Source: Mucilaginibacter rubeus (GTDB lineage Bacteria; Bacteroidota; Bacteroidia; Sphingobacteriales; Sphingobacteriaceae). From it: 64,000 nt of DNA. The stretch is from the NCBI RefSeq assembly GCF_003286415.2, contig NZ_CP043450.1:4278001-4342000 (forward strand). Reading direction: 5' to 3'. Positions within the stretch are counted from its first letter, which is position 1. The number at the start of each line of letters is the position of its first letter. A program made the translations under genes and the position numbers. The notes beneath the pieces were generated by a model. The model did not search any database. It was not told the origin of the DNA and was given only the letters and a program-made list of their open reading frames with translations. Of this stretch, positions 1 through 64,000 are shown in pieces.

Positions 1-708
1 TTATTATTAATACAGCAACTTACAGATACCGCCAAACATCTGGCAGACACCGCAAATCACGCCGTAACAACTGCAGCCGCACCTGTCGAAGAACTTCGTT
101 TTGGCGACCTGCTGATCAAAGGTGGCTGGGTAATGATCCCGATAGGTATTTTGGCTGTATTGGGGCTGGTTATATTTTTTGAGCGTTACTTTACCATCCG
201 TAAAGCATCACGCGACGAATCAAACCTGATGGTACAAGTCCGTTCAAGTATTCACTCGGGTAACCTTGAATCGGCTATAGCTATTTGCCGTAACAACAAC
301 ACCCCACTTGGCCGCATGTTACAGAAAGGGTTGTTGCGCATTGGTCGCCCAATAAAAGATATTGAAGGAGCAATCGAAAACGTTGGTAAGCTGGAAGTAT
401 CCAAACTGGAAAAAAACATTGGTATTTTAGGTATCGTAGCCGGTATCGCGCCTATGTTCGGGTTCCTGGGTACTATTGCCGGGGTAATCAAGATCTTTTA
501 TGATATCTCAAAAACCGATAACATCAGCATGGGTGTAATTTCGGGCGGTTTATACGTAAAAATGGTGACATCTGCGGCAGGTTTGTTTGTAGGTATTGTT
601 GCTTACGTATGCTACCATGTTTTAAATATGATGGTTGATAAAGTGATCCTGAAACTGGAAACCGATGCCATTGAATTTATTGACTTGTTAGAGGAGCCGA
701 GCAAATGA
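1..708 (+). CDS. MotA/TolQ/ExbB proton channel protein (5' truncated)
   Basis: The frame is open from the first base, so the start lies outside the window; 235 residues are visible. Family role: ExbB/TolQ forms the inner-membrane proton channel that powers TonB- or Tol-type envelope machines. Three hydrophobic stretches are visible: one after GGWVMIPIG, one around GIVAGIAPMFGFLGTIAG, and one around MVTSAAGLFVGIVAYV. The last two have the small-residue, Gly/Thr-rich pattern of the pore helices. An internal ATG at 133 sits inside the first membrane helix and is unlikely to be the start. The stop overlaps the ATG of the ExbD gene by four bases, a typical translational coupling. The neighbours (ExbD, then a TonB-like protein) point to a Ton-type system that could energise the SusC transporters of this window; that link is inference. 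Confidence 0.93.
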   Translation, partial: LLLIQQLTDTAKHLADTANHAVTTAAAPVEELRFGDLLIKGGWVMIPIGILAVLGLVIFFERYFTIRKASRDESNLMVQVRSSIHSGNLESAIAICRNNNTPLGRMLQKGLLRIGRPIKDIEGAIENVGKLEVSKLEKNIGILGIVAGIAPMFGFLGTIAGVIKIFYDISKTDNISMGVISGGLYVKMVTSAAGLFVGIVAYVCYHVLNMMVDKVILKLETDAIEFIDLLEEPSK

Positions 709-1106
709 ATTTAAGGAAACGACACAGGGGCGCATCGGCAGAGGTACATACATCGGCAATGAACGATATTATGTTCTTCCTGCTGCTGTTTTTCCTCATA
801 GCATCAACAGTTACCAACCCTAACGTTATTAAGCTGGTATTGCCTAAATCGTCAACCGGGCAATCGGTATCTAAAAAAACGATAACGGTATCGGTAACCA
901 AGGACCTGAAATACTACGTAGATAAAAAAGAGATCCCGGTAGATGCCCTGCAAACCACACTGGCAGGCTATAAAAACCTGGCCACCGAACTTACCATAGT
1001 TTTATATGTTGATAAAACTGTAGCCATACAGGATGTGGTACAGGTAATGGACGTAGCACAAAAATTGAATATTAAACTGGTTTTGGCAACAGAACCTAAG
1101 GGATAA
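705..1106 (+). CDS. ExbD/TolR family biopolymer transport protein
   Basis: A 133-residue protein with a short basic cytoplasmic tail (NLRKRHRG), one transmembrane helix (about residues 20-38) and a periplasmic domain ending in VLATEPKG. Asp21, in AMNDIMFFLLLFFLI at the start of the helix, matches the conserved proton-path aspartate of ExbD/TolR. Family role: with ExbB it couples proton flow to TonB or TolA. It starts inside the end of the ExbB gene (ATGA overlap), so the two are one operon. ExbD and TolR cannot be told apart from the sequence alone; the TonB-like gene downstream favours ExbD. Confidence 0.93.
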   Translation: MNLRKRHRGASAEVHTSAMNDIMFFLLLFFLIASTVTNPNVIKLVLPKSSTGQSVSKKTITVSVTKDLKYYVDKKEIPVDALQTTLAGYKNLATELTIVLYVDKTVAIQDVVQVMDVAQKLNIKLVLATEPKG

Positions 1107-1107
1107 C

Positions 1108-1295
1108 AGTGGCAGTTTCGGTTTAAGATTTGCAGTAGCTTATTGCAGTAAGTTACTGTAAATTGTTTAAGCAAACTGCCACTTTGTAAAAGTAGCAGTT
1201 GCAGTTTGCAGTAGCAGTTACATTTTATGGCTTTGTAACCTTTTCAACTGCCGCTGTAAACTGCCACTGCTACTAAAAAAAACTGCTAATTAAAA
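1108..1295. repeat. AACTGC/GCAGTT-rich palindromic intergenic repeats
   Basis: The spacer between exbD and the TonB-like gene is built from variants of CAGTGGCAGTTT and its complement AAACTGCCACTG. At least two nested inverted pairs are visible: CAGTGGCAGTTT near 1108 with AAACTGCCACT near 1172, and GTAGCAGTTGCAGTTT near 1193 with AAACTGCCACTGCTAC near 1258. The same motif recurs at 9636-9727. No reading frame fits. It behaves like an interspersed palindromic element; function unknown. Confidence 0.75.
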
Positions 1296-1312
1296 ATTGC
1301 ACTAATTTAAAA

Positions 1313-2131
1313 ATGGAGTACAGGGAAGAAAATAACTATCCGAAAGCATTTATAGCAACAGGCATTATCATGGCTGTGCTGATAGCGGCATGTTATTTTA
1401 TTGTGTTTAAAAATCCACCGGTTGAAGAGAATGGTACCGGTGGTATTCTTGTAAACTATGGTACGGTTGATGAAGGTATGGGCGATGATTATATGAGCAC
1501 AGAAGAACCTTCTGTAGCCGAAAAAGCTAATCACACCAAACCCGATAAGGTTACCGAATCAAAACCTACCGAAGAAAAACCGACTCCCGAAAGCAGCGAA
1601 AAAACTGTAGTTACTCAAAATAATGAAGACGCGCCGGAAGTAGCTGCACCTACAAAAAAACCAAGCCAGAATGTAGCTCCTACTCCTCCGGTAAAAACAC
1701 CGCCGGCTAAACCTACGGTTAATCAAAACGCCCTGTACAAAGGCAAGGCCTCAACCGGTACTGGCGAAGGTGACGGTACTGGCAAAACTCCGGGTAACCA
1801 GGGTAAAACTACGGGTACTACGCTTACCAATAACTATAATGGCACAGGCTCGGGTAATGGTGGTAGCCTAAACATGGCGCAACGTAACTTTGTGAGCCGT
1901 CCTTCTGTGAGTGATGCCAATCGTCAAAGCGGGAAAATCGTTGTTGATATTAGGGTTGATAAAGATGGGAATGTTACTTATGCCCGTGCAGGTGCCCGCG
2001 GAACTACGATATCAGACGATGCATTACTTCAAAAATGCGAAGATGCTGTACGCAACTCGAAGCTAAATCCGCTTGATAACGCCCCTGACCAACAACAGGG
2101 TACCGTTGTTTTTGTATTTAAGGTAAATTAA
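1313..2131 (+). CDS. TonB-like energy transducer
   Basis: A 272-residue protein with one N-terminal membrane anchor (about residues 13-31, AFIATGIIMAVLIAACYFIVF). A long Pro/Lys/Glu-rich and then Gly/Thr/Asn-rich periplasmic linker follows (about 60-195), and then a C-terminal domain (about 200-272) with GKIVVDIRVDKDGNV and ending GTVVFVFKVN, which is the TonB C-terminal fold. Family role: it spans the periplasm and passes ExbB/ExbD energy to outer-membrane transporters. It follows exbB and exbD in the same direction, about 200 bp of repeat DNA away. A TolA-like role is possible, but the Gly-rich linker plus TonB-type end is usual for Bacteroidota TonB-family proteins. Confidence 0.85.
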   Translation: MEYREENNYPKAFIATGIIMAVLIAACYFIVFKNPPVEENGTGGILVNYGTVDEGMGDDYMSTEEPSVAEKANHTKPDKVTESKPTEEKPTPESSEKTVVTQNNEDAPEVAAPTKKPSQNVAPTPPVKTPPAKPTVNQNALYKGKASTGTGEGDGTGKTPGNQGKTTGTTLTNNYNGTGSGNGGSLNMAQRNFVSRPSVSDANRQSGKIVVDIRVDKDGNVTYARAGARGTTISDDALLQKCEDAVRNSKLNPLDNAPDQQQGTVVFVFKVN

Positions 2132-2150
2132 TTCGGTATTAGCAAATGGA

Positions 2151-2281
2151 TCATAGTTCATGGTTCATAGCGATGTCGAAATAATATTACAATTACCCGT
2201 TGTCATTTACTAAGCTTCAGTACTATTTTTGCCTGGTCAAGTAGTAGTTCAAACTATGAACTATGAACCATCAACCATGAA
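2151..2281. repeat. CTATGAAC-arm palindromic repeat
   Basis: The left arm (2151-2170) reads TCATAGTTCATGGTTCATAG. The right arm (2252-2281) is its inverse, built from repeated CTATGAAC and ACCATGAAC units. The same kind of element with the same arms occurs at 16740-16830. The right arm runs into the folC start and supplies the ATG codons there. No gene fits between the arms. Confidence 0.75.
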
Positions 2282-3587
2282 CTACGTACAAACCATCCAA
2301 TACCTCTACACTCAGCTCCCCATGTTTACGCGTGACGGAGCTTCGGCATTTAAAAAAGACCTTACCAATACGCTTGAACTTTGCAGGCGGCTGGATAATC
2401 CCCAGCATAAATTTAAAAGCGTACACGTAGGCGGCACCAATGGCAAAGGTTCAACATCGCACATGCTGGCTGCCATTTTGCAAACAGCCGGCTATAAAAC
2501 CGGACTTTATACTTCTCCGCATCTTAAAGATTTTCGTGAGCGTATCCGTGTTAACGGGCAAATGATCAGCGAGCAAACGGTTATTGACTTTGTTGAAGAT
2601 CATAAGGCCGATTTTGAAGAAATAGCTCCATCCTTTTTTGAAATGACCGTAGCGCTTGCCTTTGACGTTTTTGCAAAGGAAAAAGTAGATATCGCCATCA
2701 TTGAAGTAGGTTTGGGCGGCAGGTTGGATTCAACCAATGTGATCAGCCCGCTCCTGTCGGTAATTACCAATATTGGATGGGACCACATGAATATGCTGGG
2801 TAACACCCTCCCGCTTATAGCAGGCGAAAAAGCGGGCATAATTAAACCGGGCATTCCGATTGTTATAGGCGAGAAACAAGAAGAAGTAGCCAAGATTTTC
2901 ACTGATAAAGCGGGCGAAACTAATAGCAAAATCCGGTTTGCATCAGAACAATGGATCACAGAAAAGGTGAAAGGTGAAAAGCAAAAGGAGAAAGGTAACG
3001 CCGAATTATTGGAGCTCCACATCCAAAGTAAAAACTCCGAACTCAAGACTTACGACTTAGCACTTGACCTCCCCGGCACCTATCAGCTTAAAAATATAAA
3101 AACGGTTTTATCTGCAATTGATGAGCTACGTGAGCAAGGTTTCACTATTGCCGACGATGATATCCAAACAGCATTAAAGCAGGTTAAAACCCTTACCGGC
3201 TTGCATGGCCGCTGGGAAACCTTAAGTCATGATCCACTCACCATTTGCGACACGGGGCATAACCCGGATGGTATTGAGGAAGTAATGAAAAATATCGCGT
3301 CTGTTAATTACAATCGCCTGCATATGGTTATCGGAATGGTGAACGATAAAGATACAGGTAAAGTATTGCCGATGTTTCCTAAAGACGCAACCTACTACTT
3401 CTGCAAACCGGACATCCCCCGCGGACTGGATGCTGAAACCATGAAAATTCAGGCACTGGCTCATGGTTTAACTGGCGAAGCCTACCCTTCTGTAAAAGAG
3501 GCACTACTATCGGCACAAAAAAATGCCGGTAGTGATGATCTGGTGTTTGTTGGGGGAAGCACTTTTGTGGTGGCGGAGGTGGTATAG
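2277..3587 (+). CDS. folC: Bifunctional folylpolyglutamate synthase / dihydrofolate synthase
   Basis: Mur-ligase-type enzyme that adds glutamate to dihydropteroate and folates using ATP, in the cytoplasm. From ATG 2277 it is 436 residues. Seen: the P-loop GTNGKGS (residues 53-59), YTSPHL, EVGLGGRLDSTN and VITNIGWDHMNMLG, then a C-terminal domain with the CDTGHNPDG motif. The frame also stays open to a TTG at 2229 and has an ATG at 2256, but those extra residues come from the CTATGAAC repeat arm, so 2277 is preferred. Odd: about residues 229-262 (DNA 2961-3060) form a low-complexity Lys/Glu stretch whose DNA resembles intergenic repeat sequence, probably an in-frame insertion in a surface loop. 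Confidence 0.93.
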   Translation: MNYVQTIQYLYTQLPMFTRDGASAFKKDLTNTLELCRRLDNPQHKFKSVHVGGTNGKGSTSHMLAAILQTAGYKTGLYTSPHLKDFRERIRVNGQMISEQTVIDFVEDHKADFEEIAPSFFEMTVALAFDVFAKEKVDIAIIEVGLGGRLDSTNVISPLLSVITNIGWDHMNMLGNTLPLIAGEKAGIIKPGIPIVIGEKQEEVAKIFTDKAGETNSKIRFASEQWITEKVKGEKQKEKGNAELLELHIQSKNSELKTYDLALDLPGTYQLKNIKTVLSAIDELREQGFTIADDDIQTALKQVKTLTGLHGRWETLSHDPLTICDTGHNPDGIEEVMKNIASVNYNRLHMVIGMVNDKDTGKVLPMFPKDATYYFCKPDIPRGLDAETMKIQALAHGLTGEAYPSVKEALLSAQKNAGSDDLVFVGGSTFVVAEVV

Positions 3588-3605
3588 TCTGAACTCGAAT
3601 TCATC

Positions 3606-3677
3606 GAATTAAAGAATTTATTGAATTTCGATAGAAAACATTATTATTCTGTCTATTCAATAAATTCTTTAAAATTC
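3606..3677. repeat. Long AT-rich inverted repeat (hairpin)
   Basis: GAATTAAAGAATTTATTGAAT (3606-3626) is mirrored by ATTCAATAAATTCTTT (3655-3670) and following bases, with a loop of about 28 bp. The paired core AAAGAATTTATTGAAT is perfect over 16 bp. It sits 20 bp after folC. It could slow or end transcription, but no T-run follows, and its form fits a mobile palindromic repeat better. Confidence 0.6.
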
Positions 3678-3759
3678 CGGCACTGATAAAAACTGTCAAA
3701 AATACCTTTATTAATTACTTAAAGTCCTATTTTTACTCGTCCAATCCTTACCTTAAAAT

Positions 3760-4752
3760 ATGACATATATCGCATCTGCCAATAGGTATCAAACCATGCA
3801 GTACCGTCGCTGTGGTAACAGTGGCATCAAACTACCGGCTATTTCATTAGGCCTTTGGCACAATTTCGGTCACGTTGATGTTGCCGATAACTACCGTAAA
3901 ATACTACACCTCGCTTTCGATAGCGGCATCACCCATTTTGATCTAGCCAACAATTACGGTCCGCCTCCGGGCTCGGCCGAAGAAAACTTTGGCAAGATCC
4001 TGAAAGAAGATTTCCGTGATTACCGCGACGAGCTCATCATATCAAGCAAAGCCGGTTATACCATGTGGCCTGGCCCTTATGGCGACTGGGGTTCAAAGAA
4101 ATATCTTGTGGCCAGTCTTGATCAAAGTCTTAAACGTATGGGGCTTGATTATGTAGATATTTTTTATCACCATCGTCCCGATCCAAACACACCGCTTGAA
4201 GAGACCATGGCTGCGTTGGACCTGATCGTTCGCCAGGGGAAAGCTTTGTATGTTGGTATTTCCAATTACCCTGCCGAACTGGCTTCTAAAGCTATTAAAA
4301 TACTTAAAGAACTGGGCACGCCATGTCTTATTCATCAACCCAAATATTCCATGTTTGAGCGCTGGGTTGAAGGTGGCTTGCTTAATGTTTTAGGTAATGA
4401 AGGTGTTGGCTGTATCCCTTTTTCGCCGTTAGCACAAGGATTGTTAACCGATAAATACCTGCACGGCATCCCTGAAGATTCGAGAGCGGCACGGCCAACA
4501 GGTTTCCTTCAAAAAAGCCACATCACCGACGAACGCCTGAGCCAGATCCGGGACCTGAACAACCTGGCAGTGCAGCGCGGGCAATCACTGGCCCAAATGG
4601 CACTGGCCTGGATCCTGAAAGACGAGCGCGTAACATCGGTATTGATTGGCGCAAGCAGACCGGAACAACTATCTGATTCCTTGAAAGCCCTGGATAATAT
4701 CCAGTTTTCGGCCGAAGAATTGACGAGGATAGAAGAAATTTTGGCCCCCTAA
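3760..4752 (+). CDS. yghZ: Aldo/keto reductase, YghZ type (L-glyceraldehyde 3-phosphate reductase)
   Basis: A 330-residue NADPH-dependent aldo/keto reductase. Long stretches match the Escherichia coli YghZ pattern: CGNSGIKLPAISLGLWHNFG, THFDLANNYGPPPGSAEENFG and TSVLIGASRPEQL. The catalytic tetrad is in place: Asp61, Tyr66, Lys97 and His138 (in FYHHR). Family role: reduction of L-glyceraldehyde 3-phosphate and toxic aldehydes such as methylglyoxal. It stands alone between repeat-rich spacers. The length is normal for the family and nothing is odd. Identification is strong; the true substrate is not fixed by sequence. Confidence 0.93.
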   Translation: MTYIASANRYQTMQYRRCGNSGIKLPAISLGLWHNFGHVDVADNYRKILHLAFDSGITHFDLANNYGPPPGSAEENFGKILKEDFRDYRDELIISSKAGYTMWPGPYGDWGSKKYLVASLDQSLKRMGLDYVDIFYHHRPDPNTPLEETMAALDLIVRQGKALYVGISNYPAELASKAIKILKELGTPCLIHQPKYSMFERWVEGGLLNVLGNEGVGCIPFSPLAQGLLTDKYLHGIPEDSRAARPTGFLQKSHITDERLSQIRDLNNLAVQRGQSLAQMALAWILKDERVTSVLIGASRPEQLSDSLKALDNIQFSAEELTRIEEILAP

Positions 4753-4846
4753 CACCCTAAAAGGGGAATAATTGCGGATGACTGCTTTCGCTTTTTGAAA
4801 AGCTTCTCATCAGGGTTTCTCCTAAAGTACCCCTGATGAGGAGCTC

Positions 4847-5665
4847 TTCCGTCTGTTTCTACAATTGGAATTCCTTATTGGGGGAACATGTTTGTGGCAA
4901 AATAAGCAAACAATTTTTTTGCCTCTATAAGCTATCTTTCACAATTTGATATGCATCAGCCACAGGGTAGCACCTAACGGTGCATCTCAATTATTTTAAC
5001 TTCATTCTACAAATAGGTAGCGCCTACGGCGCATTTGTAAAAATTAATATCTTTTTCCGTCTGCTTCTACAATTAGAATTCCCCATAGGGAATACCTGTT
5101 TGTAGCAAAATAATCAAAGTTTTTTTTGCCTCGTAGAGGCTGCCCTCCACAGTTTAATATATATAAGCGACTTGGTAGCGCCTAACTCCAGATTTCAACT
5201 ATTGTGATTCTACAAATAGGTAGCGCCTACGGCGCATCGGTAAAAATCAATAACTTTTTCCGTTTGCTTCTACAATTAGAATTCCTCGTAGGGGGTAGCT
5301 GTTTGTAGAAAAACAAGCAAACGTTTTTTTGCCTCGTTGAGGCTATCCTCCACAGTTTAATATGCATAGCGCCTAACTGCGCATCTCAGCTATTTTAACC
5401 CCATTTTACAAATAAGTAACCTCTAACGGCGCGTCGGTAAAAATTAATAGCTTTTTCCGTCTGCTTCTACAATTACAATTCCCCGTAGGGGATACCTGTT
5501 TGTAGAAAAATAAACAAACATCTTTTTGCCTCGTAGAGGCTACCCTCCACAGTTTAATATGCATAAGCAACCGGGTGGCACCTAATGGCGCATTTCAATT
5601 GTTTAACGTGGTTCTATAATTAGGTAGCGCCTACAGTGCATCGGTAAAAATTATATAGATAGAAG
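4847..5665. repeat. Tandem array of four ~200-bp units built of hairpins
   Basis: Four diverged units start with TTCCGTcTGcTTCTACAATT at 4847, 5055, 5258 and 5455 (spacing 208, 203 and 197), and the last ends near 5665. Each unit carries CTACAA...TTGTAG, a T-rich tract, and several short hairpins with a GTA/TAC loop: GCGCC-TAC-GGCGC (5020-5032, 5223-5235), GCCTC-GTA-GAGGC (5128-5140, 5528-5540), ATTCCCC-GTA-GGGGAT (5478-5493), GCACC-TAAC-GGTGC (4970-4983). The stems differ but stay complementary. There is no convincing coding frame. The same modules recur at 17400-17562. Confidence 0.85.
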
Positions 5666-5737
5666 CCGACGGGTATTTCAAATCATAAAAAATACCTATT
5701 TTCAAGTCCCCTTTACGGGGCGATTTAAAAGGTTAAT

Positions 5738-6715
5738 ATGAGTACAATAAACTGGGGTATTATAGGCTGTGGCAATGTAACCGAAAAAAAAAGCGGACCG
5801 GCATTTAAAAAAGTAGAAGACAGTAACCTTGTGGCCGTTATGCGGCGCGATGCTGAAAAAGCAGCCGATTATGCGGCACGCCACGGTGTTGGCAAATGGT
5901 ACAACGATGCCGACGCATTGCTAAATGATCCGGAACTGAACGCAGTCTATATCGCTACGCCTCCTGCGTCGCACCTCAGCTATGCAATTGATGCGCTTAA
6001 AAAAGGCTTTAATGTTTACGTAGAAAAACCGGTAACCCGCAACTCGGCCGAAGCAAAGGCTATGGCGGTGGCCGTAAATGAAAGCAGTTCAAAGCTTACC
6101 GTTGCGCACTATCGCCGGGCCCTGCCAATGTTTTTAAAAGTTAAGGAACTGATAGATACACAGCTTGTAGGCGATATCCGTACTGCACAGATCAGGATGT
6201 GGCAAAGCCGTAAACCCAGCCCGGTTGCCGACGTGGAAACCAACTGGCGTGTACTGCCCGAACTATCAGGCGGTGGCTATTTTCATGACCTTGCCCCTCA
6301 TCAGCTCGACCTCATGTTATATTTTTTCGGCGAGCCTGAAATGTATCATGGTTTTTCGCTTAACCAATCAAATTCAACACCTGCCGACGATCATGTATGC
6401 GGGCAGATCCTGTTTAAAAACAAGGTGGTGGTTAATGGGTCATGGTGCTTTAATGTAGCCGAAAGTGAAACTACCGATACCTGCGAGATAGTTGGTACCA
6501 AAGGAAAAATAACCTTCCCGTTTTTTGGCAACTACATCAACTGGAAAACCGACACTGAAGAAGAAACCATAACATTTACCCATCCGGAGCATATCCAACA
6601 ACCGTTTATCACAAAAATAGTAGCTTACTTTAAAGGCGAAGGACCTAACCCCTGCCCTATTGAAGAAGCTGTAACGCTGATGGATATCATCGACGCGTTT
6701 ACTTTAAAGAAATAA
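5738..6715 (+). CDS. Gfo/Idh/MocA family oxidoreductase
   Basis: A 325-residue NAD(P)-dependent dehydrogenase. The N-terminal Rossmann fold is seen in INWGIIGCGNVTEKKSGPAF (residues 4-23). VYIATPPASH follows, then EKPVTRN, the family's EKP signature with the catalytic-site lysine. A C-terminal alpha/beta substrate domain contains GGGYFHDLAPHQLDLM. Family role: oxidation or reduction of sugars, inositols or other polyols; the substrate cannot be read from sequence. A small CCCC/GGGG hairpin lies about 20 bp upstream. The stop codon directly abuts the ATG of the M48 peptidase gene, so the two are translated from one message. Confidence 0.9.
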   Translation: MSTINWGIIGCGNVTEKKSGPAFKKVEDSNLVAVMRRDAEKAADYAARHGVGKWYNDADALLNDPELNAVYIATPPASHLSYAIDALKKGFNVYVEKPVTRNSAEAKAMAVAVNESSSKLTVAHYRRALPMFLKVKELIDTQLVGDIRTAQIRMWQSRKPSPVADVETNWRVLPELSGGGYFHDLAPHQLDLMLYFFGEPEMYHGFSLNQSNSTPADDHVCGQILFKNKVVVNGSWCFNVAESETTDTCEIVGTKGKITFPFFGNYINWKTDTEEETITFTHPEHIQQPFITKIVAYFKGEGPNPCPIEEAVTLMDIIDAFTLKK

Positions 6716-8812
6716 ATGAAAAACCTAACCTTATCGTATCCGCCCATGCCAGCAGGGGCGGATAAAAATGTAGTTAAGCCCTCGAAGGCTTTTAAAAACC
6801 GTGTATATCTTGCGGTGGGCGCTATTCTGTTATTTATAGTTTGCTACCTGCTTCTATTTTTAGGTTCGCTTGGAATAGCTATCGCATTCGGATATATAGG
6901 TGTAGCTATAATGATGGCCCATCCAGCGTTTATAACACTGGCTGGGGGGCTCGCGCTGATATTATCAGGGCTTATGCTGGTCTATTTTGTGATCAAGTTT
7001 ATCTTTAAACGCACGCGTATCGATAATTCGGACATGATCGAAATAACAGCAGATCAGCACCCCGCATTGTTTGATTTTATTTCCAAAATCACTACCGAAG
7101 CACAGGCTCCAAAACCCAAACGGATCTACCTCTCGGCCGATGTAAACGCAGGTGTATTTTACAGTTCAAGTTTCTGGAGTATGTTTCTGCCGGTAAAAAA
7201 AAACCTGAAGATAGGTTTGGGCCTGATAAACTCTATAAACCTTTCGGAATTTAAAGCCGTGATGGCACACGAATTTGGCCACTTTTCTCAGCGAAGCATG
7301 AAAGTTGGCAGTTATGTGTACAACTTCAATAAAGTGATTTACGATATGCTATATGATACCGATGACTATAGCAAACTTATAAGCGGATTTGCGCGGGTAC
7401 ACGGAGTATTTAGCCTGGCGGCTTCTCTTAATATCAAGCTTATACAAGGCATGCAGTACGTTCTCCGTAAGGTATACATCGTAGTGAATAAGGCTCACCT
7501 CGCATTATCCCGCGAAATGGAGTTTCAAGCCGACGCTGTTGCCGCGTATGTAAGCGGATCAAACCATATTATTAGCTCTCTGAAACGTATCGATATCGGA
7601 CAGGCTTGTTACGATAACCTTATTAATTACTCGCGCACCAACCTCAAACAAAATAAACGGGCAGATAATCTTTATCCTCAGCACCTCGAAATGATCAAAC
7701 ATTTTGCAGGCTACCACAAGATAGCGATTGATGACACTTCGCTACCCATCATATCAAATGGCTGGAATTTTCCGGGGAGCAGTGAAATTGTTATTAAAAA
7801 TCAATGGTCTTCACACCCCACCAACGAAGAACGCGAATTGAATGTTAATCACATAAACCTTATAACCCAGCCCGTAACTGAGTCGGCCTGGGCGCTTTTT
7901 GAAGACCCGTTGAAAGTACAAATGCAGCTTACCAATCATCTGTATGAAATTGTTAATACAGATAAAAATGCCGAAACAGTGACGCTGGAAGCTTTCAAAC
8001 AGGATTTTTATGGTAAGATCAGCGAAAACTCTTTTGACCCAAGATACAATAACTACTTTGACGACAGGCTCATCACCACTTTTAATATCGATGAAACAAT
8101 AGCGAACCACGCGCTTATCCAGCGAGATATCACTTTCGAAGAATTACTGAATGCTGAAAACAGCAGCCTGCCAACAAGGGCAAAGCGTATGCAGGGAGAT
8201 ATCGATATATTTGATCAGCTTAATACAGCCGACCATATCAAAACTTTTGATTTTCGCGGTTCCAAGTACCACCCAGATGATGTTTATAATCTTCAGGCAT
8301 CACTTAAAGAAGAAAATGAGGCCGTACAAAAGCGCGTAGAAGAGCTTGACAAACAACTCTTCCTGTTCTTTTATACGCGGTCAGCAGGCGCTGAACGTGA
8401 AGCGCTTATTTCACAATATAATAGTCTGTTTAAGTACCAGCAGGAAGCCATTACAGATTATGATATGTACAATAACATCATGCGCGCCCTGGCCCCTGTT
8501 TATAATAAAATGACCGTTGATCAAATTCATGACACCCTTGCGGAGGTTTATAAACAGGAACGGCATGTTAAAAACCGCATAAACGAAATCATTGCCGACC
8601 AAACGACCCGCGAATACTTTAACGACGAACAAATCAAAACTTTAGAGGGATATCTCGCAGCCAAACATACGTACTATCTTGAACCAAGATACGATAACAA
8701 AGCTTTACAAAACTTTAACGAGGCCATGGATGCTTACGTTTCTGGTATTGCTAAACGCAATTTTGAAATCAAGAAAAGTCTGCTTAATTTTCAGCTTACA
8801 CTAATTAGTTAA
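6716..8812 (+). CDS. M48 family membrane metallopeptidase (HtpX/Ste24-like)
   Basis: A 698-residue protein with two or three N-terminal membrane helices (about 30-55, 57-75 and 78-100) and a zinc peptidase domain. The zinc motif HEFGH is at residues 185-189 and the third ligand lies in SREMEFQAD (about 265-273). The tail of over 400 residues is unusually long for HtpX and contains coiled-coil-like, Glu/Lys-rich segments (about 520-640). Family role: intramembrane or membrane-protein quality control. It begins the base after the Gfo/Idh/MocA stop codon, and the small exported protein follows 16 bp later, so the three form one operon. Whether the tail binds a partner is unknown. Confidence 0.9.
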   Translation: MKNLTLSYPPMPAGADKNVVKPSKAFKNRVYLAVGAILLFIVCYLLLFLGSLGIAIAFGYIGVAIMMAHPAFITLAGGLALILSGLMLVYFVIKFIFKRTRIDNSDMIEITADQHPALFDFISKITTEAQAPKPKRIYLSADVNAGVFYSSSFWSMFLPVKKNLKIGLGLINSINLSEFKAVMAHEFGHFSQRSMKVGSYVYNFNKVIYDMLYDTDDYSKLISGFARVHGVFSLAASLNIKLIQGMQYVLRKVYIVVNKAHLALSREMEFQADAVAAYVSGSNHIISSLKRIDIGQACYDNLINYSRTNLKQNKRADNLYPQHLEMIKHFAGYHKIAIDDTSLPIISNGWNFPGSSEIVIKNQWSSHPTNEERELNVNHINLITQPVTESAWALFEDPLKVQMQLTNHLYEIVNTDKNAETVTLEAFKQDFYGKISENSFDPRYNNYFDDRLITTFNIDETIANHALIQRDITFEELLNAENSSLPTRAKRMQGDIDIFDQLNTADHIKTFDFRGSKYHPDDVYNLQASLKEENEAVQKRVEELDKQLFLFFYTRSAGAEREALISQYNSLFKYQQEAITDYDMYNNIMRALAPVYNKMTVDQIHDTLAEVYKQERHVKNRINEIIADQTTREYFNDEQIKTLEGYLAAKHTYYLEPRYDNKALQNFNEAMDAYVSGIAKRNFEIKKSLLNFQLTLIS

Positions 8813-8828
8813 ACTTACCCTAATCACA

Positions 8829-9341
8829 ATGAAAAAGATCATTATCCTGCTTGTAGCAATAGCAGCCTTTGCCTTTACAGCAAAAGCCCAGACATTCCAC
8901 GTTCCTGAAAATTATACCTTGAAAGAAAAGGCAGACTACGCCAAATACGAAGAAGATGTAATAAAAGGTATTGATTGGCTTCAGGATACGCCTTGGGCAC
9001 TTGAAGAACAAAAGCGCATGGAAACCAACGCTTTCCTGATGAAATGGATACAGGGCAGCCCCTCAGTAAACATCGAAATTAACAACAGCGTTGCAAAAAT
9101 GACCGAAAAGAATCCGCAGTTGATCATGACCTTTATGGGCGGCTTTACCAAATATGCTTTGCAAAACAAAAGTGCCTTTGATAAAAACAAGGCAAACCAG
9201 GCAGGTGTAAAATCAGTTATTGATAAATATGTTCTTGAAACAGATCATAAAAACAACAGCCTCCTTAACAAGCTAACCAAAATTGACAAAGAAGGTAAGC
9301 TGGCCGATTGGATGGCTTCTGATTTTAATAAAACGAAATAG
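8829..9341 (+). CDS. Exported protein of unknown function
   Basis: A 170-residue protein with a clear Sec signal peptide (MKKIIILLVAIAAFAFTAKA, cleavage expected before QTF). The mature part is Lys/Glu-rich and mostly helical in character, with no motif I recognise. It lies 16 bp after the M48 peptidase gene, so it is probably co-transcribed with it, and a strong hairpin follows the stop. A role as a periplasmic helper or substrate of the peptidase is only a guess from position. Confidence 0.75.
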   Translation: MKKIIILLVAIAAFAFTAKAQTFHVPENYTLKEKADYAKYEEDVIKGIDWLQDTPWALEEQKRMETNAFLMKWIQGSPSVNIEINNSVAKMTEKNPQLIMTFMGGFTKYALQNKSAFDKNKANQAGVKSVIDKYVLETDHKNNSLLNKLTKIDKEGKLADWMASDFNKTK

Positions 9342-9349
9342 CGAGGTTC

Positions 9350-9388
9350 AGGCTCATTGAAAAACTTGTAAACATTTTCAATGAGCCT
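9350..9388. terminator. Hairpin between convergent genes
   Basis: AGGCTCATTGAAAA (9350-9363) pairs perfectly with TTTTCAATGAGCCT (9375-9388) around an 11-base loop. It lies between two genes that face each other (ending at 9341 and 9400), so it can serve both strands as a terminator. No long T-run follows on either side. Confidence 0.7.
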
Positions 9389-9399
9389 ATATCCCGTTA

Positions 9400-9576
9400 T
9401 CAACTTTTCTTTTTAGGCACCCTGGCCCCCTCTTTCCTGGCCTCGGAAAGCCCTATCGCTATAGCTTGTTTTTTGCTGGTTACTTTTTTTCCGCTACCGC
9501 TTTTCAGCTTGCCCTCCTTCATTTCGTGCATGGTTTTCTCAACCTTCTCCCCTGCTTTTTCTGAATACTTTGCCAT
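9400..9576 (-). CDS. Small basic DUF6496-like protein
   Basis: A 58-residue, Lys-rich protein: MAKYSEKAGEKVEKTMHEMK, then GKLKSGSGKKVTSKKQAIAIGLSEARKEG and ending PKKKS. The part KVTSKKQAIAIGLSEAR matches the pattern of small bacterial proteins annotated as DUF6496, some of which are thought to be nucleic-acid-binding or stress-linked. The frame extends upstream to 9627, but ATG 9576 gives the family N-terminus and has an A-rich leader. Function not known. Confidence 0.8.
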   Translation of the reverse strand: MAKYSEKAGEKVEKTMHEMKEGKLKSGSGKKVTSKKQAIAIGLSEARKEGARVPKKKS

Positions 9577-9635
9577 AGTCTTAATTTTTAAGTAAATGAT
9601 ATTATCACGATGCAAAATAATTGCCAAAATTTAAA

Positions 9636-9727
9636 TTAGTAGCAGTGGCAGGTGTTAGTGGCGGTTTATTCATCCTGCTACAATAGTAAAACTGCTACTT
9701 TAAACTGCAACTGCTACTAAGTCTGCC
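9636..9727. repeat. AACTGC/GCAGTT palindromic repeat, second copy
   Basis: TAGTAGCAGTGGCAG at the left end is mirrored by CTGCAACTGCTACTA at the right end. The same building blocks form the spacer at 1108-1295. It lies in the 270-bp gap upstream of the AI-2E transporter gene and contains no gene. Confidence 0.7.
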
Positions 9728-9847
9728 GGTATCCATAAATCAAATGTTTTCGTTTTTCATCCGGCCTGTTCCTAATTATTACTTATCTTCAAAACATCTG
9801 AAATAATTGCGTGTTAAGCCATCATAAATACCCCAACATTTGCCCAT

Positions 9848-10942
9848 ATGCCAACAAAAAAACTCTTAGCTCCATTTTACGAACGTCTTGCTTTAGTACT
9901 TATCGGCTTCATCGCCCTGGGCTACCTGGTTATTGTGGGTAAAGACCTGCTCGATCCCATGATCTTTGGTTTCATATTCGCGATACTCCTACTTCCTGTA
10001 TGCGAGTTTTTGGAAAAAAAACTGAGGCTTCCCCGCAGCATGGCATCATTGGTTTCAATCCTGCTATTGGTTGGAGTAATCGCGGGAATCCTATACCTTG
10101 TTGGCTCACAGATTTCTAATATGGCCAATGACTGGCCAATGCTTCAAAAACAGGTAAAACAATCCATACAGGACCTCCAGGAATGGATCCAGCATGCTTT
10201 TCACGTTAACGCCGCCAAACAAATGGCCTACGTGGATGACACAGCTAAAAAACTGATGGAATCGGGTACCGATGTATTGGGTACCACCTTCGGGGCAATT
10301 TCATCGCTGATGTTATTTTACGTGTTCATCCTGATCTTCACTTTTTTCATATTGCTATACAGGCGCTTGCTCATTCGTTTTATAGTATGGGTTTTCAGGG
10401 ATGAAAATGAGCACGTGGTAATGGACATTGTTGAAAATATTCAAAGCATTCTAAGGCAGTATATTTTAGGCCTGTTATTGGAGATGGTAATAGTTGCCGG
10501 CGTGGCCATAACCGTTTTCTGGATGATAGGTATAAAATACGCGGCATTATTGGGCATCATTGTAGGGCTTTTCAATATCATCCCTTATATAGGCATCTTT
10601 ACGGCCCTATTGCTAAGTACGGTAATTACTTTTGCTACTGGCAGTCTCAGCAATACTATAACAGTTGCGGTAAGTGTTATTGGTATTCATGCAGTAGACG
10701 CTAACTTTTTGCTGCCTACTATTGTTGGTTCAAAAGTAAGGCTCAACGCGCTGATCTCCTTTATTGGCATCATTTTGGGCGAAATGATCTGGGGACTTTC
10801 GGGCATGTTCTTGTCTATCCCCGTTATTGCCATATTCAAAATTATATTTGACCGGATAGAAACCCTCAAACCATGGGGATATTTGTTAGGTGGTGATTAT
10901 GAGTACAAAAAATCGGCGGCAAAGGCCATGAAAACAGAATAA
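9848..10942 (+). CDS. AI-2E family transporter (PerM/TqsA-like)
   Basis: A 364-residue inner-membrane protein. Hydrophobic segments are seen at about 14-30, 37-52, 66-84, 147-172, 205-230, 236-262, 270-290 and 305-335, the usual eight-helix layout, with a polar stretch (about 85-145) between helices. Conserved-looking pieces include YILGLLLE, FNIIPYIG and LSGMFLSIPVIA. Family members have been linked to autoinducer-2 export and to sodium/proton exchange, so the transported substrate here is open. It stands alone, with a repeat element upstream and a divergent-looking promoter region downstream. Confidence 0.88.
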   Translation: MPTKKLLAPFYERLALVLIGFIALGYLVIVGKDLLDPMIFGFIFAILLLPVCEFLEKKLRLPRSMASLVSILLLVGVIAGILYLVGSQISNMANDWPMLQKQVKQSIQDLQEWIQHAFHVNAAKQMAYVDDTAKKLMESGTDVLGTTFGAISSLMLFYVFILIFTFFILLYRRLLIRFIVWVFRDENEHVVMDIVENIQSILRQYILGLLLEMVIVAGVAITVFWMIGIKYAALLGIIVGLFNIIPYIGIFTALLLSTVITFATGSLSNTITVAVSVIGIHAVDANFLLPTIVGSKVRLNALISFIGIILGEMIWGLSGMFLSIPVIAIFKIIFDRIETLKPWGYLLGGDYEYKKSAAKAMKTE

Positions 10943-10976
10943 AAATTCCTAAAAGGGGTAACCAAGAGTTATAAAC

Positions 10977-11008
10977 TTTCGTTTAAATAAACTAAACTTC
11001 TAAGTTTG
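10977..11008 (+). promoter_or_regulatory. Candidate promoter (TTTC-N20-TAAGTTTG)
   Basis: TAAGTTTG at 11001-11008 is a perfect match to the Bacteroidota -7 box TAnnTTTG. TTTC at 10977-10980, 20 bp upstream, is one base off the -33 box TTTG. The expected start near 11015 lies about 19 bases before the ATG of the small four-cysteine gene. Confidence 0.6.
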
Positions 11009-11033
11009 CAAAACTATTGATACCCCTATAATA

Positions 11034-11201
11034 ATGGAAATTGTAAGAGACACCCCGCGGGTTGTTTACAAGTGTAAAAAGTGTAACGAACCCCTACAAA
11101 ACAGACAGAAACGCGGCCTATTATTAAAAACAACGCTATTTTGGCTTCCTATCCGCAAGTTTTTTTGCGAACGCTGTCTTAAAACGCGGTACGTGATGTA
11201 A
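11034..11201 (+). CDS. Small four-cysteine (zinc-ribbon-like) protein
   Basis: A 55-residue frame, MEIVRDTPRVVYKCKKCNEP to KTRYVM, with two CxxC knuckles: CKKC at residues 14-17 and CERC at 45-48. The spacing and basic character fit a small zinc ribbon. A near-consensus promoter lies just upstream and it occupies an otherwise empty gap between two genes, which supports it being real. Function unknown; nucleic-acid binding or a redox role are both possible for such proteins. Confidence 0.65.
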   Translation: MEIVRDTPRVVYKCKKCNEPLQNRQKRGLLLKTTLFWLPIRKFFCERCLKTRYVM

Positions 11202-11230
11202 GCTGTTTATAAAAACAGGTAGCATTTTAC

Positions 11231-11260
11231 TTTGTTTATTTAGGCATATCCTTAATTTAG
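11231..11260 (+). promoter_or_regulatory. Candidate promoter (TTTG-N18-TAATTTAG)
   Basis: TTTG at 11231-11234 and TAATTTAG at 11253-11260 (one mismatch to TAnnTTTG), 18 bp apart, lie about 35 bp before the start of the phosphodiesterase gene. Confidence 0.45.
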
Positions 11261-11293
11261 TAGCGTAGCACATTAAAGCTAAACTACCTAAAA

Positions 11294-12256
11294 ATGAATT
11301 TCAAGCGTAAATTACTGCCGCTTTTATATATTTTACTATTCCCTGCAATTGTATCAGCACAAACATCAAAAGGCACGGCTTTTAAGCTTGTTCCTTTAGG
11401 TGTATTGGGCGGTATCGATGAAAGTAACCTGTCGGCATATATGCTTGCACCTGCGGGTAGCAATAATTATATCTGCCTTGATGCCGGTACATTGCATTAC
11501 GGCCTTGAAAAGGCAGTAGCCAATAAAAGTTTTAATGTACCTGCAAGTACTGTAATGAGGCAGTACATTAAAGGGTATTTTATATCCCATTCGCACCTTG
11601 ACCATATTGCCGGGCTTATCATCAACTCACCCGAGGATAGTACCAAAAACATCTATGCGCTAAACGACTGCATTGAGACTATAAAAACCCACTACTTTAC
11701 CTGGAAAAGCTGGGCCAACTTTGCTGATCAGGGCGAAACTCCCGCCCTCAAAAAATACCACTATAAAGTATTAGAGCCTGGCGCAGAAACCGCCATCGAA
11801 AATACCGAACTTAAGGTAAAGGCATTCCCACTTAGCCATTCCAATTTAACAAGTACCGCCTTTTTAGTAAACAGTAATGATAATTACTTGCTTTACCTGG
11901 GCGATACGGGTCCGGATGAAATAGAAAAAAGCAGTAATATGCAAAACCTGTGGCAGGCCATCGCCCCATTGGTAAAAAGCAAAAAACTGAAAGCCATATT
12001 AATTGAGGTATCGTTCCCCAATGAGCAGCCTGATAAAACACTCTTCGGTCACCTTACCCCAAAATGGCTAATGACCGAGATGGACGAACTGGCCTCATTT
12101 ACCGGTACGGATGCCATTAAAGGCTTAAATGTTGTGGTAACGCATTTAAAACCACCAGTTACCAGCATCGGTAAAATTAAAGTCCAGCTAAAGGACGCCA
12201 ATAAATTACAGCTAAACCTGATATATCCGCAACAAGGCAAAGCACTTAATTTTTAA
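11294..12256 (+). CDS. Exported class II 3',5'-cyclic-nucleotide phosphodiesterase-like metallo-hydrolase
   Basis: A 320-residue protein with a Sec signal peptide (about 1-22, ending VSAQ) followed by a metallo-beta-lactamase fold. The metal motif HSHLDH is at residues 99-104, with LGDTGPDE for a further metal-ligand Asp and VVTHLKPP near the end. The layout (GVLGGIDESNLSAYML, then the late HSHLDH) matches class II cAMP phosphodiesterases such as yeast PDE1 and bacterial CpdP. Being exported, it would act on cyclic nucleotides or other phosphodiesters outside the cytoplasm. It is followed at 18 bp by two esterase genes in the same direction, probably one operon. The exact substrate is inference. 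Confidence 0.82.
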   Translation: MNFKRKLLPLLYILLFPAIVSAQTSKGTAFKLVPLGVLGGIDESNLSAYMLAPAGSNNYICLDAGTLHYGLEKAVANKSFNVPASTVMRQYIKGYFISHSHLDHIAGLIINSPEDSTKNIYALNDCIETIKTHYFTWKSWANFADQGETPALKKYHYKVLEPGAETAIENTELKVKAFPLSHSNLTSTAFLVNSNDNYLLYLGDTGPDEIEKSSNMQNLWQAIAPLVKSKKLKAILIEVSFPNEQPDKTLFGHLTPKWLMTEMDELASFTGTDAIKGLNVVVTHLKPPVTSIGKIKVQLKDANKLQLNLIYPQQGKALNF

Positions 12257-12274
12257 ACCTGAAATATCTGCACT

Positions 12275-13159
12275 ATGAAAATACTTAGACCCGTTTTTTT
12301 ATTTCTGCTGATGATAGGCAGCTCCAGCTTGTTTGCGCAGCAAGGCAAAGTACTTGAAGAGCAAAATATAAAAAGCAAAATTTTAAAGCGCAGCGTCAAC
12401 TACGCAGTGTACCTTCCCCCCGATTACGAATCGGCTAACCGCACTTACCCGGTGGTTTACCTATTGCACGGTTATACAGACGACCATACCGGCTGGCTAC
12501 AATTTGGTGAGGTTAACCGCTATGCGGATAAGGCCATTGCCGATGGTACTATCCCCCCAATGATCATCGTAATGCCAAATGCCGATTCGAGCTGGTATAT
12601 CAACTCGTACGATGGTAAAGAGAAATATGAGGACTTCTTTATTAAAGAGTTTATGCCTCATGTTGAAAAGATCTTTCGCGTTAAAGCCGAAAAAAAATAC
12701 CGCGGCGTAGCTGGTCTTTCGATGGGCGGCTATGGTACGTTGATCTATACACTTAAACATCCCGACCTGTTCGCGGCAGGAGCGGCTTTAAGTGCCGCTG
12801 TATTTCCCGATGATCAACTGATCAGCACTCCAGACGATACCTATGATAAAATATTCGCCCAGCTTTATGGCCGGGGCTTAAAAGGGAAAGACCGGGTTAA
12901 CAATGCCTGGTTAAGCAATTCAGTTTTAAACATGGTACAAACCAAAACTACCGATGAACTAAAAACTGTAAGGTACTGGATAGATTGCGGCGACGACGAT
13001 TTCCTGAGCAAAGGCAATTGTTTGTTGCATATCGCTCTTACTGAAAAAAATGTACCGCATGAATTCCGGGTGCGCGACGGAGCCCACACCTGGACTTACT
13101 GGCGTACCGGTATCATCAATGCGCTGGCATTTATTGGAGATAGCTTCAGACAGAAATAA
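12275..13159 (+). CDS. Exported esterase, alpha/beta-hydrolase of the esterase D / enterochelin esterase type
   Basis: A 294-residue protein with a signal peptide (about 1-21, ending SSLFAQ). The fold is PF00756-like: YAVYLPPDYE and YPVVYLLHGYTDDHTGW, then nucleophile Ser149 in GLSMGGYG, an acid in the DCGDDDF segment, and His271 in DGAHTWTYW. Relatives hydrolyse ferulate, acetyl or other acyl esters on polysaccharides, or S-formylglutathione. With a signal peptide, a polysaccharide or xenobiotic ester outside the cytoplasm is likely. A close paralogue follows directly downstream. The substrate is unknown. Confidence 0.85.
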   Translation: MKILRPVFLFLLMIGSSSLFAQQGKVLEEQNIKSKILKRSVNYAVYLPPDYESANRTYPVVYLLHGYTDDHTGWLQFGEVNRYADKAIADGTIPPMIIVMPNADSSWYINSYDGKEKYEDFFIKEFMPHVEKIFRVKAEKKYRGVAGLSMGGYGTLIYTLKHPDLFAAGAALSAAVFPDDQLISTPDDTYDKIFAQLYGRGLKGKDRVNNAWLSNSVLNMVQTKTTDELKTVRYWIDCGDDDFLSKGNCLLHIALTEKNVPHEFRVRDGAHTWTYWRTGIINALAFIGDSFRQK

Positions 13160-13163
13160 TTAG

Positions 13164-13231
13164 GTAGATGTGCAGATTTCAGATGTGCAGATATGCAATT
13201 GAATATTTCAAATCTGCAATTGGCCATTTAA
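13164..13231. repeat. GATGTGCAGAT-type intergenic repeat
   Basis: The 88-bp gap between the two esterase genes contains AGATGTGCAGAT twice, then ATGCAATTG and its partial inverse CAAATCTGCAATTG. This is a small palindromic repeat of a kind frequent in Bacteroidota spacers. It lies between two tandem paralogues and contains no gene. Confidence 0.5.
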
Positions 13232-13247
13232 TTGATTTTACAAGAAT

Positions 13248-14135
13248 ATGAGTACTATAAAAAGGATTTTGCTGCTTTGCTTACTATTTATTTCGGTAAA
13301 TGCATTTGCGCAAACTACCGGCAAAGTGATTGAGGAACAATACGTAAAAAGCGATATTTTAAATCACAACGTAAAATACGCGGTTTACTTGCCTGCCGAT
13401 TATGAAACATCTAACCGCACCTATCCGGTGGTATACCTGTTGCATGGCTACGGTGATGATCATACCGGCTGGCTTCAGTTTGGAGAAGTTAACCGCTATG
13501 CTGATAAAGCCATTGCCGATGGTACTATCCCTCCAATGATCATTGTTATGCCCGATGCAGGAACAAGTTGGTACATCAATGCCTATAATGGCAAACAGAG
13601 TTACGAAGATTTCTTTTTTAAAGAGTTTATACCGGCTATCGAAAATGAGTTCCGGATCAAAGGCACCAAACAATATCGCGGTGTAGCCGGTCTTTCTATG
13701 GGTGGTTTCGGCACTTTGGAGTACAGCATAAAACATCCCGACATGTTCTCTGCAGCAGCAGCTCTAAGCGCGGCCGTACGCACCGATGAAGATTTTATGG
13801 CCGTGACCGACGAGCGCTGGAAAGAAGCATACAGTAAAGTATTTGGCCCCGAGCTTAAAGGGAAAGAACGCCTTAATGCTACCTGGCAGGCTAACTCTAT
13901 ATTAGGGCTGGTGCAAATCAAAACGACCGATGAACTGAAAAGCGTTAGGTACTGGATAGATTGCGGTGATGACGATGCCCTGAGCAAAGGAAATAGCCTG
14001 CTGCATATAGCCCTAACAGAAAAGAAAGTACCCCATGAGTTCCGCATCCGTGATGGTGCCCACAACTGGACTTACTGGCGCACCGGTATTACCGACGCGT
14101 TGGCATTTATTGGGGATAGTTTTAGACAGAAGTAA
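13248..14135 (+). CDS. Exported esterase, tandem paralogue
   Basis: A 295-residue protein with signal peptide (about 1-21, ending NAFAQ) and the same alpha/beta-hydrolase layout as the gene before it: YLLHGYGDDHTGW, GLSMGGFG with the nucleophile Ser, DCGDDDA and DGAHNWTYW with the catalytic His. By eye about 70 percent of residues are shared, and stretches of DNA are nearly identical (for example around NRYADKAIADGTIPPMIIVM), so this is a recent tandem duplication. Differences cluster in the region after the nucleophile (about 165-200), the lid that usually shapes the substrate pocket, so the copies may differ in specificity. Confidence 0.85.
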   Translation: MSTIKRILLLCLLFISVNAFAQTTGKVIEEQYVKSDILNHNVKYAVYLPADYETSNRTYPVVYLLHGYGDDHTGWLQFGEVNRYADKAIADGTIPPMIIVMPDAGTSWYINAYNGKQSYEDFFFKEFIPAIENEFRIKGTKQYRGVAGLSMGGFGTLEYSIKHPDMFSAAAALSAAVRTDEDFMAVTDERWKEAYSKVFGPELKGKERLNATWQANSILGLVQIKTTDELKSVRYWIDCGDDDALSKGNSLLHIALTEKKVPHEFRIRDGAHNWTYWRTGITDALAFIGDSFRQK

Positions 14136-14155
14136 GAGAAACCCTTGACCAACCA

Positions 14156-14267
14156 TGTCATTGCGAGCGCAGCGTGGCAACCGCACGCAAACGTAGTCGC
14201 TCTCTACAGTATGCGATTGCCGCGTCGCCCCCAAAAGGCACTACCCGCAAGGCTCCTCGCAATGACA
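14156..14267. repeat. CATTGCGAG repeat element with perfect terminal inverted repeats
   Basis: TGTCATTGCGAG (14156-14167) and CTCGCAATGACA (14256-14267) are perfect 12-bp inverted ends of a 112-bp GC-richer element lying between convergent genes. The interior has further CG-rich inverted pieces (GCGATTGCCGCGTCGC). A shorter, decayed relative is at 18149-18211. Such CATTGCGAG elements are scattered in many bacterial genomes. No coding content. Confidence 0.7.
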
Positions 14268-14278
14268 TATTTTTTATA

Positions 14279-14848
14279 TCAATCGCTCAAAATATCCTCA
14301 CACTTCCCCTTCAAAGCTTTCAATCGCTTATCCAGCCCGCTTAACCCGGCATCATCTCCAATGTTTTTATAAAGTGTTTTTATAAGGGCAAGCGTATTAT
14401 CATCAGCATCGCAAGCCTGGGCTTTTTCTAATTGTGGCAGTGCTTTCTTAGCGGCTTTAATATATTCAGCATCGGCAGATGGACTATTTAGCGGCTTATC
14501 CGCATCAGGGAAGTTTTTGAGATAGAGATATCCTAAAGCGCGATGAGCCACATAGTAATCTGGCTCCGCAGCAATAACGCGTTCATATAAAGGTATGGCG
14601 TTTACGCTTTGATCATCATCTTCATAAAGCCTGGCCAGTGAATTGAAAAAATTGATTTTTACTTTGGCAGAAAGCTTAGCCGTATCCTGCATGATCTGCC
14701 GGGATAAATCCATCGCCTTATCCTGTTCACCCTGCAAGCGCGCCAGGTTAAAGTCGAGATATTTATTGTAGGCTTCTTCGGCAGTTTGAGCGTATACTGA
14801 CGTAACACTCACTAATAAAATTATGGCTACCACTATTTTTCTGAACAT
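14279..14848 (-). CDS. Exported TPR-like protein
   Basis: A 189-residue protein with signal peptide (about 1-20, ending SVYAQ). Helical repeats resemble tetratricopeptide units: FFNSLARLYEDDDQSVNAIPLYERVIAAEPDYYVAHRALGYLYLKN (about 67-112) and a later KAAKKALPQLEKAQACDADDNTLALIKTLYKNIGD. Such proteins usually bind partners in the periplasm. It is monocistronic, 61 bp after the acetyltransferase gene in the same direction. No function can be assigned. Confidence 0.78.
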   Translation of the reverse strand: MFRKIVVAIILLVSVTSVYAQTAEEAYNKYLDFNLARLQGEQDKAMDLSRQIMQDTAKLSAKVKINFFNSLARLYEDDDQSVNAIPLYERVIAAEPDYYVAHRALGYLYLKNFPDADKPLNSPSADAEYIKAAKKALPQLEKAQACDADDNTLALIKTLYKNIGDDAGLSGLDKRLKALKGKCEDILSD

Positions 14849-14909
14849 GATTGCGGGCTTGGTTTTAGCTATAACGCCGAAAAAAGTGGTTTAATATGAA
14901 GCCACCGGT

Positions 14910-15446
14910 CTATAAAACTTTGAACATCTTTACCAAAGGTAATATCACACCGTCGGGCATCGGCTGATCAATATTTTCTATGGCTTTATAACCCATGGCT
15001 TCATAAAGGGGTACACCAGGCAATGTAGCACCCAATTGCAGGCTTTTAAAGCCATTGTTCTGCGCGGCTGTTTCACAAACCTTCATGATATGACTTCCTA
15101 TCCCCCTCCGGGCGTAATCAGGATGAACAAAAAATGCCCTGATCCTTGCAGCATCATGTTCGGGGTCAAGCAGCGGGTCTTCAATTTCCTTGTGTTGATC
15201 GCCGCCATAAAGGGTGTTGCGTTTACTCCAGCCGCCGCAGCCAACAGTAATACCATCTATTTCGGCAACGTAATAAGTACCATCAATAACCAGCTGCGTA
15301 TCTACTCCAAAAATGTATTTAATAGCACTTTCAATTTGTTGCTGGCTATAATAATTAATGCTTAATCCACGAACCGAAAGGGCGATCAGTTCCTGCAGTT
15401 CGGGTATATCTTTATAGGTTGCTAAACGGGTAATAATTGCAGACAT
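14910..15446 (-). CDS. GNAT family N-acetyltransferase
   Basis: A 178-residue protein with the GNAT fold. An N-terminal substrate half ends in GITVGCGGWSKRN, then RIRAFFVHPDYARRGIGSHIM gives the acetyl-CoA loop (RRGIGS, Q/RxxGxG/A), and GATLPGVPLYEAMGYKAIE is the usual C-terminal motif. Family role: transfer of acetyl groups from acetyl-CoA to an amine; the acceptor is unknown. Start ATG at 15446 gives the expected N-terminus SAIITRLATYKDIPELQELI. Confidence 0.87.
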   Translation of the reverse strand: MSAIITRLATYKDIPELQELIALSVRGLSINYYSQQQIESAIKYIFGVDTQLVIDGTYYVAEIDGITVGCGGWSKRNTLYGGDQHKEIEDPLLDPEHDAARIRAFFVHPDYARRGIGSHIMKVCETAAQNNGFKSLQLGATLPGVPLYEAMGYKAIENIDQPMPDGVILPLVKMFKVL

Positions 15447-15504
15447 GCCGGTAAATGTAATACTTTAGCCAATAGTTAAACATTCGGCATTAAAGATTTA
15501 CCTC

Positions 15505-15546
15505 ATTCTGAAAATTCAATAATCCTGTAAATTCTGATTTAGACAG
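15505..15546. repeat. ATTCTGA/TCAGAAT-type short repeat
   Basis: ATTCTGAAAATTCAATAATC and GTAAATTCTGATTTAGACAG lie next to each other. It is related in style to the AT-rich palindrome at 3606-3677. It sits in the 214-bp gap between the divergent acetyltransferase and NamA genes, which otherwise must hold both promoters. Confidence 0.4.
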
Positions 15547-15660
15547 TTTTTTCTGCCCAAACCTCACCGTAAAATCATTTTATCCGGGCTATTAATATTT
15601 TACAAAAACCGTACATGCACACTGCTTGTTAGTCAGCATATTTGTAAAAAAACAAAAAGT

Positions 15661-16731
15661 ATGTCTACACTTTTTTCTCCTCTGAAAATAAAGAACATCG
15701 AACTTAAGAACCGCGTCGTAGTATCACCTATGTGCGAATATTCAAGCCAGGACGGCTTTGCTAACGACTGGCACCTGGTACACCTTGGCAGTTTTGCTAC
15801 CGGAGGTGCGGCAATGATCATTACCGAAGCCATTGCTGTATCGCCCGAAGGCCGTATTACCTATGCCGATCTGGGGCTATATAAAGACGAACACATCGAA
15901 AAGCTAAAACAGATCACCGATTTCATAAAAGCTCAGGGTGCTGTTCCTGGTACGCAGTTAGCTCATGCCGGTCGCAAGGCCAGTCATCAAAGGCCCTGGG
16001 ATGGCGGTAAACAAATACCATCTGATCAGCCCAATGGTTGGCAAAGTGTTTCGGCAAGTGCCGTTTCTTTTACAGAAAGTGAAGAAGCTCCAATAGCGTT
16101 GGATAAGGCAGGTATTGAAAAAGTGAAAGCTGATTTTAAAGCCGCAGCTGTAAGGGCAATAGCCGCAGGTTTCCAGGTAATTGAACTGCATGGCGCCCAT
16201 GGTTACCTGATCAACCAGTTTCTTTCGCCATTCAGCAATCAGCGTACCGACGAATATGGCGGCAGTTTTGAAAACCGGATCCGCTTACTGTTGGAGATCA
16301 TCGAAGATATCAAGCAGGTATGGCCCGAAGAAAACCTGCTTTTTGTTCGCATTTCGGCAACTGAATGGGTTGAGGGCGGCTGGACTGCCGACGATTCGGT
16401 AGCATTGGCCAAAATTTTAAAAGATAAAGGCGTTGACCTTGTAGACTGCTCAACAGGCGGTAACATACCAAATGTTAAAATTCCATTAATACCAGGTTAT
16501 CAAGTTGAATTTGCTGAGAAAGTTAAAAAAGAAAGCGGTATACTTACAGGTACCGTAGGTTTGATCACCAAATCGGACCAGGCCAATGAAATTATAAAAA
16601 ATGAACGTGCCGATCTGGTGTTTTTTGCAAGAGAAATGCTCCGTGATCCGCATTTTGCCCTACGCGCGGCACACGAGCTTGGCGAAGAAATAAAATGGCC
16701 GGTACAATATGAGCGGGCCAAATGGCACTAA
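15661..16731 (+). CDS. namA: NADPH dehydrogenase / old yellow enzyme, NamA (YqjM) type
   Basis: A 356-residue FMN-dependent ene-reductase TIM barrel. Seen: VVVSPMCEYSS with Cys25 (the YqjM-type regulatory cysteine), WHLVHLGSFATGG, QLAHAGRKAS, the active-site pair His177/His180 in ELHGAHGYLINQFLSP, RTDEYGGSFENR, and GLITKSDQA toward the phosphate-binding end. Family role: NADPH-driven reduction of activated C=C bonds in electrophiles, linked to oxidative-stress defence. It is followed by osmC in the same direction after a palindromic repeat, so the two may be co-regulated under stress. Confidence 0.93.
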   Translation: MSTLFSPLKIKNIELKNRVVVSPMCEYSSQDGFANDWHLVHLGSFATGGAAMIITEAIAVSPEGRITYADLGLYKDEHIEKLKQITDFIKAQGAVPGTQLAHAGRKASHQRPWDGGKQIPSDQPNGWQSVSASAVSFTESEEAPIALDKAGIEKVKADFKAAAVRAIAAGFQVIELHGAHGYLINQFLSPFSNQRTDEYGGSFENRIRLLLEIIEDIKQVWPEENLLFVRISATEWVEGGWTADDSVALAKILKDKGVDLVDCSTGGNIPNVKIPLIPGYQVEFAEKVKKESGILTGTVGLITKSDQANEIIKNERADLVFFAREMLRDPHFALRAAHELGEEIKWPVQYERAKWH

Positions 16732-16739
16732 TTGGTTAA

Positions 16740-16830
16740 TGGCTAATAGTTCATGGTTCATAGCAATACCTGAAACTATTACCCCAAAAACCAAACCATG
16801 AACTATGAACCATAAACTATGAACTAATAT
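16740..16830. repeat. CTATGAAC-arm palindromic repeat, second copy
   Basis: The left arm AATAGTTCATGGTTCATAGC (from 16745) and the right arm ACCATGAACTATGAACCATA (from 16796) are inverse. It matches the element in front of folC (2151-2281). It fills the gap between namA and osmC; no gene fits. Confidence 0.75.
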
Positions 16831-16843
16831 AAAACCACACACT

Positions 16844-17263
16844 ATGAAACGTACAGCAAACGCACATTGGAACGGTACATTACAGGCTGGTCAGGGAGAA
16901 ATCACTACCCAAAGCACTGTATTAAACAAAACCCAGTATTCATTTAAAACCCGCTTTGCCGATGGCATTGGCACCAACCCTGAAGAGTTATTGGCTGCTG
17001 CTCATGCAGGCTGTTTCACCATGGCTGTTGGCGCTGCTTTAACACAGGCAGGCTTCACTCCCAACGACCTAACTACTGATGCTATCCTTGATCTGGATAT
17101 GCAGGCTTTAGAAGTAACAGGCATCCTTTTGCAATTAAAAGGAGCGGCAATTGACGGTGTGTCTGAAGAGCAGTTCAAAGAAATTGCAGAAGGCGCTAAA
17201 GCTAATTGCATTATTTCAAAAGCATTGAGCGTACCAATTACCTTAGAAGTTACTTACGCTTAA
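16844..17263 (+). CDS. osmC: OsmC family peroxiredoxin
   Basis: A 139-residue protein that reduces organic hydroperoxides with a pair of cysteines, in the cytoplasm. Seen: [36 protein letters not shown] with Cys57, and [13 protein letters not shown] with Cys122, in the spacing of Escherichia coli OsmC (59 and 125). Length is normal. The neighbour namA also deals with oxidative electrophiles. A strong terminator follows 25 bp after the stop. Confidence 0.93.
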
Positions 17264-17287
17264 TTTAATTTAATTTAATAGAGCAAT

Positions 17288-17322
17288 AAAAAGGGGATTG
17301 TGCGGTGCGCAATCCCCTTTTT
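17288..17322 (+). terminator. Intrinsic terminator after osmC
   Basis: AAAAAGGGGATTG pairs with CAATCCCCTTTTT around the 9-base region TGCGGTGCG; the T-run is part of the stem and continues. It is 25 bp downstream of the osmC stop. Confidence 0.88.
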
Positions 17323-17399
17323 ATTACTTCTACATCAAGATCTTGCGTTTGTCCTGCCTTAACGCCTGCCTACTATAAAACCGATAACATATAAGCAGT

Positions 17400-17562
17400 A
17401 ATACCTTGCGCCGTTAGGCGCTACCTGTTTGTAGCCCACCATTCGAAAAATACTTTGCGCCGTAGGTGCAACCCAATATTCACCAAATTCGCCAGGGTAG
17501 CCCCTACGAGGCAAAAGGTTATTATTTGATTTTTGCTACAAACAGGTATCCCCTACGGGGAA
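17400..17562. repeat. Mosaic of GTA/TAC-loop hairpin modules
   Basis: It carries GCGCC-GTTA-GGCGC (17408-17421), TGCGCC-GTA-GGTGCA (17456-17470), GCCCC-TAC-GAGGC (near 17488) and TCCCC-TAC-GGGGA (17549-17561), together with CTACCTGTTTGTAG and GCTACAAACAGG. These are the modules of the tandem array at 4847-5665, partly in the reverse orientation. No coding frame. Confidence 0.75.
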
Positions 17563-17603
17563 TTTGAAACCATAAAATACGTATTATAGTTTTTAACATA
17601 ACA

Positions 17604-17633
17604 AAGCCGCCGGTTTCGCTCCCGGCGGCTTTT
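17604..17633. terminator. GC-rich bidirectional terminator hairpin
   Basis: AAGCCGCCGG pairs with CCGGCGGCTT around TTTCGCTC. T-runs follow on the plus strand (CTTTTC) and weakly on the minus strand. It lies 38 bp beyond the stop of the minus-strand membrane-protein gene and is most likely its terminator. Confidence 0.7.
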
Positions 17634-17670
17634 CAGCACATTATTTAATTAGGGGTAAAATAAGCGATAT

Positions 17671-18027
17671 TTATAGCATGAATACCAGCAACATGGTAAT
17701 ATGTACCAAAACGCTGAATGCAAACAAGCCAAGTAAGCTGCGGATGCCTAAACCACCCATGCCGGCTATAATGTTGCCAAAGAATAACACAAGTGTAACA
17801 GCCAGTATAGCTATCGGAGCATTATAGTAATAAAGCAAAAAAGCAGGTATAGGTAAAAAAAGAACACCCTGTGAAACAAGAGAAAACATAAACCAGATGG
17901 TTTTATTAGGGGCTTGGCTATCGGCAAAGGCTATTAATTTAGTCCAGATATTGTTATTGGCTTTAACGTTAGCGGTATTGGTATTTGCAGCGGTCCATTC
18001 AGGAGCATTTATTTTTAAAGTTGCCAT
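17671..18027 (-). CDS. Small integral membrane protein of unknown function
   Basis: A 118-residue protein. The N-terminal 40 residues are polar (Asn/Thr/Ala-rich). Three hydrophobic segments follow (about 44-65 IWFMFSLVSQGVLFLPIPAFLL, 69-87 and 94-117). I recognise no family motif. A perfect Crp/Fnr-like palindrome lies 70-91 bp upstream, so expression is probably tied to a global regulator such as an oxygen, redox or carbon signal. It is transcribed alone, with a terminator hairpin after it. A role in respiration or energy stress is only a guess from the operator and the nearby cytochrome. Confidence 0.75.
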   Translation of the reverse strand: MATLKINAPEWTAANTNTANVKANNNIWTKLIAFADSQAPNKTIWFMFSLVSQGVLFLPIPAFLLYYYNAPIAILAVTLVLFFGNIIAGMGGLGIRSLLGLFAFSVLVHITMLLVFML

Positions 18028-18096
18028 GATTGTTATCTTTTATTGATACAAAGATGGCCTGAACGACTCAGCTGTGCCATGACGATAGCGCGTTCA

Positions 18097-18118
18097 AAAA
18101 GTGATCGTAATCACTTTT
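18097..18118. promoter_or_regulatory. Crp/Fnr-family-like operator
   Basis: AAAAGTGAT, four bases (CGTA), ATCACTTTT form a perfect 9+9 palindrome of the GTGA-N6-TCAC class recognised by Crp/Fnr-type regulators. A weak -7 box (CATCTTTG, minus strand, 18049-18056) puts the palindrome centre about 65 bases before the start of the membrane-protein transcript, a usual activator position. Confidence 0.6.
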
Positions 18119-18148
18119 AGCACAAGTCACGTTCCGCAGAAAAAAAAT

Positions 18149-18211
18149 GTCATTGCGAGGCACGAAGCAATCGCATGCTATACAGGGCAGTCGTACTTCT
18201 TTGCAATGCAA
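18149..18211. repeat. Decayed CATTGCGAG repeat
   Basis: TGTCATTGCGAG (18149-18160) matches the end of the element at 14156-14267, and TTTGCAATGCA near 18200 is a degenerate inverse end. No gene content. Confidence 0.5.
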
Positions 18212-18242
18212 TAATCCTTGTTTATTTACAAGGCAAAAGCTC

Positions 18243-19475
18243 TTACCTGGCTGTATTCAGAAATGCAAGGATCTTCTTAGTCTCGTTTGGATAAATAGCG
18301 ATGCGATGGGTACGCACCAGGTAAGGTGATGAACTTTTACCGGAAGTATCATTAACGGCAATAGTATTTGAGGGTTTAAGCGGCATATGGCAGTCAATAC
18401 AATTATTTTGCATCATCGCGCTTAATTTGGGCGCAACCTTGCACAGGTTATGATTGGCTTCGGTATGGCAGCTCATACACTTTTTAGAGTACAGGGCAAG
18501 ATTACCGCCATTATTCACATGCGTATTATGACAGGTACTGCAATCCATATTGCTCATTAAATAACACTTGCTGGCGGTCAATAGCCCGTTCTGGTTACCA
18601 TGCACATCAAGCGAAGCCGCGTTGGTTTGTATATTTAAATAATCGGGCTCCTTGAATCGGGCCAGGGTATCTCCCATTTTAAATTTAAAGATTGATAGCT
18701 GGAACGCCTGTTTGCTGCTTGAGTGACACACCCCGCAGGCATCCATTTTTTGAGCGCGGGTAAGCGACGCAAAACGGATTATATATTTAGCGGTCTTTTC
18801 TTCGGGATAAGCCTCATGATAATTCACGTGGTTGGCAGCCGGGCCGTGGCATCGTTCACAGTCAATACCATAAATGATGGATGCCGGTTCAAACTCGATC
18901 TTGCGGTTTTGCAGATCTATATTTTGTTGAGATGCCTGCCTGATAAATGATGCGTGGCACTCAAAACATCTTTGCAAAATTGGCCGGTTAAAATCCGGTT
19001 TAGCGCCGTCATAACCCGGACTATTTGCCCAGCCATGTACCGTATTAAAATAAGATACCGGCAATTCAAACAACTGCTTATCCTGCCAGTACATATAGGT
19101 TTGCGCCTTGGTTACCCCAAAAGTGATATCCATTTTATGGGCAACAGTTTCTTTATTGTTGGTGTAGCTTACCTGGTAAAGTTCGCCGTTGCGCTTTTCC
19201 ATTTTAACAACAGTACCATCAGCATATTGCAGCGTGTTTTTATGCGGATCGAAACTCCCGTGTACAATTTCGGCAGATGTTGGCCGTGAAGAAAGATAAT
19301 GTGCTGTATGCAGGTAACTATCATAAACATCCTTATGGCATTTCTGGCAACTTGCCGATCCCGCGAAGATCTCAGCTCTTGGATCCTCCGGTTTGTCACT
19401 AAAGCACTGTACCAGTAAGAAACTTAAAGGAATCAGTAACAACAAAGCCAAAAAGAATGTGCGCTGCTTAAGCAT
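18243..19475 (-). CDS. Multiheme c-type cytochrome lipoprotein (seven CxxCH)
   Basis: A 410-residue protein from ATG 19475. The start chosen gives a lipoprotein signal (MLKQRTFFLALLLLIPLSFL, then LVQC with the lipid Cys); an upstream extension to 19520 would spoil it. Seven heme-binding motifs are visible: CQKCH, CFECH, CERCH, CGVCH, CSTCH, CMSCH and CIDCH. The N-terminal part (GSASCQKCHKDVYDSYLHTAH) resembles the cytochrome c554 domain. Family role: electron transfer in the periplasm or at the outer membrane. No partner quinol oxidase or terminal reductase is next to it, so its electron donor and acceptor are unknown. Confidence 0.87.
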   Translation of the reverse strand: MLKQRTFFLALLLLIPLSFLLVQCFSDKPEDPRAEIFAGSASCQKCHKDVYDSYLHTAHYLSSRPTSAEIVHGSFDPHKNTLQYADGTVVKMEKRNGELYQVSYTNNKETVAHKMDITFGVTKAQTYMYWQDKQLFELPVSYFNTVHGWANSPGYDGAKPDFNRPILQRCFECHASFIRQASQQNIDLQNRKIEFEPASIIYGIDCERCHGPAANHVNYHEAYPEEKTAKYIIRFASLTRAQKMDACGVCHSSSKQAFQLSIFKFKMGDTLARFKEPDYLNIQTNAASLDVHGNQNGLLTASKCYLMSNMDCSTCHNTHVNNGGNLALYSKKCMSCHTEANHNLCKVAPKLSAMMQNNCIDCHMPLKPSNTIAVNDTSGKSSSPYLVRTHRIAIYPNETKKILAFLNTAR

Positions 19476-19528
19476 AATAGTACGTGTAAAAATTGATGAG
19501 GCAATGTGATACCCCTCCATATAAAGAT

Positions 19529-19562
19529 AAAAAGACTGCCATGTAACATGACAGCCTTTTTA
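19529..19562 (-). terminator. Terminator of the first susCD operon
   Basis: On the minus strand AAAAAGGCTGTCATGT pairs with ACATGGCAGTCTTTTT (one mismatched pair), ending in a T-run. It starts 19 bp after the susD stop codon. Confidence 0.82.
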
Positions 19563-19580
19563 TTAATTAAACAGGTTTAA

Positions 19581-21077
19581 TTAATAACCCGGGTTTTGTT
19601 TAAGCTTTGTACCGTTAAGCGTTTCGTTTAACGGGATAGGCAATATCTCGTTCACGCCTGCTTTAAAGTTTTTAAATGCGAGTACACTTGGCGCCTGTCC
19701 CCAGCGTACCAAGTCAAACCAGCGGTGGCCTTCAGTAGCCAGCTCAAGCCTTCTTTCATCATAGATGTTTTGAAGTGTAGCGGGTTTTGAAGCTAAGCCA
19801 ACACGGGCACGTACAGCATCAAGCAAAGTTTGCGCACGACCCTGATCGCCACCACCATTCAGTTCAGCTTCAGCTTCCATCAGGTAGGTATCAGCCAAAC
19901 GGATCTCAATATAGTCGTTAGGCCAGTTCAAATCGGTGGTACCGGTTGTAACTTTGTTAGCTAACACAGGCGCATACTTCTGAATAAAGTAACCGGTATT
20001 CTGATAACTTGGTGAATAGCTTGTTTTAGTAGCTTTTGTTAAACTATCGATATTAACAACCGTGTAGCCATAACGTGGGTCGCCTTTTAAAGCTGTAGCC
20101 AGCTGCGTTGTAACCGGGTTAAAACCATAACCACCACTGTAATATACCGGGCCTGTATAGCTACGCGGACCAATCATTTGTGTATAAATGTTTGATTTAA
20201 ACTGGTTCCAGTTGCTCCAGGTATAGCTTTGTGAACCTGAGTGAACCAATTCAAATATCGACTCGCTGTTGAACTTGTTTGTCGGGCTGAAAATAGCACC
20301 GTAATTAGTTAACAGTTTATAGCCATAATTAGTATTCACATCTTTCAGCATGGTAGCTGCATCGGCCCATTTCTTTTCGTACAGATAAACTTTACCCAAT
20401 AAAGCTTTAGCCGCCCCCTGTGTTACACGGCCACCATCACTTGTAGGTACGGTAGCAGGTAAACCCGGGATAGCCGCTTTCAAATCGTTTTCAATTTGAG
20501 TATAAACAGCTTCAGGAGTAGCTTGTACCTGGTCATATACGTTAGTCAGGTTTAATGAATTTAGGATCAACGGCACGTTTTTAAACAACCTAACCAGGTC
20601 AAAATAATAGTGTGCGCGTAAAAACTGGCCTTCGGCAGTGTAACGTTTTAATAAATCGGCGCTCAGGCCCGGTACCTTAGGTAAGTTTTCCAACAATACG
20701 TCGGTACGGTTAACACCCTGAAAGTTGATAGCCCAAAACTGGTTTTGCGGTCCTTGCGCCGGTGTAAGCGTATAGTTGTTGATCACCTGCCAAGGAGTAA
20801 CGTCTGATGCACTACCACCACCTGCAAAGCAATCATCAGAAGCTGAGTTTAATGCACCAAGCGGATCTGAATAGGTATTATCGATACCACCTGTTTCGGT
20901 AACCAAAGGGTCATAAGCAGCAATTACTGCTGCAAAAGCCTCATCGGGGTTTGCGTAATAGTTTGATTCTAAGAACTGCCCTTTAGGCTGCAGTTCAAGG
21001 AATGATTTTTTGCATGATACCATGGCACCCATTCCCATCAACGCCAGCCCTGTATATATAATATGTTTCGATTTCAT
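19581..21077 (-). CDS. RagB/SusD family outer-membrane glycan-binding lipoprotein (module 1)
   Basis: A 498-residue surface lipoprotein with a lipobox near the N-terminus (MGAMVSC, Cys22) and the SusD start KKSFLELQPKGQF. TPR-like helices follow (FLRAHYYFDLVRLFKNVPLI, a family signature) and the C-terminal part contains LADTYLMEAEAELN, RVGLASKP, IYDERRLELATEGHRWFDLVRWG and the ending LKQNPGY. Family role: it caps the SusC barrel and captures oligosaccharides on the cell surface. It is 18 bp downstream of its susC and is followed by a terminator, so this is the last gene of the module. Confidence 0.95.
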   Translation of the reverse strand: MKSKHIIYTGLALMGMGAMVSCKKSFLELQPKGQFLESNYYANPDEAFAAVIAAYDPLVTETGGIDNTYSDPLGALNSASDDCFAGGGSASDVTPWQVINNYTLTPAQGPQNQFWAINFQGVNRTDVLLENLPKVPGLSADLLKRYTAEGQFLRAHYYFDLVRLFKNVPLILNSLNLTNVYDQVQATPEAVYTQIENDLKAAIPGLPATVPTSDGGRVTQGAAKALLGKVYLYEKKWADAATMLKDVNTNYGYKLLTNYGAIFSPTNKFNSESIFELVHSGSQSYTWSNWNQFKSNIYTQMIGPRSYTGPVYYSGGYGFNPVTTQLATALKGDPRYGYTVVNIDSLTKATKTSYSPSYQNTGYFIQKYAPVLANKVTTGTTDLNWPNDYIEIRLADTYLMEAEAELNGGGDQGRAQTLLDAVRARVGLASKPATLQNIYDERRLELATEGHRWFDLVRWGQAPSVLAFKNFKAGVNEILPIPLNETLNGTKLKQNPGY

Positions 21078-21095
21078 GATAATTGTAATTTGTTA

Positions 21096-24000
21096 TTATA
21101 AAGTGATATCCAAACCAGCCATAAACGTGCGGGCCTGAGGATAAAGCCCCATATCAATGCCGCCGCTTATTTCCGGATCAAAGCCTTTGTAGCCTGTAAT
21201 AGTTACCAGGTTATTGCTGCTCAGGAAAAACCTTACCTTTTTAATATCAGCTGATTTCAGCCATGATGCCGGTAAATTGTAACCTAACTGCAAAGTTTTG
21301 ATACGGAAGTAAGCACCGCTCTGCAGGTAGAAATTTGACGGATTTTTAAAGTTATTATTCGGATCTGCATCACTTAAACGAGGGTAGTTACTACCACTGT
21401 TATCAGGTGTCCATGCGTTAAGTGCAGCAATAGGATAGTTTGCAGATGGGATATCTAACCTGCGGTAAGCCTGGTAAATTTTGTTGCCCCAAACACCTTG
21501 TCCAAATAATTTGATATCAAAGTTTTTGTAGTTAGCATTAAAGTTAATACCGTAAGTAAATGTAGGCAGCGGATTGCCCAGGAACTGGCGATCGGCCTGG
21601 GTGATTTTGCCATCACCATCAGTGTCCTGCCATTTAAAATCGCCTGGTTTAGCGTTTGGCTGTATCAGCTGACCATTTTTGGTATAAGCATTGATCTCGG
21701 CCTGTGAATGGAACACGCCCAACTCTTTGAAACCGTAAAACTCGCCGATAGGTTGTCCCGGAGTGATTCGTCCAATTTCGTAAGTAGTGCTTTGCACTGT
21801 ACCTTGTACAAAATGATCAATCTGGTTGCCTAAGCTTACAACTGTATTTTTGTTATATGAAATGTTACCACCAACGCTGTAGTTAAACTCGCCTATTTTG
21901 TTAGCATAGTTAAGACTTAACTCCACACCTTTGTTTTCCATGTCACCAACGTTATCAGATGGCTGACCGGCAAAACCCGCGTATGAAGGCAACTGCACAT
22001 CTTGTAACATACCTTTTGTAAGCTTTTTGTACACGTCAAACGTTACGCTCAGGTTATTGAACAATGTCGCGTCGAAACCGATATCTGTAGTGTGGGTTTC
22101 TTCCCATTTCAGGTTCGGGTTAGGTGGCTGGTTAGGGCTGTAACCAATACCCACAGCATCGCCGAAAATAGCATTACGACCGCTACCGATGGTTGCAGCA
22201 TATCTGAACGGACCAAGTGCCCTTTCATTACCTACAGAACCGTATGAAGCACGTAATTTGAAGAAATCAACAAAGGTGTTTTTAGGGAACCAATCTTCAC
22301 GGCTTACTACGTAACCAACCTGACCAGCAGGGAATGTACCATAAAGGTGGTTAGCACCAAAACGAGATGAACCGTCACGACGGATAATGCCAGAGAACAG
22401 ATACTTCTGATCGTAATCATAAGTAACCCTGCCAAAGTATGAAGCAAGGGTATGTGGCTGCACATCATCTAAACCAAGCGCGCTTGCCGCAATCCTGTTA
22501 GCTGCAGGCAGAGCATAAAGTATCGACGCGTCGGCAAGTGAAGTTGCAGGTTCGCCCAAGAATGAGCCTTGCAAGCCTGAAGCAGTAGTTTTTTGAGCGC
22601 TTGTACCAACCAAAGCTGTCAGGTTGTTTTTACCGAAAGAACGGGTATAGGTAATAGTATTATCTACGTTCCATGATAAGTTCCTGTTGTAGGCCTGGGT
22701 TTGGTTGGTTGTAGTATTTGATGTACTTGAGTTAAGATAGTACAAAGGCGTAAAACCGTCAGAGCCGTAGTAAGCTTGTTTTGCACTAATCTGCGACCTT
22801 AATTTTAAGCCCTGAATTGGTTCAACTTCAACAAAAGCGCTACCTAATAAGTTGGTAGCATCGCTGTAGTTACCCAAAACAGTTTGAGCATAAGCCAATG
22901 GGTTGGTGATTTCCTGACCTACATAACCAGATATACCGTAAGGTAAACCTTGTCCGTTACGGATGATGTTTGCTTTCTGATAATCACCCACATTTGGCTG
23001 ACCATTAATATCGCTAACAGTAACCGGAGTAATAGGGTCAAGGTTTAACGATGAACTTAACGGACCGCCAAATACGCTGTTGGTATTACCGAAAGCTTTG
23101 TTTTTGGTGTATGAGTAAGTAAAGTTTTCGCCAATGGTTAACCATTTTTTAGGCTTGTATGAAGTGTTAACTGTAAAGTTAAACTTTTTGTAACCTGAAA
23201 TATCCGGCATTACCACACCTTGCTGATCAAGGTAACCGAATGAAGTATAATAGTTAGCTTTATCGGATGCACCACTGATGTTCAGGTTATGATTTTGGAT
23301 AAGCGCATTGTTATCAAAAATCTGATCCTGCCAGTTGGTGCCAGTACCGTATGACGCAGGGTTAGCGAAAATTGCTGTTCCGCCATCGTTTATTTTGGAC
23401 TGATTTCTTAAAGCGGCATATTGAGAAGCATTAGCCAATTTAACTTTGCTTACCGGCGACTGGATACCTACATAGCCATTGTAAGAGATCTGCGCATCAC
23501 CTTTTTTACCTTTTTTGGTGGTTACAATAATTACACCGTTTGACGAACGAGAACCGTAAATAGCAGCAGAAGCATCTTTCAATACCTCAATTGATTCAAC
23601 ATCATTAGGGTTAACGTTATCTAAACCGCCGTTATCAACCACAATACCGTCAATAACATAAAGCGGGTCGCTGTTTAACCTTGAAGTAACCCCCCTCACC
23701 CTGATTTGAGGCGAAGAACCTGGCGAACCAGAGCTTTGTACAACGCTAACACCAGTTACACGACCGCGAAGCGCGTCGTCAACACGGGTAACCTGCTGGT
23801 CCTGCAGATCGCTGGCTTTAACGCTGCTGATAGCACCGGTAACCGTTACCTTTTTCTGGGTACCATAACCTACAACTACAACTTCGTTAATGGCTTTCAC
23901 ATCTTCGGCCAATACAACATTGATAACAGTTTGGTTACCAACTACAATTTCCTGTTTGGCGTAGCCGATAAACTGCACCACGATAACAGATTGCGGACCA

Positions 24001-24554
24001 GCAACCGATAATTTAAAGCCACCATCGGCACCGGCTGTGATACCATTTGTAGTACCTTTTTCGGTAATGGTAGCTCCCGGAACAGGCTGACCTGTGTTAT
24101 CGGTGATTTTACCTGTAATGGTAACGTTAGCGGCAGCCTGCTCGGTGATTACCACACCTGGCTCAGCGGCGTTAACAGTTGGCGCGGTAGCAGCCTTTTT
24201 TTCAAGCACTACCCTATCGTTCATTACATCGTAATTGATGCCATTGTTTTTAAACACCTGGTCAAGTACGGTTTTTAATGTTTGGTTATTGATATCTAAT
24301 GAAAAGTGCTTATCAGCATCCAGTGAGCTGGCGCTGTAAATAAACTTTACATCATTGTTTTTTTGAAGGTACTGTAAAGCCTCAAGCATAGTTGTGTTGC
24401 TGAGCGTAACATTTACCTTTTTGTTAAGTATACCCTGAGCTTTAATTGGGCTTGCGTAAGTCATGCTGCTTACCATTATTGCTATCAGGACCTGGCTAAA
24501 AGTGATCTTCATGATTTTACCCCATGGGATGGGCCTTCGTAAACGAAAATTCAT
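21096..24554 (-). CDS. SusC/RagA TonB-linked outer-membrane transporter with STN sensor domain (module 1)
   Basis: 1152 residues from ATG 24554. Layout: signal region (PIPWGKIMKITFSQVLIAIM to IKAQ, about 15-40), STN domain (about 42-115, VNVTLSNTTMLEALQYLQ), a carboxypeptidase-like sandwich (about 140-225), a TonB-box-like INEVVVVGYGTQKK, plug, and a beta-barrel ending MAGLDITL. The STN domain marks transporters that signal through a FecR anti-sigma factor, and fecR and an ECF sigma gene lie just upstream. The frame extends to a GTG at 24605, but the conserved N-terminus MNFRLRRPIPW begins at 24554. The 218-bp leader holds the antisense hairpin described separately. Confidence 0.95.
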   Translation of the reverse strand: MNFRLRRPIPWGKIMKITFSQVLIAIMVSSMTYASPIKAQGILNKKVNVTLSNTTMLEALQYLQKNNDVKFIYSASSLDADKHFSLDINNQTLKTVLDQVFKNNGINYDVMNDRVVLEKKAATAPTVNAAEPGVVITEQAAANVTITGKITDNTGQPVPGATITEKGTTNGITAGADGGFKLSVAGPQSVIVVQFIGYAKQEIVVGNQTVINVVLAEDVKAINEVVVVGYGTQKKVTVTGAISSVKASDLQDQQVTRVDDALRGRVTGVSVVQSSGSPGSSPQIRVRGVTSRLNSDPLYVIDGIVVDNGGLDNVNPNDVESIEVLKDASAAIYGSRSSNGVIIVTTKKGKKGDAQISYNGYVGIQSPVSKVKLANASQYAALRNQSKINDGGTAIFANPASYGTGTNWQDQIFDNNALIQNHNLNISGASDKANYYTSFGYLDQQGVVMPDISGYKKFNFTVNTSYKPKKWLTIGENFTYSYTKNKAFGNTNSVFGGPLSSSLNLDPITPVTVSDINGQPNVGDYQKANIIRNGQGLPYGISGYVGQEITNPLAYAQTVLGNYSDATNLLGSAFVEVEPIQGLKLRSQISAKQAYYGSDGFTPLYYLNSSTSNTTTNQTQAYNRNLSWNVDNTITYTRSFGKNNLTALVGTSAQKTTASGLQGSFLGEPATSLADASILYALPAANRIAASALGLDDVQPHTLASYFGRVTYDYDQKYLFSGIIRRDGSSRFGANHLYGTFPAGQVGYVVSREDWFPKNTFVDFFKLRASYGSVGNERALGPFRYAATIGSGRNAIFGDAVGIGYSPNQPPNPNLKWEETHTTDIGFDATLFNNLSVTFDVYKKLTKGMLQDVQLPSYAGFAGQPSDNVGDMENKGVELSLNYANKIGEFNYSVGGNISYNKNTVVSLGNQIDHFVQGTVQSTTYEIGRITPGQPIGEFYGFKELGVFHSQAEINAYTKNGQLIQPNAKPGDFKWQDTDGDGKITQADRQFLGNPLPTFTYGINFNANYKNFDIKLFGQGVWGNKIYQAYRRLDIPSANYPIAALNAWTPDNSGSNYPRLSDADPNNNFKNPSNFYLQSGAYFRIKTLQLGYNLPASWLKSADIKKVRFFLSSNNLVTITGYKGFDPEISGGIDMGLYPQARTFMAGLDITL

Positions 24555-24567
24555 ATATTTGTTATGT

Positions 24568-24684
24568 TTCTTTGTTAAAAATGAGACAATTAATAGCCCG
24601 CACACCTCCTTGAGGTGTTCTTAGCGGAACGGGCTTTTGATCCTTAAAACTTAGGGGTGCTCGCAACACTTCTAAGTTTTTTTA
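24568..24684 (+). ncRNA. Candidate antisense RNA opposite the susC leader (module 1)
   Basis: Plus-strand DNA between susC and fecR forms AGCCCG (24595)-[ACACCT ccttg AGGTGT]-CGGGCT (24635), then a terminator hairpin CTTAGGGGTG-ctcgcaa-CACTTCTAAG (about 24649-24675) and seven Ts (24677-24683). The stem pairs fully with two G-U wobbles as plus-strand RNA, but those become A-C mismatches on the minus strand. TATATTTG at 24554-24561 fits the -7 box; no good -33 box is seen. A matching element exists at 45156-45264. By position it resembles the DonS class of antisense RNAs in Bacteroides glycan loci. Boundaries are inferred. Confidence 0.5.
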
Positions 24685-24772
24685 TGCAGATCATTTCGGG
24701 TGTGTTTTGCTTTCTTCTTTAGGTTTGTAGTTTTTTGTGCATCTTATAATTTTGAGCGTTTAATAGGATTGG

Positions 24773-25795
24773 TTATTTAAGTTCAATATGGTTGTTTACA
24801 ATAGCGTAGTCAACGTTGAGCGATTTCTTTAGCGCGTCAAGCACATCAGGTAGGTTAAACCCTTCAAAATCGGCATTCAGGATATAATGGTTAAGCTTTT
24901 CGCTGGCAACCTTGATGTTCACATTAAAGCTTGAGTCAAGCACCGGGATGATATCCCTCAACGGTTTATTATCAAACACCAGGCGGGTACGCTGGTATTG
25001 CTTTACCGTTGATTTTTCTTCAACAGCCTGCGCAGTCAGAGTATGCTTATCGTTCAGATAAACCGCCTTTTGGTGCGGATAGATCATCACCTCATTCTTG
25101 GTCAGCCTGGTTGTAATAGCACTCCCCTTAGCGCTTACCGAAACTTTACCGGTCAATACAGATACATCGGCTACATTACTCTGCTCGTTATCACGTACCA
25201 GGAAACTGGTACCCCAAACTTTGGTAACTATCGACCGGCTGCTGATAATAAAAGGACGCTGAGGATTTTTAGTCACCTCAAAAAAGCATTCACCAGATAT
25301 GCTTACCATCCTCGAGTTGGCGGCAAACGCGTTAGGATAGCTAATTTTTGCCGATGGGCTTAACCAAACGGCGCTGCTATCGGGTAGGGTAACTTTATAA
25401 ATATGACCGGTGTTATTGGCAACATTAAACAAATGCACGTCGCTTATTGTGGTTGCAACCAGGTGTTGGTCTTTTGCTTTTTGAGTATATAGAACGCCCA
25501 CAGCAGATAGGGCGAAAACAACTGCAGCGGCAGCCGCGGCAGCATACCATTTGCGTAACGGCCTAACTTTTGGCTGCTCTTCAGTTGCCGGCAGGTTAAC
25601 AAGATTAAGGTTGCTAATAATACTGAAATAGATATTCTCTTCCAGTTGCTTTTCCTCGGCAGGCGAAAGATCCGAAACATGATCATTTTCCTGCTCAAAG
25701 CTGAAATACCATTGCTTTACCAAAGCTATCTCGGCCTCGGTGCAATCGCCTTTAATGTATTTCTCAAGCAAATCAATGCGTATAGGTTCTTTCAT
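24773..25795 (-). CDS. FecR family anti-sigma factor (module 1)
   Basis: A 340-residue inner-membrane protein. A cytoplasmic N-terminal part binds the sigma factor (about 1-75), then comes one membrane helix (about 80-100, WYAAAAAAAVVFALSAVGVLY). The FecR domain follows (about 110-230, with YKVTLPDSSAVWLSPSAKISYPNAF and SISGECFFEVTKNPQRPF), and a C-terminal DUF4974-like domain (about 270-340) with RLVFDNKPLRDIIPVLDSSFNV. Start ATG 25795 (MKEPIRID) is preferred over 25825. It sits 78 bp after the ECF sigma gene and before susC: the canonical trans-envelope signalling set, in which substrate binding at SusC releases sigma. Confidence 0.93.
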   Translation of the reverse strand: MKEPIRIDLLEKYIKGDCTEAEIALVKQWYFSFEQENDHVSDLSPAEEKQLEENIYFSIISNLNLVNLPATEEQPKVRPLRKWYAAAAAAAVVFALSAVGVLYTQKAKDQHLVATTISDVHLFNVANNTGHIYKVTLPDSSAVWLSPSAKISYPNAFAANSRMVSISGECFFEVTKNPQRPFIISSRSIVTKVWGTSFLVRDNEQSNVADVSVLTGKVSVSAKGSAITTRLTKNEVMIYPHQKAVYLNDKHTLTAQAVEEKSTVKQYQRTRLVFDNKPLRDIIPVLDSSFNVNIKVASEKLNHYILNADFEGFNLPDVLDALKKSLNVDYAIVNNHIELK

Positions 25796-25873
25796 GAAAG
25801 AAAATAATTCCGGTTTATAAATCACATGACGTACGGGAGATAGTGTACCCCCTACACCTATGTAATATTTTTT

Positions 25874-26464
25874 TTAAAAAAATTTATGCAGAAGTGTGGC
25901 TATAGTGATAAGCAAGTGATGGCTCATGCTTAAGCGTAATCGTTTAATAGCCTTAGTAATCTGGTTTTCAACAGTTTTTTCTGATATGCCAAGCAATTGA
26001 GCTATTTCCTTATTAGTTTTATACTCTTTACGGCTCAACTCAAAGACTGAACGGCACTTATCGGGCAGGTGGCTGATTTCGGTTTCGAGGGTATGGGTAA
26101 GATCACGCAGCATGATCGCGTCTTCGGTTCCGGTATCGGTCTCGGTACTTAATAATTTAAGCGCCTCGGTGTGTTTGGCGCGGATGCTTTGTTTGCGGTA
26201 CTGATCAACCACCTGATTTAAAACCGCCAGGTGCAGGTAACCGCCAATAGTAGTATTAATTTGCAGCGTATGCCTTTTATGCCAAAGGTTTGAAAATATT
26301 TCCTGGACAACTTCCTCGCACAGCTCCTTGTTTTTCAGGCGCTTGTAGGCATCACCGTACAGTTTTTTCCAATAGCGCTGGTAAATCTCTCTGAACGCAC
26401 TAAGCTTATCCTGCTGCAGCAATCCCAACAAATCCTCCTCAGTCAGCCTGGTAAAATCGTTCAT
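25874..26464 (-). CDS. ECF RNA polymerase sigma factor (module 1)
   Basis: A 196-residue sigma-70 family ECF protein. Region 2 is seen in FREIYQRYWKKLYGDAYKRLKNKELCEEVVQEIFSNLWHKR (about 22-62) and region 4 in KCRSVFELSRKEYKTNKEIAQLLGISEKTVENQITKAIKRLRLSM (about 138-183). It is the first gene of the sigma-FecR-SusC-SusD set, so it likely drives the susCD operon and perhaps the nearby GH9/epimerase genes; the latter is inference. An intergenic stretch of about 645 bp lies upstream and includes a repeat. Confidence 0.93.
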   Translation of the reverse strand: MNDFTRLTEEDLLGLLQQDKLSAFREIYQRYWKKLYGDAYKRLKNKELCEEVVQEIFSNLWHKRHTLQINTTIGGYLHLAVLNQVVDQYRKQSIRAKHTEALKLLSTETDTGTEDAIMLRDLTHTLETEISHLPDKCRSVFELSRKEYKTNKEIAQLLGISEKTVENQITKAIKRLRLSMSHHLLITIATLLHKFF

Positions 26465-26958
26465 TTGTTAAATAACGTGGCAATTAATGTTAAATGATTG
26501 GCAAAACTGAAAATAATTATGTCAACTAACAAGATGTGAATTGTAATACTTTTAACATAAAAGCCCTCATTATGTAGCTTTGACACAATGAGATAATAGA
26601 TTTACTATGTTGATTTTACAGGGAATAAATTGAGAATTTCCGGTTATTTCATTCGATTTTAAGCGAATTTATATTGACCATAAATTGACGCAAAGCAAAT
26701 ATTTTTGCCGCTTAGTGAGATAAAATATCGTTAAGGAGATAGGGCAATTTGATTTAATAACGGGAGGTTGAGTGTTTATCTAATATTTATTTTGTGGGGA
26801 TTTTTCATAAATAAACTTTACAAGAGAAATAACAGTAATTAGGTTAATGTAATATACCTGGTTTAGGAGGTACCAAATAGATGTCAACTATTTAAAGTTC
26901 ACATAATATCAATTTGGAGGTTGCTCAAAATTGATATTACTTATTTTAATTTAATAAT
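26465..26958. other. AT-rich spacer without a recognisable gene
   Basis: About 490 bp of AT-rich DNA upstream of the sigma gene. I find no coding frame and no consensus TTTG/TAnnTTTG pair. It should hold the sigma promoter. The next feature is a repeat element at 26959. Confidence 0.6.
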
Positions 26959-27038
26959 GGCGTTGCCTGCGGCCGGGCTATCCGCTCATACTGCACGGGC
27001 TTTAGCCACAAGCCGGTATCCGCTCCTATCCCTAACGC
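26959..27038. repeat. GGCGTTGCC...CCCTAACGC interspersed element
   Basis: The element starts GGCGTTGCCTGCGGCCGGGC and ends CTATCCCTAACGC. It is much more GC-rich than its surroundings, with internal TCCGCTC and GGGCTTTAGCC pieces. Elements with these ends are widely scattered in Bacteroidota genomes. A 64-codon open frame over it is an artefact. Confidence 0.6.
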
Positions 27039-27109
27039 AAATGGAGAGCGTATTATATAAAACTGTGCTGACTACAATCTATCCACGTAGTAATTTCTCA
27101 TTTACTCAT

Positions 27110-28678
27110 TCATAAAGCTTTAGCCAGTGCCGAACTATTCCCTGCCAAATCCACCGCCCTCACACTCAATTTACCATTTTTACCTGCCACAAAGTAGTTA
27201 AGTGGTGTAAACCCTATCCTTTTGCCATTGCTGTAAATGTTATAACCCAGTATCCGTTTATTATCCGTAGATACCTGCCACTTCAAAACGCCATTTATCA
27301 ACTTAACCTGCTTTGGGGCTGTCGGTGGCATTTTATCAGGGTCGAGCTGCATCACACAGTTCATCAAGGCTCGGAAAGTGTGATAAGTCCCTTTCCAGAT
27401 CTGGCCTTTGAGGGCTGTTTTATATTGAGGTTGCTTATCTATGCCGCCCTGGTACCAGTCGCCGTGTTCATGATCTATCAGATAGGTTTGGGTGTATTGC
27501 CAAAGGGTTTTAAATTGATCAAAGTATTGGTGCTTATCGGCAGGATACTTAGCGGCCATAATAAGCAGGGTGTTTAAACCTTCGGCCTGGGCCCACCAAT
27601 TTTTGGTATCCTCGGTAATGGTAACGCCTGGTTTATCTTTAAAATAATAGCCTTCATCATAAAAGCCGCCCACTTTATTGTCCCAGCCGTGCTCCAGGGC
27701 ATCGTCAACCATTTTTTTACCTATCGCTAATGTTTTGGCATCATCCTCCAAACCCAGGGCATGAGATGCTTCGAGCATGAGGTAAGCCGTCTCTACGTTG
27801 TGACCGTACGAGATATGGTCGAGGCTATGATGTTGTTTATAAACCGCCAAACTCGAATCACGAAAAGATACTGGTGTCCAGTCCGGCTGAAAAAAAAGTA
27901 TGAGGTTACCCTTGTCGTTGGTGATCTTATCGCGCACCAGTAGCAGCATTTCTTTCAAACGGGTTTTGAGCAGTGCATCAGGCCATACGCCGTACAGTTC
28001 GGTAAACGATTCCAGCAGGTGGATAGATGAGTTTTGATCTTTATACCCCGTTTCAGCAGTTGATTTTATGCTTGCGTCCCTCACTATGGGCGTTCCGTCA
28101 CGCTCCATGTGCTGATAATATCCTTTATAAACCGGGTCGTGCGCATGCTTTTCCAGCCACCAAAAACATTGCTTAGCCAGGTTTAAGGCGCTGGTATCGC
28201 CAGATGCCTGGTAATACGCCGCAAGCGCGTAAATAGCAAAGGAATTACCATAAGCTTCTTTAGGTGCGAAACCACCTTGCTTAGGGCTCCCTTGTTTATC
28301 GGTAAAAATATAAAAGCCACCATATTGCTTATCCCAAAGTTTATCCCGCAAAAACTCGTAGCCATGGCGTGCACCCTCTATGTAATATTTTTTACTGGGG
28401 AAAAGCTCAGCAGCTTTACTGTTGCTCCAAACGTGGCGTGCCTGGGTCACAATCATTTTATCCTGGTTTTCGGTTGGTTTAAAATCATAGGTAAATGCAC
28501 TTAAAAACCCACCATCGGCAGTATCAATAGCAGCCGGATACCAGGGTTTAAGCAACTCATCTACCATCGATTTTTGCATTTCTTGGGCTATCTTATGCTT
28601 TTCGCTCTTGTGATTTTGTGCAAATGCTATAGTTGAAGTGCCTATCAAAGTTGCAAGCAAACTGATCTTCAATTTCAT
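27110..28678 (-). CDS. Exported N-acylglucosamine/cellobiose 2-epimerase family protein with C-terminal Fn3-like domain
   Basis: 522 residues. A signal peptide (about 1-20, ending IAFAQ) is followed by an (alpha/alpha)6 barrel and a beta domain (about 445-522, APKQVKLINGVLKWQVSTD, fibronectin-III-like). Blocks match cellobiose 2-epimerase: NSFAIYALAAYYQASGD, SSIHLLESFTELYGVWPD, ISYGHNVETAYLMLEA, NWWAQAEGL and WKGTYHTF. The three catalytic-site histidines of that family are kept (His220, His293 and His433). Family reaction: epimerising the reducing-end glucose of cellobiose or mannobiose to mannose or back. Those enzymes are usually cytoplasmic; this one is predicted exported. The start is 3 bp after the GH9 stop, so they are one transcript. 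Confidence 0.85.
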   Translation of the reverse strand: MKLKISLLATLIGTSTIAFAQNHKSEKHKIAQEMQKSMVDELLKPWYPAAIDTADGGFLSAFTYDFKPTENQDKMIVTQARHVWSNSKAAELFPSKKYYIEGARHGYEFLRDKLWDKQYGGFYIFTDKQGSPKQGGFAPKEAYGNSFAIYALAAYYQASGDTSALNLAKQCFWWLEKHAHDPVYKGYYQHMERDGTPIVRDASIKSTAETGYKDQNSSIHLLESFTELYGVWPDALLKTRLKEMLLLVRDKITNDKGNLILFFQPDWTPVSFRDSSLAVYKQHHSLDHISYGHNVETAYLMLEASHALGLEDDAKTLAIGKKMVDDALEHGWDNKVGGFYDEGYYFKDKPGVTITEDTKNWWAQAEGLNTLLIMAAKYPADKHQYFDQFKTLWQYTQTYLIDHEHGDWYQGGIDKQPQYKTALKGQIWKGTYHTFRALMNCVMQLDPDKMPPTAPKQVKLINGVLKWQVSTDNKRILGYNIYSNGKRIGFTPLNYFVAGKNGKLSVRAVDLAGNSSALAKAL

Positions 28679-28681
28679 AAC

Positions 28682-31180
28682 TTACTTTTTATTTAAAACA
28701 TGATCGACCGCTAAAACCAGGAACAGGTAGTCGGTTGTGCCTCCACCCAAAACATATTCGCCTTGCTGCCACAGGTAAGGCCAGTTCAACAGTTCAGGAA
28801 AATCGGGACGGATAAGCGCCGTGCCAGATGTGATCCCCCCGGGAATATAAGAACGATCTGCCCGGTTAAAGCCATAAGCCGTAGTCATTGACCTTGCGCC
28901 AACACCGGATACAAACGAAGCCGTGTTAGAACCCGGATGGCAGCCCAGCACAAAATCAATAGCGTGCAGCATATACGTATCACTAAAAACCGTTGGAAAC
29001 CCGGTGTAAAGAAAATATTGTTTATACCCAAAATTCTGGATCCCCCAACCGGCGCCCCAAATATTGGGTTCGTACGGTACTCCATAAGGTGTTTTAGCCC
29101 CCTGCTGCTGAATATTGGCATAAAGCTTTTTAACCGCTTCGGTTATTTTGTTATGATAGTTTGCATCACTAATTAACCCCATGGTACGACCAACCAGCCA
29201 GCCGGTGTTGTCAATGTTAGCGGCTATCGCATCGGTATTGCTAACCAAATAATCGGCATAAGTTTTATCTTTTGTGGTGATGAATAGCTCAACAGCCAAA
29301 GCAACACGGTGGCGTAAGGTTTGATCTGCTGTGTTTTTCCAAACCTCCTGCGCTATTTGCAGGCATTGGGTTGCCAGTGTATCGTTATACCCCTTCATTA
29401 CGCGACTTGCAGCGGCCAGCGCGGCGGCAGTTTCCAATGAGCGACCGGGATTATCTTCTGTAAACACCCACCTGTCATCTGCCGCGGCAGGGGTTTTCAA
29501 TACGGGATCGGTATTGTTGGCGTTGGTTACAAAAGGTTTGTTATCGGTAATATTAGCGGCATCGCCCAAAATGGTGTACTGCCTTATGGTTGGCTCAATA
29601 ACACCGCGATAAAAGCGCCCCATAGCCTGGTAGCCACCTGTTATGGCCAGTAAACCATGCTCAATCTGTTGCAGCATATCCGGTTTGCCATCGGGTTGAT
29701 GAATCTCTACAATGTGGTTCTTTTGGTCGATGGTGGTGTTATCATATTTTACATCAAAAGCTTCGTAAGCCAATGTAAGTCCGTGCACCGTTTCGGCCTG
29801 CGATTCAATCCTTAAATCAAAATCACCGGCATCATGCCAGGCCCCACGATCAAGAAAAGGCACATTATCGCCCGGTTTATATTTATTAAGCGTGCTGTGC
29901 CCCTGGATATAACCATCAAAATGATTGGAATCAATTGGCGCCATCCGGGCATCGTCCATATGGCATAGGCCATGCCATACACGGTATTTTTCGTTAACAC
30001 GCATATGGCACATCTGTATTGGCAAAAAGTATGAAAGCGTTGGCTGCCAAACATCATTCTTAAACACGTCAGTGCTAATCTGGAAGGGCTCCGTTTGATA
30101 TCTACCGTATTTGACCACATACATGCCCGGTTTGGTGATCTTTGTAAAATCAAATTGCAGGTAGTGATACCTTAAAAAGTCGCCCCAGTTGGTAGGGTTG
30201 GCTTTTAATGCCGGGATCAACCCGCCGTTTTCGCCTACTCTTAATAATGATACGGGCAGCACCTTTTTATCATTCTTATCCAGCTCGATAACCGCTATCT
30301 TTTGCTGTGCAGGGTGATATCCTACCTGCGATACCTGTATCACAGGTTCCGATTGCCAGCCATCTACCGCGTTTGGGGTAACCAGCCATTCTACAGCATT
30401 TTTCGATGCTCCTTTAGCCACTAATGATCTTACCACAAACCAGCCATTGTTGTGCTTAGCCCTGCCATCAAGCAGTTGCAGGTTACCTCCCGAAAGGTTT
30501 TCGATGGTCATTCGCTGCATATCAGTTTCAGGCACTATGGTAAGCTTTTTACCCTCTGCCATCGGCTTTACCTGGATTTCTCCCTCCTGATCAGTATAGG
30601 TTTGCCCGTTGGCCTGCTGAGGAAAAATGCCAAACTGCTTATCCATATAATACGATTTGCCAAACAGGATACCGGGGAACAGCTCCAGGTTAAAACCAAT
30701 CTTACCAATCCAGTTATCGGGTAGGGATTTATCTAAATCCACTATAATTTTAAAAGCCTTCCCGGCAGGAATTACCCTGATGTTATAAGCAAAATTCAGA
30801 TCGGGGTAAATAATAGGATTAAAGCCATGACGGTTCATATCCGGATTGGGGAATTCCATGCGTACGCTTACCTCGCCGGTGTTTTTGTTTACCACCCGCT
30901 TACCTACCTTAGGTATAGGCGACCATTGCCCGGGTGTAGGTTCCAGCCTGATATCGCCATTGGTAGCTACACGCTGCCCATTTTGGATGATGCCTACACC
31001 GCCCTGATGCCCTTCGGGATAAAAATCATGGGCAAGCATCACGTTTACGCCCTTATATTCAAGATACTCCTGCGCGTTAAGCTTCATTAAATTAGCAGCA
31101 GGCTTAACCTGCGCACTCAAAAAACAGGGAAATAAACAGCAGGCAGCAACAATGGCGGTGAAGGTAAATTTAAATCTCAT
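28682..31180 (-). CDS. Exported glycoside hydrolase family 9 protein
   Basis: 832 residues with signal peptide (about 1-23, ending CFLSAQ). A large N-terminal beta region (about 25-290) precedes an Ig-like domain (about 295-385, QVSQVGYHPAQQKIAVIE is the cellulase-N Ig signature). A GH9 (alpha/alpha)6 barrel follows: DRGAWHDAGDFD near 446-453 carries the catalytic-base aspartates and Glu808 in QQGEYVLGGG is the likely acid. Family role: endo- or exo-hydrolysis of beta-1,4-glucans and related beta-glycans. It is the first gene of a two-gene unit with the epimerase. The extended N-terminal beta region is longer than in simple GH9 enzymes. Confidence 0.86.
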   Translation of the reverse strand: MRFKFTFTAIVAACCLFPCFLSAQVKPAANLMKLNAQEYLEYKGVNVMLAHDFYPEGHQGGVGIIQNGQRVATNGDIRLEPTPGQWSPIPKVGKRVVNKNTGEVSVRMEFPNPDMNRHGFNPIIYPDLNFAYNIRVIPAGKAFKIIVDLDKSLPDNWIGKIGFNLELFPGILFGKSYYMDKQFGIFPQQANGQTYTDQEGEIQVKPMAEGKKLTIVPETDMQRMTIENLSGGNLQLLDGRAKHNNGWFVVRSLVAKGASKNAVEWLVTPNAVDGWQSEPVIQVSQVGYHPAQQKIAVIELDKNDKKVLPVSLLRVGENGGLIPALKANPTNWGDFLRYHYLQFDFTKITKPGMYVVKYGRYQTEPFQISTDVFKNDVWQPTLSYFLPIQMCHMRVNEKYRVWHGLCHMDDARMAPIDSNHFDGYIQGHSTLNKYKPGDNVPFLDRGAWHDAGDFDLRIESQAETVHGLTLAYEAFDVKYDNTTIDQKNHIVEIHQPDGKPDMLQQIEHGLLAITGGYQAMGRFYRGVIEPTIRQYTILGDAANITDNKPFVTNANNTDPVLKTPAAADDRWVFTEDNPGRSLETAAALAAASRVMKGYNDTLATQCLQIAQEVWKNTADQTLRHRVALAVELFITTKDKTYADYLVSNTDAIAANIDNTGWLVGRTMGLISDANYHNKITEAVKKLYANIQQQGAKTPYGVPYEPNIWGAGWGIQNFGYKQYFLYTGFPTVFSDTYMLHAIDFVLGCHPGSNTASFVSGVGARSMTTAYGFNRADRSYIPGGITSGTALIRPDFPELLNWPYLWQQGEYVLGGGTTDYLFLVLAVDHVLNKK

Positions 31181-31489
31181 GGGGATAATGGTTAGCCGGT
31201 AATATGCAATACGATTTTTGCACGGCTAAAAATAACGCCACAGTAAAGGCACCATGTAATGATATATTAACCTTTTGTTGCTGATTTTATACGATAACAC
31301 AGATTTTACATGCCGTCGCGGCCAGCAAAACGAAAAAACACCAACACAAAATACTAAATACCAGATATTTAAAAATAAAAATACCTATCACCGGGTATTC
31401 ATTTTGTGCATTTATTAATTAAATTTGATTACCAATAATACCTGTGTGCCGAAAAAGGGATCAAAGAGTAGGCAACAATCATCCAACCC
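31181..31489. other. Intergenic promoter region of divergent genes
   Basis: About 310 bp between the GH9 gene (minus) and the four-helix membrane-protein gene (plus). On the plus strand TAAATTTG (31420-31427) matches the -7 box and TTTG (31403-31406) lies 13 bp before it, shorter than the usual 17-23. On the minus strand I see no clear consensus. A sequence-specific operator for the glycan genes was not recognised. Confidence 0.45.
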
Positions 31490-32659
31490 ATGGCCTTATT
31501 ATTAGTTTTTGCCTTAGTGGCGCTGCTGTCACTAATTCCCCGCTCGCTTAAAAAACGACTAATTAAGCTATCAACAAGTGCGTTATTGACGATTCCCATA
31601 TGTGCCTGCGCCCAAACAGGAGCAGGGGACAGTACAAAAATTGCCTCAACTAAAGTAGATTCCCTTAAAACTGCCACTCTCCCCGATTCGATATTAAGCA
31701 TTACTAATTTAAGTGGACGAAAGGATTCGGCCAGGCTTAACGAGATCATTGCCATCAGGATAAAAACCAAACTGCCTATCGATTCATTCAAAACACTTTA
31801 TGTAGATGACATTAAGGTAGGAGAAACTGCCTTCTGGAGCAGTAACGACTATGAAAAGATCATTTATTTTAAGATCGATGAATCTGTACAAAACCTTGCC
31901 GTTCAGTTTTTAGCCAGCAAATCTATTGATAAGGCCCGTATCCCCGTATATTTTTCGGTCGGCGATTCGCATGGCTATATCACCAAAGGCCTGATTAAAA
32001 CCCAGCTTGAGGTTAAACAAAAAATAAACCGGGTTTGGGTATGGATAATGGCTGTTGTTATGGCCGGCTTCCTGGCGATGGGCCTGAAGAATAATATTTT
32101 AAAAGACGATGCCAATATTTACTACAGCCTCAGCCGTACACAATTATTATACTGGACGGTGATCTTTTCCGGCGCGTATCTGTACATCTGTAACGAAACC
32201 GGGGCTCTGCCCGATATTCCGGGTTCATTACTGGCTATCCTGGGTATCAGTGCCGCAACTATGGCCGCGGGCAAGGTTATCGAAAACGACCAGAAACCTA
32301 AAACAGATATTGATCCCAAAGCACACAGCGAAGGCTTTTTTCATGATATCCTGTCCGACAGGAGCAGCATCAACATCCAGCGTCTCCAAAATGTGATGTT
32401 TAATGTTTTGTTTGGACTGATCTTTATCCAAAGAACAATATCATCAAACCTACTGGCCGATTTTGACAACAATATTCTGTTAATGATGGGGATAAGCGCC
32501 GGTACTTATGCAGGTTTGAAAGCTACTGAGCCTACCAAAGATCAGCCGACAGAGCAACACGATTCTACCACGGTTGGGAATGAGCCGCCGTCGCCGCCAC
32601 CACCCGCGGACAAACCTACAGGAGATACCGGTAATGGAGGTACGGCTCAGCCAGGTTAA
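31490..32659 (+). CDS. Membrane protein with a duplicated two-helix module, function unknown
   Basis: A 389-residue protein. N-terminal hydrophobic stretch (1-16) and a possible second export segment (about 26-40, ending ICACAQ), a polar beta-like domain (about 50-170), a membrane helix (about 182-200), then two copies of one module. Copy 1 is SLSRTQLLYWTVIFSGAY...GSLLAILGISAATMAAGK (about 216-265). Copy 2 is SINIQRLQNVMFNVLFGL...NNILLMMGISAGTYAGLK (about 291-345). A Pro/Gly-rich tail ends the protein. The pattern SLxRxQ...LGISAxT recurs in uncharacterised bacterial membrane proteins. It converges with the hydrolase gene 9 bp away. No function is assigned. Confidence 0.75.
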   Translation: MALLLVFALVALLSLIPRSLKKRLIKLSTSALLTIPICACAQTGAGDSTKIASTKVDSLKTATLPDSILSITNLSGRKDSARLNEIIAIRIKTKLPIDSFKTLYVDDIKVGETAFWSSNDYEKIIYFKIDESVQNLAVQFLASKSIDKARIPVYFSVGDSHGYITKGLIKTQLEVKQKINRVWVWIMAVVMAGFLAMGLKNNILKDDANIYYSLSRTQLLYWTVIFSGAYLYICNETGALPDIPGSLLAILGISAATMAAGKVIENDQKPKTDIDPKAHSEGFFHDILSDRSSINIQRLQNVMFNVLFGLIFIQRTISSNLLADFDNNILLMMGISAGTYAGLKATEPTKDQPTEQHDSTTVGNEPPSPPPPADKPTGDTGNGGTAQPG

Positions 32660-32667
32660 ACCGGTAT

Positions 32668-33636
32668 TTACTTAGCCAAAAACTCGTTGATAACCGCGAA
32701 TTCTTTTTCCGGCTCTTCAACCTGTGGGTTATGGCCGGATTTTTCAAAAATCTCGAATTGGGCCTGCGGGCAGTACTCTTTGTATTTAACCGCCATCCAT
32801 GGTGTTGCCACCCGGTCAAAGCGGCCGGTTACAATCAGGATCGGCATTTTCAGATCTTTAAGCTGTTTGCGGTAATCAAAGTTGCCTATATCGCTGCCTA
32901 CAATAAAATCGCCGTCTTTACCAACCATCTGATAGTAAACCTGGCTATAGTGCGGGTTGGGATAATAGCGGTGGCTTACTCCTTTCTTGGGTTCAAAATT
33001 GCCGGGGTTATACGCATATAAAAACCCGTAAGGCACTTCGCTGTATATGGCCTGATGATCCCGATCGCTGGATACAGCTCCTTCATTCCTGATCTTCATC
33101 AATCTTTCCCAAACTTCGGGGTAGTTGGTTTTTATTTCATGGTTGGAGTTATCATCGTTTTCCTGCCACATTACAAAACTATGAAAGGTATCGGCCAAAA
33201 TAAGGTGGCTCAAATGTGCAGGGTATTTAATGGCATAGCCCTGTGCTACCACCCCACCATACGAATGACCCAATACGGTGATTTTATCCAATTTTAAAGC
33301 TACACGCAAGCCTTCTATGTCATCAATGTCACGCGCAAGGCTATATTCTGTAACATTCTTAGCCGAATCAGACTTTCCACGCCCCAATGCGTCGAAATAA
33401 ATTAACTGGTGATGATTGTTAGCCAACGAATCAAAACTACGCAACCCCAAATGGGTACCACCCGGGCCACCGGCTATAAAAATAATCGGATCCCCCTCTC
33501 CCACCGTAACTACCCATAGCTTGGCTCCATTTACAGTAACGTACTTGCCGTCGGTCCAGCTGTCAACATGTTTTACCTGAGCCTTTGCAAGGGTTGCAGT
33601 TAAGAATAATATTATGATGATGTATAAGTGTTTCAT
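32668..33636 (-). CDS. Exported alpha/beta hydrolase (proline iminopeptidase-like)
   Basis: A 322-residue protein with signal peptide (about 1-19, ending LAKAQ). Core motifs: GDPIIFIAGGPGGTHLG (oxyanion HGGPG-like loop), the nucleophile Ser in VLGHSYGGVVAQGYA, Asp in VTGRFDRVA and His in EKSGHNPQVEEPEKF-like ending. The fold and the GGPGG loop resemble prolyl iminopeptidases, but the substrate may be any small ester or amide. It is separated from the surface lipoprotein gene by a terminator, so it is its own unit. Confidence 0.85.
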   Translation of the reverse strand: MKHLYIIIILFLTATLAKAQVKHVDSWTDGKYVTVNGAKLWVVTVGEGDPIIFIAGGPGGTHLGLRSFDSLANNHHQLIYFDALGRGKSDSAKNVTEYSLARDIDDIEGLRVALKLDKITVLGHSYGGVVAQGYAIKYPAHLSHLILADTFHSFVMWQENDDNSNHEIKTNYPEVWERLMKIRNEGAVSSDRDHQAIYSEVPYGFLYAYNPGNFEPKKGVSHRYYPNPHYSQVYYQMVGKDGDFIVGSDIGNFDYRKQLKDLKMPILIVTGRFDRVATPWMAVKYKEYCPQAQFEIFEKSGHNPQVEEPEKEFAVINEFLAK

Positions 33637-33749
33637 GCTTTTGTTTGGAACAACTAAAATAGAAATTTAAATGATAGTTATGCTGCAAGGAACCTCACGG
33701 GTTTCTGCGAGAGTGTCCCAAGGGACAGAAATTTACATTATTAATAAGA

Positions 33750-33859
33750 ATTGTCATTTCGAAACGAGGCACGAGTGAGAAATCTTATGGGCTATAAAAG
33801 CCTGCTTGCTGGTTTACCAATTTGTAGTATAAGATTCCCCAGTGTCAAAACGACATTTT
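33750..33859. repeat. GAGAAATCTTAT palindromic repeat
   Basis: TTGTCATTTCG and GAGAAATCTTAT (33777-33788) are mirrored by ATAAGATTCCC (33829) and AACGACATTTTC (33848). The element, about 110 bp, lies between the hydrolase start and the terminator of the SusE-like gene. No coding content. Confidence 0.6.
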
Positions 33860-33865
33860 CCCCCT

Positions 33866-33900
33866 AAAAAAACAGCGCCCCGGATCTCATCCCGGGGCGC
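33866..33900 (-). terminator. Terminator of the second SusCD operon
   Basis: On the minus strand GCGCCCCGGG-atgagat-CCGGGGCGC is followed by TGTTTTTTT. It lies 80 bp beyond the stop of the SusE-like lipoprotein gene. Confidence 0.87.
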
Positions 33901-33979
33901 TTCATAGTATAGAGCTTATACTAATCAACTAAATCTCAATTTATCATTGAGAATCGGTTGGCTATTTCTTATAACAATC

Positions 33980-35011
33980 TTAGTTCACCCTTCGGAAATC
34001 GACATTAGTGATTTTGATACCTGTTGTTCCCAGACTTGAACCACACGAACGGATAAGCACATAAGCAGTACCACTTGTAGGAAATGATACCACGTTACCG
34101 CTACCTGCACATGATATTGCCGACAATAATCCATTAAAGGGCGATTTACCGCAACCATTCCAAGTATTCAACGCAATACGGGTACCGCCATCGGCATAAT
34201 CACTTGCTTCAGAAGGTACACCCTGGCCTACATAAACCTCAAACCAGCAATCGGTAGCACCTGAGCCGGCTACGGTCATATCAATTTTATATTTTTTGTT
34301 GGCCCTTACCTGAACAGGCTGAACTATACCTTGCTGGCCCCAGTTACCGCCTGTTGCCAGTACACTACCGTCGGCGTTTACCTTAAAGGTTACGCCGTCA
34401 CCCCGGTGGTAAATTTGCCATTTGGTATTATCTATCAAATTGGTTTTAGGGGTAATGGCGTCAATCAGGTCGGCTGCGCTGAAGTAAATGATAGCCTTAT
34501 TCATATCGGTATTTACTTCCTGCTTTGATGAGTTTGCAATTTTGATACCCAGGGCAGCTATTTTGCCATCATACTTACTCAGGCTGGCAATTTTTATTTT
34601 AGGGGTGATGCTCCCTTTCATAATATTATTATCCAGCTTTACGGTATCCTTTGCGGCCAGTGTAAAATCAGCCGGATCAAGCGCAACCGTGTTGGCAGGT
34701 AATTTACCTGCTGTAACCAAACCTGCTATAGTCGTATTATCGGCACTTACATCAACTGTCAGCGTTTCAAAGTTTGACTCGCCACCGCGGTAAACCGGGA
34801 TAGAAAAATTAACTGTACTGGTTGCGCTATCAACTTTAAGTGAGCTTCCGGCCATAACATCAACCAAACCATCAGGTTTCTCAGAATCGGGCAGGTATAC
34901 TTTTACATCGGGGTTTGACTTTACCCCATTAAGGTGCTCCTGTTTACAGCCTGCAACTCCCAGCAGCAGGCATGCTGCCGAAAGCCTTACTAATGATGCA
35001 TTAATTTTCAT
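33980..35011 (-). CDS. Surface lipoprotein with DUF1735-like N-terminus and carbohydrate-binding-like C-terminus
   Basis: 343 residues. The lipobox LLLGVAGC places the lipid Cys at residue 22. An N-terminal beta domain (about 35-175) matches DUF1735 in style: TVNFSIPVYRGGESNFETLTVDVSAD, LPANTVALDPADFTL, GSITPKIKIASLSKYDGKIAALGIKI. The C-terminal part (about 185-343) is a jelly-roll-like domain (NKKYKIDMTVAGSGATDCWFEVYVGQG, ending KITNVDFRRVN). By position (last gene after two susCD pairs) it is a SusE/F-type surface glycan-binding protein. Which glycan is unknown. Confidence 0.78.
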   Translation of the reverse strand: MKINASLVRLSAACLLLGVAGCKQEHLNGVKSNPDVKVYLPDSEKPDGLVDVMAGSSLKVDSATSTVNFSIPVYRGGESNFETLTVDVSADNTTIAGLVTAGKLPANTVALDPADFTLAAKDTVKLDNNIMKGSITPKIKIASLSKYDGKIAALGIKIANSSKQEVNTDMNKAIIYFSAADLIDAITPKTNLIDNTKWQIYHRGDGVTFKVNADGSVLATGGNWGQQGIVQPVQVRANKKYKIDMTVAGSGATDCWFEVYVGQGVPSEASDYADGGTRIALNTWNGCGKSPFNGLLSAISCAGSGNVVSFPTSGTAYVLIRSCGSSLGTTGIKITNVDFRRVN

Positions 35012-35090
35012 GAAAATATTTTTTACATTATTAATTTAAATCATTCAACAGCCCATCGCCTTGATTTAAAAGCAATGGGACTGCACGTAT

Positions 35091-36776
35091 CTACCAGCCC
35101 GGATTTTGTGTCCAGCCTGTTTTTGAAATCTCTGACTGCGGTATAGGATACCATTCCATTTTGGCAGAAAACACCCTGTCTTCAAGTTTCTTAACCGTGT
35201 AAACACCTGCACTGGTTATGTCAATGCGGTTAACCGGCTTGCTGAAATAGCTTACACCTTTTTTCCACCGGCGCACATCCCATAAGCGGTTATTTTCAAA
35301 GCTTAGCTCAACATTACGCTCATGCTCAATAGCCTGCTGATTTAGCTGGGCCGCAGTAAGCGCAGGCATCTGTACACGCTGCCTTACCCTGTTAATAGCC
35401 TGAAGCGCTGTCATACCATACCCCTGCGGATCGGCACTTGGACCGTAAGCATTAAACATGGCCTCGGCATAGCTCAGCAAAACATCGGCATACCTGAAAT
35501 ACATCCAGGCATGATTGGTAGTTGTATTGTTGATCAGATCGACAGATTGGTTAACCCATTTTGACAGGTAATAACCTGTTTTGGTAGCATTTTGCTTAGG
35601 CAAACCACTGTTACCGCCAAAATAGGTTTGGATAGCAGTACCCTTAAAGGTTGCACCATTGTACACAATAGTTGCCGCAAAACGTGGGTCGCGGTTAGTA
35701 TAAGGAGCAGCAGCATGGGCCGGATTAGTCCAGTCAAACGGAACCGAACCGGTAATGGTGCTTCCTGATTTCACAAGTACTTCGTAATCGCTAACCAGGT
35801 TTTCGGCCGGTGTAATGCTGTTACCATTACTGTTCTGAAATACAATAGGGAAGTTATTGTATTCGATCAGATTCATGGCGCCATACCTGCGGAAAAAGAT
35901 AGCCTCACCCGATGAAGTATTATTGGCGCCAAAAAGGTTGGAGTAATTAGCATCGAGCGAATAACTGCCCATTGCAATTACATCGTGCGCCGCCGAAGCA
36001 GCCTGTGCCCAGGTAGTAGTTGAACCATTTGCGGTAAACAGCGGACTTGCACCGTAAAGCAGGGCTTTTGCCTTCAAAGTTTTGATAGCGCCATTGGTTA
36101 CACGGCCAGACTCATACCATGAATACGGCGAAAGGTTGGCCGGGATAATAGCGGCAGCCTTATCACACAATGAGGCAATGTATTTGATACATTCATCAAC
36201 CGAGTTACGCTGTACGTTTTTCCATGAGTTTGGATCATTATAATCAAGCGGCTGCTCAAAAATAGGGACACCACCATAGCGTTTTACCAGCTCAAAGTAA
36301 AAGTAGGCCTTTAAAAACAGGGCCTCGCCTTCCATAAACTTAACGTTATTGCGGGCGTTATAATAAGTGGTTGAATCTGTAGATGTAATTTTATCCTTGA
36401 TGTAGTTGATATCAACCTTGTCCTTATTTTTAAGATAAAGATTTGCCTGGCGGATGCCATCGAAATTAGTTGCCCAAACATTGTCGGGGTTGGTGTACTG
36501 GTTCCAGGTACCGTAGTTAAATACCTGTACAGGATCAACCGAGTTGGTAGCTTCCGCTTCATCAGTAGCCCCTTCAAGGTTAAGATTACTTATGCCATCG
36601 GGCAGGTAACTGTATGTGTTCCACATCTGTTGCTGCACATAGGTATAGTTTGAGTACAACTTATCGGTGGTAATGTCGGCCTTAATGGTTTGCACCTCCA
36701 GGTAATCGTGCTTACATGATGAATAAAGCAGGGTACCCAGGGCCAGCATTGTTATTGTATATCGATTTCTTTTCAT
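35091..36776 (-). CDS. RagB/SusD family lipoprotein (module 2, second pair)
   Basis: 561 residues, lipobox LLYSSC near the N-terminus (Cys21) and the SusD start KHDYLEVQ. Seen: GEALFLKAYFYFELVKRYGGVPI (family signature), FRYADVLLSYAEAMFNAYGP, AINRVRQRVQMPALT, HERNVELSFENNRLWDVRRWK and the ending WTQNPGW. Function as a glycan-binding lid over its SusC partner. It begins 23 bp after the upstream susC, so they are coupled. The relatively long loops between 300 and 400 probably carry the glycan site. Confidence 0.94.
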   Translation of the reverse strand: MKRNRYTITMLALGTLLYSSCKHDYLEVQTIKADITTDKLYSNYTYVQQQMWNTYSYLPDGISNLNLEGATDEAEATNSVDPVQVFNYGTWNQYTNPDNVWATNFDGIRQANLYLKNKDKVDINYIKDKITSTDSTTYYNARNNVKFMEGEALFLKAYFYFELVKRYGGVPIFEQPLDYNDPNSWKNVQRNSVDECIKYIASLCDKAAAIIPANLSPYSWYESGRVTNGAIKTLKAKALLYGASPLFTANGSTTTWAQAASAAHDVIAMGSYSLDANYSNLFGANNTSSGEAIFFRRYGAMNLIEYNNFPIVFQNSNGNSITPAENLVSDYEVLVKSGSTITGSVPFDWTNPAHAAAPYTNRDPRFAATIVYNGATFKGTAIQTYFGGNSGLPKQNATKTGYYLSKWVNQSVDLINNTTTNHAWMYFRYADVLLSYAEAMFNAYGPSADPQGYGMTALQAINRVRQRVQMPALTAAQLNQQAIEHERNVELSFENNRLWDVRRWKKGVSYFSKPVNRIDITSAGVYTVKKLEDRVFSAKMEWYPIPQSEISKTGWTQNPGW

Positions 36777-36799
36777 TTCCTTGCAATCAAATTTTAATA

Positions 36800-39637
36800 C
36801 TACAATTTCACTTTCATACCAAATGTTACTGCTTTTACCAAAGGATAGCCCATTGAAAGGCGCTCGGCTTCAAGGCCTTCTATTTTATCCCATGTAAACA
36901 GGTTGGTACCATTCACGAAAACCCTTACAGCATCCAGCTTCCTTAAAAATCCGCGCTGAGGCAGCGTATAACCTAATTCAACACTGCGCAGTTTCAGGAA
37001 GTTGCCGTTGCGCATCCAGAAATCAGATTGTTGGTCGTTATTAGGATTTGCAAGGGTTGATAACCGTGGAGAAGTGGCAGTAGCCGCGTTTTGAGGTGTC
37101 CAACTATTTGCCGAAAACTCAGAGATGTTATTATTGAATACAAAAGGATGGGTATAGGTATAAGCAGAATTTAACAAGCTCACAGTACGGTGCAATACGC
37201 CCTGCAGATACGCGTCAAAATCAAAACCCGCGTATTTGAAACCAAGGTTAAAACCTAAAGTAATTTCAGGGAGTACCGAATACTTCATTGGCACCTTGTC
37301 ATAATCATTGATGATACCGTTACCATCCTGGTCTTTAAATTTCAGGTCGCCTGGCTTAACATTGGTATATGATGATGCTGCAATACCCGGTTTAAGGTTA
37401 CCGTTGGCATCAAAATCCGACTGCTGGTAAAAACCTGTGTATACCAGTCCCTTCATTTGGCCAATAGGATAGCCCTGGGTATACAGGTAGCTATATGGCT
37501 GCGGATTTTCCGAACGCTTAACTATTTTGTTGCGGGCATAAGCAAATGAACCGCCTACATAATATTTGAATTTGTTATCATTTTGCTCATACTTCAATGA
37601 TGCTTCCAAACCTTTGTTGTGTACTTCGCCGGTGTTAGCATATTGCAAGTTAAAGCCGGTATAATCAGGCACACTTGCTGTCGGAACTTCAAGGATGCCG
37701 GTACGTTTTTCGGTAAACACATCTAATGTACCCGAAAGGTTTTTCCATAAGGTGAAATCTAAACCAACGTTAAGGGTTGTTTTTTTCTCCCAGGCAAAAT
37801 CAAGATTGGCAAAAGGGCCTTCGGTCAAGCCTCCGTGCCCGGTGTTACCTGTACCTGTGATCCAACCTGGTGCGCCAACTGCAAACTGTTGGTATAAAAA
37901 GCGGTAAGCTTCATTAATGTTACCCACAGTACCGTAGGATGCACGTACCTTCAGGAAGTTAATGGTTGAGTTATCCTTCAGGAAATCTTCTTTTGAAGCA
38001 ATCCATCCTAAACCAACAGCCGGGAACCAGCCATAACGATGACCGGGGCCAAAATCAGCAGATCCACTGTATGAACCTGAAAGGTCAACGATGTATTTTT
38101 TATCGTAATCGTAAGTTACGTTACCGGCAATGCCCTGTGTACGCACCTGGTAAACAATGCCATCATGCGTATAGCCCTGCCTGCGTGCCTGGATCATACC
38201 GGTAAAGGTTGATTTGCCAAAAGTGCGATCGTAATCAAACCCCATCCTTACCGTTGTACGGTTCCAGTGTGCACCACCACCATCGCTGCTCGATTGGCTG
38301 ATAGGTGTTACCGGGGTTGAGCCATAAATAGCATTACCCTGTGCATCCTGACCGGTAATTTCGTACGAGTTTACCGAGAATTGTTTCTGGTAGATCCCTA
38401 CGTACTGGTTGGCAAAAGAAACTTCACCTTTAAGGTCGAGACCTTTAGTTAACTTATCCAGTTTTTGCACAAAGCTGAAATTGGTTTGCAGGTTACGGGT
38501 ATGTGACTGATAAACGCCGTTTTGCTGTAAAAGCTGTATAGGGTTGAATTTATATACCGAGCTGTTACCCCAGGTGCCGTTAGGGTTTTTAACCGGGAAA
38601 GCAGCAGCCGGGATAGCCATAATATTGTTGAACAACTGATCTGCGGTAAAGCCTGAAGGCGTATTTCTATCCTCAGTGATGCCACTGATGTTGGCGGTTA
38701 CTACCAGGTTTTTATTCAGTTGCAATTCAATGTTTGCTCTGAGGTTTAACTTGGTGTATTTGGCGTTAGTACCAAAGTCTTTATCAATGATGTCGGCGTT
38801 TTTGTATAAACCTTCAAAATTGGTATAGTTCATCAGTACAAAAAACTTGGCTGTGTTATTGCCACCGCGGAAACCGAAGTTATAATCCTGAATAGCCGAC
38901 GTCTTTTTAAGCAGTTCATCATACCAGTTCACATTTGGGTGAAAAGGATCATTAGCAGCTTTATACAACTCCGGATTAGCATATTTAATTGGCAAACCAT
39001 CGTTTGTTAGCGCATTGTTATAGTTTGTGGTATAACCGTAAGCATCCATCACTTTAGGCAGGTCGATAGGGCTTAGTATACCATATTTACCGTTTACAAA
39101 TACCTGTGTTTTATTTAAAACAGCGCCTTTTTTGGTGCGGATGCTTAACACGCCCGAACCACCTTCAAGGCCGTAAACTGCCAGTGCAGCAGCGTCTTTC
39201 AATAAAGTAACTGATTCAATTTCATAAGCCGACAGACCGCTAATTGCGCCCATATCAACCTGGAAACCATCAAGGTAGATCAACACCTGGTTACCCTGAA
39301 GGTTCCAGCTGCTCACCCCTCTCATATAAAAGGTTGGGTTATCATAACCCGGCTCTCCTGATCCGGTAACTACGGTTAAACCCGGAATGCGGCCCTGTAA
39401 TGTATTAAGCAGGTTTCCAGAGGTCATGCGGGTTAAGTCTTCGCCCGAAAGAGTGAAAACAGCGCCGGTATTACGCCATGCTTTGTCTATCCTCAAGCCG
39501 CCGTCAACAAAGTCTTTATACGAGCTTGCTTTTTTTATGGTATCGGCCGGTGCCGTAACTGCAGTTTGGGCGTTTGCCGCCGAAAAACTGCAGAACGCAA
39601 GCATCCAGGCCAAAAAGTTTTTATAATCTTTTTTCAT
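36800..39637 (-). CDS. SusC/RagA-like TonB-linked transporter without the N-terminal sandwich domain (module 2, second pair)
   Basis: 945 residues with a signal peptide (about 1-23, ending AANAQ). Seen: plug (about 55-175, GAVFTLSGEDLTRMTSGNLLNTLQGRIPGLTVV and YEIESVTLLKDAAALAVYGLEGGSGVLSIRTKKG) and barrel to VTFGMKVKL. Unlike its neighbours it has no STN domain, no carboxypeptidase-like sandwich and no EVVVVGYG TonB-box-like motif. It is preceded 34 bp upstream by susD of the first pair, so it is transcribed from the shared operon. It may depend on the other SusC, or may use an unusual way of being energised; both are inference. Confidence 0.93.
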   Translation of the reverse strand: MKKDYKNFLAWMLAFCSFSAANAQTAVTAPADTIKKASSYKDFVDGGLRIDKAWRNTGAVFTLSGEDLTRMTSGNLLNTLQGRIPGLTVVTGSGEPGYDNPTFYMRGVSSWNLQGNQVLIYLDGFQVDMGAISGLSAYEIESVTLLKDAAALAVYGLEGGSGVLSIRTKKGAVLNKTQVFVNGKYGILSPIDLPKVMDAYGYTTNYNNALTNDGLPIKYANPELYKAANDPFHPNVNWYDELLKKTSAIQDYNFGFRGGNNTAKFFVLMNYTNFEGLYKNADIIDKDFGTNAKYTKLNLRANIELQLNKNLVVTANISGITEDRNTPSGFTADQLFNNIMAIPAAAFPVKNPNGTWGNSSVYKFNPIQLLQQNGVYQSHTRNLQTNFSFVQKLDKLTKGLDLKGEVSFANQYVGIYQKQFSVNSYEITGQDAQGNAIYGSTPVTPISQSSSDGGGAHWNRTTVRMGFDYDRTFGKSTFTGMIQARRQGYTHDGIVYQVRTQGIAGNVTYDYDKKYIVDLSGSYSGSADFGPGHRYGWFPAVGLGWIASKEDFLKDNSTINFLKVRASYGTVGNINEAYRFLYQQFAVGAPGWITGTGNTGHGGLTEGPFANLDFAWEKKTTLNVGLDFTLWKNLSGTLDVFTEKRTGILEVPTASVPDYTGFNLQYANTGEVHNKGLEASLKYEQNDNKFKYYVGGSFAYARNKIVKRSENPQPYSYLYTQGYPIGQMKGLVYTGFYQQSDFDANGNLKPGIAASSYTNVKPGDLKFKDQDGNGIINDYDKVPMKYSVLPEITLGFNLGFKYAGFDFDAYLQGVLHRTVSLLNSAYTYTHPFVFNNNISEFSANSWTPQNAATATSPRLSTLANPNNDQQSDFWMRNGNFLKLRSVELGYTLPQRGFLRKLDAVRVFVNGTNLFTWDKIEGLEAERLSMGYPLVKAVTFGMKVKL

Positions 39638-39671
39638 TGTTTTTCACTAATTGTTAATGTGTAAAAGCCTA

Positions 39672-41531
39672 TTACCAACCTGGATTTTGTCCGTCCCAAC
39701 TACTGTTACCTAAATACCTCAAACTGATCTCGGTACTTGGGAATGGCACATAGTAGTATTTGGCAGGGAACACCCTTGTAACAAATGGAACTGTTGTCCA
39801 CGTACGTTTCAACTGTCCGCCAACATTCCTGGCAGTAGTTTGGATACCGTGCAACACCGTATTCAATACAGTTTTGGCTTTTAACCAGCGGTTCAGGTCA
39901 TTATAGCGGTGTCCTTCATAAGCAAACTCAATGGTTTCCTCATTCTGAACCGCGTCCCTGAACGCATCAATAGTGGCCGGATTTTTATCAGGCATTCCGG
40001 CACGTTGCCTGATCTTGTTCAAATAATTTGCAGCTTCGGCACTTGGGCCCTGGTATTCGTTAAGCGCTTCGGCATAACCAAGGTAAAACTCAGCAAGGCG
40101 GAAAACCGGCCATGCAAAGTGGTTATCGGTCATGTTATCAACCCTTGCAACAAACTTGTAGGTTTCCGTAGCATAACCATCTACGCCGGCATCGCTGCTG
40201 GCCAGGTTACCATCTGTACTATAATCGCCTTTTTTGTAGTAAGCAAGGATACCGCGCTGGCTGCTGTAGTATTTACCATCATAAGCAATAGTTTGATAAA
40301 AACGGGGGTCAAGGTTCCATGCCGCAACATCAACCGGTAAATCGGAACCGCTTGCAGGCATTGTCCATTTAGTACCATCAATTTTTTCATACTGTTGTAT
40401 AAATTCGATAGGTACGTTGTTTTTAACACCCCATTGTGCTAAACGTAATTTTGATGAAAGGTACTGGCCCCATGCCGAGCCATCGCCCCAGCCGCCACCT
40501 GCTCCTGGAACCTGGTTTGATGTATTAACTAAAATCAACTCCTGGTTGGCAAACACGTTCCACACCGATTCGTAATCGCCCAGTGTAGCGTAAGTTTCGC
40601 CGGTTGTTAACGGATGACCTGTATTGTACAATGAAACACCACCGGCTGCAGCATTATCAATTACATCTTTAGCAGCTTTAGCAGCTCTGTTCCAGCGCTC
40701 TTTATCATAGCTGGCATAGGCCAATACCGTATCGCGGGTATCATTAAACCTTGCGCCAGATACGTCGCCTTTCATCCCTGCAGGAGTATTATAAAGCGGA
40801 CTTGCGGCATACAGTAAAATCCTTGCTTTTAAAGCCATGGCTGCCAGCTTGGTAACACGACCAAAATCGGCAGTTGGACGAGTGGCGGGCAACATTGACG
40901 CAGCCTGGTCGCACCATTTAACCACACTATCAACAACTGATTGTACCGAACTACGTGGGATTGCAATTTTCACTGTACCATCAAGTGGTTTGGTTACAAT
41001 AGGCACACCACCATAATACCTGAACAACTCGTAATGCTGCATAGCGCGGCAAAACAAAGCCTGGCCTTTGGTATCGGTTTTCCATGCATTATCGGCGTCG
41101 GCTACTTTGTCTATATTTTTCAATACCAGGTTAGCTTGCCTGATGCCTTTATAGTGCCAGTAAAAACCGGCCCCGTTATCCTGGCCAAAACCATAATCGC
41201 AGTTGTTATCGGCACTCATGTTACCGGTAATGTATGAACCTGTGTTAATGGTATTTGAAGCCCAATCATAAGCCGGGTGGATGATATAAAGTTGATCGGT
41301 AAGTGCTTCGGGACGGCAGCCGTCATAAGTTTCAGGGAAGTATCCCCTTACACATAACATATACATTTGGGCTACCGCGTATTGCGCCTGGTTGCGGGTA
41401 TCAAAAATGGTATCAACTGTTACCGCACCGCCTTTAGGCTTTTCAAGAAAAGTTTTTTTACAGCTTGTTGAAAGCATACCACCTATGAAACAAGCCACAA
41501 GCAGTAAAATAATATTTGTTCTTTTCATCAT
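39672..41531 (-). CDS. RagB/SusD family lipoprotein (module 2, first pair)
   Basis: 619 residues, longer than the usual 500-560. The lipobox MLSTSC gives Cys24, followed by KKTFLEKPKGGAV. Seen: ALFCRAMQHYELFRYYGGVPIV (family signature), FRLAEFYLGYAEALNEYQGP, YLNKIRQRAGMPDKNP, NEETIEFAYEGHRYNDLNRWLK and the ending WDGQNPGW. The extra length sits in the region about 300-440 (loops rich in Gly, Trp and Tyr), a plausible ligand-binding surface. It starts 15 bp after its SusC partner. Confidence 0.94.
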   Translation of the reverse strand: MMKRTNIILLLVACFIGGMLSTSCKKTFLEKPKGGAVTVDTIFDTRNQAQYAVAQMYMLCVRGYFPETYDGCRPEALTDQLYIIHPAYDWASNTINTGSYITGNMSADNNCDYGFGQDNGAGFYWHYKGIRQANLVLKNIDKVADADNAWKTDTKGQALFCRAMQHYELFRYYGGVPIVTKPLDGTVKIAIPRSSVQSVVDSVVKWCDQAASMLPATRPTADFGRVTKLAAMALKARILLYAASPLYNTPAGMKGDVSGARFNDTRDTVLAYASYDKERWNRAAKAAKDVIDNAAAGGVSLYNTGHPLTTGETYATLGDYESVWNVFANQELILVNTSNQVPGAGGGWGDGSAWGQYLSSKLRLAQWGVKNNVPIEFIQQYEKIDGTKWTMPASGSDLPVDVAAWNLDPRFYQTIAYDGKYYSSQRGILAYYKKGDYSTDGNLASSDAGVDGYATETYKFVARVDNMTDNHFAWPVFRLAEFYLGYAEALNEYQGPSAEAANYLNKIRQRAGMPDKNPATIDAFRDAVQNEETIEFAYEGHRYNDLNRWLKAKTVLNTVLHGIQTTARNVGGQLKRTWTTVPFVTRVFPAKYYYVPFPSTEISLRYLGNSSWDGQNPGW

Positions 41532-41546
41532 TGCTATATTTTATGA

Positions 41547-44500
41547 TTAAAAATTAACATTAACGCCTACGTTATAGGTGCGGGTAAGCGGATAACCGAT
41601 GTAACCTAAGTTTTCAGGGTCGCCCCAGATTTTGTTTGGCGACCATGTATACAGGTTATATCCGTTGATATAAAAACGGGCCGAGCGGATCCCTACTTTT
41701 TTCAGAAGCTCGGGTTTAAGCGTATAGCCTATTTCCGCGTTTTTCAATCGTACAAAAGCAGTGCTTTTCAAAAAGAAGGTGTTATAAGCTGCATCCTGGT
41801 TGTACGCGGCAATAGGGAAATCAATACGGTCGCCATGATCGTAACGATCCTGGGTGTACCTGTTCAAATCCACATCAAACAATGATTGCTGTTTGTTGAA
41901 GTGCAGCTCCTGCATAGCATATTTAGCCACACCTGATTGCCCCTGGAATAAGGCCGAAAAATCAAACCCATGAAAGCTAAAACCAAACGATACGCCGTAG
42001 CTCAACGTAGGCAGATCGGTTTTACCAGAGCGTACATAATCTTTTTCGTTGATGACACCGTCACCGTTAACGTCTTTAAGCCTAACCTCACCCGGTTGTA
42101 AAGGAGCACCGGCGTAACCCAAATCTTTTTGATAAACCGGGTTACCGGCCGCGTTGTTATACGGTTTGCCATCGGCACCAACAGCCAAAACAGGTTGTGA
42201 AAGTATCGGATTACCGTTACCATCAATTTTGTACAACTGCGACCATGAAGTATAAAGTCCATCGGCCTGCAGGTATGAGCCCTGGTTAATAGGACGACCG
42301 GTAGCTGCCTGGTACTCTAAGCCCGGCGCAATGGCTTCATCCTTAAACAGGATCTTGTTGTGGTTTGTTGAGGCATTACCTTTTATCCACCAGGTAAATT
42401 TACCAGGAGCACTGGTATAGCTCAATTCAATCTCATCGCCCCAGTTCTTTACTTCGCCCAGGTTGTAAGGAGGCAGGGTTGCCTGCACTATGCCTGGTAC
42501 ACTGCCTTTGTATGAAAGGATGTTTTTACGATGTTCATTATAGTGATCATAAATAAGCGAAAGACGATCATTAAACAGGTGTGTTTCTAAACCTATGTTT
42601 GATTTGGTTGCCGTTTCCCAGGTTACGTTAGGGTTACCCAACACGTTTTCCTGTGCTCCCTGGATCCTGTTACGATCATTAAGCGTACCAAATGTGTAGC
42701 CACCGCCGGCATTGTAACCGTTTACATATTGCCAGGTATCAGGCAGGTACAGGTAACGGGCCGATGTTGTAGTACCGGGAATATTGATGCCGTCGTTACC
42801 TACTTTACCCAATGATCCGCGAATTTTTAAATAAGTTATATAATCGGTTTTAGGGAAGAACGACTCGTTGCTGGCAATCCATCCTAATGAATATGCAGGC
42901 AGGAAACCAAACCTTTTACCTTCAGGGAAGTTTTCTGAACCGTTATAACCCATGTTATATTCGGCCAGGTAACGGTCGGCATAATTATAAGTTACCCTAC
43001 CCGATACGCCTTCGTAAGCGTGCGGAAGGTCATACAGCAAATTCGGATCGTATTTTTTCTCGGCATTGGCAAGGATCAAACCGGTAACCGTATGCTTTTT
43101 ACCAAATACACGGTTATAGTTGATAGAGAACTCACCATATACTTTACGCCATTTATCGGTATAAAAATCTGTCCAACGGGCTGGCGCAACGTCATTGGTT
43201 AGCTGTACCAGGATAGGATCAAGCTTATTGCCGTTAGGATTTGGACGTAAACCGTACAATAACGGAGTGTATTTACCACCAGTACGGCTCTGGAAATAAC
43301 TATCATAAGCACCACGGGCGTTTACCGATAAACCAGGGGTAATATCATCTAATTTATAGGTTAATTTGATGGCCGAGTTTAAAGTACTATTGGTTGTAAT
43401 ATTATAGTTGTTGCTATTTGCGATAGCGTACAGCGGGTTAAGCTGATCGTTTTGATTAGAGAAAGGCACTACAAACTTGCCGTTTATAATACCGGGAGAA
43501 CCAAGCGGCGATGACCATAAAATACGTTTTTCCCAGGTGTAGCCATCGTTATCCATACCGGTGATGGTTACGTACTGGGTTGATACATCTACAGATACCC
43601 TAAAATCGCTGTTTACATCAAAATCGAGGTTTGAGCGCAAGTTATAGCGTTTCTTTTTAAACTGCATCTCATCCGAAAAAGGCATATAATCGGTATTGAA
43701 CAAACCGCCTTGTGCCAGGTAGCCTAACGATACAAAGTATTTGGTTGCCTTGGTACCGCCGGTAATGTTGGCGTTTACCTGTGTTTGAGGAGCAAACTTA
43801 TTGAAGATCTGTTTTTTCCAGTCCTGATCAGGGTGACCATACGGATCATAATAAGGATTTGCCTGTCCGTTAATAGTTGGCGTATGCGCGTTTTGATAAT
43901 ACTTCAGGTCTTCTGGCGAGTAGTATATCGTCGCGTCTTTGATCCAGTTAGCGTCACGTTTGGTAGCGAAGTCGTTCCAGGTTTTCACATCGGCATCCCT
44001 TGAATGCTGGATCCAGTAGTTTTCGTAGCTCTGCTCATTTAACAACGTGGCATACTGGTACGAGTTAACAAAGTTTGGCATGCTCGAAAACTGCGAAATC
44101 GCTGTCTGAAATGTAGCACTCACTTTTGGCGCGCCTTCTTTACCCCGTTTGGTAGTAATTAGGATAACACCGTTTGCACCACGCACACCGTATACGGCTG
44201 TTGCCGAAGCGTCTTTCAGGATGCTGATAGATTCAACCTCGTTAGGGTCGATATCGTTGTAGCTATCGCGGGCAATACCGTCAACCATGATCAGCGGCGC
44301 CGTTTGACCGGTGTATGTACCCACACCACGTACATATAACGTAGCGCCGTCTGCACCAGGTTTACCGCTGGTTTGGGTTACAGTTAAGCCCGACAAGCGA
44401 CCGGCCAGCGCATTACTCAGGTTAGCAACCGGCGACTGCACCAGGTCTTTGGTGCCAATTGATGTAATAGCGCCGGTTACGGTTTCTTTTCTTTGTACGC

Positions 44501-45146
44501 CGTAGGCCACAACCACAACCTCGGTAAGGTCTTGTGGGGCATCTTCAAGTATTACACTTACTTCAGATCGGCCGTTAAGGGCAACTTCCTTAGTTCTGAA
44601 GCCAACGAAGGAGAATACCAGAGTGGCGTTTGGCTCGGCAACGTTAATGGAATAATTACCATTAATATCGGTTATGGCGGCAGCCGTTGAACCTTTCTGT
44701 TTCACAGTTACACCAGGTAAGGGTAATCCCTTACTATCAACAACTTTACCATTGATCTTTTTAGGCGCATTGCTTTCTGCCGCTGTTTTTCTGCGGATAA
44801 GAATGGTTTTGTTGTCGATGGTATAAGTTAACGACTGATTGCTTAAACACAGGTCCATAACCTGGTTTATAGTAGCGTTGGTAAGATCAACAGTTACCGG
44901 TTTAGCCAACTTAATGTCTTCAGAGTTGTACAGAAAATCATAATTGGTTTGATTTCTGATCTCTTCAAAAACTTCTTTTAAAGTTGTTTGTTTAACCTTT
45001 AAAGTAACTTTCTGTGCATAAGTTGCAGCAGACACCTGTAAGAAGGTAACTGTTAGCAAAATGAGTGTCAGTTTCATAATAAGCACAGGTTTATATAGGC
45101 GCCCACGATGTTTGCCGCAAGTAAATGCAGTAAAATTTTTATACAT
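41547..45146 (-). CDS. SusC/RagA transporter with STN sensor domain (module 2, first pair)
   Basis: 1199 residues. The long N-terminus MYKNFTAFTCGKHRGRLYK, VLIMKLTLILLTVTFLQVSA, ATYAQ is the extended signal peptide seen in many Sphingobacteria SusC proteins, which supports ATG 45146. Then STN (about 47-115, VTLKVKQTTLKEVFEEIRNQTNYDF), a carboxypeptidase-like sandwich (about 130-205), DLTEVVVVAYGVQRKET, plug (about 215-335) and barrel to VGVNVNF. With STN and an upstream fecR it is a signalling transporter. It heads the tandem susCD operon of four transport genes plus a lipoprotein. Confidence 0.95.
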   Translation of the reverse strand: MYKNFTAFTCGKHRGRLYKPVLIMKLTLILLTVTFLQVSAATYAQKVTLKVKQTTLKEVFEEIRNQTNYDFLYNSEDIKLAKPVTVDLTNATINQVMDLCLSNQSLTYTIDNKTILIRRKTAAESNAPKKINGKVVDSKGLPLPGVTVKQKGSTAAAITDINGNYSINVAEPNATLVFSFVGFRTKEVALNGRSEVSVILEDAPQDLTEVVVVAYGVQRKETVTGAITSIGTKDLVQSPVANLSNALAGRLSGLTVTQTSGKPGADGATLYVRGVGTYTGQTAPLIMVDGIARDSYNDIDPNEVESISILKDASATAVYGVRGANGVILITTKRGKEGAPKVSATFQTAISQFSSMPNFVNSYQYATLLNEQSYENYWIQHSRDADVKTWNDFATKRDANWIKDATIYYSPEDLKYYQNAHTPTINGQANPYYDPYGHPDQDWKKQIFNKFAPQTQVNANITGGTKATKYFVSLGYLAQGGLFNTDYMPFSDEMQFKKKRYNLRSNLDFDVNSDFRVSVDVSTQYVTITGMDNDGYTWEKRILWSSPLGSPGIINGKFVVPFSNQNDQLNPLYAIANSNNYNITTNSTLNSAIKLTYKLDDITPGLSVNARGAYDSYFQSRTGGKYTPLLYGLRPNPNGNKLDPILVQLTNDVAPARWTDFYTDKWRKVYGEFSINYNRVFGKKHTVTGLILANAEKKYDPNLLYDLPHAYEGVSGRVTYNYADRYLAEYNMGYNGSENFPEGKRFGFLPAYSLGWIASNESFFPKTDYITYLKIRGSLGKVGNDGINIPGTTTSARYLYLPDTWQYVNGYNAGGGYTFGTLNDRNRIQGAQENVLGNPNVTWETATKSNIGLETHLFNDRLSLIYDHYNEHRKNILSYKGSVPGIVQATLPPYNLGEVKNWGDEIELSYTSAPGKFTWWIKGNASTNHNKILFKDEAIAPGLEYQAATGRPINQGSYLQADGLYTSWSQLYKIDGNGNPILSQPVLAVGADGKPYNNAAGNPVYQKDLGYAGAPLQPGEVRLKDVNGDGVINEKDYVRSGKTDLPTLSYGVSFGFSFHGFDFSALFQGQSGVAKYAMQELHFNKQQSLFDVDLNRYTQDRYDHGDRIDFPIAAYNQDAAYNTFFLKSTAFVRLKNAEIGYTLKPELLKKVGIRSARFYINGYNLYTWSPNKIWGDPENLGYIGYPLTRTYNVGVNVNF

Positions 45147-45155
45147 TTGAATGTC

Positions 45156-45264
45156 AGTTTATTAATAAGTGGTTGTAATCGCTGCAATTAGTTTTACTAT
45201 CTGGCATTGCCATAAAACGGCTTAGGTCAGGGGCGGTCCGAAACGCTCCTGGCTTTATTTTTTA
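45156..45264 (+). ncRNA. Candidate antisense RNA opposite the susC leader (module 2)
   Basis: Plus-strand hairpin CAGGGGCG-gtccgaaa-CGCTCCTG (about 45228-45251) is followed by GCTTTATTTTTT. As plus-strand RNA it pairs with one G-U wobble; on the minus strand that is an A-C mismatch. TACATTTG at 45142-45149 fits the -7 box, with no suitable -33 box. The downstream flank TTTTTTATGCTGAT nearly equals TTTTTTATGCAGAT at the module 1 element. Ends inferred. Confidence 0.45.
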
Positions 45265-45305
45265 TGCTGATAGATAATTGGTTGGGGATATTGAAGAGTG
45301 TAGAT

Positions 45306-46517
45306 CTATTGCATAACGGTGATCCTCCTTCCTGTAATTTTAAAATGCACATTACTTATCTGTTCAAGGTTTTTCAATAGATCTGTTATGCTTTTTGAGC
45401 GGGTAAACGTACCGCCAAAACGTTGGTTAGCAAAGTTGCCCTGGTATTCAATATCTGCATCATACCAGCGGGATACCTTTTTCATGATATCCACTATATT
45501 GTCATCATTAAACATGAAATAGCCATTTTTCCAGGCCATCGCCTGACTGATGTTTGCTTTGGAAACATCAATAGCATTGCCATCACTACCTATAACAGCC
45601 TGCTGTCCAGGCCTTAACAATGCCAGACTACCGCTTTTACTGATCTGTACGGAGCCTTCAAGCAGCGTGGTAGTTAAATCTTTATCATCAGCATAAGCGG
45701 AGATATTGAAATGTGTACCAAGTACTTTTACTTGTACATTGTTCATTTCTACATAAAAAGGCTTGTCTTTATTTTTCGCTACTTCAAAGTAAGCTTCGCC
45801 GGTAAGTTTTACAGTACGACTGTTGCCGGTAAATTCGGTTGGATAACTTAATGACGATGATGAGTTTAACCAAACCTGTGTGCCATCAGGCAATACTACC
45901 TGGTACTGGCCGCCCGGCGGTATGGTTAAGGTATTATATAATACCGCGTTAACACCAGCGTGGGTAGCATTGGGCAGCACATCATAAACCAACTTACCGT
46001 CACCAACTTTATTCACTTTGCATTTTCCATTGCTGGCCAATGCGCCATTAGCCGCGCTATCCAATACTATACTTTTACCGCCGGCAAGCGTGAGGATGGC
46101 TTTGTTGCTTCCGGGAACAATTTTGGCCATGTTATTGGCCGCTACTTCATTTTTAACCGCTCCCATTTTTTGACGACGGACAAAGTAAAACCCTACCGAC
46201 GCAAAAATTAAAACAGCAGCCGCGATTTTAACCCAGCCGGCGTATAGCTTCACTATATTACTTTTCCCGATAACAGGTACGGGAATAATGGCATCATCTT
46301 TAAAACGTGGATCGGCCTTGATATCGGCTAATACTTTTTGAGCACGGGTATTATCAAATCCGGGAGCACCCTCAAGGTTCAGCATTTCTTCGTCAACAGC
46401 GCCCGATACATCATCCGGATTATTGTTCAGATAACTGAACAACTCGTCACGGTCGGCATCGCTTATAGCATCGTTAAAATACTGTTCAAGTAAACTCCTG
46501 AGCCTATCGTTATTCAT
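45306..46517 (-). CDS. FecR family anti-sigma factor (module 2, no adjacent sigma gene)
   Basis: 403 residues. The N-terminal part (about 1-80) is acidic and helical, a membrane helix follows (about 93-111, AGWVKIAAAVLIFASVGFYFV), and the FecR domain (about 195-300) has PPGGQYQVVLPDGTQVWLNSSSSLSYPTEF and KLTGEAYFEVAKNKDKPFYVEM. The C-terminal DUF4974-like domain (about 325-403) has WKNGYFMFNDDNIVDIMKKVSRWYDADIEYQG. Family role: holds an ECF sigma until SusC signals. Oddly, no sigma gene lies upstream. The nearest candidate is 8.3 kb away beyond a plus-strand gene block. Confidence 0.92.
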   Translation of the reverse strand: MNNDRLRSLLEQYFNDAISDADRDELFSYLNNNPDDVSGAVDEEMLNLEGAPGFDNTRAQKVLADIKADPRFKDDAIIPVPVIGKSNIVKLYAGWVKIAAAVLIFASVGFYFVRRQKMGAVKNEVAANNMAKIVPGSNKAILTLAGGKSIVLDSAANGALASNGKCKVNKVGDGKLVYDVLPNATHAGVNAVLYNTLTIPPGGQYQVVLPDGTQVWLNSSSSLSYPTEFTGNSRTVKLTGEAYFEVAKNKDKPFYVEMNNVQVKVLGTHFNISAYADDKDLTTTLLEGSVQISKSGSLALLRPGQQAVIGSDGNAIDVSKANISQAMAWKNGYFMFNDDNIVDIMKKVSRWYDADIEYQGNFANQRFGGTFTRSKSITDLLKNLEQISNVHFKITGRRITVMQ

Positions 46518-46530
46518 GTTTTTGGTTTAT

Positions 46531-46562
46531 ATACAAATTCCCCGGGAGGGGCATTTGTGTAT
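46531..46562. promoter_or_regulatory. Hairpin in the fecR leader
   Basis: ATACAAAT-tcCCCgggaGGGgc-ATTTGTGTAT forms an imperfect palindrome ending 14 bp before the fecR start on the minus strand. It resembles a hairpin module of the CTACAAA/CCCC family found elsewhere in the window. A role in fecR expression is unproven. Confidence 0.4.
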
Positions 46563-46819
46563 AGAACACACAACTCAAAGCATAGGACTACCCGAATGTG
46601 AAATATTTTTCAAAAATCTAATTATTGTCATTATTCGCAGGCTATCATACAAATTATTCAAAGCCGACCATACATTCTTGTACGCTACAGCAGCAATTGA
46701 GTCGGCTCCGAAAAATCCTCATCTGTATTCTTAAACCCCTCTGTTTAAGATGAAAAAGTTTTTTTTTATCAGATGCAACTACCCCGCAACACCGGTGTCA
46801 TTTAACAAAACCTAAGATT
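46563..46819. other. Intergenic region between divergent fecR and permease genes
   Basis: About 260 bp. TCTTAAAC-ccctct-GTTTAAGA (46729-46750) is a perfect 8-bp hairpin with a T-run 10 bases later. No remnant of a sigma gene was found on the minus strand. Promoters for both directions should lie here, but no consensus pair is evident. Confidence 0.4.
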
Positions 46820-49246
46820 ATGTTCAAGAACAATTTCAAAATCGCCTGGCGTAATCTCACCAGGAACAGAGCGTCGTCTTTCATTAACATCGGAGGCCTT
46901 GCTGTGGGTATGGCAGTATCTATGATGATTGGCTTATGGATATGGGACGAACTATCATTCAATAAATATCATCAAAACTATGACCGCATTGTAGCAGTGA
47001 TGCAGCGGGAAAAATTTCTCGGCAATATCGCTGTAACAGACCATATGCCTTACCGACTGGTTAATGAACTCAAAACAAATTACCACAATGATTTTAAACA
47101 CATAGTAACGGCAACTGAAACCCGCGAATACTACCTGTCACAAGGTGAAAATAAAATAGCGCAGACGGGACAATACGTTGAAGCCGCCGCGCCGGAAATG
47201 CTAACATTGAAAATGCTCCGTGGCTCCTGGGCGGCATTAAATGATCCGCGTTCGGTACTGCTTTCGGCATCTGCTGCAAAAAAGCTTTTTGGTAATACCG
47301 ATCCTATGGATAAAACGGTGAAAGTGAGCGACACCTGGGATGTACATTCAACCACAGATGTGAAAGTAACGGGGATCTATGAAGACCTTCCGCAAAACGT
47401 TCAATTTCACGATGTTCAATTTTTCATGCCCTGGGAACTGTATGCGGCTACAGATACGCGGCTAAGCACAATGGGCTGGGACGATCATCGTTTTTTGATC
47501 TATGGCGAGATCTGGCCGGGCGCCGATTTAAATAAAGTATCGGCCGCTGTCAAAGATGCTGAGCTTAATGTGATCAGGCATCTGGACAATATGCGGGATG
47601 AGGTTGCGGCAAACCCCGAAATACTGCTAAATCCGATGAAGAACTGGCACCTCTATTCAACCTTTAAGGATGGTGTTGCCGATAGAGGGCCTATCCGGTT
47701 TGTGTGGATAGTTGGCATTATCGGTGGCTTCGTGTTGTTATTGGCATGTATCAATTTTATGAATTTCAGTACCGCACGTTCCGAAAAAAGAGCAACGGAG
47801 GTAGGCATACGCAAAGCCATAGGATCGGCCAGGGTACAACTTGTCATCCAGTTTTTTAGTGAATCGCTACTGGTGGCGCTGTTGGCATTTATGATAGCGC
47901 TGTTGTTTGTCATACTTGCTTTGCCAACATTAAATGATTTGTCGGCAAAGCAAATCTCGCTACCCTACACCAATATTTGGTTTTGGCTTTTTTGTTTCAG
48001 CTTTATCGTATTTACGGGTTTGCTTGCCGGAATTTATCCGGCTTTATACTTGTCTTCCTTCCAGCCTGTCAAAGTCTTAAAAGGGGCATTTCGTGCAGGC
48101 CGTATGGCTTCTCTTCCGCGCAAAGTATTAGTAGTAATGCAATTCACGATCTCGATTGTATTAATCATTTGTACCGTCATTATATATAACCAGTTGATCT
48201 TTAGCAAAGACCGACCTGTTGGCTACACACGCGATGGCCTGGTTATAGTACCAATGCAGTCAATTGACTATCAGGGGAAACAGGACGTTCTCCGCAACGA
48301 GTTAAAAAATACAGGTTTGGTGACCGAAGTAGCTGAATCAGAAAGCCCGGTTACAGGGATTTCATCAAATAACGGCGGCTTTAACTGGCAAGGTAAGGCC
48401 CCCGGTGTAGAAGAAAAATTTGGGACACTAACCGTTACAGCAGAATATGGAAAAACAATTGGCTGGCAATTTAAAGAAGGTCGCGATTTTTACGCCGGGT
48501 CTGTCGCTGATTCGTCCGGTTTCGTGATCAATGAGGCTGCCGCAAAGTATATGGGCTTCAAAAACCCGGTAGGCGAAACCATCCATTGGAAAAGCAAATG
48601 GAACAATGTTGATAAGGATTATAAAATTATCGGTGTAATAAAAAACATGGTGATGGAATCGCCTTACGATGCGATAAGGCCTGTTGTTTTCCGCCTGGGA
48701 GGTAACCCCAACTGGATTTTTATCAGGATAAGTCCGCAGGCAAGCGTTAGTAAGGCATTGCCCCAAATAGCCGGCGTTTTCAAAAAAATCGTCCCTTCCG
48801 TTCCTTTTACCTACAGCTTTGCCGATGAAGACTATGCTAAAAAATTTACAACCGAAGAGCATATCGGCAAGCTGACAAAATTCTTCTCTTGCCTTGCCAT
48901 TTTCATAAGCTGCCTCGGGCTCTTCGGCATGGCAATGTTCATGGCCGAACAACGCACTAAAGAAATTGGCCTGCGCAAAGTATTAGGTGCTACTGCATTC
49001 ACGCTATGGCGGTTATTATCAAAGGATTTTGTGGCGCTGGTAATTATTTCGCTCATCATAGCAACACCAATGGCCTGGTATTTTATGTCGAAATGGTTGC
49101 AAGGTTATCAATATCGTATACAGATAACCTGGTGGGTATTTGTACTTACAGGTATAGGCGCCGTCCTGATCACCTTACTTACAGTAAGCTATCAAACCAT
49201 TAAAGCCGCACTGGCAAATCCGGTAAAGAGTTTGCGAAGTGAGTGA
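46820..49246 (+). CDS. FtsX/MacB-like ABC transporter permease
   Basis: 808 residues. Layout: an N-terminal membrane helix (about 20-42), a MacB-type periplasmic core (about 50-265), three helices (about 293-315, 340-365 and 385-410), a KVLKG and RKVLVVMQF segment, a second periplasmic core (about 450-650), and three C-terminal helices (about 690-800). The conserved EQRTKEIGLRKVLGAT is present, as in FtsX permeases. Family role: mechanotransmission or efflux of lipids or peptides, with an ABC ATPase. No ATPase gene is adjacent. A paralogue follows 214 bp later. This double-core length is typical of Bacteroidota permeases of this kind. Confidence 0.88.
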   Translation: MFKNNFKIAWRNLTRNRASSFINIGGLAVGMAVSMMIGLWIWDELSFNKYHQNYDRIVAVMQREKFLGNIAVTDHMPYRLVNELKTNYHNDFKHIVTATETREYYLSQGENKIAQTGQYVEAAAPEMLTLKMLRGSWAALNDPRSVLLSASAAKKLFGNTDPMDKTVKVSDTWDVHSTTDVKVTGIYEDLPQNVQFHDVQFFMPWELYAATDTRLSTMGWDDHRFLIYGEIWPGADLNKVSAAVKDAELNVIRHLDNMRDEVAANPEILLNPMKNWHLYSTFKDGVADRGPIRFVWIVGIIGGFVLLLACINFMNFSTARSEKRATEVGIRKAIGSARVQLVIQFFSESLLVALLAFMIALLFVILALPTLNDLSAKQISLPYTNIWFWLFCFSFIVFTGLLAGIYPALYLSSFQPVKVLKGAFRAGRMASLPRKVLVVMQFTISIVLIICTVIIYNQLIFSKDRPVGYTRDGLVIVPMQSIDYQGKQDVLRNELKNTGLVTEVAESESPVTGISSNNGGFNWQGKAPGVEEKFGTLTVTAEYGKTIGWQFKEGRDFYAGSVADSSGFVINEAAAKYMGFKNPVGETIHWKSKWNNVDKDYKIIGVIKNMVMESPYDAIRPVVFRLGGNPNWIFIRISPQASVSKALPQIAGVFKKIVPSVPFTYSFADEDYAKKFTTEEHIGKLTKFFSCLAIFISCLGLFGMAMFMAEQRTKEIGLRKVLGATAFTLWRLLSKDFVALVIISLIIATPMAWYFMSKWLQGYQYRIQITWWVFVLTGIGAVLITLLTVSYQTIKAALANPVKSLRSE

Positions 49247-49460
49247 TTCGTGGCAAAAAGTTTGGAGCATCAGGGCGCTACCCTATTACACTTACGCTAA
49301 TTATAATCTGTAAAATTACCGATCAAAAATGCACGGTTGCTGTTCTCTTTTGATACACTTACAAAAGTTCAAAAATTATTCAAATAACTAATAATCAACA
49401 ACATAAATAATTGGCATTATATTTACGAATAATTTCGTATCAATTTAAAACTTCCCGGTT

Positions 49461-51848
49461 ATGATCAGAAATTACCTCAAAATCGCTTTGCGCAACCTGG
49501 TGAACAATAAAATTTACAGCGCTTTGAATATCATAGGTTTAGCTACAGGTATGGCTGTAGCCATGCTCATTGGTTTGTGGATTTATGCCCAGGTTTCGTA
49601 CGATCGCTTTTTGCCAGGATATCAGCTGGCCTACAGGGTAAAATTCAACGTAAATAATAACGGGGAGATCAACACTGTTGGCTCTACCAATTTGCCGTTG
49701 GCTGATGCATTAAAAAAAGACTTTCCGGAGATTAAATATGTAGCACAAACAGACTGGATGGGTTCGCACCCGCTTATGGTGGGTGATAAAAGGATAAACG
49801 TTAACGGGGCAATGGCAGGCAGCGATTTTCTGAAAATTTTTCAGTACCCGCTTATAAAAGGTAATGCGGATGCTGTATTAAATGATCCATATTCTATCGT
49901 ACTATCACAGGCCACCGCCACAGCATTATTTGGCAAAGCCGAAGCAGTTGGTAAAATGGTAAAGATTGATAATTTCCACGATCTACGGGTTACCGGTATC
50001 CTGAAAGATGTACCTGCCAATTCAACCTTTCAATTTAGCTTTGTTGTACCTTTTACCTATTATTCAATTACTAATGATGAGGTTAAGCAATCACTTACCA
50101 ATTGGGACAATAACTCGTTCCAGACTTTTGTGGCATTGCAGCCCAACGTATCATATGCCGAACTGGCACCCAAATTAAAAGGGGCTATGGTTAGGCACAG
50201 TCCAAAATATTATGCACAAACCAAGGCCGAGCTTTTCCTGGAACCGCTGAAAGACTGGCATTTATTTTCAGAATACAGGAATGGCATAGTATCAGGAGGT
50301 TTGATAGATTATGTGAGGATGTTCGCGCTCATCGGCACGCTGATCCTGATCATCGCTTGTATCAATTTCACCAATCTGGCTACCGCCCGATCAGAGAAAA
50401 GGGCCCGTGAGGTTGGCGTGCGTAAAGCCATCGGTTCCAGTCGCAAAAACCTGATCTTCCAGTTCCTGACCGAATCCATGACCTTAACCTTTCTGGCCTT
50501 TTTGTTATCACTGCTTTTTGTTTCCCTGGCATTACCCGTTTTCAATAACCTCACCCATACAGAAATCAGCATTCCATTCACTAATGGTACTTTCTGGTTA
50601 CTTATGATGGGCTTTGTTATTTTAACCGGGCTCCTTTCAGGTGGGCGACCTGCTTTTTACCTCTCATCCTTCAACCCTGTAAAAGTTTTAAAGGGAACTT
50701 TGCAAACGGGCAAAGCGGGTAACCTTCCGCGCGAGATCCTCGTGGTGCTTCAATTTACCTGTTCTATAGCGCTCATCATTAGTACTATAGTTATCTATCA
50801 ACAAATAAATCATGCCAAAGACAGGCCTGTAGGTTACGATAACAACCGTTTGGTAATGACCGATGCCACCGGCGACCTGACACGTAATTACGATGCTTTT
50901 AAGAATGAAATGCTGGCATCAGGCATGGTGAGCAGCGTTACCAAATCCTCAAGTCCTGTTACCGATATCTGGGCCAATAATAGCGTAACAGACTGGTCGG
51001 GCAGGTTACCCGGCGAAACATTGAGCCTTGCTATCATTGGCGTATCTGATGCTGATTATTTTAAAACGCTGGGCATGAAAATAGAGCGCGGGCGTGATTT
51101 CACCGGCAACCTCGGGGCCGATTCTCTGAGTGTGATACTCAATGAGGCTGCTGTTAAACGCATGCGATATAAATCCCCTGTTAACGAGGTTATCACCTGG
51201 CATACCGTACAGCAGCGGGCTACGGTAATCGGGGTGGTTAAGGATGCCTTGATGGCCTCGCCATATTCAAACTCGGTACCAACTATCTTCATTTACCAGC
51301 CAGGCTGGTCGAGCGTGGTAACATACCGGCTTGCTCCAAAAGCAAATACCCATACGGCATTGGCTAAGCTTGCTCCAATATTCGGTCGTTATAATCCAAC
51401 CATTCCTTTTCAGTATAGTTTTGTGGATGAAAGCTACGCCTCAAAGTTTGATTTTGAATCGCTGATAGGGAAGCTGGCCGGTTTATTTGCATCGCTTGCC
51501 ATCATGATCTCCTGTATAGGCTTGTTCGGCTTAGCAGCCTATATGGCCGAAAAACGCACCAAAGAGATTGGTATCCGGAAAGTATTGGGCGCCACCGTAC
51601 CACAGGTTTGGATGCTATTATCTAAAGAGTTTATAATCCTTGTAGTTATCAGTTGCCTGATAGCAAGTCCGGTTTCTTATTACTACCTCCATGCCTGGTT
51701 GTTAAAATATCAATACCGCATTAGCATAGGGCCGGGTGTATTCCTATTAGCAGGAACAGGGGCAATCATGCTTACTTTACTAACCATCAGCTTTCAGGCT
51801 ATAAAAGCAGCGTTAATGAATCCGGTAAAAAGTTTAAGAACGGAGTAA
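49461..51848 (+). CDS. FtsX/MacB-like ABC transporter permease, paralogue
   Basis: 795 residues with the same layout as the preceding gene: MIRNYLKIALRNLVNNKIYSALN start, MacB-type core, helices near 285-405, then KVLKGTLQTG, a second core, and AEKRTKEIGIRKVLGAT before the final helices. The two proteins match over their full lengths at roughly 45 percent by eye. Tandem paralogues may form a heteromeric or substrate-diverged pair. No ATPase gene is near, so a shared cytoplasmic ATPase elsewhere is expected. Confidence 0.88.
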   Translation: MIRNYLKIALRNLVNNKIYSALNIIGLATGMAVAMLIGLWIYAQVSYDRFLPGYQLAYRVKFNVNNNGEINTVGSTNLPLADALKKDFPEIKYVAQTDWMGSHPLMVGDKRINVNGAMAGSDFLKIFQYPLIKGNADAVLNDPYSIVLSQATATALFGKAEAVGKMVKIDNFHDLRVTGILKDVPANSTFQFSFVVPFTYYSITNDEVKQSLTNWDNNSFQTFVALQPNVSYAELAPKLKGAMVRHSPKYYAQTKAELFLEPLKDWHLFSEYRNGIVSGGLIDYVRMFALIGTLILIIACINFTNLATARSEKRAREVGVRKAIGSSRKNLIFQFLTESMTLTFLAFLLSLLFVSLALPVFNNLTHTEISIPFTNGTFWLLMMGFVILTGLLSGGRPAFYLSSFNPVKVLKGTLQTGKAGNLPREILVVLQFTCSIALIISTIVIYQQINHAKDRPVGYDNNRLVMTDATGDLTRNYDAFKNEMLASGMVSSVTKSSSPVTDIWANNSVTDWSGRLPGETLSLAIIGVSDADYFKTLGMKIERGRDFTGNLGADSLSVILNEAAVKRMRYKSPVNEVITWHTVQQRATVIGVVKDALMASPYSNSVPTIFIYQPGWSSVVTYRLAPKANTHTALAKLAPIFGRYNPTIPFQYSFVDESYASKFDFESLIGKLAGLFASLAIMISCIGLFGLAAYMAEKRTKEIGIRKVLGATVPQVWMLLSKEFIILVVISCLIASPVSYYYLHAWLLKYQYRISIGPGVFLLAGTGAIMLTLLTISFQAIKAALMNPVKSLRTE

Positions 51849-51955
51849 GCATAATTTAAACAAACGTGGCCTTTTAAACAAAGCATCTTAGGGCTTTTAA
51901 ACAAACCTGCGTGTAGCTATTTGCGAGAACTTTGCATTATAAATTTTTAATGCAA

Positions 51956-53002
51956 ATGACAACAACAAATTTAAATAGCAATACCCAGGTACTGGTAACG
52001 GGCGGCTCAGGCTTTATTGCGGTATATTGCATTCTGCAACTTATTGAAGCAGGTTATAAGGTAAAAACAACGGTACGTTCCTTAAACCGTGAAGCCGAAG
52101 TACGCGATATGCTCAAAACCGGTGGCGTTGAAGCCGGAGATCGTTTATCTTTTATAGCTGCCGATCTGAGCGCTGATGCCGGCTGGGCCGAAGCGGCTGA
52201 AGATTGCACATACGTGATACATGTAGCCTCTCCTACCCCGCTTAAAGGCTACAAACATGAAGACGAAATGATCATACCCGCAAGGGAGGGTGTATTAAGG
52301 GTGCTGAAAGCGGCCAGGGATGCCGGTGTTAAACGTGTTGTGTTTACTTCGGCATTTGGCGCGGTTGGCTTTGGCCACAAACCACGCACTACCCCATTCA
52401 ATGAAAACGACTGGACACCGATAAATGATAAGGTACCGGCTTATCAAAAATCAAAAACACTTTCAGAAAAAGCCGCGTGGGAGTTTATTAAAACCGAAGG
52501 CGGGGGGCTGGAAATGGCTACGGTAAATCCGGTTGCGGTTGCAGGCCCTGTTTTGGGGCCCGATTATTCGCATTCAATACAACTGATACAGAACATGTTA
52601 TTTGGCAAATTAAAAGGCTGCCCGAGGATAAACACTGGTTTAGTAGATGTACGTGACGTGGCCGACCTTCACTTACGGGCCATGACCAACCCGGCAGCAA
52701 AAGGGCAACGTTTTCTGGCAATTTCGGGCGAAAGCTTATGGACTATTGACATAGCACAGATCCTGAAAAGACGCCTGGGTCATTATGCAGATAAAGTTAC
52801 GGCGAAAAACGTGCCCAACTGGTTAATACATTTAACCGCCCTGTGGAACCCCACCGCAAAAGTTATCGCGCCTATGCTTGATCAAAACATGAATGCCACA
52901 AGCGAAAAAGCACGGCGCCTACTTGGCTGGTCGCCCCGCCCGGCAGAAGAAGCGATTGTTGCTACTGCTGAAAGCCTGATACAACTGGGAATAGTAAAAT
53001 AA
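51956..53002 (+). CDS. NAD(P)-dependent aldehyde/dihydroflavonol-type reductase (extended SDR)
   Basis: 348 residues from ATG 51956; ATG 51950 and TTG 51932 are alternative in-frame starts. Rossmann motif VLVTGGSGFIA (about 12-22), then YVIHVASPTPL, VFTSAFGAVGFG and the YxxxK motif Tyr163-Gln-Lys-Ser-Lys167, then MATVNPVAVAGPVLG. This is the dihydroflavonol-4-reductase/aldehyde-reductase family: NADPH-dependent reduction of aldehydes or ketones. An AraC regulator gene follows 57 bp downstream in the same direction and may control it. Substrate unknown. Confidence 0.87.
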   Translation: MTTTNLNSNTQVLVTGGSGFIAVYCILQLIEAGYKVKTTVRSLNREAEVRDMLKTGGVEAGDRLSFIAADLSADAGWAEAAEDCTYVIHVASPTPLKGYKHEDEMIIPAREGVLRVLKAARDAGVKRVVFTSAFGAVGFGHKPRTTPFNENDWTPINDKVPAYQKSKTLSEKAAWEFIKTEGGGLEMATVNPVAVAGPVLGPDYSHSIQLIQNMLFGKLKGCPRINTGLVDVRDVADLHLRAMTNPAAKGQRFLAISGESLWTIDIAQILKRRLGHYADKVTAKNVPNWLIHLTALWNPTAKVIAPMLDQNMNATSEKARRLLGWSPRPAEEAIVATAESLIQLGIVK

Positions 53003-53059
53003 AGCTTTCAGCTTTATGCATTTTGCTTTCAGCCTCAATAAATAGCTATTTTTACATTA

Positions 53060-53887
53060 ATGGAACAACCGGGAGCGGCCAGCAGGTCGATGGTATTCGT
53101 ATCCTGTAAACGGGAAAAGCATTACAGTCGGGGAGTGATCCTTCCGTGGCATGCATTGGTGTGCGTACTATCGGGCGAAATGAGGATCGCTTCGGCCGAC
53201 CGGCTATTTGTTTTTCATTCGGGAGATATCATCCTGTTGCCGCGTAACCAGTTGGGCAGGATGAGTAAAGTGCCCCTAAACGGAGAGCTTTTTAAATCGA
53301 TATCTATCTGTTTTCCGCAGGAAGCATTACAGCGCTATTACGCCACGCTTACGCAGGTTCATGTTACCCCGGCAGAGCCCGAGGTTAAATATTTCGATCA
53401 ACATCCGCTACTCGAAAGCCTGTTTGGGTCTTTACTCCCCTATTTTGAAGTGGCCGATGATTTGCCTGAAGAGATAGCGAACATCAAAATAACCGAAGCA
53501 ATTGCGGTGCTTCGTTCCATTGATAAATCGGTTGATAACTTGCTGGGACATTTTGAAGAGCCCGGTAAAATTGACCTGACCGATTTTATGGAGAAAAATT
53601 ACATGTTTAACCTCACCGCCGCCAGGTTCGGCTATCTCACTGGCAGGAGCTTAACCACCTTTAAACGAGACTTCAAGAAAGCCTTCGGCAATACTCCTGA
53701 AAAATGGCTCACCAAAAAGCGACTGGAAACCGCCCATTACCAAATAGTTGAACAAAACCGCAAACCATCCGAAGTGTACTTTGAATTAGGCTTTGAAAAC
53801 CTCTCGCATTTTTCATACGCTTTTAAAAAGCAGTTTGGGTATAATCCAACGCTTTCAAAAAGTAAAAGGGAGATAAGTGAAAAGTAA
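53060..53887 (+). CDS. AraC family transcriptional regulator
   Basis: 275 residues. An N-terminal cupin-like sensor (about 1-150, LVCVLSGEMRIASADRLFVFHSGDIILLPRNQLGR) precedes a C-terminal double helix-turn-helix (about 190-270): DLTDFMEKNYMFNLTAARFGYLTGRSLTTFKRDFKKAFGNTPEKWL and EVYFELGFENLSHFSYAFKKQFGYNP. Family role: activation in response to a small ligand. Its neighbours are the reductase upstream and an SDR protein downstream, the likely targets. TTTG (53022) and TATTTTTA (53047) could form a promoter. Confidence 0.87.
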   Translation: MEQPGAASRSMVFVSCKREKHYSRGVILPWHALVCVLSGEMRIASADRLFVFHSGDIILLPRNQLGRMSKVPLNGELFKSISICFPQEALQRYYATLTQVHVTPAEPEVKYFDQHPLLESLFGSLLPYFEVADDLPEEIANIKITEAIAVLRSIDKSVDNLLGHFEEPGKIDLTDFMEKNYMFNLTAARFGYLTGRSLTTFKRDFKKAFGNTPEKWLTKKRLETAHYQIVEQNRKPSEVYFELGFENLSHFSYAFKKQFGYNPTLSKSKREISEK

Positions 53888-54032
53888 GGTTAATGTATGC
53901 TGACACTCTGGTTGGTATTGTCCTAAATCCGCCCTGCATTTGTCATCTTAGCGCCTTCCTGAAAAGAATATTTACAACTATGTTTGTTATGTAATCTGGC
54001 ATTTCAGATACCGTTTTTAATCAAAAAATATC

Positions 54033-54833
54033 ATGATTCTGAAAAACAAAAACGCGGTGATATACGGAGCCGGTGGCTCGTTGGGTGGTGCAGTGGCAAA
54101 GGCACTTGCGGCTGCCGGTGCAAAGGTATTTTTAACCGGCCCCAATCAGCAATCCATCAAAAAGGTAGCGGACGAAATTATTGCTTCCGGCGGCTTAGCC
54201 AAAACAGCCATCGTGGATGCCTTTAACGAGGTTGCGATTGAACAGCATTTACAGCAAATGGTAAGTATAGCCGGTATAGTTGATATTTCTTTTAATGCGG
54301 TTGGTGTTGATGTAGTACAGAATATCCCCCTTACCGAAATATCTGCCGGCGATTTTGTAAACCCCATTACCCTAACCATGCAAACCCGTTTCATGACCGC
54401 AATTGCAGCAGCCAGAGTGATGATGAAGCAAAAATCGGGCGTAATTTTATCGCTGACAGCTACACCTGCAGGTATCGGTTATCCGCTTACAGGCGGCTTT
54501 GGCCCGGCTTGTAGCGCTGTAGAAAGTTTTTCACGTACACTTGCTTCCGAGCTGGGCGTTTACGGTATCCGGGTGGTTAATATCCGTTCAGGAGGTTCGC
54601 CGGATTCCAGGGTATTTAAAAGCGCCATTGATGCCATGCCCGATGTTATGGATCCTATCATCAAAAAAATGGAAGGCGATACCATGCTTAAAAAGTTACC
54701 ATTAATGGCCGATATCGCCAATACAGCGGTTTTCCTGGCCTCAGACCTGGCAGGACAAATAACAGGCGTCACTATCGATGTAACCGGCGGTACAACGGCA
54801 GCATTAAATTACAGGGTAAACAGACTTGATTGA
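54033..54833 (+). CDS. Short-chain dehydrogenase/reductase family protein with altered catalytic site
   Basis: 266 residues with a Rossmann fold: NAVIYGAGGSLGGAVAKALAAAGAKVFLTG (about 7-36), NAVG where NNAG is usual, Ser140 in VILSLTATPAG, and VTIDVTGG near the end. The normal YxxxK motif is replaced at the same place by Phe156-Gly-Pro-Ala-Cys160 (GGFGPACSAVESFSRTL), so the catalytic Tyr and Lys are lost. It may bind a cofactor or ligand without classical SDR chemistry, or may be a subfamily with another mechanism. It converges with the ECF sigma gene 24 bp away. Confidence 0.85.
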   Translation: MILKNKNAVIYGAGGSLGGAVAKALAAAGAKVFLTGPNQQSIKKVADEIIASGGLAKTAIVDAFNEVAIEQHLQQMVSIAGIVDISFNAVGVDVVQNIPLTEISAGDFVNPITLTMQTRFMTAIAAARVMMKQKSGVILSLTATPAGIGYPLTGGFGPACSAVESFSRTLASELGVYGIRVVNIRSGGSPDSRVFKSAIDAMPDVMDPIIKKMEGDTMLKKLPLMADIANTAVFLASDLAGQITGVTIDVTGGTTAALNYRVNRLD

Positions 54834-54857
54834 AAGGTTTAGGTGAAGGAATTGCCT

Positions 54858-55439
54858 TTAATTGATCCAGAAGAACAAGGCAAGCATAAAAATAAGGTCG
54901 GAATATTGCAGTTGCGATTTGAGGGTTTTCAATGCCTCAACCATGTGGTTTTTTACTGTGTTTGGCGAAATCTGCAACTGATCGGCTATTTCTTTATGGG
55001 TAAGATGTTCTACCCTGCTCAGCCTGAAAATAAGCTGTTGCTGACGCGGAAGCTTATTGATGATCCGTTCGGTAAATTGTTCCAGATCGCTTACCAGCAA
55101 ATCTTCTTCCGTATCGTTATGAACAGTTGCTATGTGATTTACCAGCTTACCGGAAAGCTCCCGCGACTGGCACATTTGCCTTAGGGAGTTTAATGAGAGG
55201 CGCTTGGCAATAACATAAAGGTATAGCCAGATATCGCCCATGGCGTTAAGTTTTTCGCGACTGGTCCAAAGGTTAATAAAACACTCCTGCACTATTTCCT
55301 CGCTCTGCTGCGCATCCTTCAGAAAGCGAAAAGCCAGGCGGTAAACCTTACTGCTGTACGTTTCATAAATCAAATCGAAAGCAGCCTCATCACCTGCTAT
55401 CAATTGTTGGATATGACTGTTGTTAATACTCTTACCCAC
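54858..55439 (-). CDS. ECF RNA polymerase sigma factor without adjacent anti-sigma gene
   Basis: 193 residues. Region 2: DEAAFDLIYETYSSKVYRLAFRFLKDAQQSEEIVQECFINLWTSREKL (about 17-64). Region 4: LPRQQQLIFRLSRVEHLTHKEIADQLQISPNTVKNHMVEALKTLKSQL (about 129-176), and a hydrophobic tail. It resembles the sigma factors that pair with FecR in susCD loci, but no fecR adjoins it. A fecR lacking a sigma lies at 45306-46517 in the same strand direction, so the two may be partners that were separated. Confidence 0.92.
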   Translation of the reverse strand: MGKSINNSHIQQLIAGDEAAFDLIYETYSSKVYRLAFRFLKDAQQSEEIVQECFINLWTSREKLNAMGDIWLYLYVIAKRLSLNSLRQMCQSRELSGKLVNHIATVHNDTEEDLLVSDLEQFTERIINKLPRQQQLIFRLSRVEHLTHKEIADQLQISPNTVKNHMVEALKTLKSQLQYSDLIFMLALFFWIN

Positions 55440-55648
55440 TGTAGTTTAATATAATTGGTGAGATAAAAGTAAAAAGTAAATTTTAATTTAACATATCAAA
55501 AACATGATAATAAATTGAAGTAGTGCTGTTGTAGTGGTACTTTTTTAACAAAGCATTATGCTTTTACAACTGATAATCAGCACCTAAGGTGTAAAAACTA
55601 CACTATAAGACATGTAGAATCTTTTCACGAAAGCTATAATTTGTGGAA
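55440..55648. other. AT-rich spacer upstream of the ECF sigma gene
   Basis: About 210 bp of AT-rich DNA. TTGTTAAAAAAGTACCACT-like tracts occur on the minus strand, but there is no consensus promoter pair and no gene. It should contain the sigma promoter. Confidence 0.5.
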
Positions 55649-55677
55649 AAATAAAACGAAGTTTTGTGCGTTTTATT
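55649..55677 (-). terminator. Terminator after the acyltransferase gene
   Basis: On the minus strand AATAAAACG-cacaaaactt-CGTTTTATT is followed by TTTCC. It lies 50 bp beyond the acyltransferase stop. Confidence 0.72.
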
Positions 55678-55726
55678 GCCCCGAAACTAAATAATTCCAG
55701 TTTGTAAATAACATGTTACCATGCGG

Positions 55727-56821
55727 CTACCCTTTCCGCAACTTATTTTTCAGATACTTACGGATAGGGATATCAAGGCAAATCATGACCACATAAGCTA
55801 AGCCAGTTAACAGTATCACCCCCACCGGGATCATAGTTATCATCTGGCTCATTGAAGGTTTCTTAGCTTCCAGATAACTCAAAAACAGCCATAAAAACGG
55901 ATAGTGGATCACATACAGCGGATATGAGATATCGCCGGAAAATTTACAAATTTTAGCAAAGCGGGTATGCAGCCCAGCCCCTGCACCAAGCGCCACCAGA
56001 AACGGGAAATAAAAGATCACGATAAGCGGATCGGTTATATGGTTTGTTTCATCTGAAAAAGGCACTAGGAAAGCCATCAACAACAATGACCCGATAACTA
56101 AAAAGCCTAAACGTGATTTAATGATAAAGTTTGAACGATACACCAATATCCCCGCTAAAAAGGAATAGCAAACCCGGATTGCTCCGCCTCCAAAATTATC
56201 GCCGCCATAACCTACCGCGAGGCATTTTGCCGTTGAGGCCTCATAGCACAGCAAAATAGCTGCAACTACTGTTAACAACCACAATCCTTTATTCCGGATT
56301 TTAACCAATACCAAAGCATAAACGATATTGGCAATGTACTCCCAAAACAATGACCATGTTGGCGGATTAAGATGGAATAGGTTAAAATACCGCTCGTGAA
56401 TAAGCGGGTACGGAATGAGTAAAGAGGAACTCAAAAACATCAGCAAAGTTTGCCCAATACCATAAGTTGCATAAAGATTACTGAACGGATCAAAAACAAA
56501 AGCAAGTAACCCAATAACCGAACCAATAACCACCAGTGGGTGCAAACGAATAAGCCTGAGCTTAAAGAACAGCGGGAGGCCTAAACTTTTCAGTTTGCTA
56601 TCATAGGCGTAAGCTATCACAAAACCAGACAAGCAGAAAAAGAAATCAACCGCGAGATAAGCATGCGCGATAAAGCTTTTATTATAATCAGGAACAACAA
56701 ATTCCATAAAATGGAATATTACAACCGCGATGGCGGCGATACCGCGAAGGCCATCTAAAATTTCGAAATGCTGTTTGGTTTTTACTACTGGTGGCGCTGC
56801 TACAGGTTCTGCTATTTCCAT
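55727..56821 (-). CDS. OafA/YrhL-type membrane acyltransferase
   Basis: 364 residues of an acyltransferase-3 protein with about ten membrane helices. Seen: GLRGIAAIAVVIFHFMEF with the conserved His37, a family signature, FFFCLSGFVIAYAY, RLIRLHPLVVIG and, near the end, GDISYPLYVIHYPFLW. Family role: acyl (often acetyl) transfer onto extracytoplasmic sugars or lipids. It is monocistronic. The acceptor is unknown. Confidence 0.88.
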   Translation of the reverse strand: MEIAEPVAAPPVVKTKQHFEILDGLRGIAAIAVVIFHFMEFVVPDYNKSFIAHAYLAVDFFFCLSGFVIAYAYDSKLKSLGLPLFFKLRLIRLHPLVVIGSVIGLLAFVFDPFSNLYATYGIGQTLLMFLSSSLLIPYPLIHERYFNLFHLNPPTWSLFWEYIANIVYALVLVKIRNKGLWLLTVVAAILLCYEASTAKCLAVGYGGDNFGGGAIRVCYSFLAGILVYRSNFIIKSRLGFLVIGSLLLMAFLVPFSDETNHITDPLIVIFYFPFLVALGAGAGLHTRFAKICKFSGDISYPLYVIHYPFLWLFLSYLEAKKPSMSQMITMIPVGVILLTGLAYVVMICLDIPIRKYLKNKLRKG

Positions 56822-57043
56822 TGGTTATTTAATTCAAACGCCCGTAATTGGCAGGCGTTGCAGGTTAAAACAGCGGCAAACATCAATAAAATAACCTTTC
56901 CACTTTTTATCCAAACACCACATTGAGATGAATTGAAGAAAAATTGATACGATTTAAGGCTTATAAGGCAGAAGCTTTTTACTCTGTTAATTCCGAATCG
57001 CATTTATTATGTTTACATACACATATACCATTTACCAAACCAT

Positions 57044-57397
57044 ATGGAATTTTTATCACTTGAGCCCTTCGTACCTTCAGGCAGCGATTTTGAAGGTTCA
57101 AAACAGCTTTTCCAGGAACTGGGATTTAAAATCAACTGGGATTCGGGCGACTATATCGGATTTCAAAAAGACAGCTGCCGCTTTATCCTGCAACGTTATG
57201 ATCAGCCCGATTTTGCTCAAAACTTTATGCTCAGCGTCAAAGTAACCGACGTATCGGCCTTCAGACAAATGGTTATAGACAAGCAACTGCCTCAACGCTT
57301 TAGTATCCGGATAGGCGAAATCAGTCAGGAAACCTACGGCAAAGAGTTTAACATTATAGATATTGCCGGGGTTTGCTGGCATTTTGTAGAGCAATAA
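57044..57397 (+). CDS. VOC superfamily (glyoxalase/bleomycin-resistance fold) protein
   Basis: 117 residues with beta-alpha-beta-beta-beta motifs: FVPSGSDFEGSKQLFQELGFKINWDSGDYIGFQKDSCRFILQRYDQP and a second half MLSVKVTDVSAFRQMV to GKEFNIIDIAGVCWHFVEQ. ATG 57044 is in frame with the fold. Metal-binding residues of true glyoxalase I are not clearly present. An imperfect inverted repeat (57418-57465) follows the stop. Function unknown. Confidence 0.8.
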   Translation: MEFLSLEPFVPSGSDFEGSKQLFQELGFKINWDSGDYIGFQKDSCRFILQRYDQPDFAQNFMLSVKVTDVSAFRQMVIDKQLPQRFSIRIGEISQETYGKEFNIIDIAGVCWHFVEQ

Positions 57398-57417
57398 CCT
57401 ATCGCTATAACAGTTTA

Positions 57418-57657
57418 CCTTTTATAACATATTTTCTCCCTGAACAATTTATAGGTTATAAGAGGTATTATTAACCTAAAATAAAATTGTACAATAATGG
57501 GAAAGTGCTTGAAAAAATAAAATCAAAAACCTAATAATCAACCAATTAAACAGCATCACATTTTTCACACTTTGGCTTAATCAGCTGTAGATATCTGCCA
57601 CTTACAAAATACCATTATAGCTTTTAGCTATATTAGTGGTGATCTAAATCTGACCTA
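57418..57657. other. Spacer with an inverted repeat, no gene seen
   Basis: CCTTTTATAAC (57418-57428) and GTTATAAGAGG (57455-57465) are an imperfect inverted pair after the VOC gene. The rest is AT-rich and I see no promoter consensus before the response regulator. Confidence 0.4.
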
Positions 57658-58047
57658 ATGGCCAAAACGCTTTTATATATAGATGACAATCAAATAGATA
57701 TTGCCATTATTAAAGGAATGCAGGAAAAATATCTTGCATTTGACGCTGTAACATACAGTACCAACGCCGAGCATTCTATCCGATATATCAGGGAGCATTT
57801 GCAAAATGCAGATGAGCTGCCCGATGTTATTTTTCTTGATCTTTATATGAGTCCGTTCAGCGGCTGGGAATTTCTGGATGAGTTTAAAAAAATACATTCC
57901 CTGATAGCTAAAACTATTGAAATTTACATTGTAACCTTCTCAATATTGCCAAAGGACCTGATACGCTCAAAACAGTATCAGCATGTAAAATCATACTATA
58001 CCAAACCTGTTACCAGGGAAACCTTTACAAGTTTCAGGGTTAATTAA
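57658..58047 (+). CDS. Single-domain response regulator (CheY/Rcp1-like)
   Basis: 129 residues, a receiver domain only. Seen: the acidic pocket Asp9-Asp10 (LLYIDDNQID), the phospho-acceptor Asp61 at FLDLYM, the Thr/Ser of IVTFSI and Lys116 in YYTKPV. There is no DNA-binding domain, so output would go through a partner. No histidine kinase gene adjoins it. Confidence 0.92.
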   Translation: MAKTLLYIDDNQIDIAIIKGMQEKYLAFDAVTYSTNAEHSIRYIREHLQNADELPDVIFLDLYMSPFSGWEFLDEFKKIHSLIAKTIEIYIVTFSILPKDLIRSKQYQHVKSYYTKPVTRETFTSFRVN

Positions 58048-58076
58048 TAACCAACCCTGAAACAAGTGATTTTCTT

Positions 58077-58328
58077 TTATTTTCCGGTCATAAACCCTAT
58101 CGACTTAGCTTCCACATGTTTGGTTACTACACCCTCTATGTAAAGCTGGCCATCTTTAATTTTATAATCGAGGCTACGTTCATCTAACTTATAATCGTCA
58201 TCTTTAAAAAAATCTTTCAGTTTGATAAGCAGCTCCTTACGATCAAACACAGGGCTTACACTTAGCTGATCATCAACCGGTTCAAGCGCCACGCCATCTA
58301 CCTTATATGAGAATATTTTTGACTCCAT
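58077..58328 (-). CDS. Small protein of unknown function next to a TPM protein
   Basis: 83 residues: MESKIFSYKVDGVALEPVDD, then SPVFDRKELLIKLKDFFKDDDYKLDERSLDYKIKDGQLYIEGVV. It lacks a signal peptide and is Lys/Asp-rich, probably cytoplasmic. It lies 47 bp after the TPM gene in the same direction. I recognise no family. Confidence 0.65.
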   Translation of the reverse strand: MESKIFSYKVDGVALEPVDDQLSVSPVFDRKELLIKLKDFFKDDDYKLDERSLDYKIKDGQLYIEGVVTKHVEAKSIGFMTGK

Positions 58329-58375
58329 TTGTTAAAGATAGAATTTCTTTCACAAGTCCGCTATCCCGATACAGC

Positions 58376-59332
58376 TTACCAATCTGAGGTAGAGCCCCCA
58401 CTACTTGAAAAGCTCCCCTCTGATGAGGATGACGAGCCTCCACTACGTTTATAGCTATCATCAGAATCGTTATTATCATCCGAAGATGAGTCGCCCCAAT
58501 TTCCCCAGTTAGATGGTTTATTATCTTCTTCATCATCAACCTGTCGGGAACTGCCGGAACCGCTTATAAAAACCGAAGAACTTCTGTTGTTGTAATAATT
58601 ACCGCCGTGATAATGACGATGCCGCCAGCGCCAAAACCATGAAGGGCGGGAATATGAATAATCATCCGATTCATATACAACCGTGCTATTTCCACGCCCG
58701 GTGGTTATTGACTTTATCCCTTTAATAATCAACCATACCAAACCTAAAAACGTGAGCATTGTGACGACACAAACTATCAAAACAATCAAAATAACAGTCC
58801 CGTCCGAAACCTTTGCGTTGTCAGGCTTTTCTACTACTGCCAGTTTATCTGCCTTAACAGGTTCTGGAGGGGGAGGCACAAAATATTGGCTGAGCCTACC
58901 GACAAAATCATGCAAGCCACCATTATAATCGCCTGTCTTGAAGTATGGCTTGATGGCACTGAGTAACCCCTCACGTTCGATTATAGTTAACCGGACCAGT
59001 GCCATGCTATCCAATTCTATCCGTTGTTTGTGCTGATCAATAGCAGCAACATACACAATACCATTATGCGCTTTACCTACATGCCATTTTTTCCCTATAA
59101 GTTTTGTGTATTTCTCGATGGTATATTTAGCAGGCACAGTTTTTACCAATACTATAGCGATCTGTACGGTAGACGCTTTTTCGATGCGATAAATTTCTTT
59201 ATTTAAGCCATAAACCTGATCGGCGGTTAATACGTGCGCAAAATCGTTTACATAAGTATTTTTTTGTGGTTTAGGTATTTGTGCAAACACAGACTGAACT
59301 AACAGCAATGCGCAAAACAGTATTTTTTTCAT
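58376..59332 (-). CDS. TPM domain protein (YgcG-like) with Ser/Asp-rich tail
   Basis: 318 residues. A signal peptide (about 1-17, ending QSVFAQ) is followed by a TPM domain (about 20-165, YVNDFAHVLTADQVYGLNKEIYRIEKASTVQIAIVLV and GDYNGGLHDFVGRL). A membrane helix (about 182-206, GTVILIVLIVCVVTMLTFLGLVWLII) precedes a cytoplasmic tail rich in Arg, Ser, Asp and Gly ending SGGSTSDW. TPM proteins occur in membrane-protein repair and photosystem repair, and as a phosphatase in some cases. Function here is uncertain. Confidence 0.85.
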   Translation of the reverse strand: MKKILFCALLLVQSVFAQIPKPQKNTYVNDFAHVLTADQVYGLNKEIYRIEKASTVQIAIVLVKTVPAKYTIEKYTKLIGKKWHVGKAHNGIVYVAAIDQHKQRIELDSMALVRLTIIEREGLLSAIKPYFKTGDYNGGLHDFVGRLSQYFVPPPPEPVKADKLAVVEKPDNAKVSDGTVILIVLIVCVVTMLTFLGLVWLIIKGIKSITTGRGNSTVVYESDDYSYSRPSWFWRWRHRHYHGGNYYNNRSSSVFISGSGSSRQVDDEEDNKPSNWGNWGDSSSDDNNDSDDSYKRSGGSSSSSEGSFSSSGGSTSDW

Positions 59333-59414
59333 GATGATAAGGCCGGTGTCAAATACAGCTCATCTAAGGTAAAATAATTTATTAGCTGTACATACAATCC
59401 TGTAAAAACGTATT

Positions 59415-59591
59415 CTATTTCTTTGGATAGAGCTGTTTGCCCAAATACTTTTTTACCGAATGACCGTATAACAAGCTTTTATCAGATAATGGCTGCCTTT
59501 CTGTAACGCTGTTCGATTGGCTGCCAATATCAACCCCAGCCTTATAAGCTTCAGGCACCCATTCTAATTTAAGTTTGCAACCCGCGTTCAT
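59415..59591 (-). CDS. Possible small gene, unidentified
   Basis: A 58-codon frame from ATG 59591 (MNAGCKLKLEWVPEAYKAGV, then DIGSQSNSVTERQPLSDKSL and ending YPKK). Codon use looks like the neighbours and it lies in the gap before the TIM-barrel gene. There is no recognised family, and a fragment of a larger lost gene is also possible. Confidence 0.3.
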   Translation of the reverse strand: MNAGCKLKLEWVPEAYKAGVDIGSQSNSVTERQPLSDKSLLYGHSVKKYLGKQLYPKK

Positions 59592-59678
59592 ACATCCGTT
59601 TATTAACAGTTTAAATTTAACAAACATAAATGTAAATACGGCGGGCTGCACACATTCATCAATTACAAAATGTATTTA

Positions 59679-60617
59679 CTATGCCAAAGCATCTGCTGCA
59701 AACTGCCTGCAAATTTTCACTTCTTTTACGGCGTCTGATCCTTCAGGGATCTTATATTCCAACTCAATTGTAGCCGGGAATTTATACCGGTTGCTTTTAA
59801 GCAGTTGTAATACCTCTTTTATAGGTGTATCTCCTTGTCCCCATGGCTGATTTGGGCCGTCTTTAAACTTACGGTCTTTAATATGCATACTGGTTATACG
59901 GTCGTGATATTTTTCGATGAACGGCACCGGGCTGCTGCTGGTACCAGCTACGTAGTGACCGATATCAAGATTAATACCATTATATTTTGACTGACTTAAA
60001 GCCGTATCCCAAAGCGTTGGTGTGGCCTGGGTATGGGCATGATAGCCAACCATCATTTTATGTTTTGCGGCTATGTCACCAAGTCGTTTAGTCTGGGCCT
60101 CATCAGGCAGTTCAACAGTGACGTGGTTTACTCCAAGGGCTTTTCCCGCGTTAAAGGCATAATCAATTTCAGCATCGGTGTTCTTGGTGCCGAGGGCGTT
60201 GGGTTTCCAGGCGTAAATGCTTACACCTGCATTATTGTACATTTTCCTGATCTCCTTAAACTTATCCATGGGGGCTGCGGCACGCCATTCAGCCATCTTC
60301 TTGCCAAAAGCAGTCCAATCCTCATTGGCTTCGCGCTTGGGCGCTCCGGCATAAGCTTCAGCAGCGTCACCCATCAATTCAATAGCGCTGATATTGCAGT
60401 CGATACAGTATTTCAGCAAATCATCGATAGTGCCCGGCATACTGCGGAATGAGTAGGTGATCACCCCTATCTGCACACCATTAATAAGCGAGTTAGGTTT
60501 ATCGGTGCTGTTCAAAAAGCTACCGGCAAATGATGATTTTGAAAATGCTAAGAATCCGGCAGCAGCAAGGGCGCTATTGCCAATAAACCTGCGCCTTGAT
60601 AAGTTTTGTTGTTTCAT
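59679..60617 (-). CDS. Tat-exported sugar phosphate isomerase/epimerase-like TIM-barrel protein
   Basis: 312 residues. A twin-arginine signal (LSRRRFIGNSALAAAGFLAF) is followed by a xylose-isomerase-like TIM barrel: VQIGVITYSFRSMPGTIDDLLKYCIDCNISAIELMGD, KMMVGYHAHTQ, NLDIGHYVAG, ITSMHIKDRKF and ATIELEYKIPEGSD. The His, Glu and Asp residues of the metal site of the family are present in those segments. Family role: sugar or inositol epimerisation or isomerisation; an exported member could act on oligosaccharide-derived sugars. Substrate unknown. Confidence 0.85.
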   Translation of the reverse strand: MKQQNLSRRRFIGNSALAAAGFLAFSKSSFAGSFLNSTDKPNSLINGVQIGVITYSFRSMPGTIDDLLKYCIDCNISAIELMGDAAEAYAGAPKREANEDWTAFGKKMAEWRAAAPMDKFKEIRKMYNNAGVSIYAWKPNALGTKNTDAEIDYAFNAGKALGVNHVTVELPDEAQTKRLGDIAAKHKMMVGYHAHTQATPTLWDTALSQSKYNGINLDIGHYVAGTSSSPVPFIEKYHDRITSMHIKDRKFKDGPNQPWGQGDTPIKEVLQLLKSNRYKFPATIELEYKIPEGSDAVKEVKICRQFAADALA

Positions 60618-60759
60618 GAGTTATTAGGAGAATAGATTGGTTTACACCAAAATACTTAATTAAACCAACGCTGCAAATTATGTATTGAAACTGTTACTAT
60701 CTAAGGTTACATGTAGCGTTTCTTACCAGCCTTTCGTAAAGCATTATAAACATTAGGAT

Positions 60760-61155
60760 ATGAAAAGGCTACTTTTATTTTGCGTGTTTGCCGCTTTACT
60801 AAGCTGTAAAAAAGATAAAACACCTAATAATGAACAGCTTATTGGCAAATGGGAGTATCGCGGTTCAAGCTGTTATTGCGCTACTCCTCAAAATTACAAT
60901 GCTGTAAAACCAGGCAATGGTAACATTATTGTGTTTACAGCAACCACTTATCAGCGATTAAATAAAGATACGCTGAAAAAAAGCGGCACCTACCGCACCC
61001 GCAGGTATGATAATGCGCACGAACAGATCATGTTTGATAACGATACCGCGGCCAATAGCATCACATTTTTCAAAATAGATGGTAAGATATTAACATTTTA
61101 CGGGACAGTCCCTCTGGCCGCCGACGGCCCGGAAGACCATTACGAAAAGCTGTAG
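60760..61155 (+). CDS. Lipocalin-like lipoprotein of unknown function
   Basis: 131 residues with a lipobox FAALLSC giving Cys16. The mature part has NEQLIGKWEYRGSSCYC and IMFDNDTAANSITFFKIDGKILTFYG, a small beta-barrel pattern (lipocalin-like GKW start). Function unknown. It converges with the VOC gene 2 bp away. Confidence 0.7.
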   Translation: MKRLLLFCVFAALLSCKKDKTPNNEQLIGKWEYRGSSCYCATPQNYNAVKPGNGNIIVFTATTYQRLNKDTLKKSGTYRTRRYDNAHEQIMFDNDTAANSITFFKIDGKILTFYGTVPLAADGPEDHYEKL

Positions 61156-61157
61156 GG

Positions 61158-61568
61158 CTAATTTACAGGCCAGTGAAAACACAGCAAATACCCATCGGGA
61201 TCAAGCAGGTAAATAGCTTTCCAGCCATAACCTGTAATTTGAGGCTCTTTAAGATGCATACCATTATCTAATAAATAACTATACAGTTTATCGATATCGG
61301 GGTGGCCGAAATACAACGACGTATCCGTATGAGCCGCTATGCGCCACTCATCTGGTTCTGATGGCCGGTTTGGTTTTTCATACGCGGTGTTAAGCATAAG
61401 TTCTATGTTATTGAGCTTCAGTAACACCCAATCCACATCATCTCTTTCACCCGAGGCTTGTACTACTTCAAAACCCAGCACATCCCGGTAAAAGCCTAAA
61501 GCAAGGGGCATGTCAAATACCTGCAAGAGTGGGGCTAAGCCTTGTATTTGTTTTGTGATGCTATTCAT
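61158..61568 (-). CDS. VOC family protein (glyoxalase/bleomycin-resistance-like)
   Basis: 136 residues: LAPLLQVFDMPLALGFYRDVLGFEVVQASGERDDVDWVLLKLNNIELML, then TSLYFGHPDIDKLYSYLLDNGMHLKEPQITGYGWKAIYLLDPDGYLLCFHWPV. This is the pattern of VOC proteins annotated as bleomycin-resistance-like. The substrate is not known; a role in resistance is not shown. Confidence 0.83.
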   Translation of the reverse strand: MNSITKQIQGLAPLLQVFDMPLALGFYRDVLGFEVVQASGERDDVDWVLLKLNNIELMLNTAYEKPNRPSEPDEWRIAAHTDTSLYFGHPDIDKLYSYLLDNGMHLKEPQITGYGWKAIYLLDPDGYLLCFHWPVN

Positions 61569-61724
61569 CTAACAGTTATTTTACTTAAAGATACACATTA
61601 ATCCCCCCTGCACGAAAACGAACGACACCTGTGTCAGAATGATGCAAGTCTAAAACTCAACGCAAAATCAAAATACTGATAATCAACAATATATATACAT
61701 GGCACTTAATTTGAGTTTATAAAA

Positions 61725-62060
61725 ATGATTACTATAAATGTCATGAAATACGGCAAGCAATTAGAAAGGCGTACGTTTAACCAGGACCGCTTTGAGATAC
61801 TTATTAAGCGGCAAAAAAACGGTACAGCTACGTTTAACGAGCTTAGTGAACTGGACGAGATTGTAAACCGTGACCCCGAGATCCGCGAAATTGTTTTGGA
61901 AGAAATGCAGGACGCGGATAGCCCCAAGCCCCCGGATAATGATCAAATTCAAACTATTGAAAAACCAGTCAGGAAAAGTTTCCTTGAAAAAATAAAGGCA
62001 TTCATTAACCGGCTATTTACTGCCGAAACTGTAAGCATAAATCCCTCAATTGTTGCCTGA
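61725..62060 (+). CDS. Small hydrophilic protein of unknown function
   Basis: 111 residues: MITINVMKYGKQLERRTFNQ, then FNELSELDEIVNRDPEIREIVLEEMQDA and an ending VRKSFLEKIKAFINRLFTAET. The C-terminal KIKAFINRLF is amphipathic and could bind membrane or protein. ATG 61743 is an alternative start. I recognise no family. Confidence 0.6.
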   Translation: MITINVMKYGKQLERRTFNQDRFEILIKRQKNGTATFNELSELDEIVNRDPEIREIVLEEMQDADSPKPPDNDQIQTIEKPVRKSFLEKIKAFINRLFTAETVSINPSIVA

Positions 62061-62165
62061 TCGCCATAAAACAAACAAATAATTTTAGTAACGCGAGCCA
62101 TTCAAAACAAAAACGGAACAATCTTTATAGATATGTTTGCAGCATCGTTATAAAGCACACTGTTT

Positions 62166-62588
62166 ATGAAAATTGTTCAGCAAATGCTTCAGCTCAGGGA
62201 ACGCAGAAGGGGTTTTCACCTCATCACCTCCGAAGTGGCCAATGCACTACCACAGCTACATGAGTTTAAAACCGGCATTTGCCAGGTATTTATACAGCAT
62301 ACTTCGGCCTCATTAACCATTAATGAAAATGCCGACCCTACCGTACGGCAGGACTTTGAAATGTACTTTAGTAAAGCTGTACCAGAAAACGACCCGGATT
62401 ATTTACATGATGACGAAGGGCCCGATGATATGCCCGCTCATTTGAAGGCGGCTATGCTGGGCAGTTCGGTAACTATCCCTATCCGCAACGGCAGGCTTGC
62501 CTTAGGTATGTGGCAGGGTATTTATCTGTGCGAACACCGTAACCATGGCGGCAACCGCATGCTGATCATAACCGCCTGGGGAGAATAA
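62166..62588 (+). CDS. yjbQ: YjbQ family protein (UPF0047; secondary thiamine-phosphate synthase type)
   Basis: 140 residues. The signature blocks of the family are plain: GICQVFIQHTSASLTINENADPTVRQDFE, DEGPDDMPAHLKAAMLGSS and YLCEHRNHGGNRMLIITAWGE. Family members are annotated as a secondary thiamine-phosphate synthase based on genetic suppression in Escherichia coli; the true reaction is not settled. A TATGTTTG -7 box lies at 62132-62139, consistent with a nearby start of transcription. Confidence 0.92.
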   Translation: MKIVQQMLQLRERRRGFHLITSEVANALPQLHEFKTGICQVFIQHTSASLTINENADPTVRQDFEMYFSKAVPENDPDYLHDDEGPDDMPAHLKAAMLGSSVTIPIRNGRLALGMWQGIYLCEHRNHGGNRMLIITAWGE

Positions 62589-62626
62589 AATAATTATAAA
62601 TAGCATTTATGATTGTAAAAAGGACA

Positions 62627-62663
62627 ATTAATTTACACATTTGACTAACTATTGTAAATTAAT
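62627..62663. promoter_or_regulatory. Candidate operator of the Nudix-type regulator
   Basis: ATTAATTTACA (62627-62637) and TGTAAATTAAT (62653-62663) are a perfect 11-bp inverted repeat with 15 bp between. It lies 93-129 bp upstream of the regulator gene start and could be an autoregulatory site; the binding protein is inferred from position. Confidence 0.5.
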
Positions 62664-62691
62664 ACTTTTTTAACCGGTATAACCCGGCAAA

Positions 62692-62726
62692 TTTGTCGGC
62701 TTATATCAAATGTTATTTTATATTTG
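62692..62726 (+). promoter_or_regulatory. Candidate promoter (TTTG-N23-TATATTTG)
   Basis: TTTG at 62692-62695 and TATATTTG at 62719-62726, a perfect -7 box, are 23 bp apart, at the long end of the usual spacing. The regulator gene starts 30 bp downstream, and the inverted repeat lies just upstream. Confidence 0.5.
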
Positions 62727-62755
62727 TTTTTACCATAAATTTATTACTGTTATAA

Positions 62756-63457
62756 ATGCTCAAGTACTCCAAGCAAACAAGGTTATTATTAGCTGTTGAT
62801 TGTATCATTTTTGGCTTTGATGGCGAAGTTTTAAAAATTTTACTGATAAAAAGAGGTTTTCAGCCTGAAAAGGGAAACTGGAGTTTAATGGGCGGCTTTG
62901 TTCAGCCCGATGAAAGCCTTGACCAAAGTGCCAATCGCATTCTGAAGCAGCTAACAGGCCTGGAGGGCGTGTATCTTGAACAGTTATATACTTTTGGACA
63001 GCCCCAGCGCGATCCTATTGAGCGTACAGTATCAGTAGCGTACTTTGCACTGGTTGATATCCATAAATACGAAGCCCAGATCAGCGACGATTACCAGGCC
63101 GAATGGTTTCAGCTTAAACGTGCCCCCAAACTGATATTTGACCAGCAGGAAATGGTTGAGCAAGCTCGCAAACGCATCCGTTATAAGGCGGCTATGCACC
63201 CTATTTTATTTGAGCTTTTGCCTACCAAGTTTACCATTCCTCAATTACAAACCCTTTACGAAAGTGTGTTTAATACCACAATTGATAAACGCAACTTTAG
63301 CAAAAGGGTACTGGCCACCGGCCTGCTTATTAAACTGGCAGATAAAGATAAGGCAGGCTCAAAACGAGGTGCTTATTACTACCAGCTAAACATGCAAAAC
63401 TACTATGCCAAATTCCAGGCGTTTATGAACTTTATTCCTAATCCCGATTCTTTATAA
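62756..63457 (+). CDS. NrtR-like Nudix-domain transcriptional regulator
   Basis: 233 residues. An N-terminal Nudix fold (about 8-140, LLAVDCIIFGFDGEVLKILLIKRGF...GNWSLMGGFVQPDESL) is joined to a C-terminal winged helix (about 150-230, FTIPQLQTLYESVFNTTIDKRNFSKRVLATGLLIKL). The Nudix box is degenerate: after Gly47 and Glu53, the stretch RILKQLTGL replaces REUxEExGU, so all three catalytic glutamates are lost. This is the layout of NrtR/AraR-type regulators, which sense ADP-ribose-like or sugar ligands rather than hydrolyse them. The ligand and target genes are not known; the palindrome upstream suggests autoregulation. Confidence 0.88.
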   Translation: MLKYSKQTRLLLAVDCIIFGFDGEVLKILLIKRGFQPEKGNWSLMGGFVQPDESLDQSANRILKQLTGLEGVYLEQLYTFGQPQRDPIERTVSVAYFALVDIHKYEAQISDDYQAEWFQLKRAPKLIFDQQEMVEQARKRIRYKAAMHPILFELLPTKFTIPQLQTLYESVFNTTIDKRNFSKRVLATGLLIKLADKDKAGSKRGAYYYQLNMQNYYAKFQAFMNFIPNPDSL

Positions 63458-63608
63458 GCTTTTGCAGGTAAAACGTTCAACTTAAACTAAATAATATATC
63501 AACAATATCCGCAGTTTATACCTGCCGATAACTGGATAATGCTGTGCAACAGTTTAATTAACCGTAGCCAATTCTTATTTTATTTAATATTTTCCAACCA
63601 TACTGTTT

Positions 63609-63640
63609 TTTGATACGTATAACGGCTTAGGCTAAATTTA
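63609..63640 (+). promoter_or_regulatory. Candidate promoter (TTTG-N20-TAAATTTA)
   Basis: TTTG at 63609-63612 and TAAATTTA at 63633-63640 (one mismatch to TAnnTTTG) are 20 bp apart. The TPR gene ATG follows 31 bp downstream. Confidence 0.55.
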
Positions 63641-63670
63641 AACCCAAAGCCTGTTTGCTGATATCCGTTG

Positions 63671-64000
63671 ATGAAAAAAACCTTAAGCTTTTTAGTATTG
63701 CTACTTCTTGCTGTATCCGTGTGTTTCGGCCAGTCGAGGGAAGTTAATAAGCTAAAAAAAGACCTGCCTTTAATTCACGATAGTACTAAGTATGTAAACG
63801 CGCTTAACCGGCTGGGCATGCTGATGTACGAACAAAACATCGACAGTGCTTTTTACTATGCTAAAAAAGCCAGAAGCATAGCCGAGCGGCTTAACTACAA
63901 AGCAGGCAAAGCCGATGCCCTTAACGCTATAGGTATTGTTTACGACCTCAAGGGCAACCTGCAGCTTTCGCTGCGCTATTACAATGAAGCTTATAACCTG
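63671..64000 (+). CDS. Exported TPR-repeat protein (3' truncated)
   Basis: 110 residues are visible before the window ends. A signal peptide (MKKTLSFLVLLLLAVSVCFG, cleavage near QSR) is followed by TPR-like units: YVNALNRLGMLMYEQNIDSAFYYAKKARSIAERLNYKAGKADALNAIGIVYDLKGNLQLSLRYYNEAYNL. In Bacteroidota such N-termini often belong to TPR-containing sensor histidine kinases or LuxR-type regulators, but the C-terminal part is outside the window. Start ATG 63671 follows a good promoter. Confidence 0.8.
   Translation, partial: MKKTLSFLVLLLLAVSVCFGQSREVNKLKKDLPLIHDSTKYVNALNRLGMLMYEQNIDSAFYYAKKARSIAERLNYKAGKADALNAIGIVYDLKGNLQLSLRYYNEAYNL

Follow-up and report, generated by a model that had tools for sequence, protein, structure and literature searches.

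The hairpin array at positions 4847-5660 of the window, which denotes the whole stretch of 64,000 nucleotides analyzed here (C1:4278001-4342000 of the single 7.63-Mb contig C1 of the Mucilaginibacter rubeus genome), is probably a tandem run, now decayed in part, of a non-autonomous REP/BIME-like repeat that is served by a Y1 transposase of subclass 1.2. The hairpins are most likely the predicted recognition sites of this small HUH tyrosine (Y1) transposase.

Architecture and decay of the array

As described in the original prediction, the array consists of four direct copies of approximately 200 bp, for which a spacing of 208, 203 and 197 bp was determined. It is non-coding and located between two unrelated genes, an aldo/keto reductase gene on the one side and a Gfo/Idh/MocA oxidoreductase gene on the other. 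The ORF list contained no ORF of at least 90 aa over the array, and a coding function was rejected. Each unit comprises four hairpins in the order A-B-B'-A'. This inverted-symmetric quartet is the basic element of the family and measures approximately 150-200 bp. The A hairpin has the form stem5-GTA-stem5 followed by TACCTGTTTGTAG, the B hairpin consists of a T-rich run, stem5-GTA-stem5 and TACCC, and B' and A' correspond to B and A read from the opposite strand. The hairpins quoted in the original prediction are real and comprise the loop GTA (TAC in the other reading) and the flanks CTACAA/TTGTAG. The units, which were classed by eye, and individual hairpins are as follows:

4847-5054, no strand: unit 1; A+ and B+ damaged, B- and A- intact
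5055-5257, no strand: unit 2; A+ with one mismatch, B+ intact, B- damaged, A- intact
5258-5453, no strand: unit 3; A+ with two G-T pairs, B+ intact, B- with one mismatch, A- damaged
5454-5660, no strand: unit 4; A+ and B+ intact, B- with one mismatch, A- damaged
4970-4983, minus strand: inverted type B' hairpin, GGGTA-GCACC-TAAC-GGTGC
5007-5032, minus strand: inverted type A hairpin, stem class GCGCC as at 5210-5235
5210-5235, minus strand: inverted type A hairpin, CTACAAATAGGTA-GCGCC-TAC-GGCGC
5480-5505, plus strand: type A hairpin with foot, TCCCC-GTA-GGGGA-TACCTGTTTGTAG, GTAG 9 nt past the stem
5528-5545, plus strand: type B hairpin, T-rich run, GCCTC-GTA-GAGGC-TACCC, without GTAG tag

A comparison at the corresponding positions of the four units showed five Watson-Crick pairs in 7 of the 16 stems, while the remaining nine carried one to four non-Watson-Crick pairs each, some of them G-T. 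No clear pair of compensatory changes was found at these positions in the alignment. Since only seven stems are intact and the others are damaged, the array alone shows decay and not covariation. The stems that had been taken to covary from unit to unit (GCGCC, GCCTC, TCCCC and GCACC) turned out to occupy the positions A', B, A and B' of one unit. The damage to nine of the 16 stems agrees in part with the observation, stems mutating without compensation, that had been named as speaking against the original prediction. A simple recent duplication of the units was rejected, since they are only 65-85% alike to the reference copy, and the copies in the array look old and partly dead.

These observations could also be explained by a mere segmental tandem duplication through recombination, in which case the repeats would be fossils without a link to an active enzyme. 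The low number of intact stems, the tandem spacing of about 200 bp and the differences in unit number at orthologous loci described below are in line with such an origin. It leaves the dispersed copies, the species-specific perfect stems and the association with Y1 genes unexplained, however, and is considered rather unlikely as a full account, although for the array taken singly it could well hold.

Two further observations were made in the window. Directly before the array, a separate 24-nt inverted repeat with 83% complementarity was found at 4797-4849, and M. kameinonensis appears by eye to carry a differently spelled hairpin at about the matching position. At 12275-14135, two adjacent and very similar ORFs resembling alpha/beta-hydrolases (esterases) probably represent a tandem duplication, likewise judged by eye.

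Dispersed copies and covariation of the stems

The repeat is not confined to the array. In the own genome, A-type sites were found in 22 clusters, including the array and the Y1 locus described below. At least two A hairpins were present in 15 of the 21 clusters besides the array (16 of 22 with the array counted), and 21 of the 22 clusters overlap no ORF of at least 110 aa. Accordingly, the clusters show the dispersed intergenic placement, often as inverted pairs, by which REPs are defined. The flanking genes were co-directional in 11 cases, convergent in nine and divergent in one, and one cluster was not classed. One solitary copy lies in the window itself:

17408-17561 (cluster C1:4295414-4295556), no strand: single A-B-B'-A' unit belonging to the family, located between two convergent genes; as read from the sequence, the two A hairpins are intact and one mismatch is present in each of the B hairpins

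Outside the array, 14 units comprised a left A and a right A' hairpin, with the TCCCC class at one end (once shifted to TTCCC) and GCGCC or GCACC at the other.

Among the loci compared, M. endophyticus and M. kameinonensis were the nearest titled relatives, with a DNA identity of 86-99% in those parts of the shared element loci that aligned. The array is represented by two units in M. endophyticus and is missing in M. kameinonensis and five other Mucilaginibacter genomes (six of the seven compared); the spacer of M. kameinonensis contains only what look by eye like decayed bits. Differences in unit number were also observed elsewhere. The 3080k locus comprises one unit in the own genome and additional A hairpins in both close relatives, and the 5752k locus comprises two units in the own genome and in M. 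kameinonensis compared to one in M. endophyticus. For 20 of the 21 own clusters beside the array, at least one of the two close relatives has the locus occupied as well, and recent movement is therefore not seen. In the comparison of the own loci with these two genomes, no clean empty site and no target duplication were found, and the sole candidate carried another repeat. A palindromic repeat of the form CCCTCCC...GGGAGGG was observed at C1:164091-164306 (L278) and in M. kameinonensis (L279) where M. endophyticus has an A-B-B'-A' unit.

Copies were also collected by pattern across genomes and their covariation was counted. With a stem-blind pattern, in which only the loop and the foot are fixed, 192 sites were obtained from 11 of 15 titled genomes, compared to 0-2 matches per genome for the reversed control pattern. 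Perfect 5-bp stems were present in 156 of the 190 listed sites from 11 other genomes and fell into 14 stem classes. In the own genome, the loop was read as 3 or 4 bases, whichever gave the better pairing, and 37 of the 46 A feet at the loci examined then showed five Watson-Crick pairs. For 64 distinct A hairpins, five of which are probably chance matches that were retained, 64 cells were changed on both sides compared to a shuffled mean of 16.5, and the covariation score was 0.618 compared to 0.184 in the shuffles; in both cases none of 500 shuffles was as high. Only A hairpins entered this count. Kinship of the rows can exceed shuffles without any structure, but the slid controls, which retain this kinship, reached far lower values of at most 17 cells and a score of 0.143. 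Simply counting the pairs that changed on both sides is uninformative, since the result of 5 of 5 was also reached by 205 of the 500 shuffles. Altogether, selection on structure, as originally suggested, is supported for the hairpin family across genomes and not within the array alone.

Of 27 single mismatches in the A stems, read on the TACC strand, 18 were G-T or T-G and four were A-C or C-A, the rows not being independent. This lean hints at the strand that folds or could be mutational, and it was less pronounced in the sets from M. endophyticus, M. kameinonensis and the own genome. On the GGTA strand, 13 of the 14 perfect stem classes start with G, which gives GTA+G at the foot with that G paired, and the common TCCCC class gives GTAT. 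In the wider set, a constant GTAG is found 7-9 nt away, on the side opposite to the GGTA-strand foot.

The original prediction had also considered a structured RNA. The units could then be 3'-UTR hairpins that stabilize or end transcripts, or a small RNA, and the connection with Y1 genes would be secondary. The covariation of the stems is in line with this, and the G-T and A-C mismatches mentioned above would be tolerable in an RNA hairpin. Furthermore, only one of the 21 classed clusters lies between divergent genes, and a terminator scan of 4600-5900 returned five sites compared to 1.6 expected, four of them on A hairpins with a T-rich tail. On the other hand, no Rfam match was obtained at the gathering cut-off in the 64-kb window, and the inverted symmetry of the unit means that either transcript holds hairpins of both orientations. 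The units are moreover decaying, and the array is absent from most of the Mucilaginibacter genomes compared. Since the long T runs are located 5' of the B hairpins, which is the wrong side for an intrinsic terminator, this was rejected as a general function, although the A hairpins do give terminator-like matches. Taken together with the density of hairpins beside Y1 genes given below, a structured RNA is regarded as improbable.

Conservation of the loci in close relatives could also reflect binding sites of a host protein (nucleoid protein, gyrase or replication factor) selected for a host function, and REPs in other systems are indeed described to bind host proteins (PMC6006769, in the parts of the text available). 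Against this stand the differences of the stems between species, the number of sites ranging from 0 to 62 per genome with the pattern used, and the damage to the array, so that such a role appears highly improbable. Of the guesses made originally, that of a selfish element fits best, given that the copies are dispersed and intergenic and that hairpins of this kind recur next to Y1 transposase genes in many species.

Hairpins at Y1 transposase genes

A profile search with PF01797 gave six Y1 matches in the own genome. One of these genes (C1:6949641-6950129) is followed within 300 bp by the hairpins B-, A-, A+ and B+, the first of which begins in the stop codon. Its protein passes the Pfam Y1 cut-off and the NCBIfam IS200 model (score of 87, cut-off of 55), and fails the RAYT model REP_Tyr_transpos (26 bits, cut-off of 80). 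By sequence match it resembles solved IS200-type transposases such as that of ISHp608. The motifs DHLH, WQ and YILNQKQHH suggest an assignment to TnpA-Y1 subclass 1.2, with the L of DHLH lying outside the published DH[IV]H consensus. Among 80 homologues, Y..Q..HH was found in 79, WQ in 78 and [DN]HxH, in a loose search, in 79; in 10 of the 80 genes a stop codon lies inside the matched stretch. Searching the own genome with the gene gave three matches, at 100, 47 and 37% identity, which leaves no near-identical second copy. The paralogue at 47% identity (C1:7288143-7288592, L023) has hairpins of its own nearby, ACTCC-ATA-GGAGT with the foot GTTTATAG.

The association was quantified at 80 titled homologue loci (55-95% identity), the top-ranking ones among 247. 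Hairpins with a perfect stem of 5-7 bp and a TAC[CT] end showed a density of 1.86/kb within 250 bp of the gene compared to 0.051/kb beyond 1 kb. With a wider rule, which admits the loops GTA, ATA, GTTA and kin (RTA hairpins), the density was 4.37/kb within 300 bp compared to 0.109/kb beyond 1 kb. In all these counts, and in those of the held-out set and of the two sets of 20 relatives below, one palindrome may be scored twice, with a loop of 3 and with a loop of 4, both close to the gene and far from it. RTA hairpins are thus 40 times denser beside the Y1 genes, which argues against the RNA explanation weighed above. An RTA hairpin within 300 bp was present at 68 of the 80 loci and missing at 12, and a GTAG-tagged one was present at 52. 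Of 208 RTA hairpins, 155 face the gene, and in 85 of the 88 tagged ones a distance of 7-9 nt separates the GTAG from the stem; both the loop list and this offset were chosen after inspection of the 80 loci. Members with hairpins include records from Saprospiraceae, Cyclobacteriaceae and Ignavibacteria (L218, L198 and L212).

A held-out set comprised 27 loci after removal of two (L286 and L288) that are identical to training loci. Here, an RTA hairpin was found at 22 loci and missing at five, and with the GTAG offset widened to 6-10 nt, as in the two sets of 20 relatives below, a tagged one was found at 11 and missing at 16. Near the genes 51 hairpins (3.25/kb) were counted compared to 10 (0.245/kb) far from them, of which 17 and two were tagged. 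With decreasing identity, the association is lost. In two sets of 20 relatives each, hand-picked among the matches listed, RTA hairpins occurred at 11 loci (four tagged) for 42-52% identity and at three (none tagged) for 35-41%. In a separate set, which includes six loci identical to training loci and whose motif flags are valid only for plus-strand matches, relatives below 40% identity showed an RTA loop in three of eight cases and a tagged one in none. Such hairpins were likewise found at none of the three own Y1 genes L024-L026, which look class 2-like. Accordingly, the assumption that any Y1 gene has such hairpins was rejected; the association holds for the own Y1 clade and not for distant Y1 genes.

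In three species, the dispersed stems largely equal the stem beside the Y1 gene. In M. dorajii, GCCGC was found in 57 of 62 sites (48 of 52 outside the Y1 locus), in M. flavus the Y1-side GCCGC was matched by 24 of 35 (18 of 27 outside), and in M. phenanthrenivorans the Y1-side GACCC by 13 of 20 (9 of 16 outside). In contrast, the dispersed A stems of the own genome, M. endophyticus and M. kameinonensis (TCCCC, GCGCC and GCACC) do not match the Y1-side A stems (GCCTC and GCCCC), and only the B stem GCCTC agrees. In pseudomonads, orthologous RAYTs can have REPs of different classes next to them, as described in the available part of PMC3686654, and the mismatch would fit this. When one stem pattern was searched in seven genomes, only a Saprospiraceae genome gave matches, seven in number, and six of these were located at the Y1 locus.

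In M. phenanthrenivorans (L154), a gene-bearing arrangement A-B-gene-B'-A' is followed by a gene-less A-B-B'-A'. Head-to-tail A hairpins, in stretches with a spacing of about 48-51 bp, were observed beside Y1 genes in M. dorajii (L156:2135-2674) and M. flavus (L208:1759-2451); these regular arrays could pass for CRISPR.

Relation to known repeat systems

A close counterpart of the protein is TnpA-Y1 subclass 1.2, with which it shares the HUH, WQ and Y---Q--HH motifs, a length of about 150-165 aa, a low copy number and the occurrence in Bacteroidota (PMC6006769, as far as its text was available). Table 1 of this survey (Quentin et al. 2018) lists REPs as 'no' for the subclass, and its genes are described there as generally lacking typical IS200 end structures, whereas 68 of the 80 loci studied here have REP-like hairpins within 300 bp.

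Regarding the repeats, the arrangement resembles the 'REPtron' of REP/BIME/REPIN and TnpA-REP (RAYT). According to the accessible parts of the literature (PMC6006769, PMC8266576, PMC2817692, PMC3686654, PMC3733652), both comprise short, GC-rich, GTAG-tagged palindromes that are intergenic and dispersed, occur as inverted pairs or mosaics, have species-specific stems and flank a Y1 HUH gene. A cognate Y1 gene flanked by the same repeats was found here as well, with exact agreement in the own clade only for the B stem. The unlike ends of the units recall E. coli BIMEs, which combine unlike REPs. There are also differences. The own protein carries Y---Q--HH and not the class 2 motif (YIxxNP) ending in NP, and its score lies below the cut-off of the RAYT model. 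In the wider set, the constant tag is located 7-9 nt from the hairpin, 3' on the TACC strand, compared to the 5' foot in REPs, and the unit is a quartet A-B-B'-A'.

Insertion sequences of the IS200/IS605 type (subclass 1.1) share the Y1 HUH transposase, the IS200 model score above the cut-off and hairpins near the gene, but the own genome lacks the near-identical gene copies of a multi-copy element, and here the hairpins of the two sides are mutually inverted. Cleavage at guide-selected tetranucleotides and a single-strand circle as intermediate are further marks of these insertion sequences. The 'TIRtrons' are TIR-associated Y1 genes with inverted repeats at their flanks, and part of these repeats likewise make up dispersed families. 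Those listed in the available part of PMC3733652 belong to other taxa and have other sequences, and the fixed hairpin-spacer-GTAG layout is not described there. A search of the literature on Mucilaginibacter and on Bacteroidetes REPs, mostly outside subscription papers, gave no description of the hairpin family.

For TnpA-REP, the use of the GTAG motif together with hairpin features and the cleavage of single strands at C|T near the REP are described (PMC8266576, available text). By analogy, a hairpin would form when the region becomes single-stranded, with the folding strand possibly being the one at which the mismatches hint, and the subclass 1.2 enzyme would read the shape of the stem and the GTA loop together with the GTAG/CTAC tag, at a distance of 7-9 nt. 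It would then cleave beside the tag and join the ends, whereby units could spread between genes, and recombination between repeats may in addition generate tandem copies such as those of the array. Because recognition would require a paired stem, stems may drift if both arms change, which would lead to species-specific stems.

In a more far-reaching reading, the family could constitute a second REP system, independent of RAYTs and built on the IS200-like subclass 1.2 of Bacteroidota. The quartets with their 7-9 nt ruler between hairpin and GTAG would then be stand-alone single-strand DNA transposons served in trans, and subclass 1.2 would represent an extant form that stands between insertion sequences on the one hand and domesticated RAYTs on the other. 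This idea is put forward tentatively and is about as apt to fail as to hold, if not somewhat more so.

The array and its relatives supply a likely substrate for a transposase subclass whose description in 2018 named none, and they add repeats with another arrangement of the tag to what is known of REP-like systems in Bacteroidota. The 14 perfect stem classes furthermore represent a natural stem-swap series for studying how HUH enzymes recognize the shape of a hairpin rather than its sequence.
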